This document shows, piece after piece, positions 1-40,495 of a DNA stretch of 40,495 bases. Position numbers and translations under genes: made by a program. The first letter of the stretch is position 1. Every line of letters begins with the position of its first letter. The notes beneath the pieces were generated by a model. The model had not been told where the DNA came from. It did not search any database and was given only the letters and a program-made list of their open reading frames with translations. Where the stretch lies: NCBI GenBank assembly GCA_021803345.1, contig JAJZLS010000085.1:1-40495 (forward strand), given 5' to 3'. Source of the stretch: Actinomycetes bacterium. Lineage in GTDB: Bacteria; Actinomycetota; Acidimicrobiia; Acidimicrobiales; Acidimicrobiaceae.

Positions 1-144
1 AACAAACAGTTCAGCACATTTGAAACCTCTTCGCGAATCACCATGTCAGAGCATGTTTTGTCGTAATTAATGGCACAGCACCCCATCGGTAACGTTCATG
101 AATAGATCAGGGGTGGTGAATGGTAACTTAAAAACACAGGATTC

Positions 145-157
145 TTGACTGAGTCAA
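145..157. promoter_or_regulatory. 13-nt palindrome upstream of the zinc-protein/oxidase operon
   Basis: TTGACTGAGTCAA is a perfect inverted repeat around a central G, lying 77 nt before the first start codon of the 234-1495 operon. Its left half also resembles a -35 hexamer, but no convincing -10 sits 16-18 nt downstream. It may be an operator; that is inference. I see nothing else definite in positions 1-233. Confidence 0.3.
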
Positions 158-233
158 ACTTTTCATCTCCCCCTACCGGTGATAAAGTCGCTCTTGAACC
201 TTATATTCGCATTCAATCCAAAAGCGCAATTAT

Positions 234-467
234 ATGACAGAAAAGGCTAGCAAATACAGTTCATGTCCAATCTGTGAATGTCAGGTCACCGACCTTCACC
301 AGTTAGCGGTGCACCTTTTCAACAAAGCCCAGGTAAGCGACGGTCAACATATCATGTGGCTGAATAGAAACCTTACAAAGTTCCAAGTTCCGGTAGAAAA
401 GCTTTACAAACTACTTGAACAATCTGGATTTGGCAAGCCCAATAACCAGGATGTGGTCACGAGATGA
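234..467 (+). CDS. Small C2H2-type zinc-finger-like protein
   Basis: A 77-residue protein with a zinc-site pattern: Cys11 and Cys14 (CPIC), His27 in LAVHLF, and His38 after a ten-residue spacer. The spacing resembles single C2H2 fingers of short prokaryotic proteins, and a further Cys16 and His22 lie nearby. There is no signal peptide or membrane segment, so it should be cytosolic. Its UGA stop overlaps the ATG of the next gene in an ATGA junction, so the two are probably translationally coupled. No function can be assigned beyond metal or nucleic-acid binding. The context suggests an accessory partner of the TenA-fold protein downstream. The zinc-site reading is fairly firm; the role is not known. 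Confidence 0.72.
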   Translation: MTEKASKYSSCPICECQVTDLHQLAVHLFNKAQVSDGQHIMWLNRNLTKFQVPVEKLYKLLEQSGFGKPNNQDVVTR

Positions 468-1183
468 ATAACGAATTTGCCCAGCGTGTTGAGTCACTCG
501 TAATTGACAAGTGGTTTTCCAACCTTCCAAAACTAATCGATGCTATGGCCAACAAACCTTCAGTGGGTGTCACCAGAGCCTTCGTTCTACAATGGACCAA
601 GTTTTCACGCCTATTTCCCAGATGGGTAGGTTCAATCATGTCCAACTGCCCAGAGTTTGAAGTACTGGCATATGAAGTAGAAAATTTGATGTCAGAGGTG
701 GTGCTGGATCCTGCCGGAGACACCAACCACTACCAGCTACTGATTCGGCTTGGAAACGGAGTGGGAATAAGCAGAGAAGAGATAGAAAATTTTCCAACTC
801 TCGAAGCAGCAACCTCTACCTTTGATTGGCTTTGGTCCAAAGCAAGAGATCCGGATTGGTTGGTGGGTTTTACTGCAGTAAATGGGCTTGAAATCCTGGG
901 AGATCGTAATCTACCGAGCAAATACCGATTGAAAGCCGGAACAGGCCTAGATCCAGATCCATATTTCAAACATCTTGGACTAAGTCAGGACGCTACACAG
1001 TTCTTTGAGGTAAGCGACAAGGCTGATGCCGGTCATGGTCACGAAACCGTAAGAATAATCGCAGATTATACCCCCGAACAGCGTCAGAACGAGATCCTTC
1101 AGATACTTGACGAGTCTATGCATAGACTGCGTTTTATGACAGACTCGATGTGGGTTCTTTCTAAGGAACTGGAAGACGGATAG
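464..1183 (+). CDS. TenA/PqqC-fold (haem-oxygenase-like) putative non-haem iron oxidase
   Basis: A 239-residue, probably all-helical protein that I place in the TenA/THI-4/PqqC superfamily, which includes haem-oxygenase-like diiron oxidases such as CADD. The ligand pattern of that group can be traced: Glu78 followed by His89 in the first metal helix, Glu143 in a mid-protein helix (GLEILGD), then a last metal helix that in the family reads HxxxDxxH. Here this helix reads S184-x3-D188-x2-H191, so the first His is replaced by Ser; His193 is close by. The protein may bind iron in an altered site or may have lost oxidase activity. It starts at the ATG overlapping the previous stop and ends 21 nt before the UGA-interrupted small gene. 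Family assignment is from motif and length; the substrate is unknown. Confidence 0.65.
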   Translation: MNNEFAQRVESLVIDKWFSNLPKLIDAMANKPSVGVTRAFVLQWTKFSRLFPRWVGSIMSNCPEFEVLAYEVENLMSEVVLDPAGDTNHYQLLIRLGNGVGISREEIENFPTLEAATSTFDWLWSKARDPDWLVGFTAVNGLEILGDRNLPSKYRLKAGTGLDPDPYFKHLGLSQDATQFFEVSDKADAGHGHETVRIIADYTPEQRQNEILQILDESMHRLRFMTDSMWVLSKELEDG

Positions 1184-1204
1184 CCAACAAAGAAAGGGAT
1201 CCTG

Positions 1205-1495
1205 ATGAGCAAAGGCGATCCATGCGATCTATGCGGTTCAACATGGGGAGATTATGACGTTAAAATCAGTGGAAATTCTTATCATTTTTGCTGAGATCTC
1301 TGAGGCCAAGCCTTCTCGAGCCTTGTAACCGCACTGGAACGACGGTTAGGGGTTGGCACTGTTGTCCGGTCGGATGACGTCAATGGAAATGAAGTCTCAG
1401 GAGTAGCGACCACGCTAAATAGTGAATGCTTTAGCTTTGTAGCATTATTCACCGACGAAGGTGAGATAGTGAGCTTAGCCTTGGAAGATAACTGA
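1205..1495 (+). CDS. Small Cys-rich zinc-ribbon-like protein with two in-frame UGA codons (candidate selenoprotein)
   Basis: The frame starts at ATG 1205, eight bases after an AAAGG ribosome site, and encodes 96 residues if two UGA codons (1292-1294 and 1301-1303) are read through. The third UGA, at 1493-1495, ends it. The N-terminal part has CDLC (Cys7, Cys10), a hydrophilic hairpin, and then FC-UGA-DL-UGA-GQAF. Both UGAs fall where a treble-clef or ribbon protein with CxxC...CCxxC would have the second zinc knuckle. Downstream the frame stays open and protein-like (helix SSLVTALERRLG, then strands), with no other stop. UGA is an ordinary stop for many genes in the window, so only local recoding or damage can explain this. 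It is the third gene of an apparent operon. The alternative is a pseudogene or sequencing error. The product might resemble archaeal Ta0938-like zinc proteins, which I could not verify. Confidence 0.55.
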
Positions 1496-1500
1496 CTTCC

Positions 1501-1556
1501 AAAGATTAGAATCCTGGGTTCTGTCTAATTGATCCGTCTCAGGTAATCCTATCTTT
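1501..1556. terminator. Imperfect hairpin between convergent genes
   Basis: AAAGAT...ATCTTT forms the base, AG/CT and AT/AT the middle, and CCTG/CAGG the top, with bulges and a loop of about 23 nt. It lies between the converging UGA-containing gene and the deacetylase gene and ends in a TTT run on one side. It may act as a bidirectional terminator. The long loop makes this weak. Confidence 0.3.
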
Positions 1557-1584
1557 CGCTTCAAATCGGCTTGCTTCAACTGAA

Positions 1585-2598
1585 TTAATCCGACAGCGCC
1601 CTTTTTCGTGACTCTTCCAAAGCAGAAATCATTTCAATATTTGCCCTACCCTGGCTTGGGCTCTCCAGCTTGAGCTGAAATCCTGCCATTGCTGCCAGCG
1701 TGGATGCGGTACTAGTCTCAAGCGCCTCCAGGTCATAGCCACCTTCAAGCATCGCCACCACGTTGGCAGTCGGCGCCAACTGCTTGATCCAGAGAGTCAG
1801 CATCCCAAAATCAGCGGAGGTGAGTCCCAACTCAGTAAGGGGATCTTGTCGATGGGCATCGAATCCGGACGATAAGAGTATCCAGGTTGGAGCGAAGCTC
1901 TCTATAACCGGAGCGGCAATTCGATCCAACCCCTCCATATATGAAGCCACAACGGTGTTGGCATGAAACGGGAGATTGAGTGTGTAACCTTTACCCTCCC
2001 CTTTGCCTACCTCACGGGCCCTCCCTGTCCCTGGATAGAGAGGATATTGATGGGTAGAAACATAGAGAACTTTGGAACTTTCAAAAAATATCTCCTGAGT
2101 CCCATTCCCATGATGGGCATCGAAATCGAATACAAGCACCCGCTCACCACGGGAGACTAGTTCAGCAGACAGCACCGCAATATTGTTGAGCAAGCAGAAC
2201 CCCATGGCTCTGTCACTTACCGCATGATGACCCGGAGGTCGCACTGCAAGAAAGGCCGCGTCTGCCTCGCCGGCGTAAATCCTTCTGGCTGCATCCAGAC
2301 CAGCTCCAGCTGCTAAAAGGGCAGCCTCCCAAGAGGCCTCGGTTGCCATAGTATCCGGGTCGAGCATCCCTCCGCCCATAAGGCAAAATCGCTTCAGGGC
2401 TTCTATATATGAGGGCTGATGGACTCTACTAAGCTCTTCGACAGTCGCCTGAGTAGGTTGGAATACTTGTACAAGTTCTTTTATCCCACTCAACTCGATT
2501 CCCTTAAACACCGCTTGAAGCCGCTGAGGTGAATCAGGGTGTACGGTTCCGGAATCGTGCTCTACATACTTAGGGTGTGTCCCAAATAAAATAACCAT
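1585..2598 (-). CDS. Histone-deacetylase-family (AcuC/class II-like) deacetylase
   Basis: A 337-residue zinc-dependent deacetylase of the HDAC superfamily; bacterial members remove acetyl groups from protein lysines, polyamines or small amides. The signatures are intact: RPPGHH with the His124-His125 pair, DFDAHHGNG with predicted zinc ligands Asp160 and His162, GFDAH with zinc ligand Asp247, and LEGGYD with catalytic Tyr288. The length is typical and a single domain fills the chain. The gene is divergent from the acetyltransferase gene at 2641, with only 42 nt between start codons. The pairing of a deacetylase with an acetyltransferase may be functional, but that is inferred from position only. 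Family assignment is secure; the substrate is not known. Confidence 0.93.
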   Translation of the reverse strand: MVILFGTHPKYVEHDSGTVHPDSPQRLQAVFKGIELSGIKELVQVFQPTQATVEELSRVHQPSYIEALKRFCLMGGGMLDPDTMATEASWEAALLAAGAGLDAARRIYAGEADAAFLAVRPPGHHAVSDRAMGFCLLNNIAVLSAELVSRGERVLVFDFDAHHGNGTQEIFFESSKVLYVSTHQYPLYPGTGRAREVGKGEGKGYTLNLPFHANTVVASYMEGLDRIAAPVIESFAPTWILLSSGFDAHRQDPLTELGLTSADFGMLTLWIKQLAPTANVVAMLEGGYDLEALETSTASTLAAMAGFQLKLESPSQGRANIEMISALEESRKRALSD

Positions 2599-2640
2599 TT
2601 AGTCATATTCTACAGTACTTACCGTCGGGTTGATTGCCGA

Positions 2641-3411
2641 ATGACCCAGCGGCATTCCTTAGAACAGGAAACAAAATTGGAAACTAGATCGCCTGAAATA
2701 ATACAGGCCGGCAGCCAACATATCAGGATAAGTCCCTGGAAATCGCACGACTCTTCAGCGCTACTCACGCCTTTGACTGCGTTCGAACCTATAAAATCTG
2801 AAACGATTCTGGCTGGTATCGAAAAATCCAGGTCTATCGGATATAAAACAATCTATACCAGCGCTCTGATAGAGAGCGAAACAGTGGCCTTTGTCAATTT
2901 GGGTTTCCGCCTAAAGGAACAACTCTATGTTCTGCAACGAACCACCGCAGCTGCCGAAACTGCTGCCAGGGAAAAGGTACGTTTGAAAAAGCCAAGCGAA
3001 ACAGATCTAACCGAGGTGGCGAATCTCGACAAACTTTGCTTTGACGATTTTTGGACCATGGACGTCAACGCCCTACTTGAGGCAGAAAGCGCAACTTCTA
3101 GATCGCGATTCCGTATCGCCACTTCTAAATTAGCCGGTAACCACGAGCAAATAGTTGGATATGCAATCACCGGTTTAGGCAATAAAAAGGGTTACCTGCA
3201 ACGCCTGGCTGTTCATCCCGAATTTCAAAGTAGAGGAATTGGACAGCTGCTGGTCGCTGATGGACTTGAGTGGCTGAGATTTTGGAGATCCAACCAAATA
3301 TTTGTCAACACTCAGATCAAAAATGACAAAGCATTAAATTTTTACCTCAAGATTGGCTTCATTCTTCTCCATGAAAGGCTGAATATCCTGGAATATGAAC
3401 TGATTTCCTGA
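2641..3411 (+). CDS. GNAT-family N-acetyltransferase, possibly with a degenerate N-terminal GNAT half
   Basis: A 256-residue protein whose C-terminal half is a GNAT domain. It has the acetyl-CoA pyrophosphate loop QSRGIGQLL, preceded by strand LQRLAVHPEF, and the late motif NDKALNFYLKIGF. The N-terminal ~100 residues (IYTSALIESETVAFVNLGF) look like the end of a second, decayed GNAT fold, so the protein may have a tandem arrangement. The start codon is ATG, with only a weak ribosome site. It reads away from the deacetylase gene and lies upstream of the DUF6049-murJ genes. The acceptor is unknown. Possible roles include protein N-terminal or lysine acetylation, or a small-molecule acceptor. Confidence 0.85.
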   Translation: MTQRHSLEQETKLETRSPEIIQAGSQHIRISPWKSHDSSALLTPLTAFEPIKSETILAGIEKSRSIGYKTIYTSALIESETVAFVNLGFRLKEQLYVLQRTTAAAETAAREKVRLKKPSETDLTEVANLDKLCFDDFWTMDVNALLEAESATSRSRFRIATSKLAGNHEQIVGYAITGLGNKKGYLQRLAVHPEFQSRGIGQLLVADGLEWLRFWRSNQIFVNTQIKNDKALNFYLKIGFILLHERLNILEYELIS

Positions 3412-3527
3412 GAATCCATAGTTGAAACCAAATAGAAAAAGAGTATTCTAACTAGCGGTCGATGCCATAGCCGTGTTGAAAAAGTGTTGAAATAGTCAAA
3501 TAGATACTCGTTGGGTCGTAAGCCAAT

Positions 3528-5618
3528 ATGCCAAGATCAAATAAACATCCGAGTCACCGAAGGTCAAGGCGTATACCACCCTGGCGAGGTCCAATGTTTT
3601 TGGCATTTCTTGTGATCTTGGTTGGTGTTTTCCTGCTTCGGCAATATCCCTCCACCAGGTCCAATGTTTCTCACCAAAAAACAACTACAACTACAGTAAA
3701 GCCGTCTTCAAATTCCGGAACTACGGATTCAAGTAGCCCGCTATCAATAACCTCCGGTCCCACATGGGTCAGCATGGGAACCCCGGAGACGATAACACTA
3801 AATTCCGCTGCACTTAAGAATCAAAGCGGGATAGAGGTTTCGCTTGAGGTATTCCCGAAGATTGAATCTAGATCCCAATTTCAATTTATTTCCAAATATG
3901 GAGTCAAATCACTTCCGATAGCATCTTCGCCACCAGTTGATGTAACCCGTCTATCCAAATATTCAACTGGAAACCCCCAGCTTTCGTTTGAAATCTCCGA
4001 AACTTCGCAACCCACTACCAGCAAGCAGTCGCCCAACACCAGCTTTATACAGATCCCCTATTGTTCGCCCAACTGTGCCGGGGTTTATCCCCTGCTGGCA
4101 GTGTTTGTGAAAAACTCTCAGGTCATACATACTGCTCTTACGAGGATCGCCCTTGAATCAAGCACTAAGGTGACAAAGCCGCTCAATTTCGCGATGGTGG
4201 TGCAAGCCCCTTTTAGCGGCAATACAAACAATGACCTAAAATCGCTTGCACTTATAACAGCTGATCTGCAGGCCAATCCTTTAGCAAATGTTACTGTCGA
4301 TATCCCTGGAATCGTACTTGAGGAAGCACTAAGTTCTTCCGTGCCCACCAATAAGTCCACAATATCTCAGCTCGTGTCCTGGGCCGCACTGCCAAACCAT
4401 CAAATAATCACTTCAGGATTTGTACCCATAAACTTTCCCCGGCTGGTTTCATCCGGACTCTCAGGCCTTATCAAACAGGATCTATCGGAAGGAACCAAGT
4501 TCTCAAATCAGTTACTCAGAAAAAATACCACCACACCTGGCCCTATAGTAATCAACGGTGGTCTTAGTAATACATCTGCGTCACTGCTAGCGAATAACGG
4601 TGTATCAAAAATACTGCTGGGACAGAAATATTTTGCACCATTTAACCAAAAATTCTCACTATCACAGCCTTTTCTCATTGAAGACAATCAGAATTCTGCG
4701 CTGGAAGTTCTCTCCTCGGACAGTGAGCTGCGCAGTGATCTATCCGCTGGGGCCATCCCCTACACTTCCGCCAATCAGATCTCTACCGATTTGGCGCAGA
4801 TCTACTTTGATCAACCCAATGACATCTCTGAGCGAGTGGTTAGCACGTTGTTTCGAGTTAGCTCCCCTCAGCAAGCTTCCAACCTCAATGCAGCACTCAA
4901 TGACATAACTAGTTCCCCATTTGTTCACACCACTGATCTGCAAAATGCTTTTTCCCTGATTCCAACCAGCTCGCTGCAGATCGGGAAATTAGGTAATCCG
5001 GCAGCATCAAGAGCTATAGATGTCAGTCGGTTCAAGTCGATCTCATCTGACGTCTCTGCTCTTGATTCCTCGCTAGGCAAATCGACTCTTCTATCTCAGG
5101 CTCAGACCTCGCTCATGGCCTCGCTTGCTTCATCTATCTCAAGTTCAAAATCTCAGCAGTTCCTGAACTCAAGTCAGGCCACCATCTCGCAAATTTCAAG
5201 CATGCTGTCACTGGCAGCTAACAAATCCTTCACAGTGACTTCAAGAAACGTAAAATTGCCAATTGCTATTTCCTCCCAGCTTAAGGTTCCATTCAAAGGG
5301 GTATTGGTTATAAAATCTGATAGGTTGTCATTTCCAAACGGAAACACCGTACCTGTGGTGGTCAGTGGCCCAAATACTACGTTGTCAATTCCTATCTATG
5401 CAGAGACCTTAGGGATTTACCTAATTTCCGCAAAGTTGTTTACCACAAACGGCAAATTGGTAGTTGCCCATACCTCTATAGAAATTCGCTCAACGGCCTT
5501 TTCACTTGTGAGCATCATCCTCACCCTTGGGGCATTCTTAATTCTCGCACTATGGTGGATCCAATCATTTAGAAAGGGCCACAGAAGAAATAGGCGGCTA
5601 GTGAGTGAAAGTAAGTGA
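3528..5618 (+). CDS. DUF6049-type large secreted/membrane-anchored protein upstream of murJ
   Basis: A 696-residue protein with a basic N-terminus, a membrane segment at about residues 23-40 (AFLVILVGVFLL), a long Ser/Thr/Asn-rich extracellular region, and a C-terminal membrane segment at about 665-683 followed by a basic Arg/Lys tail. This architecture and the position directly before murJ match the actinobacterial DUF6049 family (Rv3909 in M. tuberculosis), thought to work in envelope assembly. The stop codon overlaps the GTG start of murJ by four bases, implying coupled translation. The 116-nt gap before it contains two GTGTTGAAA repeats that could be part of a promoter. No enzymatic motif was found. 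The family call rests on topology and synteny more than on sequence motifs. Confidence 0.75.
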   Translation: MPRSNKHPSHRRSRRIPPWRGPMFLAFLVILVGVFLLRQYPSTRSNVSHQKTTTTTVKPSSNSGTTDSSSPLSITSGPTWVSMGTPETITLNSAALKNQSGIEVSLEVFPKIESRSQFQFISKYGVKSLPIASSPPVDVTRLSKYSTGNPQLSFEISETSQPTTSKQSPNTSFIQIPYCSPNCAGVYPLLAVFVKNSQVIHTALTRIALESSTKVTKPLNFAMVVQAPFSGNTNNDLKSLALITADLQANPLANVTVDIPGIVLEEALSSSVPTNKSTISQLVSWAALPNHQIITSGFVPINFPRLVSSGLSGLIKQDLSEGTKFSNQLLRKNTTTPGPIVINGGLSNTSASLLANNGVSKILLGQKYFAPFNQKFSLSQPFLIEDNQNSALEVLSSDSELRSDLSAGAIPYTSANQISTDLAQIYFDQPNDISERVVSTLFRVSSPQQASNLNAALNDITSSPFVHTTDLQNAFSLIPTSSLQIGKLGNPAASRAIDVSRFKSISSDVSALDSSLGKSTLLSQAQTSLMASLASSISSSKSQQFLNSSQATISQISSMLSLAANKSFTVTSRNVKLPIAISSQLKVPFKGVLVIKSDRLSFPNGNTVPVVVSGPNTTLSIPIYAETLGIYLISAKLFTTNGKLVVAHTSIEIRSTAFSLVSIILTLGAFLILALWWIQSFRKGHRRNRRLVSESK

Positions 5619-7228
5619 GCGGAATCAGCGGAATTAATAAATCCAACTTTCGGCAACTGCTCGGATCAACCAAAGTCAATGCATTGGCTATGGCTTCCGG
5701 TACCTTTGTTTCACGTGTCACCGGCCTTTTGCGTCTTCTCGCGCTGGCCTATGCGCTTGGAATAGGTCCGTTCTCCGACTCATTTAATCTGGCCAACAAT
5801 ACTCCTAACATTATCTACGATCTGCTACTCGGAGGTGTCATCTCAGCCTCGATACTGCCAGTCTTTGTAGGTCACCTGGCCAAAGAGGACAAAAAGAGCG
5901 CCTGGAAATCAATATCGGTAGTACTCAGCGTCGGAATCGTACTGCTGGTAGTTGGAACGGTAGTCTTTGAACTGGTAGCACCACTAATAATCCATCTTTA
6001 TCTCATAGTAAACCATTCAAGTATCGCGCCCCAGCAGCAAAGGGTTGCCACCCTGCTTCTCAGATTCTTCGCTCCACAACTGTTTTTCTATGGATTTATC
6101 GCAATAATAACTGCAATTTTGAATGCCCGATCTGTCTTTGCCCCGCCCGCTTATGCCCCGGTAATAAACAACCTTGTAGCCATATTGGTATTTTTGGCTT
6201 TTTCACAAACAAGGAAATCGCTTGCCCTCGGTCAAATTCATGCTCTTTCATTGCCGATACTGCTCCTTGGAATCGGTACCACGGCTGGCGTGGCGCTTCA
6301 AGCCCTCTACCTGATTCCATATCTTAAAAAAGCCGGCGCCAGATTAAGTTTTAATCCCGACTTTCGACACAAAGCGGTCCGAGAAATTAGGGCAATATCC
6401 GGTTGGGCTGTCGGATTTGTGATGGCCAATCAGATTGCTCTGTTCACTATTTTGGCAATCGCAGACGGTTCAAAACCAGGTACCGTCACCGCCTATTCTT
6501 ACGGATACATATTTTTTCAGCTCCCCTACGGAATCGCCGCGTACTCAATAATGACTGCAATAATGCCAGATCTTGCTCGTAGTTATGGAATCAATCAGAT
6601 CGAACGGTACAAGACTCAGCTGGGCAAAGGATTGCGCTCTTCAGTATCGGTGATGATTCCTTCAGCTTTTGCCTATCTGGCAATTGCTAGGCCTCTGCTT
6701 ACTCTACTGTTAGCCCATGGGGCAGCCAATATTGCAGGAGCCGATTTGACCTCTAGAACTCTTGGAGGATTTGCCGTGGGGTTGCCAGGCTTTGCCGGCT
6801 ACTTAGGCGTAGTACAAGCGTATCAGTCAATTAAAGATACCAAAATCGTTTTTTTTCTCTACCTGGTTGAAAATGGGCTCAACATTGTGCTGGCAATAAT
6901 ACTTGATCACCTTTTTGGCGCATTCGGCTTGGCACTATCATTGTCACTGGCTTACTCGCTTGCATTTCTGGTAGGTTTAGCCACTCTTATAAGACGCGAT
7001 CTTGCACCTAACCTGAGAATGTTGTTCAAACCCTGGTTTAATTCCATTGCCGCGTCAGTGGCTATGTACGCTGCAATGCGGATATTAATCTCTAAAATTG
7101 GAGTTTCAACCGGACTACATTTGTTATTGCAGCTATTGTTGGAAACTGCAGTCGGTGGAGTAGTGTTTATCGCTGTAACTATATTAGGCAGCCATATCGA
7201 TTCGCTGGGAGACGGGAACGCTAAATGA
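5615..7228 (+). CDS. murJ: MurJ lipid II flippase
   Basis: A 537-residue polytopic membrane protein of the MOP/MviN superfamily, which moves the peptidoglycan precursor lipid II across the membrane. The N-terminal signature is clear: SGTFVSRVTGLLR, then SDSFNLANNTPNIIYDLLLGG and SASILPVF, which form the first two helices and the amphipathic loop conserved in MurJ. Around 14 hydrophobic segments follow. The chain ends soon after the last helix, so it lacks the C-terminal pseudokinase and extracellular domain known from the mycobacterial homologue. The GTG start is embedded in the stop of the preceding gene, and its own stop overlaps the degV start (ATGA). The assignment is firm. Confidence 0.95.
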   Translation: MSGISGINKSNFRQLLGSTKVNALAMASGTFVSRVTGLLRLLALAYALGIGPFSDSFNLANNTPNIIYDLLLGGVISASILPVFVGHLAKEDKKSAWKSISVVLSVGIVLLVVGTVVFELVAPLIIHLYLIVNHSSIAPQQQRVATLLLRFFAPQLFFYGFIAIITAILNARSVFAPPAYAPVINNLVAILVFLAFSQTRKSLALGQIHALSLPILLLGIGTTAGVALQALYLIPYLKKAGARLSFNPDFRHKAVREIRAISGWAVGFVMANQIALFTILAIADGSKPGTVTAYSYGYIFFQLPYGIAAYSIMTAIMPDLARSYGINQIERYKTQLGKGLRSSVSVMIPSAFAYLAIARPLLTLLLAHGAANIAGADLTSRTLGGFAVGLPGFAGYLGVVQAYQSIKDTKIVFFLYLVENGLNIVLAIILDHLFGAFGLALSLSLAYSLAFLVGLATLIRRDLAPNLRMLFKPWFNSIAASVAMYAAMRILISKIGVSTGLHLLLQLLLETAVGGVVFIAVTILGSHIDSLGDGNAK

Positions 7229-8064
7229 GCGTAAAAATTGTATTGGATTCAGGTGGCGATACACCACCTGAACTCGCGCGAAAATATAATTTGGCGATTG
7301 TTCCGCTAAAAATTCGATTTGGATCTGAAGAATTCATCGATACCGTAAATCTCACTACCGATCAGTTCTGGCAGAAGTGCCAAGAATCCGAAGATTTTCC
7401 TCAAACCGCCGCTCCTTCATCCGGTGACTTTCAATCCTCATTCCTCGAAGCAAAACAAGCTGGTCATGATCAGGTAATTTGCATCACCTTATCGTCGGAG
7501 CTATCGGCTACCTATCAGTCAGCAACCCTAGCCGCAAGGGAAGTTGCAAATGAAATAGAGGCCGAGGTAATCGACTCAAGATTAGCCACCTTTGCTATGG
7601 GTACCTTGGCCATCAACGCCGCTATTGAGGCAGAAAAAGGTGCTGACTTAAAAACGATCGCAACTTTAATAAAATCCCAGATTCCCAGGATGCACGCATT
7701 CGGCGCCCTTGACACCTTGGACAACTTACGTAAAGGGGGAAGAATTGGAACTGCGCAGGCCTTATTTGGCTCGCTGCTCTCATTCAAACCAATCATCAAT
7801 GTGGCAAATGGTACGATTGAAGCAGAGTCAAAGCAAAGGACCCGTTCCAAAGCACTCGCCTATTTGATCGAAAAAACTCAAAGCTTCGGATCAGTCACAG
7901 ATCTTGCGATAATCCATGCCAATGCCCCCGATGTGGATGACTTTGTTGACCGAATCAAATCCCAAACAGGCATAGATCAGATTACCATAGCCAAAATTGG
8001 TCCCGTAATCGGAAGTCATGCAGGTCCACGGACGATGGGAGTCATACTTAGAACTCTTGACTAG
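7225..8064 (+). CDS. DegV-family fatty-acid-binding protein
   Basis: A 279-residue DegV/FakB-like protein. These soluble proteins bind a fatty acid between two domains and, in Firmicutes, present it to FakA kinase. Visible family features are the N-terminal strand IVLDSGGD, the TAAPSSGDF loop where relatives have TSQPS, the LSSELSATYQSA helix cap, NLRKGGRI in the middle, and the C-terminal GPVIGSHAGP motif near the lipid-binding site. The length is typical. Its start overlaps the murJ stop by four bases, so it is expressed with murJ; this suggests a link between lipid supply and envelope synthesis, which is inference. No fakA-like gene is in the window. Confidence 0.9.
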   Translation: MSVKIVLDSGGDTPPELARKYNLAIVPLKIRFGSEEFIDTVNLTTDQFWQKCQESEDFPQTAAPSSGDFQSSFLEAKQAGHDQVICITLSSELSATYQSATLAAREVANEIEAEVIDSRLATFAMGTLAINAAIEAEKGADLKTIATLIKSQIPRMHAFGALDTLDNLRKGGRIGTAQALFGSLLSFKPIINVANGTIEAESKQRTRSKALAYLIEKTQSFGSVTDLAIIHANAPDVDDFVDRIKSQTGIDQITIAKIGPVIGSHAGPRTMGVILRTLD

Positions 8065-8134
8065 GGTATGGATAGAGATTTTTTAAATTTGTGCAATGGT
8101 CAGCGTCAGTTACCAGCTTTCGAGGAGGCTTCAG

Positions 8135-8446
8135 ATGGCATCAATCGAGGATTCGCCGAAAACCCAACTTGATTTTGCCGAGCGCACGGTTGACACCATT
8201 GATTCAGTCGTTACGACAATCAGAGAAAAGACCGTTGACCCGTTAGTCAAACTTACAAGAATCGTCGTCTACGGCATCTTGGCTCTCATCGCACTTGTAC
8301 TGGTAACTGTGTTGGCCTCCATAGCCTTGGTACGGCTTCTGGATGTCTATGCCTTTGGTAATAGAGTGTGGATCTCCTATTTCATAATTGGAGGAATCTT
8401 TACCATTGTTGGATTGTTGTTATGGAGTAAGAGAACCAAACACTAA
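8135..8446 (+). CDS. Small two-helix membrane protein (holin-like)
   Basis: A 103-residue protein with a charged N-terminal region (possible amphipathic helix, residues 10-45), two membrane segments at about residues 47-70 and 78-96, and a short basic tail (SKRTKH). I chose ATG 8135 because a strong GAGGAGG ribosome site lies six bases upstream. An in-frame ATG at 8096 has no such site and would add 13 residues. The pattern resembles the small phage-holin-superfamily-III-like proteins common near actinobacterial envelope genes, but I cannot confirm the family. It sits between degV and trxB, on the same strand. The function is unknown. Confidence 0.7.
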   Translation: MASIEDSPKTQLDFAERTVDTIDSVVTTIREKTVDPLVKLTRIVVYGILALIALVLVTVLASIALVRLLDVYAFGNRVWISYFIIGGIFTIVGLLLWSKRTKH

Positions 8447-8461
8447 GTCATTGAGGTAATT

Positions 8462-9421
8462 GTGTCAGAAAAAGTAAAGGTAGCGATCGTCGGATCCGGG
8501 CCGGCGGGCCTTACGGCCGCAATCTACACCGCGAGAGCGGATCTCAGTCCAGTAGTGATCGAAGGAGAGCCTTCGTCTACCTCGGATCAACCGGGTGGTC
8601 AACTAATGCTCACTACCGAAATTGAAAACTTCCCCGGCTTTGTCAATGGAATCATGGGTCCGGAACTCATGGCGAACTTTAGGGGTCAGGCAGAAAGATT
8701 CGGCGCGACGTTCAATACCACCAAAGTATCAAAAGTCGACTTTTCAACCAGACCTTTCAAACTGTGGACGAATACCCAAGAGGGTGAACAACCGGCATAC
8801 CTAGCTGAATCAGTAATAATTTCTACCGGTGCAAGGTCGCTGCTTCTAAATATTGACCGCGAAACAGAACTCATTGGACACGGAGTATCCACCTGTGCCA
8901 CCTGTGATGGATTTTTCTTCCGGGACCATGACATTGCCGTTGTCGGTGGTGGCGATTCAGCGCTCGAGGAAGCTTCATTTCTTACTAAATTTGCCAGATC
9001 AGTGACTATCATCCATAGACGCAAGGAGCTCCGGGCTTCAAAAATTATGCAGGACCGAGCGTTTGCAAACCCAAAGATATCGTTTATCTGGGATTCAACA
9101 GTTACCGAACTTCATGGAGCAAACTCTCTGGAGGCAGTAACGGTCACGAACCAAATAACTGGTGAAAATTCTAAATTGAATGTAACCGGGCTGTTTGTTG
9201 CGATCGGACACTCTCCCAACACTGATATATTCAAAGGCCAGATCGATATGGATGACCTCGGTTATATCGTGACCAAAAATGGAACCGCCACCAACGTACC
9301 TGGCGTTTTCGCCTGTGGTGATGTTCAAGACCATATTTACCGCCAAGCAATCACTGCAGCTGGATCAGGTTGCATGGCTGCAATCGATCTTGAGAAATGG
9401 CTGAAAGATTCTGAGATTTAA
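8462..9421 (+). CDS. trxB: Thioredoxin reductase
   Basis: A 319-residue NADPH-dependent flavoprotein that reduces thioredoxin. The FAD-binding GxGxxG motif is at the N-terminus (VGSGPAGLTAAIY), the redox-active CATC is at Cys145-Cys148, the NADPH-binding GGGDSALEE follows, and the C-terminal FAD motif GVFACGDVQD is present with the RQAITAAGSG helix. The length is normal for the low-molecular-weight bacterial type. The start is GTG with a GAGGT site seven bases upstream. It is followed after 45 nt by trxA, the standard actinobacterial trxB-trxA pair near the origin. The assignment is firm. Confidence 0.97.
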   Translation: MSEKVKVAIVGSGPAGLTAAIYTARADLSPVVIEGEPSSTSDQPGGQLMLTTEIENFPGFVNGIMGPELMANFRGQAERFGATFNTTKVSKVDFSTRPFKLWTNTQEGEQPAYLAESVIISTGARSLLLNIDRETELIGHGVSTCATCDGFFFRDHDIAVVGGGDSALEEASFLTKFARSVTIIHRRKELRASKIMQDRAFANPKISFIWDSTVTELHGANSLEAVTVTNQITGENSKLNVTGLFVAIGHSPNTDIFKGQIDMDDLGYIVTKNGTATNVPGVFACGDVQDHIYRQAITAAGSGCMAAIDLEKWLKDSEI

Positions 9422-9466
9422 TAAATCCTCCAAATCAATCGACACCTCATTAAAGGGAGAACTACT

Positions 9467-9793
9467 ATGGCTACAAACATAATTACTGTGGACGACACAT
9501 CTTTTGACGAACAAGTAATCGCTGCCGATGTCCCAGTACTAGTTGACTTTTGGGCAGAATGGTGTGGCCCATGCAAAATGATAGCCCCCATCTTGGAAGA
9601 GATAGCACAGGAGAAGAACGAGAAGCTGTCAATAGCCAAGCTGAACATAGACGACGCCATGAACACAGCGCGCAGATTCGAAGTAATGAGCATTCCAACT
9701 TTGATCCTATTCAAAGAAGGAAAACCAGTAGCAAGAATAGTTGGGGCAAAACCCAAGGGACAACTCCTGCAAGACCTGGAACCCCATCTATAA
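9467..9793 (+). CDS. trxA: Thioredoxin
   Basis: A 108-residue thioredoxin with the canonical WCGPC active site (Cys33, Cys36), the buried Asp in the VLVDFWAEW strand, and the cis-Pro loop SIPTLI. A GGGAG ribosome site precedes the ATG. It lies directly downstream of its reductase gene. A long second reading frame runs through most of this gene in another phase and continues into the cwlM-like gene, so the 3' end of trxA overlaps or abuts the start of that gene. Confidence 0.97.
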
Positions 9794-10752
9794 TTTTTAG
9801 GGTAGATACTTCCACCAACCCCTCATTAGAAATTACACCTAACGATGTAGCCACCGCTACCCGCTTAGAGGCTCTTGGATTCACAAGTGACACTCTCGAG
9901 GATAGAATTACGGCTTTCCAACAGTCGCGGGCTTTACCAGTAACAGGCGTCCTAGATGCACATACCTGGAAAACCCTCATAGAAGCTGGATTCAGGCTTG
10001 GTGATAGGCTTCTCTATATTCGGCACCCTTTTATGAGGGGCGAAGACATAGCCACTTTACAGAACAAACTGGGCTCGCTGGGTTTTGATGCAGGACGCGT
10101 TGACGGCATCTTCGGCCCGGAGACATCAAAAGCGCTTAAGGAATTCCAAAGAAACACAGGTCTTCCTGTTGATGGTATCTGCGGTCCTACGACAGTGGAA
10201 GAACTTTCCCGTGTATTTGGAAGATCTGAAACAAATGTGCATTCAGTACGGGAACTCGAACTCATTCGGACCCAAACGAGATCGTTGTCGGAACTTTCTG
10301 TGGCAGTGATTCATCAAGGCTTTTTAGACGCTTCAGCCGAACTAATACGAACTACGCTGGCAAGCAATGGAGCACATGTGCAAACCTCTATGCATCCAGA
10401 CCCATCTAAACTGGCTTCACTTTGCAATGCTCAACAAGCTGACGTCTGTATTCACATTGAAGAACAACCTGGCAAAACTGAAATTCGCTATTATGAAGGG
10501 TTTTCTTACTCTTCGTCTTCCGGATTACTACTAGCAAAACTGATCTCGAAGCACATGAAAGCCCCAGAGTGTGACCTTAGGGTCGATGTAGTGGGAATGA
10601 ATGTGCCAGTATTGCGCGAAACAAAAATGACCGCTGTATCTATTTCGATCCAGGACGCATCTTTTTGGGTCCTACACACATTACGTACTGCAAAAGCTAT
10701 CAGAGCGGCGCTAGAAGAGTGGACCTCAAGTGACTTTCGTCACCACATCTAG
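9793..10752 (+). CDS. CwlM-like protein: two peptidoglycan-binding domains and an inactive amidase-like domain; start unresolved
   Basis: Two PG-binding-1 repeats are clear: one ending AFQQSRALPVTGVLDAHTW, the other LQNKLGSLGFDAGRVDGIFGP followed by EFQRNTGLPVDGICGP. The C-terminal ~150 residues align in layout with an N-acetylmuramoyl-L-alanine amidase-3 domain, but the zinc motif DPGHGG is absent (HQGFLDA stands there), so hydrolase activity is unlikely. This matches CwlM of mycobacteria, a PknB-phosphorylated regulator of MurA encoded at the same place. The start is a problem: no ATG, GTG or TTG lies between trxA's interior and the first repeat. Options are in-frame starts inside trxA at 9550-9571, an AUA/AUU start at 9790/9793 overlapping the trxA stop, or a frameshift from trxA. 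The coordinate given marks where homology should begin. Confidence 0.8.
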   Translation: MFRVDTSTNPSLEITPNDVATATRLEALGFTSDTLEDRITAFQQSRALPVTGVLDAHTWKTLIEAGFRLGDRLLYIRHPFMRGEDIATLQNKLGSLGFDAGRVDGIFGPETSKALKEFQRNTGLPVDGICGPTTVEELSRVFGRSETNVHSVRELELIRTQTRSLSELSVAVIHQGFLDASAELIRTTLASNGAHVQTSMHPDPSKLASLCNAQQADVCIHIEEQPGKTEIRYYEGFSYSSSSGLLLAKLISKHMKAPECDLRVDVVGMNVPVLRETKMTAVSISIQDASFWVLHTLRTAKAIRAALEEWTSSDFRHHI

Positions 10753-10753
10753 A

Positions 10754-10790
10754 GTTAATCCACAGAGTTATCCACACCCTGTGCATTAAC
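10754..10790. repeat. Inverted repeat presenting a consensus DnaA box, between convergent genes
   Basis: GTTAAT (10754-10759) pairs with ATTAAC (10785-10790) and CACAG (10761-10765) with CTGTG (10779-10783), separated by one C/C mismatch. The 13-nt loop holds a perfect TTATCCACA (10768-10776), and TAATCCACA (10756-10764) lies in the left arm. It sits in the short gap between the converging cwlM-like and parB genes. It may be a bidirectional terminator, an origin-proximal DnaA-binding site, or both. Confidence 0.5.
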
Positions 10791-10813
10791 TTCATACTCA
10801 CCCTCAACCTGAG

Positions 10814-11731
10814 TCACTCACCCAATGAATCCGCGAGCATAACCCTGTATATACGCTCTAGGTCTTCAAAGTCTCCAAACTCAATCACTATCTTCCCACG
10901 TTGAATCTGTCGATCCTTAGACTGAAATTCCACCCGCACCCTAGTAGCAAAAAGGTCCTCCAGGATCTCCTCGAGTTCAAGCACCGCGGCTGGCTTATCA
11001 GTCTTTTTCTTGGAGGCAGCAGAACTTCTAACAGTTGTATTCCCATTCAAAGCAACCTCGACAGACTCTCTTTCCCGCCGAATCTCCTCTTCAACAGTCC
11101 TTACAGACAACCCTTCATCAACTATCCTTCTAGCCAGCTTATCTTGAAAGACTCGATCCGGAGAACCCAGTAGCGCCCTGGCATGACCGGCCGAAATAGA
11201 CCCTTGAGCTATCAAGGTCAAAATACTCGGTGGAAGTTGTAATATCCTAAGCGAATTGGTAATAGCTGTCCGGGATTTACCCATTCGCAGAGCAAGCGTC
11301 TCGTGAGTAAGGCCAAAATCATCGATCAATTGTTGATACGCCGAAGCCTCCTCAAGCGGATTTAGATCTTGACGGTGAAGGTTCTCAACCACAGCCTGCT
11401 CCAGTGAGGAAAGTTCGTCAGCCCCCTGAACCAGGGCTGGGATTCGATCCAACCCGGCTCGTTTGGCTGCCCGAAACCGCCTTTCACCTGCGATTATCTC
11501 ATACTGATCCTGGCCAACACTTCTCACTAGAATAGGCTGTAGTACTCCTATTGAAGAAATCGACGCTGATAAAGAATTCAGGCTTTCCTCGTCAAAAGTT
11601 TTCCGTGGTTGGAGAGAATTTGGAGAAATAGCAGATAATGGAAGCTCCCGATATACAGAGCTCTCCTCCCCTCTCTCAGCTATAGGAAGTAATGAACCTA
11701 GTCCCTTACCTAGACCCCCTTTACGCGACAC
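10814..11731 (-). CDS. parB: Chromosome-partitioning protein ParB
   Basis: A 305-residue ParB/Spo0J CTPase clamp that loads at parS and spreads to mark the origin for segregation. Family landmarks: the GLGKGLGSLLP N-terminus that contacts ParA, the GERRFRAAKRAG box (residues 82-93) of the CTP/arginine patch, the helix-turn-helix with MGKSRTAITNSLRILQLP, and a C-terminal dimerisation domain after a charged linker. The start is GTG with an AGGAGGT site five bases upstream, overlapping the parA stop by 11 bases. The two parS sites lie upstream of parA. The assignment is firm. Confidence 0.97.
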   Translation of the reverse strand: MSRKGGLGKGLGSLLPIAERGEESSVYRELPLSAISPNSLQPRKTFDEESLNSLSASISSIGVLQPILVRSVGQDQYEIIAGERRFRAAKRAGLDRIPALVQGADELSSLEQAVVENLHRQDLNPLEEASAYQQLIDDFGLTHETLALRMGKSRTAITNSLRILQLPPSILTLIAQGSISAGHARALLGSPDRVFQDKLARRIVDEGLSVRTVEEEIRRERESVEVALNGNTTVRSSAASKKKTDKPAAVLELEEILEDLFATRVRVEFQSKDRQIQRGKIVIEFGDFEDLERIYRVMLADSLGE

Positions 11732-12500
11732 CTAATACCTCCTTAGCCAACTCCCGGTATGCAATAGCACCACGAGAACTCGGATCGAATGCTGTAATAG
11801 GCTGACCGAAAGAAGGGGCCTCCGAAATTCGTACCGCTCTCGGTATCACATTCTTGCAAACCTTGTCCCCATAAAACTTCCGCACATCCTCCACCACTTG
11901 TTCAGCAAGCTTTGTTCTTGCATCATACATTGTCAGCACCACCGTAGAAATATCTAAACTTGGATTGAGACTCCCCTGCACCAACTTCACGTTACGAAAC
12001 AGCTGGCTCAAGCCTTCTAAAGCATAATATTCGCACTGTATTGGAACTAACACTTCACTGGCAGCCGATAATGCGTTAATAGTAAGCAATCCAAGTGATG
12101 GGGGACAGTCGATGAAAATAAAGTCGTAATCGTCAATCACCGCCTCCAATGCTTTGCGTAGCCTCAATTCACGCGAAAATGCGCTCACAAGTTCAATCTC
12201 TGCCCCAGCCAGATCGATTGTAGAAGTACACGCAAATAAGTTTTTCACCGCTGTTGGCTCAATGGCATCCTCTATTGAGACATCTTTCATGAGCACGTCA
12301 TAAATGGTGTAGTCCAAAGATCGGGCGTCTATTCCCATACCTGTTCCGGCATTGCCCTGCGGATCCAGGTCGATAACTAACACCCTTTGTCCAAGATCTG
12401 CAAGTGCTGCAGCAAGATTGACTGCGGTGGTAGTCTTACCAACTCCACCTTTCTGATTCGCTATTGCGACTACTCTTGAATTGCCGCCAGAACTTGACAT
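11721..12500 (-). CDS. parA: Chromosome-partitioning ATPase ParA (Soj)
   Basis: A 259-residue MinD/ParA-type ATPase that dimerises on DNA with ATP and moves the ParB-bound origin. The deviant Walker A KGGVGKTTT (Lys17 signature, Lys22) is near the N-terminus, with IDLDPQGNAGTG (Walker A') and FIDCPPSLG (Walker B) following. It lacks the N-terminal extension of plasmid type Ia ParAs, as expected for chromosomal Soj. The ATG has an AAGGAAG site five bases upstream. It forms an operon with parB (overlapping) and is preceded by two parS sites. Confidence 0.97.
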   Translation of the reverse strand: MSSSGGNSRVVAIANQKGGVGKTTTAVNLAAALADLGQRVLVIDLDPQGNAGTGMGIDARSLDYTIYDVLMKDVSIEDAIEPTAVKNLFACTSTIDLAGAEIELVSAFSRELRLRKALEAVIDDYDFIFIDCPPSLGLLTINALSAASEVLVPIQCEYYALEGLSQLFRNVKLVQGSLNPSLDISTVVLTMYDARTKLAEQVVEDVRKFYGDKVCKNVIPRAVRISEAPSFGQPITAFDPSSRGAIAYRELAKEVLGVA

Positions 12501-12545
12501 TTACTTCCTTCCAGCTGTGGTCTAAACAAAATATCTCTATCCGGA

Positions 12546-12561
12546 TGTTCCACGTGGAACA
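12546..12561. promoter_or_regulatory. parS site 1
   Basis: TGTTCCACGTGGAACA is a perfect 16-bp palindrome matching the ParB-binding parS consensus TGTTNCACGTGAAACA, with symmetric substitutions in both arms. It lies in the rsmG-parA gap, 46 nt upstream of the parA start. Confidence 0.93.
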
Positions 12562-12580
12562 TCAAATCACTCTCAAAATG

Positions 12581-12596
12581 TGTTTCACGTGAAACA
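12581..12596. promoter_or_regulatory. parS site 2
   Basis: TGTTTCACGTGAAACA is the exact canonical parS palindrome. It is 35 bp centre-to-centre from parS site 1, just beyond the rsmG stop codon. Confidence 0.96.
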
Positions 12597-12599
12597 GTC

Positions 12600-13235
12600 T
12601 CAAAATATGGGTGACTTTTCTGGAATACCAACTCCACGAGGAAATTTAGCACTACTTTTTCTATCTCGAATCATCCACGAGTAAGAAAATTCAGATTTTA
12701 CTAATTCGGGTGGGGAAAAGCCCAATTTAGCCAGTCCATCTCTAGACCAACGGGAAAGATCCGACCCTGGAGGTTCTGATACCAAAAGTACGCCACCGAC
12801 CCGCAGAAGCCCGCTGGCATTTTCTGCGGCAACAGATGGTGTTGCGAAGCCTCGGGCTGTAACTAAATCAAACTTTCCCCGATTCGCCTCTGCGAAAGTT
12901 TCACTCCTTCCACAATACACTTCGACCCTATCGTCTAGCCCCAGTTGACTAACCATCCTGTGCAAAAAGAGGCCACGCTTCATCATGGAGTCGATTAATA
13001 CAAATCTAGCCTCCGGAAACCAATGAGCAAGAAAAATACCTGGAACTCCAGCACCAGAGCCAAGATCCGCAACAAAAAAAGAAGGCGGAATTAATTCCGC
13101 CTTCAATATTAGATCAATTGATTCAGCAAATCCAACAGCGTGGTTATAAACCGTTTCAACAGGCTTTGGGCCAATAAACCCTATCTTTTGGGCTTCTAAT
13201 AACCACTCCTGTAATTCCGCAGTTAGGATTCTCAC
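12600..13235 (-). CDS. rsmG: 16S rRNA (guanine527-N7)-methyltransferase RsmG (GidB)
   Basis: A 211-residue SAM-dependent methyltransferase that methylates G527 of 16S rRNA; loss gives low-level streptomycin resistance in several bacteria. The SAM motif ADLGSGAGVPG is at residues 56-66, followed by the acidic strand end FVLIDSMMKRG and the TARGFA catalytic-loop motif. Length and place between parA and jag are typical. The start is GTG, five bases after the jag stop, so it is co-transcribed with jag and the membrane-insertion genes. Confidence 0.96.
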   Translation of the reverse strand: MRILTAELQEWLLEAQKIGFIGPKPVETVYNHAVGFAESIDLILKAELIPPSFFVADLGSGAGVPGIFLAHWFPEARFVLIDSMMKRGLFLHRMVSQLGLDDRVEVYCGRSETFAEANRGKFDLVTARGFATPSVAAENASGLLRVGGVLLVSEPPGSDLSRWSRDGLAKLGFSPPELVKSEFSYSWMIRDRKSSAKFPRGVGIPEKSPIF

Positions 13236-13240
13236 ATGCG

Positions 13241-14170
13241 TTACTCAGCCTGGGCCTCAGTGACTTCCTCTTTGGCCACTGGCTCAACAACTACATATCT
13301 CCGAGGCTCATAGCCCTCAGATCGGGTCATCACTCCTTCGATATCACTTACAATATCGTGGACAATCTTTCGATCTGCGGAACTCATAGCCTCGAAAACC
13401 TTACTAACCCCAGTATCGCGGACCTCTTCGGCCAACTTACGGGCAAATGACTCTAGCGCTATTTTTCTCTTTTCCCGGTAGCCGTCAATATCAACAACTA
13501 TCCGTCCAGAACGTCCACCAGAGTTTCTCTGGACCACAGTACGAGTCATATCTTGAACTGCAGATAAAACCGTTCCTCTGGGTCCAATTAGGATCCCAAG
13601 GTCTGAACCGGTAATACCAATATTGATAGTCTCCTCTTCAATATCTTTTACTGCAACTATCCCTTCCAAGCCTATCTCATTGAGAATTCCAGCCAAAAAG
13701 TTCTGTGCAATTGTCGCCTGTTCGGCCAGCGATATCGATTCTGTTTCCATCTCCGGCAAATTCCCCTCGTCATCTTGAGTGTCCTGAACTTTAGAACCTC
13801 TATTGCTTCTAGACCTACTGTTCCTGCTGTTTTGTGACTGCTTTGAACTACCTCTCGTCGATACCGGCTGATCAGTTTCTTCGTCCTGCTTTTTCTCCTG
13901 GTTTTCATCTACCGGAGCTTGAGCTTGTTTAGCCCGCTCAACGTCTGGCCTTACCCTTCGTTTACGGGGTCGCCTGGTATCCTTTGACCTGGGAGCAGTA
14001 GGCTTTACTCTTGCCTTTACTCTTGCAAGCTTCTTGCTTAGTCCTAAAAACCCCGACTTTGGCTCCTCTAGTACTTCAAATTCTGCATCAGGATAATCAA
14101 CTCCTAAAATATCAAGAGCCATTTCCTTTGCCTCTTCGACAGTACGGCCCGTAGTTTCTACCCATTCCAT
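13241..14170 (-). CDS. jag: RNA-binding protein KhpB/Jag (Jag_N-KH-R3H)
   Basis: A 309-residue protein with the Jag N-terminal domain (residues 1-52, including EEPKSGFLGL), a charged Lys/Arg then Gln/Ser-rich linker of about 90 residues, a KH domain with the GxxG-type loop LIGPRGTVL, and a C-terminal R3H domain with RKIVH and the YEPRRYVVV strand. KhpB/EloR binds RNA together with KhpA and influences cell elongation in Firmicutes. The gene lies between yidC and rsmG as in most Gram-positives. The long basic linker is typical of actinobacterial versions. Confidence 0.95.
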   Translation of the reverse strand: MEWVETTGRTVEEAKEMALDILGVDYPDAEFEVLEEPKSGFLGLSKKLARVKARVKPTAPRSKDTRRPRKRRVRPDVERAKQAQAPVDENQEKKQDEETDQPVSTRGSSKQSQNSRNSRSRSNRGSKVQDTQDDEGNLPEMETESISLAEQATIAQNFLAGILNEIGLEGIVAVKDIEEETINIGITGSDLGILIGPRGTVLSAVQDMTRTVVQRNSGGRSGRIVVDIDGYREKRKIALESFARKLAEEVRDTGVSKVFEAMSSADRKIVHDIVSDIEGVMTRSEGYEPRRYVVVEPVAKEEVTEAQAE

Positions 14171-14216
14171 ATCTGTAAACCTGTCTGAAAATATCGATTC
14201 TTATAATTACACAAAG

Positions 14217-15251
14217 TTAGGGCTTTGTGCCCCTTCTATTATTCTTCTTTTGACCCTTAGGTCTGATCTGGCCGCTGTTCTTTTGGCCATTATTGCCAGG
14301 CGGGGTGCTGCCATTGCTTGGATCTCTCTCCGCACTGGGACTCTTTCCATTTCCTTGCGTATTTCCAGGCTGGCTAGAACCATTTCCTTGGGTTGGATTA
14401 AAAAGCGCTCTAAATCCACCAAGCTTGGGTTTGACGTGATCAATCTCGTTAGTTCCAGCTGCTCTGGCATCTGCAGCAGCCTGAGCGTGCTTCTTCAGAA
14501 CTGGGTCATGACGGTACATCAACTCCTGTTGTCCGATCCTGAACAAGCTGGAAACAATGAAATAAAGGTTAACTCCGGCTGGAATTGAAATATAGATGAT
14601 TCCAAAGATGATTGGAGTGTACTTCTGTAACATCTGCGCCTGTGGATTAGCGGCAGCTGCCTGCGGGTTCTTGTTTGTCAACTGCGCCATCTGCAAATAC
14701 TGCAGAACAATTGCCACCGCAATCACCAGATAATAGGGGAGTGCGGTCAAAAAGCCATGAACGGTGGTGGCTGACTGGCTAAGATTCAATCCCAGCGAGT
14801 GCATCTGACCACCAGAGGCAATCAATTGCTTATAAAGAGCGGTTGTATGACCGATATATTTAGGCGATGGGACATGGTGGGGACCTACTGTGTTGCTAAG
14901 TCCCCTTATCACCGAGTACATCACATAAAGCAGCGGAAACTGCGCCAACATCGGTAGACATCCACCAGCGGGAGAGACTTTATTCTCCTTGAAAACCTGC
15001 TGAATGGCCTCCTGTTGGGCTACTTTATCATTCTTATACTTTGCCTGAATACGCTTAATCTCTGGCTGGATTCGCTGCATCTCCAGCATAGACCTGGTGC
15101 TCTTCACAGTAAGAGGAGCTAAAAATATCATTACCGTGATCGTCAGTAGCGCAATTGCCACTGCGTAGTTGTGAACCAGGCCATAGTAAAAAGCCAATAA
15201 TCCAGCAATAATCTGGAATACTGGGTTAAATATCTGACCGAGAAAACTCAT
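14217..15251 (-). CDS. yidC: Membrane protein insertase YidC
   Basis: A 344-residue Oxa1/YidC-family insertase that helps place membrane proteins, alone or with SecYEG. It has about five membrane segments, the conserved basic cytosolic hairpin ([18 protein letters not shown]), and the [20 protein letters not shown] helix of the substrate groove. The tail from about residue 270 is Asn/Gly/Ser/Lys-rich and disordered, as in other actinobacteria. There is no large periplasmic P1 domain, so it is the Gram-positive type. Its start overlaps the yidD stop by four bases. Confidence 0.96.
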
Positions 15252-15490
15252 CTAGACTTCCTTAGACTAAAGACATCAGGTACTGGGTCTACCCCCGAAC
15301 TTCCCAGAGGATTGCATCTTCCAATTCTCTTTGCCGAAAGATAGGTTCCTTTTAAAAAACCATGCTTTGTATATGACTCAACAGAATATTCAGAACAAGT
15401 TGGGAAGTACCTACAGGGCGATGGTTTCCCTTGCCTGGACAACTGATACATCCGAACCGCGCGAACCGCCAAAGTTGAAGCTAAACTCAT
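15248..15490 (-). CDS. yidD: Membrane protein insertion efficiency factor YidD
   Basis: An 80-residue YidD-family protein, a small inner-membrane-associated factor thought to aid YidC-dependent insertion. The Cys-containing core is intact: [16 protein letters not shown], then HG, and the end motif [18 protein letters not shown]. Both ends overlap their neighbours by four bases (rnpA stop at the start, yidC start at the end), so expression is tightly coupled. Confidence 0.95.
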
Positions 15491-15855
15491 TTCTTCAACC
15501 TGACTTTGGTATCTTCACATTGCTTAAGCAACGGTAAGATCATTTCCAATTCGCTCCGTAATTCATTAAAACTCTTTTCAACTACTGCTGGCCTGACTAT
15601 CAAAAGGTAATCGCCATAAGGAAGATTTGGAGAAAACTCCCGAAATATCGACCTCAATCTCCGTCTAACCTTATTGCGAGTTACCGCCTTGCCAACTTTC
15701 TTTCCTATCGCGAAAGCCACATTTACGGCCTCGTTATAGTTATCTAACCTATAAATAAGTGTCATATCTTGCGAATTGACTCGCTTACCGAATTTGGAAA
15801 GCTTTTGAAAAGAAGTTTTGGAACTGAGTGACGCAAGTCCGCAAGATCCTGGCAA
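15487..15855 (-). CDS. rnpA: Ribonuclease P protein component RnpA
   Basis: A 122-residue RNase P protein subunit that assists the catalytic RNA in tRNA 5'-end maturation. The RNR motif lies in the basic helix [18 protein letters not shown], and [11 protein letters not shown] precedes it. The N-terminus is less usual: the start is TTG, and the normally conserved opening is preceded by a short MPGSCG stretch. It lies eight bases downstream of rpmH, the universal pairing. The assignment is firm. Confidence 0.95.
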
Positions 15856-15863
15856 CTAATACC

Positions 15864-15998
15864 TTACGCAGAAAGCTTTGTACGTCCCTTAAGACGACGG
15901 GCTTTTAGTATCGCCCGACCGGCTCGAGTCGACATACGGTGCCGAAAGCCATGTTTTCTGGCCCGTCTTCTGTTATTTGGTTGGAAGGTTCGCTTCAT
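15864..15998 (-). CDS. rpmH: 50S ribosomal protein L34
   Basis: A 44-residue gene read on the minus strand from ATG 15996-15998 to TAA 15864-15866. The product starts [17 protein letters not shown], continues [18 protein letters not shown], and ends GRTKLSA, the complete L34 signature. It is the first gene of the leftward rpmH-rnpA-yidD-yidC-jag-rsmG run and faces dnaA across the origin region. Confidence 0.98.
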
Positions 15999-16508
15999 TT
16001 ACGCTCCGCTCATCGTTTTCAGTACGCCCTAGGGTGTGATAATTTGGGCCCTACTGAATCTACGTTACAAGTCATCAAATTCTAGTCGGAAACTAGCCCG
16101 TTAAAGCATACTATTTCAGCTCCTGGGCTCAAACTTATTTCGCCAAACTGACGCAACGAATACTTAGACATATTACCCAAATAATGTTGATTACAAATTC
16201 ATAATTCTGCATAAATAAAATTAACTCGAGAAATTTGTTATTTTAACAATTCCAATAAAAACCCGTCTATGATAGAGTTCTCAGCTGTGGATAAGTTACT
16301 TTAAGTCCAGCTTAAATGATGTTTTGAGGGGGAAGATTAAGTTTTGGGGTTGCTCAATGCAAGTCCAAGTAAATTCTTGAGAGAGCAATTGGCGGGTTGA
16401 AATTTCTTTGTTGTTATTCATTTTTTATAGAACATCAGTAGTGGAAAAACTTTTGCACAGTTATGGAAAAGTCTGTGGAAAACTCAAAGTTAGCACGGAG
16501 TATTGTCT
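15999..16508. promoter_or_regulatory. rpmH-dnaA divergent intergenic region with DnaA boxes (origin-proximal)
   Basis: About 510 nt without a gene, separating the leftward rpmH operon from rightward dnaA. It is strongly AT-rich between about 16160 and 16260. A consensus DnaA box TGTGGATAA lies at 16286-16294, with near-boxes AGTGGAAAA at 16440-16448 and TGTGGAAAA at 16474-16482; another perfect TGTGGATAA lies just inside dnaA (16528-16536). It should hold the divergent promoters and DnaA autoregulatory sites, and may be part of a bipartite oriC. Confidence 0.7.
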
Positions 16509-17951
16509 ATGAATGATGCCTCTCGGTTGTGGATAACCTGTGCTGAATCTATAAAGGAACAGGTTCCAGACTCCACCTGGAAAGCTTGGTTTGAATCAAT
16601 CGAACCAGTTGAGTTACAGGGGAACACCCTGGTACTTAACGCTCCTAGTCAGTTGGTGAAAGAACGGGTTCAGAATCGATTTATGGATCTGATATTACAA
16701 TCTCTTAAATCGATAAGTGATGAGCCTTTTACTGTGTCGATCTCGGCAGTGCCACGGACCCAAGCTGAAATTTTCGTCGATATAATCCAGAGCGATCAAC
16801 AATTATCTGAAAATAAATCTTATGAGAATCCGGCGAGGTCTAAAAAGAAGGTGTCCTCGAACTCTTTGTTCGAAAGCGATTTCCGGGATATCAATTCAAA
16901 TAACAAAAAAAGATCCCACCAGCATGCAAATCTGGATCCCAGATATTCATTCGACTCATTTGTTATAGGGGCTTCAAATAGATTTGCTCATGCGGCAGCT
17001 CTATCTGTAGCTGAAACCCCTTCCAAGTCATACAATCCACTTTTCATTCATGGAGCAGCTGGCCTTGGAAAGACCCATCTTCTTCATGCCATCGGGCATT
17101 ACGTTAGAGAGAACTACCCCGATCGTCATATCAGGTATGTATCCACCGAGACGTTTCTTAATGAATTTGTGGATGCAATCAGGACCAACTCAACCCAGTC
17201 ATTTAAAAAGCGCTACCGGGAATGTGACGTACTTTTAGTCGATGATGTCCAATTTATTGAAAACCGTGAATCTTTACAAGAAGAGTTTTTCCACACATTC
17301 AACTCCTTGTATGGGGCATCAAAACAAATTGTCCTTACCTCAGACCGTCCTCCAAAAGCCATTGCCACTTTGGAAGACCGACTTAGGAGCCGGTTTCTTT
17401 CTGGACTTATAACTGATGTTCAACCACCTGAGATTGAGACTCGTCTTGCAATATTGAAGAAAAAAGCTGACGAAAATAGTTATAGCGTTCCACCTGAGGT
17501 ACTCGAATTCATCGCCGAAAGTGTTAAGGACAATATTAGGGAACTTGAAGGAGCCCTAACCAGAATCTGTGCCTTTTCCCGATTATATGGAACCAAACTA
17601 AATATTTCTATGGCTAAAGAAGTATTAGCCGACATAATCTCATCGCAACAGGAATATGAGATAAATGCCGCAACAATACTTACCACAACTGCTTCGGCAT
17701 TCGGGGTAAGTATGGAAGAACTGAAAGGGACGTCCAGGAAAAGGCCCATTGTTGTCGCTAGACAAGTAGCTATGTATGTAACTAGAGAACTTACTGACCT
17801 AAGTTACCCGGCTATTGGCAAAGCATTTGGAGATAAAGATCATACCACGGTGATGCACTCAGTAGAGAAAATTGAATCCTTAATGAGTAGTGACAGGGAG
17901 ATATATAACCAAGTAAGTGAAATCCTTACCAAAATTCGAGGCGGGTACTGA
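16509..17951 (+). CDS. dnaA: Chromosomal replication initiator DnaA
   Basis: A 480-residue AAA+ initiator that binds DnaA boxes and melts the origin. It has domain I (residues 1-85), a short poorly conserved domain II to about 140, domain III with Walker A GAAGLGKT (182-189), Walker B VLLVDDVQF and sensor regions, and domain IV with the DNA-binding signature GDKDHTTVMHSV (Asp444-His445-Thr-Thr). I prefer ATG 16509 because the GGAG ribosome site ends eight bases upstream. An in-frame TTG at 16503 would be only two bases from it. A consensus DnaA box lies within codons 7-10, compatible with autorepression. Followed by the dnaA-dnaN origin gap. Confidence 0.98.
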   Translation: MNDASRLWITCAESIKEQVPDSTWKAWFESIEPVELQGNTLVLNAPSQLVKERVQNRFMDLILQSLKSISDEPFTVSISAVPRTQAEIFVDIIQSDQQLSENKSYENPARSKKKVSSNSLFESDFRDINSNNKKRSHQHANLDPRYSFDSFVIGASNRFAHAAALSVAETPSKSYNPLFIHGAAGLGKTHLLHAIGHYVRENYPDRHIRYVSTETFLNEFVDAIRTNSTQSFKKRYRECDVLLVDDVQFIENRESLQEEFFHTFNSLYGASKQIVLTSDRPPKAIATLEDRLRSRFLSGLITDVQPPEIETRLAILKKKADENSYSVPPEVLEFIAESVKDNIRELEGALTRICAFSRLYGTKLNISMAKEVLADIISSQQEYEINAATILTTTASAFGVSMEELKGTSRKRPIVVARQVAMYVTRELTDLSYPAIGKAFGDKDHTTVMHSVEKIESLMSSDREIYNQVSEILTKIRGGY

Positions 17952-18193
17952 TCTCTGTGGATAAAGGTGTTGAAGATATTGTGAAATTGTTGTGCAGAAG
18001 GTGTTGAAAAACCTAAACTTACGTTCCTTATTCCACAACCACTTATTTGTCCAATGTGTGGATTGTGGAAAAGAGAAATTTTATCCATATGTAATAAAGG
18101 GGTATCTAGTAGGAATTTTGGCAACTTTTCCACAATCCACAACCCCTATTACAATTATTAGCTTTTTAATTAATAAATAAGAAAGGTTGGGCT
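17952..18193. other. Probable oriC (dnaA-dnaN intergenic region)
   Basis: A 242-nt gap dense in DnaA-box-like 9-mers: TGTGGATAA (17956-17964, consensus), TATTCCACA (18029-18037), TGTGGATTG (18057-18065), TGTGGAAAA (18064-18072), TTATCCATA (18081-18089), TTTTCCACA (18126-18134) and CAATCCACA (18133-18141). An AT-rich run (about 18149-18181, ending TTAATTAATAAATAA) directly before dnaN is a candidate unwinding element. The dnaA-dnaN location is the usual actinobacterial oriC. Gene direction also diverges near this point. Confidence 0.82.
18057..18141. repeat. 17-nt perfect inverted repeat of paired DnaA boxes in oriC
   Basis: TGTGGATTGTGGAAAAG at 18057-18073 is the exact reverse complement of CTTTTCCACAATCCACA at 18125-18141. 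Each arm holds two overlapping DnaA-like boxes, so the arms face each other across 51 nt that include TTATCCATA. Confidence 0.85.
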
Positions 18194-19297
18194 GTGAAAT
18201 TTCGTTGCGAAAAGAACACTCTTTTTGAGGCACTCAACACAGCTGGGAGGGCGACTGCTCGTGGGGGTATTACACCTGGAATTAAGCTCTCACTGGATGG
18301 ATCAGATCTTTTGATATCCGGGAAAGATCCGGATCTTTTAATCGAAGTAGCTTTGGGGGTAATGGGAGGCGAAGATGGGGTAGTACTCCTTCCATCCTCA
18401 CTAACTGCAAATTTAGTGAAATCCCTCCCTGATGGAATAGTAGATTTTTCGTCAGATGATGCTTCAGCAGAGATTTCTGGAGGGAGATCAAATTTTGTCA
18501 TTCAAACCCTCCAGGACATAGAGCCGCCTTTTCTAAAAAGTCCGTCTGGAGACATGGTAACCGTCAACGAATCTGATTTCAAAGAAGGACTAAATCAGGT
18601 AATTAGGGCAGCGGCCAAAGATGATGCCAGAGACGTCATGTACACAGGAGTACTTTTCGCCGCTATAGAAGGCGGATTGCGGCTAGTGGCAACCGACGGT
18701 ATTCGCTTGGCAATAAGAGACATTAAGGGGATGAATGTGCTTGGGGCGGAAAGCGAGGTAATCGTTCCAGCCAAAGCTCTTTCCGAATTAGAGCGGATTC
18801 TAAACCTGCAACAAAATCAATCAGAGCATCTGTCTGTGCAAATCGGAGTTAAAGACGCGATGTTTAAAATTGGAGAAATATCTCTTTATACCAGGCTGAT
18901 AGAGGAAAAATATCGAGACTATCGTCAAATCCTCCAGTCTTCGTACCCCCGGCGCCTGGTAGTGGAGAAAAATGCATTTATTGATGCTATAAAAAGACTC
19001 AGAATTATGGCCAAGGAAAATAGGGATACAACGCATCTTCGTTTGGACGTCGAAGAAGAAACCGTAAAACTAAGTGTAAAATCACCACAGGTTGGCCAAG
19101 CGACCGAGGACATAGATGGAGTGTTTGTTGGTGATCCGCTTACAATCGCGTTTGATCCTGACTTATTACTAGATGGATCAGAAGGTGTGGTTTCTGATAG
19201 AGTGGCTCTTGAGTTTACAGAAGTCAATAAAGCGGCTTGCATCTCAAACGTTGACGACAACAGTTACACATATCTGTTAATGCCGATCCGGTTCTAA
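18194..19297 (+). CDS. dnaN: DNA polymerase III beta sliding clamp
   Basis: A 367-residue processivity clamp that encircles DNA as a dimer. The three-domain repeat is recognisable: N-terminal KFRCEKNTLFEALNTAGRAT, middle-domain VLFAAIEGGLRLVATDGIRLA, and the C-terminal end YTYLLMPIRF, the conserved last motif near the partner-binding pocket. The length is normal. The start is GTG, seven bases after GAAAGG. It is followed after 19 nt by recF, the usual arrangement. Confidence 0.97.
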   Translation: MKFRCEKNTLFEALNTAGRATARGGITPGIKLSLDGSDLLISGKDPDLLIEVALGVMGGEDGVVLLPSSLTANLVKSLPDGIVDFSSDDASAEISGGRSNFVIQTLQDIEPPFLKSPSGDMVTVNESDFKEGLNQVIRAAAKDDARDVMYTGVLFAAIEGGLRLVATDGIRLAIRDIKGMNVLGAESEVIVPAKALSELERILNLQQNQSEHLSVQIGVKDAMFKIGEISLYTRLIEEKYRDYRQILQSSYPRRLVVEKNAFIDAIKRLRIMAKENRDTTHLRLDVEEETVKLSVKSPQVGQATEDIDGVFVGDPLTIAFDPDLLLDGSEGVVSDRVALEFTEVNKAACISNVDDNSYTYLLMPIRF

Positions 19298-19316
19298 AAT
19301 ATTTTAGGGCTTACAT

Positions 19317-20402
19317 ATGATTTTGGTGAATTTTGAGATTCATGATTTTAGAAACTATGAGTTTGCCAAAATTGAATCAATACCACCCGGAATCGTCGCG
19401 ATTGTCGGAAATAATGGACAGGGTAAAACATCAATTATTGAAGCAATCGGTTATCTCTCTAATAAAAGTTCATTTCGGGGAGCTTCTAAAGAAGTAATCA
19501 TTCGTTATGGTCAGGATCAGAGCGTGATAAGAGGGGGATTAGTCAGTTCTCAAGGGCGTGACCTTCTTATAGAAGCATCTATTTCTAAAATCCACCCAGA
19601 TAAGTTTTTTATAAACAAACAACAACAAACTAGAGTTTCTCAGGTATCAAAAACCGTTCCCACCACAGTATTTTCTTCCCATGATATAGAAATAGTCAGG
19701 GGAGCCCCCTCTCTGCGAAGAAATTTTCTTGATAGCGGAGTATCGATGATATATCCAAAAGGAGATTCCGTAATATCAGCGGTAGAAAAAATACTTAGGC
19801 AGAGAGCAACCTTACTTAAGCAAAGTGGAGGAAGGATAACGCCTGAGATATCATCCACTTTAGAGGTATGGGACCGGCAACTGTCTATATACGGGGAGCA
19901 ATTAGTTGATTATCGTCAGGAACTTTTGAATCGCATAACCCCATATATTTCAAAGGCATACCAAGAGATCTCTAAAAGTGGCGATCAAATATCACTTACA
20001 TACATAAAGAGCTGGAAAGGATATCTAATAGATGAACTTGGGAAAAGCAGGGCAGACGATCTGCGCCGACAAGTAAATTCTATCGGTCCGCACAGAGACG
20101 ATCTAGATATCAATCTAAATAGCCATCCAGTGAAGCACAACGGATCACAAGGAGAGCAGAGAACTGCGGCGTTTGCCCTAAAGGTAGCTCTTCACTCGTT
20201 ATATAGAGAGATTACCGGAGAAGACCCAATCCTTCTTTTAGATGATGTATTTTCTGAACTGGATGAGGACAGAAGTATGGCCCTGTTGGGGTCGATTTCT
20301 GCGAAACAAACTTTCATAACCACAACCGGGGTGATCCCGAATGCAGTCAAACCGTCATTAAGAATCAGCGTAAAACAGGGTTCGATTGTTGGTACCCTGT
20401 AA
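19317..20402 (+). CDS. recF: DNA replication and repair protein RecF
   Basis: A 361-residue SMC-like ATPase that, with RecO and RecR, loads RecA at gaps. Walker A GNNGQGKT is at residues 31-38, the ABC-type signature NGSQGEQRTAAFALKVA follows in the C-terminal half, and Walker B LLLDDVFSELD is intact. The start is ATG. It stands between dnaN and the DUF721 gene as in other actinobacteria. Confidence 0.96.
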   Translation: MILVNFEIHDFRNYEFAKIESIPPGIVAIVGNNGQGKTSIIEAIGYLSNKSSFRGASKEVIIRYGQDQSVIRGGLVSSQGRDLLIEASISKIHPDKFFINKQQQTRVSQVSKTVPTTVFSSHDIEIVRGAPSLRRNFLDSGVSMIYPKGDSVISAVEKILRQRATLLKQSGGRITPEISSTLEVWDRQLSIYGEQLVDYRQELLNRITPYISKAYQEISKSGDQISLTYIKSWKGYLIDELGKSRADDLRRQVNSIGPHRDDLDINLNSHPVKHNGSQGEQRTAAFALKVALHSLYREITGEDPILLLDDVFSELDEDRSMALLGSISAKQTFITTTGVIPNAVKPSLRISVKQGSIVGTL

Positions 20403-20441
20403 ATAGAAATTCTCTAGTTCGATGAGGATGTTTAGGGACAA

Positions 20442-20789
20442 ATGTATCTAATACGAGAACACCACGAGGAGGTTCCTAACTCAATCAAGGAAACCCTTGC
20501 TTCTCTGGCTAAAACAATGGGTTTGCCGGTATCCACCTCAACGTATTTTGTATATGACAGCTGGGAATCTATTGTTGGAGAGTACCTTTCAACTCAAACG
20601 AAACCAATTTCACTGACTAATCACACCCTTTTAATAGCCGCCTCAAATTCTACAGTGGCAAAAGAGATGCAACTCAGGGGGCCAGAGCTTGTAAATTCCA
20701 TAAATGAAATTCTAAATATGCAGGTAGTAGATAAGATAGAAGTTAAAACAGGCGCCAATTATGCCCGAAAATTTAGGTATTCCGGCTAG
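20442..20789 (+). CDS. DUF721 protein, DciA-like
   Basis: A 115-residue DUF721-family protein. The family motif is YDSWESIVGEYLSTQTKPISL followed by an LLIAASNSTVAKEMQ strand-helix, ending in a positively charged tail. DUF721 includes DciA, which helps load the replicative helicase DnaB in bacteria lacking DnaC. The place between recF and gyrB corresponds to Rv0004 in M. tuberculosis. Assignment to the family is good; helicase-loader function is inferred from the family. Confidence 0.88.
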   Translation: MYLIREHHEEVPNSIKETLASLAKTMGLPVSTSTYFVYDSWESIVGEYLSTQTKPISLTNHTLLIAASNSTVAKEMQLRGPELVNSINEILNMQVVDKIEVKTGANYARKFRYSG

Positions 20790-20858
20790 AATGAAGCAAG
20801 AGATTTCCCCCTTTAACGACCTTCTCACCAGTTGTTTTATGCCGAAAGGGCGATATAA

Positions 20859-22805
<1,947 letters not shown>

Positions 22806-22827
22806 TTCAGATATAAAAGGATAACAA

Positions 22828-25296
22828 TTGAGTCCTGATAATCGAAATGATGGCAACGGCTTATTCGTAGGCGAGATTGAACCAATCGAAATACAAGAAG
22901 AGATGGAGCGTTCATTTCTTGAATACTCCATGTCGGTCATTGTATCGAGAGCGCTTCCGGACGCTAGAGATGGACTGAAGCCGGTTCATAGACGAATACT
23001 TTATTCCATGTTCTCCGAAGGGATTAGACCGGACCGCCCACATGTGAAGTGTTCTAAAGTGGTCGGGGATGTAATGGGTAAGTTTCACCCCCATGGTGAT
23101 TCCGCCATTTACGATGCATTGGCCCGTATGGTTCAGGATTTCTCCCTTCGTCATCCACTTATAGATGGTCATGGTAATTTTGGATCTCCGGATCCAGAAA
23201 CGGGACCAGCCGCCTCGAGATATACAGAATGTAGGCTGGCTCCGTTAAGCCTTCAGCTAATGGCCGGAATCGATGAAGGTACGGTGGATTTTGTCGGCAA
23301 CTACGACGGATCAGAGCAAGAGCCAACCGTACTGCCTTCCAGATTTCCAAACCTGTTAGTGAATGGTTCTCAGGGTATAGCGGTCGGTATGGCTACAAAT
23401 ATACCTCCTCACAACCTCGCTGAAGTAATAGATGCAACTGTCTATCTGATTGACAACCCTGAAGCGACTCCTGAAGATTTGATGAGATTTGTCCAAGGTC
23501 CGGATTTCCCAACCGGCGGCCTTATCTTTGGTAGACAGGGAATTCACGACGCCTATCGGACCGGCAAAGGGTCAATAAAAATGCGAGCCGTGGCCGAGAT
23601 CGAAACCACAAAAACAGGTGGAAACAGGATTGTCGTTACTGAAATTCCCTATCAAACTTCAGTGGAACAGATTGAGCGGAAGATAGCAGAGTTGGTCAAC
23701 GGGAAGCTGCTTGATGGGATTAGAGAGACCCAGAACGATTCTGCCGGCAGAGTAAATAAGCTTGTAATTGACTTAAAGCGTGATGCCAATCCGAATGTGG
23801 TGTTGAATAACCTGTTCAAGTTCACGCCGATGCAATCCAGCTTTTCAGTAAACATGCTTGCACTTGTAGATGGTGTGCCAAGAACACTAAATCTACCGCA
23901 GGCTTTATCTGCCTATGTTGCTCACCAGATCGAGGTAGTTACCCGCAGGACTCAATCACGGTTGCGCAAAGCACAGGAAAGACTTCACATTGTTGAGGGA
24001 TTAGTACGGTGCATCGATCAGCTGGACGCAGTTATTGCGCTTATTCGGGGGTCAGATGACAGGGCAGCCGCCCGAGCTGGTCTTATGGGAGAGCCGTTTT
24101 TATTCACAGAGATCCAGGCTAATCATATATTAGATATGACTCTTGGACGCTTGACCCGGCTGGGAAGATCTGAGCTGGAGAGTGAAATGGCTACCCTGCT
24201 GGAAGCAATAGCTGAATTGGAGGCTATTCTTTCTGATCCAGTACGACTTCGTGAAGTAATTAAAACCGAATTAGATGATGTAAAAAAATCATTTGCTGAG
24301 CCACGGCGAACCAGGATCACCACAGATATTGGCGAGATTGGACTTGAGGATCTCATTGAAGATGAGCCCATGGTAGTTATGATGACTAAATCCGGATACA
24401 TAAAATCCATGTCATCCGACGCTTTTAGAACTCAAGGCCGGGGAGGAAGAGGAGTCAAAGGAGCTAAGGTCAAAGAGGAGGATCTTGTTACTCACGTAAT
24501 AAATACAATGACTCACTCCTATTTGTTGTTTTTCTCAAATAAAGGCAAGGTATATCGTTTAAAGGTTCACGAGATTCCTGTCAAGGAAAGAGCGGCCAGA
24601 GGGACAGCAATTGTAAATTTGCTTCCGCTTGATGCGGATGAAACGATTGCAACGGTGCTGGATACCCGCAGTTATAACCCCGATACATATTTGGTATTTG
24701 TCACCAAAGCCGGACTTGTGAAAAAAACTTTGCTCTCAGAATACGACAAATCCCGACGAGATGGATTTATTGCTCTTTCTCTTCGTGATAACGACGAGTT
24801 GGTGAGAGTTATTATGGCCCCTAAGACCGTCGACCTGCTGATGTTCTCTAAATTCGGTTCAGCAATAAGGTTTTCACTCGAAGAAGTTAGGGCAGTTGGC
24901 CGAGATGCTTCTGGTGTCCGGGGTATGAAACTGAGATATATGGACGAAGTAGTCGATTGCATTGTTGTCCAGGACGATCTCCAGGTACTCCTTGTAACAG
25001 AATCTGGTTACGGCAAGCGGACAAAGGTAAATCTCTTCAGTCGGCAGGCGAGGGGCGGTCAAGGTGTAAGAGCGATCAGACTCACTCAGGCAAAAGGACA
25101 ACTAATTTCTGCCTTCACCGTTTCTGAGGACGACGAAGTCCTCCTTGTGTCTTCGTCTGGTGTTACTATTAGAACAAGTGTTCGTGAAATAGCTGTTCAA
25201 GGAAGGGATGCTACCGGGGTCCACATCATCAATCTTGCCCAAGGGGAAACGGTTGCTTCGGTTGCACCTGTAATGGCTGGACTTGATGCGGACTAG
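22828..25296 (+). CDS. gyrA: DNA gyrase subunit A
   Basis: An 822-residue breakage-reunion subunit. The catalytic tyrosine is Tyr132 in AASRYTECRL. The quinolone-resistance region GDSAIYDAL carries Ser92 and Asp96, the ancestral sensitive-type residues at the E. coli 83 and 87 positions. The C-terminal DNA-wrapping domain has a GyrA box QGRGGRG (536-542) and several repeated blades. The start is TTG with an AAAGGA site eight bases upstream. It is expressed with gyrB. Confidence 0.98.
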   Translation: MSPDNRNDGNGLFVGEIEPIEIQEEMERSFLEYSMSVIVSRALPDARDGLKPVHRRILYSMFSEGIRPDRPHVKCSKVVGDVMGKFHPHGDSAIYDALARMVQDFSLRHPLIDGHGNFGSPDPETGPAASRYTECRLAPLSLQLMAGIDEGTVDFVGNYDGSEQEPTVLPSRFPNLLVNGSQGIAVGMATNIPPHNLAEVIDATVYLIDNPEATPEDLMRFVQGPDFPTGGLIFGRQGIHDAYRTGKGSIKMRAVAEIETTKTGGNRIVVTEIPYQTSVEQIERKIAELVNGKLLDGIRETQNDSAGRVNKLVIDLKRDANPNVVLNNLFKFTPMQSSFSVNMLALVDGVPRTLNLPQALSAYVAHQIEVVTRRTQSRLRKAQERLHIVEGLVRCIDQLDAVIALIRGSDDRAAARAGLMGEPFLFTEIQANHILDMTLGRLTRLGRSELESEMATLLEAIAELEAILSDPVRLREVIKTELDDVKKSFAEPRRTRITTDIGEIGLEDLIEDEPMVVMMTKSGYIKSMSSDAFRTQGRGGRGVKGAKVKEEDLVTHVINTMTHSYLLFFSNKGKVYRLKVHEIPVKERAARGTAIVNLLPLDADETIATVLDTRSYNPDTYLVFVTKAGLVKKTLLSEYDKSRRDGFIALSLRDNDELVRVIMAPKTVDLLMFSKFGSAIRFSLEEVRAVGRDASGVRGMKLRYMDEVVDCIVVQDDLQVLLVTESGYGKRTKVNLFSRQARGGQGVRAIRLTQAKGQLISAFTVSEDDEVLLVSSSGVTIRTSVREIAVQGRDATGVHIINLAQGETVASVAPVMAGLDAD

Positions 25297-25419
25297 CTGC
25301 AGTATAAGCCTCTGTAGCATTTACTATGGTTTGGTTCATTCCAATCTCTTTGCTACTAAAAACCGCCAAGAGGGTCAGAATCTCCAGCCAAAGATGAGAA
25401 AGGTTTAACTGTAAGGCAA

Positions 25420-25899
25420 ATGGCAATTTCTTCAGCAAGAAAACCAGCCAGTGAAAGCCGAGCTGTGTCGAGAAAAAGTTCAGCCACAAGCGCCAAGGTA
25501 AGAAAGAAAGCTTTAGGACGCACAGTTAGTGGCCGTTCCGTGCGGGGTGTGCAAAGGCGTAAAGTTCTTGCTATATCAGCTTTCTCGGTAGCAAAAGTCT
25601 GTTTTCTGTTTTTTATTACGCTGCTAGTAGTATTTATAATTGCTGGAGCAGTGTTATGGAATTTTGCAGGTGCTTCCGGTCTGATTCTAAAACTGAATCA
25701 TTTCGTGGATCAGCTGATTGGATCGGCAACCTATCATGTGTCAGGTACCACAATTTTGATAGTATTTGCCGGCCTAGGAATCGTTTTATCCATTATTGCA
25801 ACAATCATTGTCTTCGTAGCTACGATGTTATTCAATCTCGCGGCCGAATACATTGGTGGTATCTCAGTTCTAATCGGATTAGATGACACGAATATATGA
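25420..25899 (+). CDS. DUF3566 membrane protein
   Basis: A 159-residue protein with a basic Ser/Ala/Lys/Arg-rich N-terminus (1-50) and two membrane segments at about residues 63-85 and 110-138, separated by a short extracellular loop. It ends with a Leu/Ile-rich tail. Place after gyrA and topology match the actinobacterial DUF3566 family (Rv0007). These proteins are proposed to help organise cell-pole or division machinery; that role is not established. Ribosome site weak. Confidence 0.85.
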   Translation: MAISSARKPASESRAVSRKSSATSAKVRKKALGRTVSGRSVRGVQRRKVLAISAFSVAKVCFLFFITLLVVFIIAGAVLWNFAGASGLILKLNHFVDQLIGSATYHVSGTTILIVFAGLGIVLSIIATIIVFVATMLFNLAAEYIGGISVLIGLDDTNI

Positions 25900-25930
25900 G
25901 ATTTGCCTCTAGTCTATCTAGGGCGTAAAT

Positions 25931-26007
25931 GGGGCTATAGCTCAGCCGGTTAGAGCGCAGCACTGATAATGCTGAGGTCGCTGGTTCGATTCCAGCTAGC
26001 CCCACCA
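25931..26007 (+). tRNA. tRNA-Ile (GAT)
   Basis: A complete cloverleaf. Acceptor GGGGCTA pairs with TAGCCCC, the D-arm contains GCTCAGCCGGTTAGAGC, the anticodon loop CTGATAA reads GAT, and the T-arm is CTGGTTCGATTCCAG. The 3' CCA is encoded. It is followed by tRNA-Ala as in mycobacteria (ileT-alaT), with no rRNA operon. Confidence 0.98.
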
Positions 26008-26017
26008 TCATTTACCA

Positions 26018-26093
26018 GGGGATGTAGCTCAGCTGGTAGAGCACCTGCCTTGCACGCAGGGGGTCAGGGGTTCGAGTCCCCTCATCTCCACCA
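26018..26093 (+). tRNA. tRNA-Ala (TGC)
   Basis: A complete cloverleaf. Acceptor GGGGATG pairs with CATCTCC, the D-arm contains GCTCAGCTGGTAGAGC, the anticodon loop reads TGC within CCTTGCACG, and the T-arm is AGGGGTTCGAGTCCCCT. CCA is encoded. It lies ten bases after tRNA-Ile. Confidence 0.98.
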
Positions 26094-26205
26094 GATGCAT
26101 GACGTCCAAACCCTGGACAAAAGCACTGCCAATATAATGGCTCTCCTAACTTTATCGTTCGCGTATCGATAAGCTTCGGGAAGTTCTGATGCCCTCGACG
26201 CACTG

Positions 26206-26616
26206 TCATGGCGTAATCGAAGCATCATCTAACTCGATCCGGAGGATCTTCGCTACCCGGCTCAGGTCAGCATCGGAAGTCAGCAACGATGCACCGTAGC
26301 GGTGCGCTACTGAGGCGATCATACAGTCGACCATGCCGCGAGGAGTAATGCCAACGCGGCGACATTGACGATAAATCCTCGCGGCGGCTTCGAAGTCGAT
26401 GACGGCGTCGAACCGCAGCAGAGGGAACCGCAGCAACAGGCGCCGCAAATCGGACTCACGTTCGTCGGTTCGAGCCCCGGCCACAATCTCCATGATCACG
26501 GGTTCCGTCACGGTCAATGGTCCGTTCTCGCTTATTAGTTCCATGAGGCGCTGGTCGACCCGGCTGCCAGTGGCGCGGTCATACTCCACCCATGCCGAGG
26601 TGTCCGCCAAGATCAC
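26206..26616 (-). CDS. VapC-type PIN-domain ribonuclease toxin
   Basis: A 136-residue PIN domain with the expected acidic metal-binding residues: Asp5 in LADTSAW, Glu43 in VIMEIVAG, Asp97 in GMVDCMIA, and Asp115 with Asp117 in TSDADL. VapC toxins cleave tRNA or rRNA when the antitoxin is lost. Its start overlaps the stop of the antitoxin gene by four bases. The coding DNA looks clearly GC-richer than the surrounding genes, which suggests recent acquisition; the module sits 113 nt from a tRNA gene. All catalytic positions are kept, so it is probably functional. Confidence 0.93.
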   Translation of the reverse strand: MILADTSAWVEYDRATGSRVDQRLMELISENGPLTVTEPVIMEIVAGARTDERESDLRRLLLRFPLLRFDAVIDFEAAARIYRQCRRVGITPRGMVDCMIASVAHRYGASLLTSDADLSRVAKILRIELDDASITP

Positions 26617-26822
26617 CTCGGGGATGGACCGGTGTCGACGGGGATTTTGCCGATCGCACGCGCCCCTCGCATCGCAAGAGCCTCCTCACGTGTCATGGGC
26701 TGCCCAGCCAGATTGCGCAAGGCTAAATCGACCGCCTCGGTCTTGGTGTGAATCCCGTAACGATCCATGATGGTTTTGATGTAGCCATCCTCAATCTCGA
26801 TGTTAGTTCGGGTCTTACTCAT
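26613..26822 (-). CDS. VapB-type antitoxin
   Basis: A 69-residue antitoxin: an N-terminal ribbon-helix-helix-like half (TRTNIEIEDGYIKTIM, then HTKTEAVDLALRNLAG) and a flexible C-terminal half (MRGARAIGKIPV) that should wrap the toxin. I chose ATG 26822, giving MSKTRT at the start as in relatives; an upstream in-frame ATG at 26837 would add five residues. Just upstream are two direct copies of TACAC (CATACAC and TATACAC) about ten bases apart, a plausible autoregulatory operator. Tightly coupled to the toxin gene. Confidence 0.9.
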   Translation of the reverse strand: MSKTRTNIEIEDGYIKTIMDRYGIHTKTEAVDLALRNLAGQPMTREEALAMRGARAIGKIPVDTGPSPR

Positions 26823-27047
26823 ACACCAAGTATACACGCTACGAGCACCATTTTAGGTCCAACCAGGTCATCATCAAGGAATGAGCTGACTGAAAGGGGT
26901 TGTAAGGTCCTCGCATCAGCTCCGCTCCTCTTCAGAATTACAAAATCAGACACATGTATTGCCGGTTTTACAAAATCCTGTCATCCTCCGCCAATGTTGA
27001 GGTATGTAACAATATCAACTTGGAAATGAACTTGAGTCGACCTGAAT

Positions 27048-27917
27048 TTATCGGCCAGTTTTGCGAGCTGTCATCAAGACATTTACGGTGCTTGAGCGGA
27101 TTGGCCGACCGAGCCTGGCGTACAGTAGTGCGTATTCTAACTCGAGGTCCCTTTGCTGTTCATTGGTTAAACGATTATAGGGCGAAGTTGTGCGAAGAAT
27201 AGCAATCAGCTGGTCTGCAGTTTGTTCTATCAGAATCGGAATTGTTGCGATCTGGAGATCGTGGAACAAATTGCTTACTTCGCTGCGCCCAACATCGTAA
27301 TTTCCAAGCCATGCCCATGCTTCAGATATGTTTTTTTGGCGTTTTGCAACCCCATCTATAATTGCATCTAGCTCGTAATAATGAGGCCATTCAACAGCAA
27401 GGGTTGGTTCGACTTTTGCAAAAGCGGTTAGCTGAGCTTCTAAGTCGCTTGAGGTCTGCTTTTCGATGAGACCAAAGTATTGGATTAAGGCGATCACGCC
27501 ACCGGGTTTCAAACAGTTAGCCGATTTAGTCCAGCTGACATCGGGATCAATCCAGTGGAAGGCCGAAGCACAGAATACGGCTTTGTAGTAGTTGGTTGGC
27601 AATTGTGCGTCTTCGAATCGGCTATTGATAAACTCTATAGTTCCCGGACCCACTACCTTTTGTGCTGCTAATGACAGCAATTGTTCACCAGGTTCGACCG
27701 CCGTCACCGCGAGGCCTCTGGCAAGAAGGGACTGCGTAAGCTGGCCAGTCCCACAGCCAATTTCCAGGACTCTATCTCCATTTTCTAACTGTGCAATTTG
27801 GCAGGCACGATCGATAAGTTGCTCTTGGTATCCTGGGCGATTGCGGTCGTACTCCTGAGCCACATGATTGAACACTTTTCCAAAATGACGGGTGGAGTCG
27901 GAGGTTAGTTTAGGCAT
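27048..27917 (-). CDS. Class I SAM-dependent methyltransferase (Methyltransf_11 type)
   Basis: A 289-residue methyltransferase. The SAM motif RVLEIGCGTGQLTQ is at about residues 49-62, the acidic end of strand two is TAVEPGEQL, and motif IV-like AVFCASAFHWIDPD follows, as in the ubiE/trans-aconitate group. The C-terminal ~100 residues are helical with no motif I recognise. ATG 27917 is preferred because an AAGGA site lies about seven bases upstream; in-frame GTG and TTG codons lie further out. The gene is separated by 43 nt from the DUF1801 gene on the same strand. The substrate is unknown. The 26838-27047 stretch between vapB and this gene shows nothing I can support. Confidence 0.9.
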   Translation of the reverse strand: MPKLTSDSTRHFGKVFNHVAQEYDRNRPGYQEQLIDRACQIAQLENGDRVLEIGCGTGQLTQSLLARGLAVTAVEPGEQLLSLAAQKVVGPGTIEFINSRFEDAQLPTNYYKAVFCASAFHWIDPDVSWTKSANCLKPGGVIALIQYFGLIEKQTSSDLEAQLTAFAKVEPTLAVEWPHYYELDAIIDGVAKRQKNISEAWAWLGNYDVGRSEVSNLFHDLQIATIPILIEQTADQLIAILRTTSPYNRLTNEQQRDLELEYALLYARLGRPIRSSTVNVLMTARKTGR

Positions 27918-27959
27918 CGATTTATCCTTCACTCGGGGCAATTGAGCTATAACCGATTG

Positions 27960-28355
27960 TCAGCGCCTGCGTTTAGATTTATTGAGGACAATGGCATTCA
28001 TGATCAATCCCTTCAGCGCCTCCTCATCTATTTCATCACCTTCATGGAAGTCGATTGCACGTCTGGCGTTTCCTTCGAGGCTGGAGTTGAATAAATTTGA
28101 TGGATCGTCCAGGGACGCACCTTTTAGGAAGGTCATTTTTACCACGTTTTTATAAGTTTCTCCGGTGCAGATAATTCCGTCTAATGACCATACCGGAACC
28201 CCTCTCCATTTCCATTCTTCGTAAACTTCGGGATCAGCTTCTCTTATTAGTGAGCGGATCTTGCTTAGGGTAGTTCCGCGCCAATCGGGGAGTTCTTTGA
28301 TCCGTTGGTCAATTAGCTCAGATGGTGATTTTTCTTGAGACTCATCGATTTCCAC
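27960..28355 (-). CDS. DUF1801 (YdhG-like) protein
   Basis: A 131-residue protein with DUF1801 landmarks: the helix IDQRIKELPDWRGTTLSKIRSLIREADP, the EEWKWRGVPVWSLDG core, and KMTFLKGASLDDPS. The family adopts a small alpha/beta fold related to iron-chaperone frataxin-like proteins, but most members are uncharacterised. The C-terminus is Lys/Arg-rich (KSKRRR). It is upstream of and probably co-transcribed with the methyltransferase gene. Confidence 0.88.
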   Translation of the reverse strand: MEIDESQEKSPSELIDQRIKELPDWRGTTLSKIRSLIREADPEVYEEWKWRGVPVWSLDGIICTGETYKNVVKMTFLKGASLDDPSNLFNSSLEGNARRAIDFHEGDEIDEEALKGLIMNAIVLNKSKRRR

Positions 28356-28792
28356 AAATTCTCACTTTCTAAAGTCACGGGTTATTTTCACTTGTTGGTT
28401 GCTGGTTGTATGGAGTTAGCGTTTGGCGGGGGTATTTGACGACCGTTTATTTTGATCCTATCTCTCTTTGAAGATTGGAACCGTATTGAACCCTAACTCC
28501 TAAGAAAGTAGCTTATGAGGTACAACCACGGTGTTTGAGGCAGTGGCTGACAATACCATAATAAATGGAATATCACTGAGTTTTTAGAAGCCAAGTGTTT
28601 ATTTGGACCTAAGTAATGATATTGGCGATCACATTGGTAGTTATTAGCCAGTAAATTCAATCCACAATTCCAGTTTTCACTAAATGAGATGTAGCTGAAC
28701 ACGACGTGCAACTAAGCAGCTCCAGCCGATCTAGCGTATTATGGGACTGGCTGGAGCTAGATGGATCTGGCTGAGAAGATATTGGGAGAGTC
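28356..28792. promoter_or_regulatory. 437-nt intergenic region with a 10-bp inverted repeat (28718-28758)
   Basis: No gene is supported here. It should hold the promoters of the DUF1801 gene (leftward) and the PAP2 gene (rightward). AGCTCCAGCC (28718-28727) is repeated inverted as GGCTGGAGCT (28749-28758) with 21 nt between, ending 34 nt before the PAP2 start. It could be an operator or a leader hairpin. Confidence 0.4.
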
Positions 28793-29395
28793 ATGAGTTC
28801 GATTACAAAGCTGGACACGCGGTGGTATCTGGACGTTAATAACTTTGCTCGCCACACCGCTTTTGCACACTCTTTTATGAGCGTATTCGCGTTATATGGT
28901 GGAATTGTTGTTATTGGTATTATCGGAGTAATAGCCTACTTTAGAGCTCGTGGCTCAAAGGATCCAAAATGGTCGGTCGATAATGTGGCATGGGCTGGAA
29001 TTGGTACGATTGTCGCCGTTGGTTTGAACCAGCCATTGGGACACCTGGTGGGACGTGTTAGGCCATATTACACACTAAAAGGTGTGGAGGTACTGGTGCC
29101 TAAAGCTCACGACTTTACTTTTCCATCTGACCATGCCACGGCTGCTGGTGCGATGATAGTTGGCCTGCTCATGGTGGATGTTCCAATGGGTATTCTTGCT
29201 CTTATTGTAGGACTATTTTTGGCATTTGCCAGAGTTTACGTAGGTGCTCACTATCCAGGTGACGTGGTTGGAGGACTAATATTTGGCTCTCTGGTGATTA
29301 TTATATTGAAGCCGCTTGGCTTGGCTGTGATAAGGCGAGTTACGGGCGTTTTAGCTACCTCGCGTCTCCGATTTTTAGTTTACAAAAATCGATAA
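28793..29395 (+). CDS. PAP2-family membrane phosphatase
   Basis: A 200-residue integral membrane phosphatase of the type-2 phosphatidic acid phosphatase superfamily. Motif C1 is GRVRPYY (Arg90), C2 is PSDH (111-114, His114), and C3 is RVYVGAHYPGDV (Arg147, His153, Asp157). The Lys that usually precedes C1 by seven residues is absent (Gly in NQPLGHLV). Five or six membrane segments are expected. Relatives include undecaprenyl-pyrophosphate phosphatases of the BcrC type and lipid phosphatases. Because uppP is also in the window (31441), a role in recycling the lipid carrier would be redundant. The substrate is not certain. Confidence 0.9.
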   Translation: MSSITKLDTRWYLDVNNFARHTAFAHSFMSVFALYGGIVVIGIIGVIAYFRARGSKDPKWSVDNVAWAGIGTIVAVGLNQPLGHLVGRVRPYYTLKGVEVLVPKAHDFTFPSDHATAAGAMIVGLLMVDVPMGILALIVGLFLAFARVYVGAHYPGDVVGGLIFGSLVIIILKPLGLAVIRRVTGVLATSRLRFLVYKNR

Positions 29396-29427
29396 CCATT
29401 GAGTTTCGATGAATTTAGAAAGTTGTG

Positions 29428-30441
29428 TCATCCCTCGTTGGTAATTGGGTGAGATTTTTCGATCTTCATCTTGTACATCAGTTTGTCAGCTCTGCTGACG
29501 AGATGCTCGATTGATTCAGCGCCATCCCAAGTAGCTATACCGACTGAAAATGTAATTCCCGGAGTGGCATTTTTCATTCGCAGGATTGCGGTCTCTAGTC
29601 CTGCCGCGTCTGTATCTGGAGCAATAATCGAAAATTCGTCGCCGCCTATTCTGGCCAGCTGGCATCCACTTCTTAGAAGTGACGGCCAGACTGAACCAAT
29701 TGTTTTTAGTATCTGATCTCCCGCGATATGTCCGAAATTGTCGTTGGTTTGCTTCATCTGGTCGAGGTCTATAATTGCGATACTTAATGGCAAAGAAGAT
29801 CTGGATGTCTGACTGATTTGTTCTTTCAGTCTGGAGGTCCAAGCCCTCCTGTTGGGTAATTTAGTAAGAGGGTCTTGTAAGGAGTTTCTTCTCAACTCGG
29901 CTACCAGAAGAGATACAGTTCCTCCGGACACTAGTGCCGTTCCAATTATCTCAAGCCAGCGTTCGATGGGAGCTCCTGAATGGCTAGCAATCAAAACTGT
30001 TGCGTATTCAACTCCAATCAATCCAATGACATATACTAACGATTTTATGGTAAAGTTCAGAGCCGCAAAGAGTGCTACCCATATAAACAAGACCGAAAGG
30101 TTCATTGAGAAGTTTTTGGTAATCCATATCAAACCGCTGATTCCAAGGGAAGCGACTACAATTCCAACAGCGTTGGACCACTTTGGTTGCCATGAGCTGT
30201 TGAATATTCGCAAAGCTGTAGCACCCAGGGTGAATAGCTCTGAGATTATCAGGTACGCAAGCTGAAACCTATTCCAGTGTTCCATTGGAATAATGGTTAA
30301 AATTGCAACTGCCCCTGCACCCCAGAATATAGGGGCCGTGTTATCGCTGCCTTGGAATATTGCGACTAAATGCTTCCCGATACTTTCTTGGTACAGGTCT
30401 TTGAAGTTAGGGTTAGATTTAGATTTAGATTCTGAAATCAT
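29428..30441 (-). CDS. Membrane-anchored GGDEF diguanylate cyclase
   Basis: A 337-residue protein: six or seven membrane segments in residues 35-180, then a C-terminal GGDEF domain starting DPLTKLPNRRAW (190-201) with the catalytic RIGGDEF (264-270). It should make cyclic di-GMP from two GTP. The inhibitory RxxD site, five residues before GGDEF, reads RSGC (257-260), so product inhibition is probably lost. The membrane part shows no known sensor motif. It converges with the PAP2 gene. The catalytic motif is intact, so activity is likely. Confidence 0.93.
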   Translation of the reverse strand: MISESKSKSNPNFKDLYQESIGKHLVAIFQGSDNTAPIFWGAGAVAILTIIPMEHWNRFQLAYLIISELFTLGATALRIFNSSWQPKWSNAVGIVVASLGISGLIWITKNFSMNLSVLFIWVALFAALNFTIKSLVYVIGLIGVEYATVLIASHSGAPIERWLEIIGTALVSGGTVSLLVAELRRNSLQDPLTKLPNRRAWTSRLKEQISQTSRSSLPLSIAIIDLDQMKQTNDNFGHIAGDQILKTIGSVWPSLLRSGCQLARIGGDEFSIIAPDTDAAGLETAILRMKNATPGITFSVGIATWDGAESIEHLVSRADKLMYKMKIEKSHPITNEG

Positions 30442-30579
30442 GTCCCGCCAGGCTTTATATTTGTTTTTAGTTTGGGGGTACTAATCGAAGTTAGTATTGT
30501 CCGCAGACCAGATTCGCTCATTGAAACGCGGTGAGAATTCTGCAGCTTTGACGGTACCTAGTTTAGTAGCTTTATAAAA

Positions 30580-30891
30580 CTAGCCGACTTGGATTTTCCA
30601 ACTTACTATTCGGTCTGGATCGACCAACTCACGTATCCAAAGCAGCGCTTCAGCAACCACATCGTCCTGATCGAAAAACTCAATAATTATAGGAAGGTGC
30701 GCGTTTATATGAATAAGGTCAGCTGAATGGACAACTCCGTGGCTTCCAAAGCCGGCGACTCCTCTGAATTGAGTTACTCCCATTACTTTGTGTTCCTGGT
30801 GGAGTCGGTCGAATATTTCGTCGGTAAGTGAGTGATGCCGTTTTCGCTCACCTTCGATGATGTAGATTCTGACCATTGTCATTTCAGACAC
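30580..30891 (-). CDS. DUF190 (PII-like) protein
   Basis: A 103-residue DUF190-family protein with a ferredoxin-like fold related to PII. The pattern VRIYIIEGERKRHHSLTDEIFDRLHQE, then GVTQFRGVAGFGSHG and the strand PIIIEFFDQ, is typical. DUF190 genes often sit beside crcB/fluC, as here, nine bases downstream of it. A regulatory role for fluoride export is suggested by this context only. Confidence 0.9.
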   Translation of the reverse strand: MSEMTMVRIYIIEGERKRHHSLTDEIFDRLHQEHKVMGVTQFRGVAGFGSHGVVHSADLIHINAHLPIIIEFFDQDDVVAEALLWIRELVDPDRIVSWKIQVG

Positions 30892-30900
30892 TTACATTTC

Positions 30901-31269
30901 CTACCTTTGAGCTAACCATACACCAAGAACGACTGCTGAGAGACCCAGAACGACCGACAAAACTATATACAGCCCGCCCTTGACCAGATGCCCTGTCTGG
31001 AACAGGCTGTATGCTTCAATCGAGAAGGTGGAAAATGTGGTGTAGGACCCGAGTCCTCCAGTAAGAATTCCAGCTCTTACGGCGCCCGAGATTCTCAATT
31101 TTTCGAGAGTCAGAGTGAAAAGTAGACCCATTAGGAATGCGCCGAGCACATTTATCGAGAGTGTTGCCAAAGGAAACGATTTACCAAAGATATTTTGTAC
31201 CAGAATGGTTTGTCCGTATCTCGCCCAAGCGCCAAGAATTCCAAAAAGTGCGATGTAGAAAAGTGTCAG
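30901..31269 (-). CDS. crcB: Fluoride channel FluC (CrcB), probable CUG start
   Basis: A dual-topology fluoride channel with four membrane helices. The first helix (LFYIALFGILGAWARY, family motif G-x2-GA-x2-RY) lies upstream of any ATG, GTG or TTG: the nearest ordinary start, TTG at 31170, would delete it. Reading back, the frame is open to a stop 15 nt upstream of CTG 31267-31269. This CTG has an AAGGAG ribosome site (31276-31281) exactly six bases upstream. The result is 122 residues, the normal FluC length. Asn40 in SINVLGAF and the TTFSTFS Phe-box segment (77-83) line the pore and sodium site. It is next to a DUF190 gene. The 171 nt between this gene and uppP contain an AT-rich inverted repeat (CTGTTT...AAACAG, 31393-31419). 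Confidence 0.88.
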   Translation of the reverse strand: MTLFYIALFGILGAWARYGQTILVQNIFGKSFPLATLSINVLGAFLMGLLFTLTLEKLRISGAVRAGILTGGLGSYTTFSTFSIEAYSLFQTGHLVKGGLYIVLSVVLGLSAVVLGVWLAQR

Positions 31270-31440
31270 TTTTCTCTCCTTAAAAGCTTACGAATAAAAC
31301 ATAGTCGCATGGAATTTAAATCACCATACGAGGCGCATATTAGATGGCCAAGTTGAAGGAATTCCCAGAAACCGCATCCAAGAGCTGTCACCCTGTTTTT
31401 ATAAAAAGTGAATAAACAGAACAGCGCCGATCACCAGGGA

Positions 31441-32310
31441 CTAAATAGCAAAAGGGTAGAGATTGTTGGTCTTGAAATAGCGCACCAGGTAGGAGACAGA
31501 AAAATATGCAGCTATAAATGCCGCGATAGCGCCAACCAGTATTTGCGGCCTAACTCCAGAGCCAGCAGAACCAAAAAGTGATGGAAGCTTATAAAGACCG
31601 GCTGCCAAGATGATTGGGGTTGCTAATAGAAATGAGAACCGAGCCGAGTCCTCGTGGTCCATACCTCTGACTAGTCCTGCAGCCATAGTGATTCCAGAAC
31701 GCGAAATTCCAGCTAAGAGAGCAAAAACCTGAGCGACACCAATAACTCCAGCCTCTTTGAATTCAAGCGAAGCCAGTTGACGGTGTCCATTTCGAAGCAT
31801 GCGAGAGGTAGATTTAGCGTGCAGTCTCTTTGGCTTTTGTTGGGATTGTTTTCTTTTTCGTTCTCCAACCACAAGTATCAAGCCGTTGATGAAAAGGAAA
31901 ATAGATGCTGCCAACGGTTTAGCAAATAAAGTTCTAAACAGGTGCTCAAATAAAAGCCCCATGATTCCAGCTGGAATGGTGGTAACCACCAGCAACCACC
32001 CAAGTCGTTGTACCGGGGTGTCGATTTTTCGGGTAACGAACGTTTGTAGAATTCCTTTAATAATTTCCATCCAGTCTTTTCGGAAATACACAAAAAGAGC
32101 AGCTGCGGTTGCCACATGAAGTCCCACTAGGAACGCTAGGAAGAAAGATTTATTTACGGACTGTGCTTTGACGATTTGGGTCCAGCCAAGAAGTTGTGGC
32201 AGTATTACCGAATGCCCAAGACTCGATATTGGGAATAACTCTGTTACGCCTTGAAGTAATCCCATGATGATCGCCTGTAAAAACGTCATCAATTCGGTAT
32301 TGGCGTGCAC
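31441..32310 (-). CDS. uppP: Undecaprenyl-diphosphatase UppP (BacA)
   Basis: A 289-residue polytopic phosphatase that regenerates undecaprenyl phosphate, the lipid carrier for cell-wall precursors. The two signature motifs are present: GVTELFPISSLGH (21-33; Glu24, His33) and GISRSG (201-206; Arg204). Between them is an unusually basic cytosolic loop (about 150-175, Lys/Arg/Gln-rich). The start is GTG 32310 with a GGAG site eight bases upstream; an in-frame ATG at 32289 is an alternative. Loss of this enzyme sensitises bacteria to bacitracin. The assignment is firm. Confidence 0.95.
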   Translation of the reverse strand: MHANTELMTFLQAIIMGLLQGVTELFPISSLGHSVILPQLLGWTQIVKAQSVNKSFFLAFLVGLHVATAAALFVYFRKDWMEIIKGILQTFVTRKIDTPVQRLGWLLVVTTIPAGIMGLLFEHLFRTLFAKPLAASIFLFINGLILVVGERKRKQSQQKPKRLHAKSTSRMLRNGHRQLASLEFKEAGVIGVAQVFALLAGISRSGITMAAGLVRGMDHEDSARFSFLLATPIILAAGLYKLPSLFGSAGSGVRPQILVGAIAAFIAAYFSVSYLVRYFKTNNLYPFAI

Positions 32311-32472
32311 TTACTCGCTCCTAATTTATAAATCACACGGGTGGTGTGTTGTGCGTACCGCCAACTTTGGGAAGTATAGTTGCCCCTAGGTCGGTTAGTT
32401 CGGTTTTAGATTTGAGGCATTTGTTGGAAGGTCTTGAGGTTAATATCTCCTACAATGTCGCGTAGACAAATT

Positions 32473-32561
32473 GGAGAGGTGCCAGAGTGGTCGAATGGGT
32501 CTCACTGCTAATGAGTTGACCTGGGAAACCGGGTCCGAGGGTTCAAATCCCTCCCTCTCCG
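32473..32561 (+). tRNA. tRNA-Ser (GCT)
   Basis: A class II tRNA of 89 nt. Acceptor GGAGAGG pairs with CCTCTCC, the anticodon loop CTGCTAA reads GCT, there is a long variable arm (CCTGGGAAACCGGGT region), and the T-arm is GAGGGTTCAAATCCCTC. CCA is not encoded. Confidence 0.97.
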
Positions 32562-32685
32562 CTGATTTTATTTTGTTTTTAGTTGTTTGTGAGAGATTGA
32601 AAAGCCTATTTACCTGAGTTGTTTCTAAATTCCGCTTGATATGTTAATCTCGGATATTTTTAGATATTCGACTCGTTAAGAAGAT

Positions 32686-34074
32686 TTATACAACCAGTCC
32701 GGCTAGTTGGCGCAAGGGGGCTTCGTAGGCCTCTGCATATGTGGGAAATGCGTGAACCAGATCTGCCCAAATCTTTAGAGGTATCTGGGCCCGGATAGCC
32801 AGTGCCGCTTCTCCGATCATTTCGTCGACTCCAGCACCAATTGCTGCTGCTCCAATCAGGGTGTTGCTTTTGGCATCTGCGATTAATGATAACTTTCCAG
32901 TGTTGGTGCCGTCAGTTGCCGCCCTGGCAGTTTCAGATAGTGACATAGTTGCGGTCTTTATCTCGATATTCTGCTGTTTGGCCATTTCGGAGGTCAGTCC
33001 TACTGCGACTGCTGGTGGATCTGTATAGACACCCCTGGGAATGGCACGGTAATCGGCCTCCAGGTTCTGCCCCTTAAGGTTGGCTGCTATTATTCGCCCC
33101 TGATAATTAGCGGTGTGAGTAAATGGAGCTACTCCAGTCACATCTCCCGCGGCCCAAACGTTGTCAATTCCGATTACCCTGCAGCTGCTATCAATGTGAA
33201 TCCCTTTTGCATCCGGGGTAATACCGAGATTTTCGAGACCAATCCCGTCCACATTTGGAGTTCTGCCGGCCGCAATCAAGATCTGCTCGGCTTCGGTGCC
33301 ATTTCCACCTGCCAGCTCAATCTGAGCGCCCATTTCAGTCCCAACAGCTCTCTTTACTTCAGCGCCTACCTGGACGTCGATACCCATGGAACTGAAGCTT
33401 TGGGCAAGAATTTCTCCTAAAAATGGCTCTTCCTTTGGTAAGAGGTGGGGAGCCATCTCGATAAGGGTGACTTTTGTACCATAGGTGGCATAGACCTGGG
33501 CAAGTTCGCACCCGACAGCTCCTCCACCTAAAATGGCCAGGGATTGTGGCAGCTTGTTTGAGCTTAAAGCCTGGTCACTTGTCCAGACAGGAATCAAATC
33601 AAGTCCAGGAATCGGAGGAGTTGATGCTGAAGATCCAGTTCCTATGATCAGTTGGTCATAGCCGAGTAGTACTTCCTCTCCGGACGGCCGAGTGACTTTA
33701 ACTCTTCCGGGACCCAGGATGAACCCTTTACCTCGGAACAGGGTTGCTCCGCTGCGTTTTAGAGCATCGGCATTACTGGAGTCGTTACGGAACTCAGAAA
33801 CCTTATCACGCCTAAGTATCATCGCCGCAAAGGCATCCCTATCGTTATCTAGTTGAAGTGTTTTAGAGGTTGCTCCGAGTGATTCTGACTTGGCCACAGT
33901 TCTGCGTACCTGTGCTGACCGAAGCAGCGCTTTGGAAGGGATGCATGCTACGAAGGGACATTCGCCTCCAACTCGCTCGGCTTCAATGACTGCCACTTTT
34001 TTATCTGAAAATTCAGACCATATCCATTCAGCGGCAGAGCCTGCGCCAAGTACAACGATGTCAAATTTTTCCAT
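32686..34074 (-). CDS. FAD-dependent pyridine-nucleotide disulfide oxidoreductase (Lpd-like)
   Basis: A 462-residue flavoprotein of the dihydrolipoamide dehydrogenase/mercuric reductase superfamily. FAD motif VVLGAGSAAEW opens the chain. The redox disulfide is Cys39-x4-Cys44 in GGECPFVACIPSK, the NAD(P) motif is AILGGGAVGCELAQVYA, and the second FAD motif is VWAAGDVTG. The C-terminal catalytic His-Glu pair of lipoamide dehydrogenases (HPT...E) is changed: the sequence is HAFPTYAE, with Phe in place of the His before Pro. It is therefore probably not a lipoamide dehydrogenase; soluble transhydrogenase or quinone/disulfide reductase roles are possible. I chose ATG 34074; an in-frame GTG at 34116 would add 14 residues. 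No 2-oxo-acid dehydrogenase genes are nearby. Confidence 0.9.
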   Translation of the reverse strand: MEKFDIVVLGAGSAAEWIWSEFSDKKVAVIEAERVGGECPFVACIPSKALLRSAQVRRTVAKSESLGATSKTLQLDNDRDAFAAMILRRDKVSEFRNDSSNADALKRSGATLFRGKGFILGPGRVKVTRPSGEEVLLGYDQLIIGTGSSASTPPIPGLDLIPVWTSDQALSSNKLPQSLAILGGGAVGCELAQVYATYGTKVTLIEMAPHLLPKEEPFLGEILAQSFSSMGIDVQVGAEVKRAVGTEMGAQIELAGGNGTEAEQILIAAGRTPNVDGIGLENLGITPDAKGIHIDSSCRVIGIDNVWAAGDVTGVAPFTHTANYQGRIIAANLKGQNLEADYRAIPRGVYTDPPAVAVGLTSEMAKQQNIEIKTATMSLSETARAATDGTNTGKLSLIADAKSNTLIGAAAIGAGVDEMIGEAALAIRAQIPLKIWADLVHAFPTYAEAYEAPLRQLAGLVV

Positions 34075-34134
34075 AACAACTCTCGCTCTCTTGAGGATAA
34101 CCTTGGTTATTAACACTCACTAGGTAGGTTGGTG

Positions 34135-34165
34135 GAATCGGACCCGGTCAGCCCGGGATCGATTC
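34135..34165. repeat. Strong stem-loop in the 124-nt gap between the DsbA-like and Lpd-like genes
   Basis: GAATCG (34135-34140) pairs with CGATTC (34160-34165) and CCCGG (34143-34147) with CCGGG (34153-34157), separated by a 2x2 internal loop and closing a 5-nt loop. On the plus strand it is followed by a second smaller hairpin and TTTTT (34188-34192). On the minus strand it lies in the leader of the Lpd-like gene. It could be an attenuator, an operator or a structured RNA. Confidence 0.55.
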
Positions 34166-34198
34166 GGTATTCGAATCCCGATCTGCCTTTTTAACCTT

Positions 34199-34828
34199 TT
34201 ACTCGAAGTTAGGGCTGCTGCGCAAGGATCTCTTAAGTTCGGCAAAACCGGAGAAATAGGCAAGCTTTTCGACCGCATCCCAGAGTTCCAAAGCTTCGTT
34301 GCCCCGCGGAATTCTGCTAATCACTGGACCAAAGAAAGATGGTCCATTCGGTGGGGCAAAGGTGATTACCGGCGTGCCGATATCATTGCCGGCACGGGAG
34401 ATTACCAGATCGGTCTCGTCTCTTAGCAGCTGGTCATGATCTGTATTGTTGGCTTCGGACGCGAACGCGTCGGAAAGTCCGGCGAGCTTTAGAACTTCGA
34501 TTACACCTTGTTCGCTATCGAGCTCCTCAGGCTTGGCTTCGAGGTGTATCTTGTTTCCAAGTGCGCTATAGAGATTTGCCACTGCGAGGTTTCCTTCGGC
34601 CTGCCGGACTGCCGATGCAACCCGGAGCATTCTATGACCCCTTCCGTGGGTCTTTACATAACCTGAGGGAAATTCTTTTTCATAGTCTCGATGGCTATTT
34701 ATAAGTTTCAGCGAAATAAAACGCCACTCGATCTCTAATTTTCTGAGATTACTAACCTCGACAGCAAACCTGGAGGTGATCCATGCCCAAGGGCATATCG
34801 GGTCAAAAAAGAATTCAATATCTGCCAT
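34199..34828 (-). CDS. DsbA-fold protein related to mycothiol-dependent reductase Rv2466c; single active-site Cys
   Basis: A 209-residue thioredoxin-fold protein with the helical insertion of the DsbA/isomerase family. The active site is DPICPWAW: Cys12 is kept but the second Cys of CPWC is Ala15. The C-terminal half, SFFGPVISRIPRG followed by LWDAVEKLA and ending FAELKRSLRSSPNFE, closely resembles what I recall of M. tuberculosis Rv2466c, a mycothiol-dependent nitroreductase/oxidoreductase that uses CPWC. The Thr-cis-Pro loop (GTPVI) is present. A one-Cys site would suit a monothiol mechanism through a mixed disulfide with mycothiol. It is 124 nt upstream of the Lpd-like gene on the same strand. 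The relationship is from memory, not from alignment. The 34829-35038 gap upstream shows nothing I can support. Confidence 0.85.
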   Translation of the reverse strand: MADIEFFFDPICPWAWITSRFAVEVSNLRKLEIEWRFISLKLINSHRDYEKEFPSGYVKTHGRGHRMLRVASAVRQAEGNLAVANLYSALGNKIHLEAKPEELDSEQGVIEVLKLAGLSDAFASEANNTDHDQLLRDETDLVISRAGNDIGTPVITFAPPNGPSFFGPVISRIPRGNEALELWDAVEKLAYFSGFAELKRSLRSSPNFE

Positions 34829-35038
34829 TTTAAAATCTTACCTTGGAATACAAATTGAGAGTTATAAACATGCCGAAGCGGTAAACCTCAGTCTTTATAT
34901 AGCTGATAAGACCTTACTTTATTGTTGGAAAGAAGTGTCAGGCGCTCGCTGAGAACCTGGGATCTGACCAATTCAGCGAAGAAATTGAAACCGCCATTTT
35001 AGACTGGATATCTTTCAGTTACTACTTTCCGATGATGC

Positions 35039-35659
35039 TTATATGGCGTTAACCAGGGTAAATATTCCTAGACCCCCCATAATTGCAATGCTCGCGTATT
35101 GAACCGGTCTGAGGGGAACTTTGCTAAGTAACGTGGAACCGAAATAAACCGCCAATGCCGTTATAGCTAGTAAACCTAAATAGGCGCCAATTCCAACTGA
35201 AAGCGGATTTCCACTTTTGGCTGTCAGATTTGCGGTGGCAATTTGAGTAAGATCGCCAAATTCGGCAATGAATGTTACCGAAAATGCAACCAGGACTTGT
35301 TTCAATGGAGCCAGGCGAGCGCTTTTTCTGGCTAAGGCTTCTTCCTCTTCAGTCTCATCGGATAGGATTTCTCGGATAATAAGCAAGGCACCAATGAGGA
35401 AGACGATTCCGACTGCGATGTTTAGCGGTTGCTTGGGTAGTTTGGAAACTAACCCCCCCACTGCAACTGAGATAATTACCTGGGCTAAAAATGCCAGTGA
35501 GGCTCCCAGAAACACCCACTTTGGAGTCATTTTAGAGCCGAGAATAATTGAAGAGAACATTGTCTTATCTGGCATTTCTGCCAGAAAAATGATGGCAAAT
35601 GTTGAGATTATCAGCGAAATATTCAAGAGATTCCTCAAATTAACTGGTGATCCCACCAT
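35039..35659 (-). CDS. GDT1/TMEM165 (UPF0016) family cation transporter
   Basis: A roughly 206-residue membrane protein with two copies of a three-helix repeat, each with the family ExGD-type motif: FLAEMPDKT in the first and FIAEFGDLTQI in the second. An acidic loop (DETEEEEA) separates the halves. Members export Mn2+ or Ca2+ in exchange for protons. The first motif has Met-Pro where Leu-Gly is usual. The longest frame begins at 35740, but its first codons lie in a terminator-like hairpin. I give ATG 35659; TTG 35626, six bases after a GAGG site, is also likely and would start nearer the first helix. Confidence 0.9.
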   Translation of the reverse strand: MVGSPVNLRNLLNISLIISTFAIIFLAEMPDKTMFSSIILGSKMTPKWVFLGASLAFLAQVIISVAVGGLVSKLPKQPLNIAVGIVFLIGALLIIREILSDETEEEEALARKSARLAPLKQVLVAFSVTFIAEFGDLTQIATANLTAKSGNPLSVGIGAYLGLLAITALAVYFGSTLLSKVPLRPVQYASIAIMGGLGIFTLVNAI

Positions 35660-35701
35660 GGTAATCTGATCGGTTTGAATCTCCGGTTTTGAGTTAAATG
35701 G

Positions 35702-35742
35702 AAATGGCCACTCCAGTTGGGGAATTTCCGGAGTGGCCATTT
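35702..35742 (-). terminator. 13-bp perfect stem-loop, probable intrinsic terminator of the CHRD gene
   Basis: AAATGGCCACTCC (35702-35714) and GGAGTGGCCATTT (35730-35742) are perfect inverted repeats with a 15-nt loop. The hairpin begins 19 nt past the stop of the CHRD-domain gene on the minus strand and is flanked by A-rich and T-rich sequence there (CATTTCCATTTAA follows). Confidence 0.75.
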
Positions 35743-35761
35743 GCTTTGGGTTATGCGATAT

Positions 35762-36568
35762 TTATGCTTTGGATCCAAGGCCCCGGAATTTCCTGGCTGC
35801 CAGGACTGTTGCGCCACCGACAACAAGAGCTCCACCTGCTACGAAAAGCGCAACATCTTGTACGTTAGATGTTGAGCCTCCTCCAGTCGAAGCAGCTCCT
35901 GAAGGCGTGAATGACACCTGGTTTGCTACTAGTGGTCCGCAAAGGGCGGGGGAGGTCGCAGCCAGCGGCAAAGTTGGAACGATGTCGCTCTTCTCGCTCT
36001 GAGCTTTGGCACTAAGGGTGCTTGGGTCAAGTCCATGGACTACTACCACTGCTTTGCCAGCCTCAAGTGATGAGAGTGTCGCAGAATCCAGGGTAATTGT
36101 CCTGTTGTAGTTGAAGCTGGATCCTTTGGGCATAGTGGCCAGGTCGGTTCCAGCAGCCGGACTGGTGCTACCGGTCAAAGTGAGTGAAGTTCCAATTGGG
36201 CCATAGAAAGGAAGCCCTTCGGTTGTTGAAATTACACCGTCATGATCTACGTCTGCCGAAGGCGGAGGACATACTCCCTGAGCGTTTATATGAATGTGCT
36301 GAACGTGAGGATAGGGCTTACCATCGAAGGTGGCGGCTAAGCCGGACACATGTTCGGTGATCGTAGCTTGGCTGCCGTTGAGCACCAGAGTCACCTGACC
36401 GCTGGCTCCCTGTGCATTGTTGAGCGGGTTCAAGGTTGCCTGATATGTGGTTGGGGTCGAGGCGAACGCGGCCTGTGGAGCCACCAAAGCTGCCCCCATG
36501 CCTAATCCACCAAGTCCAATTGCACCTGCTGCTAAAAGTGGCATCCGGAGCTTCATTTTCTTATTCAT
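35762..36568 (-). CDS. Secreted CHRD-domain protein with C-terminal sorting-like tail
   Basis: A 268-residue exported protein. The signal peptide covers about residues 1-36 (basic start, Gly/Leu/Ala core, cut after AFA). A CHRD-like beta domain follows (YQATLNPLNN, QVTLVLNGSQATI, VQHIHINAQG), with a DVDHDGVIS stretch that could bind calcium. The tail is PSGAASTGGGST (222-233), a hydrophobic segment (239-258) and a basic end (ARKFRGLGSKA). This order is that of a cell-wall sorting signal, although LPXTG is not present. A sortase gene lies divergently 214 nt away and is the obvious candidate partner. The ribosome site GAAAGAG precedes the ATG. Confidence 0.85.
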   Translation of the reverse strand: MNKKMKLRMPLLAAGAIGLGGLGMGAALVAPQAAFASTPTTYQATLNPLNNAQGASGQVTLVLNGSQATITEHVSGLAATFDGKPYPHVQHIHINAQGVCPPPSADVDHDGVISTTEGLPFYGPIGTSLTLTGSTSPAAGTDLATMPKGSSFNYNRTITLDSATLSSLEAGKAVVVVHGLDPSTLSAKAQSEKSDIVPTLPLAATSPALCGPLVANQVSFTPSGAASTGGGSTSNVQDVALFVAGGALVVGGATVLAARKFRGLGSKA

Positions 36569-36782
36569 TTGTTTTTCTCTTTCTGCGTCTGATTCTTAGG
36601 GCGTGTTGGCCACCTGACCTGAATTGATTCGGCAGTCGCTGCAGAATCGAATCGCCTTCACTGATGGGTAACTGGACACTGTTCGAAGCCACCTGGAATA
36701 GTGGATGGGAAATATCTGAAAGATTTTGTAATTACCCCTGTGAACAGGTATCGCGCGATTTCTCCAATTTGATCTAATCCAG

Positions 36783-37544
36783 ATGCAACTCTGGTTTCGA
36801 ATAGTTGTCATGTTTAGGAACCGAGCACAAAGTACGTCTAAAGAACAGACTTCAATTACTACACGAATAAGAAACAAGCTTTCAGTTACGGTTTTGTCAT
36901 CGGCAACGGTGGCGGCGGGCTTAGGGCTGATAGCTGTGGCTGCTGCATCTCAATATCATGCGCCCCAACCAGCTAAGTCAGCAGCTGGTCACGTTAATCC
37001 TTACAAGTATTACCCCCTGGACAAGGTGGCATATGAAGATTCGGTACAGCAGATAGTCGGTCCTGTTTTGGCCAGATCAGATCCGCTTTCAATATCGATA
37101 CCGGCGGTCAAGGTCAATTCAAACCTTCAGTATCTTGGACGTAATCCAAATGGGACTATTCAGGTTCCTTCCCCAGGTCCTAAATACAACGAAGCCGCCT
37201 GGTATAAATATTCACCCACTCCTGGTGAAGTCGGACCTTCGATTATTGAGGGACATATTGATTCCGCAGCAGAGGGCCCCTCGGTATTTTTTGAACTCGG
37301 TGCGCTAAAACCTGGGAACAAGATCTATGTGAACTTAAAGGATGGCACCACTGCCGTTTTCACAGTTACTGCGGTAAGGCAGTATCCCAAGTCCGCTTTT
37401 CCCACCTCGACCGTGTATTCAAATACCAATTTTGCCGCATTACGGCTGATCTCCTGCAGCGGTGTATTCGATCACGTCACCCGAAGTTATCTCAGTAACA
37501 CAGTGGTATTTGCTGTGCTGTCATCGTCAAAACCTACAAGTTAG
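36783..37544 (+). CDS. Sortase (class F-like)
   Basis: A 253-residue sortase that would cleave a sorting signal and attach the protein to the cell envelope. There is one N-terminal membrane segment at about residues 34-55 and then the sortase barrel. The catalytic triad is visible: His158 in IIEGHID, Cys225 in RLISCSG, and Arg234 in HVTRSYLSN. The short size, the N-terminal anchor and the ISC motif fit actinobacterial class E/F enzymes. An ATG at 36810 is an alternative start; neither has a clear ribosome site. It is divergent from the CHRD gene and followed after 17 nt by the membrane-protein gene. Confidence 0.9.
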   Translation: MQLWFRIVVMFRNRAQSTSKEQTSITTRIRNKLSVTVLSSATVAAGLGLIAVAAASQYHAPQPAKSAAGHVNPYKYYPLDKVAYEDSVQQIVGPVLARSDPLSISIPAVKVNSNLQYLGRNPNGTIQVPSPGPKYNEAAWYKYSPTPGEVGPSIIEGHIDSAAEGPSVFFELGALKPGNKIYVNLKDGTTAVFTVTAVRQYPKSAFPTSTVYSNTNFAALRLISCSGVFDHVTRSYLSNTVVFAVLSSSKPTS

Positions 37545-37561
37545 AGCTGCAAGGAACAATA

Positions 37562-38596
37562 ATGACAACTCCTCATCTTGTCTCAAGTCGAGCTGGCTAT
37601 GCTCTGACAACGTCTGAAATGCGCCTATCTAAAAGGTCGCTTCAGATAACATTGGGAGTGATTTGGCTGATCGATGCGATTTTGCAGGCACAACCTTGGA
37701 TGTTTTCAAAAGCATTCGGAAACACCATTATCAAGGGGTCGGCCATGGGCCAGCCGGCCCTACTCGGAGAACCTTTGTTGTGGATTGCCGGAATCGTGAT
37801 TCACTGTCCCCAGCTGAATGTAATTTTTATGCTTGCCCAGTTTGCAATCGCTTTCGGTCTATTTAGTAAGAAAACCCTCAAACCTGCGCTAGCTGCCTCT
37901 TTCTTCTGGGGGATAGGGGTTTGGTATGTGGGTGATGGGCTGGGAGGACTATTTACAGGAGGAAGCCTGATGCTGGTGGGATTTCCAACGGCCCCCATCC
38001 TCTACTCGATAATAAGCATCGCATTATGGCCCAGAGAGAACGCCTCGCAAGTACCGGTAAAAGGTGAGTCTCTGGTTGGATCAGTCGTGCAAAGAATGGA
38101 TCGGCTTTTCAGCAAAATTAGTGTTCGACTAGCTGATGTATCATGGCCGGCTTTGTGGGTTCTGGGAGCAATATATGCTCTGCTACCTTCGCAGTTGACT
38201 TCGAATGCGCTATCTCAAGCGATAAAATCAAGCGCATCTGTTTCTCCCGGGTGGCTATCGAGGTTGGACAATCAGGTAATTTCTTTTGTCCATTCACTTG
38301 GAATCACTCTTGTAATAGCACTAATAGTGATTCAGTTTTTGGTGGGTATTGGATATCTTTTCCCTACCACCAGAAAAGCAAGTTTGGCAGCTGGTTCGAT
38401 AGTTGTAATAGGATATTGGGTCTTTGGCCAGGCATTAGGGGCAATAACTACCGGCCAGTCGACAGATATAAATAGCGCTCCTCTGTTCATACTGCTGGCA
38501 CTAGTAATTTTTGCACAGCACAGCAGAAATCAAATTAGCTCAAATAACCGGCAGGTCAGCTCAAATCGGATCCTGGTGAGAGGACCCAGCCTATAA
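37562..38596 (+). CDS. Multipass membrane protein of unknown function
   Basis: A 344-residue protein with about eight to ten hydrophobic segments, in two blocks separated by a hydrophilic cytosolic stretch (about 160-195). The first block contains LQITLGVIWLIDAILQAQPWMF and FWGIGVWYVGDGLGGLFTGG; the second contains ITLVIALIVIQFLVGIGYLF and a GQALGAITTGQSTD loop. The overall look is like DoxX-type actinobacterial membrane proteins, but I cannot assign a family. It begins 17 nt after the sortase and precedes the ECF sigma gene, so it is probably part of the same envelope locus. Confidence 0.75.
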   Translation: MTTPHLVSSRAGYALTTSEMRLSKRSLQITLGVIWLIDAILQAQPWMFSKAFGNTIIKGSAMGQPALLGEPLLWIAGIVIHCPQLNVIFMLAQFAIAFGLFSKKTLKPALAASFFWGIGVWYVGDGLGGLFTGGSLMLVGFPTAPILYSIISIALWPRENASQVPVKGESLVGSVVQRMDRLFSKISVRLADVSWPALWVLGAIYALLPSQLTSNALSQAIKSSASVSPGWLSRLDNQVISFVHSLGITLVIALIVIQFLVGIGYLFPTTRKASLAAGSIVVIGYWVFGQALGAITTGQSTDINSAPLFILLALVIFAQHSRNQISSNNRQVSSNRILVRGPSL

Positions 38597-38665
38597 AGGC
38601 CACGCTACATTTGGTTAGGATTTCCGACCGTTTAAGTGTTGAACCATTGCACAGGTGTGAAGTTG

Positions 38666-38677
38666 CCTCGTGCGAGG
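38666..38677. promoter_or_regulatory. Palindromic site upstream of the ECF sigma gene
   Basis: CCTCGTGCGAGG is a palindrome of two 5-nt arms around TG, 93 nt upstream of the sigma factor start, in the 174-nt gap after the membrane-protein gene. It may be an operator; nothing else in the gap is certain. Confidence 0.3.
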
Positions 38678-38770
38678 TGCTGTTTAGATATCGTCGAACT
38701 CAGCAGAGTATTTCAATTAGTGTAAAGATCATTAATCCGCAGTGCCAGTTTGTTCCGAACAGGAAATGTG

Positions 38771-39352
38771 ATGATCGATTTAGAGAGTGCAAGCGATGCC
38801 AATCTGGTGGTAGCGATTGCCAGATGGCATGAACCGGCAATGGCGGAGGTATATCGGCGTCATGGAGGCGCTGTATACGCCCTGGCGATGAAGGTCCTTC
38901 TCAATGAAAATGCTGCCGAAGAAATTACGCAGGAAGTATTTTTAGATCTTTGGCAGCATCCGGAAAAATTTGATTCCCAACGAGGTTCTTTGAGGTCGTT
39001 TTTACTTGCCAGGACACACGGGAAATCAGTGGACCTGATTCGCTCGGAGGAATCCCGTAAGCAGCGAGAGACAAAGACAACTCGTGAGACTGCCACAGCC
39101 GGCTACGACATTGAGCATCAGGTCTGGGATATGGCGGTGGCGGAGAAGGTGAAAAAGTGCGTCGATGACCTTCCCGAAGAGATGCGAAAGCCAATAAAGC
39201 TGGCATATTTCGGGGGTCATACCTATAGAGAAGTGGCCGAGATGCTAGATACCCCAGAAGGCACGATAAAGAGTCGAATTAGAATTGGATTATCTAAATT
39301 GCGAGTCAATTTAGTGGAGAGCGGGCTTGAACCCGCAGGAGCAGGACTATGA
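38771..39352 (+). CDS. ECF-type RNA polymerase sigma factor
   Basis: A 193-residue group 4 sigma factor. Region 2 is clear (VYRRHGGAVYALAMKVLLNEN, AEEITQEVFLDLWQ, then RGSLRSFLL), and region 4 carries DLPEEMRKPIKLAYFGGHTYREVAEML with the helix-turn-helix end GTIKSRIRIGLSKLR. I chose ATG 38771, six bases after AGGAAA; an upstream in-frame ATG at 38750 would add seven residues. Its stop overlaps the start of the anti-sigma gene by four bases. It resembles the SigK/RskA-type pairs of actinobacteria. Its targets may include the nearby surface-protein genes, by analogy only. Confidence 0.95.
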   Translation: MIDLESASDANLVVAIARWHEPAMAEVYRRHGGAVYALAMKVLLNENAAEEITQEVFLDLWQHPEKFDSQRGSLRSFLLARTHGKSVDLIRSEESRKQRETKTTRETATAGYDIEHQVWDMAVAEKVKKCVDDLPEEMRKPIKLAYFGGHTYREVAEMLDTPEGTIKSRIRIGLSKLRVNLVESGLEPAGAGL

Positions 39353-40227
39353 ATTCACACAACGGTGGTATTCATCACGACCAGATAGAGGAACTTTTAG
39401 GGGTATACGCTCTGGATGCGCTTGACCCCGAGGAAAAGGTTTTAGTTGAGAGGCATTTGGAAGAATGTCCAAGGTGCAGTGCTGAAGTAGCTCAGCATCT
39501 CGAGGTAGCGGGTTTTTTGGCCAACTCAGGCACTGAAGCGCCGCCTCAAATTTGGGATCGTATTTCTGAGAAGATTGGAAGCGGCGAAGCTCCAGACTGG
39601 GGAAAGCTGGCTGCTCGTCTACCAAAACCTCAAGTGGAAAATTTATCCACGCCAGTGGTTGATCAACCCGAAAGCTCCCAATCGGGTAATTCAGCAGCCG
39701 AAGAATCAAAGGTGATTCCGATCGAGAGAAGCAGGCGTAGCCGCCTGGTAATGCGCAGTCTTTCGATCGTTGCGGGAGCGGCTGCAGTATTAGCGGTTTT
39801 TCTGGGGATTCAGGTAAACCATTTGAATTCACAAGTCAGCCAATTGCAGGCTTTATCGAAAAAGCCTCTTTATAACCAGGCGGTCCAGGCAGCACTGGAA
39901 GAACCCACTACCCGAAGGATTCCCTTAACCCCGGGGGGTACCCCAGCAGGGGGTAGTGAAGTCACGATAGCTCTTACCTCCTCGGGTCGGGACTTTGTGA
40001 TTTCCCAGAATCTGTCTGGGCTCCCAAGCACTAAAACCTATCAGTTATGGGGTGAGGTCCATGGAAAATTTGTTTCTCTCGGATTACTTGGTTCTAAGCC
40101 AACAGTGATTCCATTCGTTATCAGTCCCAATGCACCTGTTCAGATGTTTGCCATCACTGCGGAGCCAACGGGCGGAGTAGTGCAGCCCACTTCATCACCA
40201 GTGGTGCAAGGGACGGTTAATCTTTGA
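39349..40227 (+). CDS. RskA-like transmembrane anti-sigma factor
   Basis: A 292-residue anti-sigma factor. An N-terminal zinc-binding anti-sigma (ZAS) domain with HxxxCxxC (His36, Cys40, Cys43) binds the sigma factor in the cytosol. A Ser/Pro-rich linker follows, then one membrane helix (about 134-152), a short coiled region (VNHLNSQVSQLQ), and an extracytoplasmic RskA-type C-terminal domain (SGRDFVISQNLSGLP, YQLWGEVHGKFVSLG, FAITAEPTGG). Such proteins release their sigma factor after regulated proteolysis. Overlaps the sigma gene (ATGA). Confidence 0.95.
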   Translation: MNSHNGGIHHDQIEELLGVYALDALDPEEKVLVERHLEECPRCSAEVAQHLEVAGFLANSGTEAPPQIWDRISEKIGSGEAPDWGKLAARLPKPQVENLSTPVVDQPESSQSGNSAAEESKVIPIERSRRSRLVMRSLSIVAGAAAVLAVFLGIQVNHLNSQVSQLQALSKKPLYNQAVQAALEEPTTRRIPLTPGGTPAGGSEVTIALTSSGRDFVISQNLSGLPSTKTYQLWGEVHGKFVSLGLLGSKPTVIPFVISPNAPVQMFAITAEPTGGVVQPTSSPVVQGTVNL

Positions 40228-40283
40228 TTTTCTCTTTGCTAGTCTGCTCTATTCGGCGAATTATGATCAATAAGCGCGACAAT

Positions 40284-40331
40284 CCCCTTCCGTAAGGGAG
40301 GGGAAGGATAGCTCTAACGGCGAAGCCGTTA
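40284..40331. mobile_element. Two hairpins at the left side of an IS200/IS605-type element
   Basis: CCCCTTCC (40284-40291) pairs with GGGAGGGG (40296-40303) around GTAA with one G-U pair, and TAACGGC (40315-40321) pairs with GCCGTTA (40325-40331) around GAA. They lie 52 nt upstream of a tnpB start. Subterminal hairpins are the end signals of IS200/IS605 elements, so the element probably begins near here. Its exact end is not determined. Confidence 0.5.
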
Positions 40332-40382
40332 CATGTTTTACGACCTTGAACTGAAATAACACCCAGGAATTAAGATAACTAT

Positions 40383-40495
40383 ATGAGTATCGGACAGAGA
40401 TTGTACCCAAACCAAGAGAACGAAGTGGTCTTAGTCCGCCACTGCTCTGATTCCCGGTTTGTCTACAATCTGGGTCTAGAACAGAGAAACTTCTT
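40383..40495 (+). CDS. TnpB/OrfB-family RNA-guided nuclease, N-terminal fragment (runs off the window)
   Basis: Only 37 codons lie in the window. They read MSIGQRLYPNQENEVVLVRH, then CSDSRFVYNLGLEQRNF. The pattern RLYPN-x-(E/Q)E...RFVYNLxLExR is the standard N-terminus of IS200/IS605 OrfB (TnpB), an RNA-guided endonuclease ancestral to Cas12. Catalytic residues are beyond the window end, so integrity cannot be judged. No tnpA transposase is seen upstream, so the element may be tnpB-only. Confidence 0.88.
   Translation, partial: MSIGQRLYPNQENEVVLVRHCSDSRFVYNLGLEQRNF

Follow-up and report, generated by a model that had tools for sequence, protein, structure and literature searches.

How can a short bacterial gene that is broken twice by UGA codons still encode a protein? 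The question is raised by one frame in the 40,495-nucleotide stretch of DNA analysed here (the window; contig JAJZLS010000085.1 of an Actinomycetes bacterium), for which a first-pass annotation had described an opening at ATG 1205 and a motif FC-UGA-DL-UGA-GQAF, and had proposed that the two UGAs take the place of expected cysteines, that random decay would hardly strike just these positions and that both codons might be decoded as selenocysteine (Sec). Frame and motif proved to be as described: the frame runs over 97 codons to a TGA at 1493-1495 (terminal UGA, codon 97), and the only stops before it are the TGAs at codons 30 and 33, giving the translation MSKGDPCDLCGSTWGDYDVKISGNSYHFC-U-DL-U-GQAFSS.... 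With the UGAs translated as Cys, this frame matched the Ta0938 family (PF11494; E 3.9e-15, 56.5 bits against a gathering cut-off of 27) over residues 6-90, so that the domain spans both UGAs (Table 1). An NCBIfam search of the same protein returned no selenoprotein match; its one hit, a weak one to a sigma-factor model, fell below the cut-off. For this one gene, and before conservation is counted, the chance that both stops would land on Cys-equivalent codons (five of the 96) is approximately 0.002. A gene finder that treats UGA as a stop would be expected to truncate the protein after residue 29. Just downstream, on the opposite strand, lies a gene for a histone-deacetylase-domain protein (PF00850, E 9e-87; window 1585-2598, minus strand).

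Table 1. Features of the locus, with positions counted from the first nucleotide of the window.
Feature	Position	Strand	Basis or description
Small zf-C2H2_9 zinc-finger protein gene	234..467	+	PF16293, E 6.5e-16
Heme-oxygenase-like (HDO/CADD-type) metalloenzyme gene	464..1183	+	PF14518, E 2.9e-14
Predicted selenoprotein gene, Ta0938/PF11494 family	1205..1495	+	96 residues; C7, C10, C29, U30, U33
Codon 29, third site	1289..1291	+	TGC (Cys) in the window; TGA in 4 of 8 loci
UGA codon 30, putatively read as Sec	1292..1294	+	TGA in every bacterial locus (8 of 8); all 3 readable archaeal homologues have Cys
UGA codon 33, putatively read as Sec	1301..1303	+	Same counts of TGA and Cys as for codon 30
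Helix between the UGAs and the hairpin	1308..1359	+	RNAalifold consensus, pairs 1308-1318 with 1349-1359
Candidate SECIS hairpin	1360..1379	+	Loop GGUC at 1368-1371; 93.8% of cells paired

To place the frame among its relatives, we used homologues from three samples. Among 61 genomes (the window's own and others of its genus, family and order), the gene was found in four, all of them in the window's genus (4 of 10 genus genomes, the window's included), and in a class-wide sample it was present in 2 of 395, namely the window's genome and one from another family (G094). A pattern-based scan of species genomes produced 54 stretches, from which 10 loci were confirmed, six actinobacterial and four archaeal; three of the six actinobacterial loci, on contigs of equal length, were genus loci already found, leaving eight distinct bacterial loci (the window, G000; G004, L010/L037; G002, L011/L041; G009, L012/L040; G094, L035; G435, L036; G436, L038; and G437, L039). 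All eight have TGA at codons 30 and 33. Codon 29 is also TGA in G004, G002, G094 and G435 (UUxxU) and is TGC in the window, G009, G436 and G437 (CUxxU), and at codons 7 and 10 every locus has TGC or TGT, never TGA. No further stop lies within the frame in any bacterial locus, with the contig of L012/L040 ending ahead of its stop. The three readable archaeal relatives (L042, L043 and L044; the fourth, L045, was left out, its sequence being masked beyond FFC) read FFCC-x-x-C, with Cys at all three sites, as does TA0938 of Thermoplasma (PDB 2FQH), with FFCCDIC. The UGAs are thus found where homologues carry cysteine, as had been anticipated.

Two in-frame stops within one short gene might also mark a decaying pseudogene or errors of sequencing. 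However, the stop positions are identical in eight separate assemblies, which makes sequencing error unlikely, there are no other stops, and the amino-acid sequence downstream of the UGAs is evidently under protein constraint: over codons 34-70, pN/pS was below 1 in all 28 pairs (0.28-0.84, ratios that are rough because synonymous sites are far diverged, with pS of 0.29-0.83). Decay or error thus has a negligible probability, in keeping with the earlier argument against random decay.

Decoding as an amino acid calls for a reader of UGA, and we examined the genomes for one. The genetic code has not been reassigned, as the first-pass annotation had argued, given that UGA ends ordinary genes of the window's genome. 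This genome encodes tRNA-Sec (69.2 bits; ARAGORN anticodon TCA) and SelD (377.1 bits against a cut-off of 125), the latter itself with one in-frame TGA, the U in HGAGUACK (UxxK motif). Only ARAGORN calls of tRNA-Sec are counted here, because tRNA-Gly also passes the Rfam cut-off, which alone is unspecific. Among the eight genomes with the UGA gene, tRNA-Sec (TCA) was detected in seven (not found in the draft G436), SelD over the cut-off in seven (none in the draft G009) and SelB in six (G004, G009, G094, G435, G436 and G437; not found in the draft assemblies G000 and G002). An in-frame TGA is present in SelD of six of the nine genomes with an over-cut-off match (G000, G001, G002, G003, G004 and G435) and absent from it in G094, G436 and G437, so that Sec and non-Sec forms of SelD occur in one group.

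The Sec machinery for which the first-pass annotation had advised a search was therefore recovered in part: selC (tRNA-Sec) and selD are present in the window's own genome, whereas neither selA nor selB turned up in its assembly (94.9% complete, 90 contigs), with no match for selA and none over the cut-off for selB, the best selB matches resembling other translation GTPases in score and frame length. Within the genus, selB was over the cut-off in 7 of 10 genomes, with selA adjoining it on those seven contigs. By profile, selA scored over the cut-off (403-410 bits) in all three copies scanned of the seven (G001, G009 and G004); of the five selB copies scanned, those of G001, G009 and G435 were over the cut-off and those of G436 and G437 just under it (236.8 and 233.7 bits against 242.25), with the SelB winged-helix domain present in both. 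In G009, selB, selA, a putative NAD synthetase gene and tRNA-Sec follow one another in that order on one 18.4-kb contig. In the window's genome, tRNA-Sec and an NAD-synthetase-like gene share a contig (C52) that ends 0.3 kb past the NAD-synthetase-like gene and, by comparison with the G009 gene order, stops before the expected place of selA-selB. Moreover, a Mrp-type gene two genes from selA (87% identity between G001 and G009) has only a 40% match in the window's genome, so that the entire selA-selB segment seems to be absent from the assembly. Because this neighbour of the selA-selB operon is missing as well, the absence of selA and selB likely reflects an assembly or binning gap. Separately, G435 (Centralia_MAG_137) was seen to have two over-cut-off tRNA-Sec genes with anticodon TCA (L098, G435:C125:2208-2303, and L107, G435:C66:13136-13227), by duplication or in a mixed bin; in the same genome, SelB (G435:C60) and the Sec gene (L036, JAJPHE010000010.1) are each on a contig of 73904 b, which suggests a single contig.

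Cysteine at the UGA sites of homologues could also be taken to mean that a suppressor tRNA or near-cognate read-through decodes the UGAs as cysteine or some different amino acid; for other bacteria, an opal suppressor tRNA that inserts Cys has been proposed. We regard this as very improbable, given that no tRNA with anticodon UCA besides tRNA-Sec was present among the 41 tRNAs read in the 94.9% complete assembly (Trp had CCA and Cys GCA only), that tRNA-Sec accompanies the gene in seven of the eight UGA genomes but has no over-cut-off match in the three archaeal genomes carrying Cys forms, that the Cys codons 7 and 10 of the same gene are never TGA in the eight loci, and that a structured hairpin lies downstream of the UGAs. 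The selenocysteine reading, by comparison, is supported by the Cys homologues, the conservation of UGA in all bacterial loci, tRNA-Sec and SelD. From these, together with the frame, the operon and the constraint on the hairpin, we infer actual Sec insertion, and decoding of both codons 30 and 33 as Sec is, on sequence evidence, very likely.

How would the ribosome be instructed to insert Sec at these codons? The 114-nt region from codon 29 onwards aligned without gaps across the eight sequences, and its consensus fold consists of a helix (columns 20-30 with 61-71) followed directly by a hairpin (columns 72-79 with 84-91). Over the whole structure, 89.5% of cells are paired, compared with 27.6-58.6% when the structure is slid by up to three columns, a comparison that a structure derived from the same alignment tends to win. 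The covariation score was 0.197 (shuffled mean 0.140), which none of 500 shuffles attained, and the observed value for further pair types was reached by 1 of 500; three pairs are changed on both sides, as many as in 88 of 500 shuffles, and a slide of +2 columns has four. Covariation support for the structure was thus modest. In the helix, 86.4% of cells are paired and two pairs are changed on both sides; the window breaks several of its consensus pairs, and its own fold uses shifted pairs. In the hairpin, the GGUC loop and the six innermost pairs are present in all eight loci, with the outer two pairs broken in two loci each.

Codon choice gave a further view of the hairpin. Among 26 codons whose amino acid is invariant, three are invariant as codons, Asp18 GAC, Arg55 CGG and Ser56 TCG, and the last two (8 of 8 loci) form the loop and the closing pair, despite the six codons available for each of Arg and Ser. 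Measured against synonymous draws, the hairpin z-score was negative in all eight sequences (mean -2.09; between 6 and 43 of the 400 draws scored as low, with the hairpin alone unremarkable in G004, at 43 of 400), and codons 34-60 folded better than most draws in all eight (mean z -2.65; 0 to 18 of 400 as low). Control stretches had mean z-scores of -0.69 downstream and -0.36 upstream, single stretches reaching -1.77. A six-pair stem with a GGUC loop would arise by synonymous draw with a probability of 0.004 to 0.11 per sequence. In dinucleotide shuffles of 92 nt from four sequences, z was -0.16 for the window, whose own region did not stand out, -2.97 for G004, -2.66 for G002 and -1.65 for G009. 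Synonymous constraint on the hairpin is thus indicated by the sequences themselves, and we interpret this distal GGUC hairpin as probably the SECIS of the Sec gene. Neither the hairpin, nor the operon described below, nor the third site at codon 29 had figured in the first-pass annotation.

The distance is unusual for a SECIS: the GGUC loop lies 64 nt past UGA 33, outside the bacterial SECIS model of 16-37 nt from UGA to apical loop, a model that, by the same account, a subset of SECIS elements does not fit (PMC13188914). The gene could therefore be a genuine selenoprotein gene whose SECIS is a structure nearer the UGAs, and in some sequences the apical region of the helix at 1308-1359 does fall within 16-37 nt; but its inner apical loop region is poorly conserved, whereas the distal hairpin is almost fully paired across the loci and has two of the three codon-invariant codons. 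GGUC also occurs in the apical region of the E. coli fdhF SECIS (ggttgcaggtctgcacc; PMC3834832), from which the present hairpin differs in that no bulged base was seen, the distance from the UGA is far longer and a helix intervenes. In addition, a hairpin with an RGUY loop follows the SelD UGA by 32-33 nt in five of the six Sec-SelD genes (all except that of G002; with the closing base counted, the loops are GGUC in G004, G003 and G435, AGUC in G000 and GGUU in G001), although several of these genes have rival hairpins nearer the UGA than the RGUY hairpin. Taking these points together, we consider a nearer SECIS unlikely.

With the distal hairpin as the SECIS, it would recruit the SelB-Sec-tRNA complex; the first helix, once formed, may place it close to the ribosome's mRNA entry during the decoding of codon 29 or 30. 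Sec would then be inserted at codons 30 and 33, and in four relatives also at codon 29, and the ribosome would continue past the hairpin until the UGA of codon 97 ends translation.

What might such a protein do? In all eight bacterial loci, the Sec gene follows genes for a zf-C2H2_9-like protein and an HDO protein, in that order. In the window, the stop of the zf-C2H2_9 gene overlaps the HDO start (ATGA), and a zf-C2H2_9-like frame precedes the HDO gene in the seven other bacterial loci. The three archaeal Ta0938-family loci read also have a zinc-finger/HDO gene as the neighbour; there the two are fused in one protein (Pfam was run on the fusion of L042 only), followed directly by the Cys form, whereas in bacteria zinc finger and HDO are split and the third protein has two or three of its cysteines replaced by Sec. 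In the archaeal loci we also noted, upstream of the zinc-finger/HDO gene (L044:3523-3873 and 3921-4145; L042 around 3900-4086), a 75-residue protein without a Pfam match, which by eye has a counterpart in L042. Metallosphaera has a Rieske protein there, which may be an electron partner of the HDO enzyme.

The HDO protein itself is a confident member of its family (Haem_oxygenas_2, PF14518; 53.7 bits against a gathering cut-off of 28.9). Its AlphaFold model (pLDDT 91.4) was matched by Foldseek to SSO2700 (PDB 4LQX; E about 5e-9), CADD (4-aminobenzoate synthase; CtCADD was among the matches), PqqC, BesC and UndA, with SSO2700 and CADD alike in both fold and sequence; they resemble the HDO partner only, not the Sec protein. 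The 18 positions that do not vary across 10 HDO sequences (seven bacterial, with G094 left out, and three archaeal) include E78, H89, E143, D188 and H191, and these five align with acidic or His positions of CADD that we take to be its metal ligands. The CADD His four residues ahead of the conserved Asp is, in contrast, Ser184 in the window's protein, and the CADD model of NCBIfam (TIGR04305) scored 44.6 bits on the HDO partner, below its cut-off of 200. For SSO2700, a search of the open-access literature returned no mention, and for Ta0938 a single paper that names it.

The Sec protein, modelled with Cys in place of Sec (pLDDT 90.3), has strands at residues 17-21 and 24-28 and a helix at 31-48. 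The predicted product would begin with a CxxC knuckle (C7 and C10) and a beta hairpin, place U30 and U33, beside C/U29, at the N-terminus of the helix that follows, and end in a cystatin-like sheet. A CxxC ahead of a hairpin, with two ligands at the helix start, presumably represents a treble-clef layout. TA0938 of Thermoplasma acidophilum (2FQH) is alike over the whole domain, with CxxC then CCxxC at equal spacing, and was matched in a sequence-profile comparison at 2.8e-11; it did not appear in the 50 structural matches listed for the Sec-protein model in either comparison. The likeliest role is a soft-metal or redox site: two cysteine thiolates and two selenolates would form a treble-clef-like centre, in which zinc could be bound through Sec, and the protein would act as metal chaperone or electron partner for the heme-oxygenase-like iron enzyme of the operon. 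To our knowledge, a treble-clef-type metal site with selenolate ligands is not known from any characterised zinc protein. This predicted link to metal and to the HDO enzyme is drawn from the operon, the fold and Cys chemistry, and we rate a metal site or redox partner for that enzyme at about an even chance.

Alternatively, the Sec cluster might be not a metal site but a redox site, a selenenylsulfide or diselenide that reduces the HDO partner or is reduced by it. UxxC and CxxU motifs are redox-related in many selenoproteins (PMC13188914), and U29-U30 and U33 could conceivably form diselenides; the invariant C7 and C10 and the knuckle-hairpin-helix layout, on the other hand, suggest a four-ligand metal site, and the Sec protein has a weak, under-cut-off similarity to TRASH and YHS domains. 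We find a redox role in place of a metal site less likely than not. Considered as a whole, a selenoprotein gene with a GGUC hairpin that would recruit SelB and a Ta0938-family product that may serve the HDO enzyme is, with high probability, the best explanation of the locus.

Among small metal-binding proteins, FmdB is a CxxC zinc-ribbon protein that offers a point of comparison. The 2026 catalogue of prokaryotic selenoproteins, in the part considered here, has an FmdB-family regulatory protein and the metal-binding protein NF041115 as predicted selenoproteins with UxxU, the spacing of the present Sec protein, and these, with the YHS domain, are its nearest entries (PMC13188914). FmdB and NF041115 are nevertheless different families, set apart by catalogue name and domain, and that part of the source gives neither of them an adjacent pair of Sec (PMC13188914). 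In the same portion, PF11494/Ta0938 is not among the 119 prokaryotic selenoprotein families and subfamilies, the vast majority of which have a single Sec (PMC13188914). Our searches of the open-access literature found no paper treating selenoproteins and selenocysteine together with Acidimicrobi, and none that combines at least three of the topics selenoprotein, selenocysteine, treble clef, TRASH domain and zinc ribbon. Selenoproteins as such are known; a triple-Sec metal-knuckle protein and a hairpin so far from its UGAs are undescribed as far as this literature search extends.

A more far-reaching reading combines three elements: one distal GGUC hairpin, which the helix before it keeps near the ribosome, directing two or three Sec within five codons, as a SECIS class outside 16-37 nt; a treble-clef centre with two or three selenolate ligands; and an HDO-serving operon common to these bacteria and archaea, of possibly archaeal origin, in which Sec later took the place of Cys. 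We put this combination forward tentatively, at somewhat less than an even chance. Together, up to three Sec within five residues at an apparent metal knuckle and Cys-only archaeal relatives for comparison mean that the role of Sec as a ligand in a zinc-type site becomes testable, as does the bacterial decoding of clustered UGAs with one hairpin.
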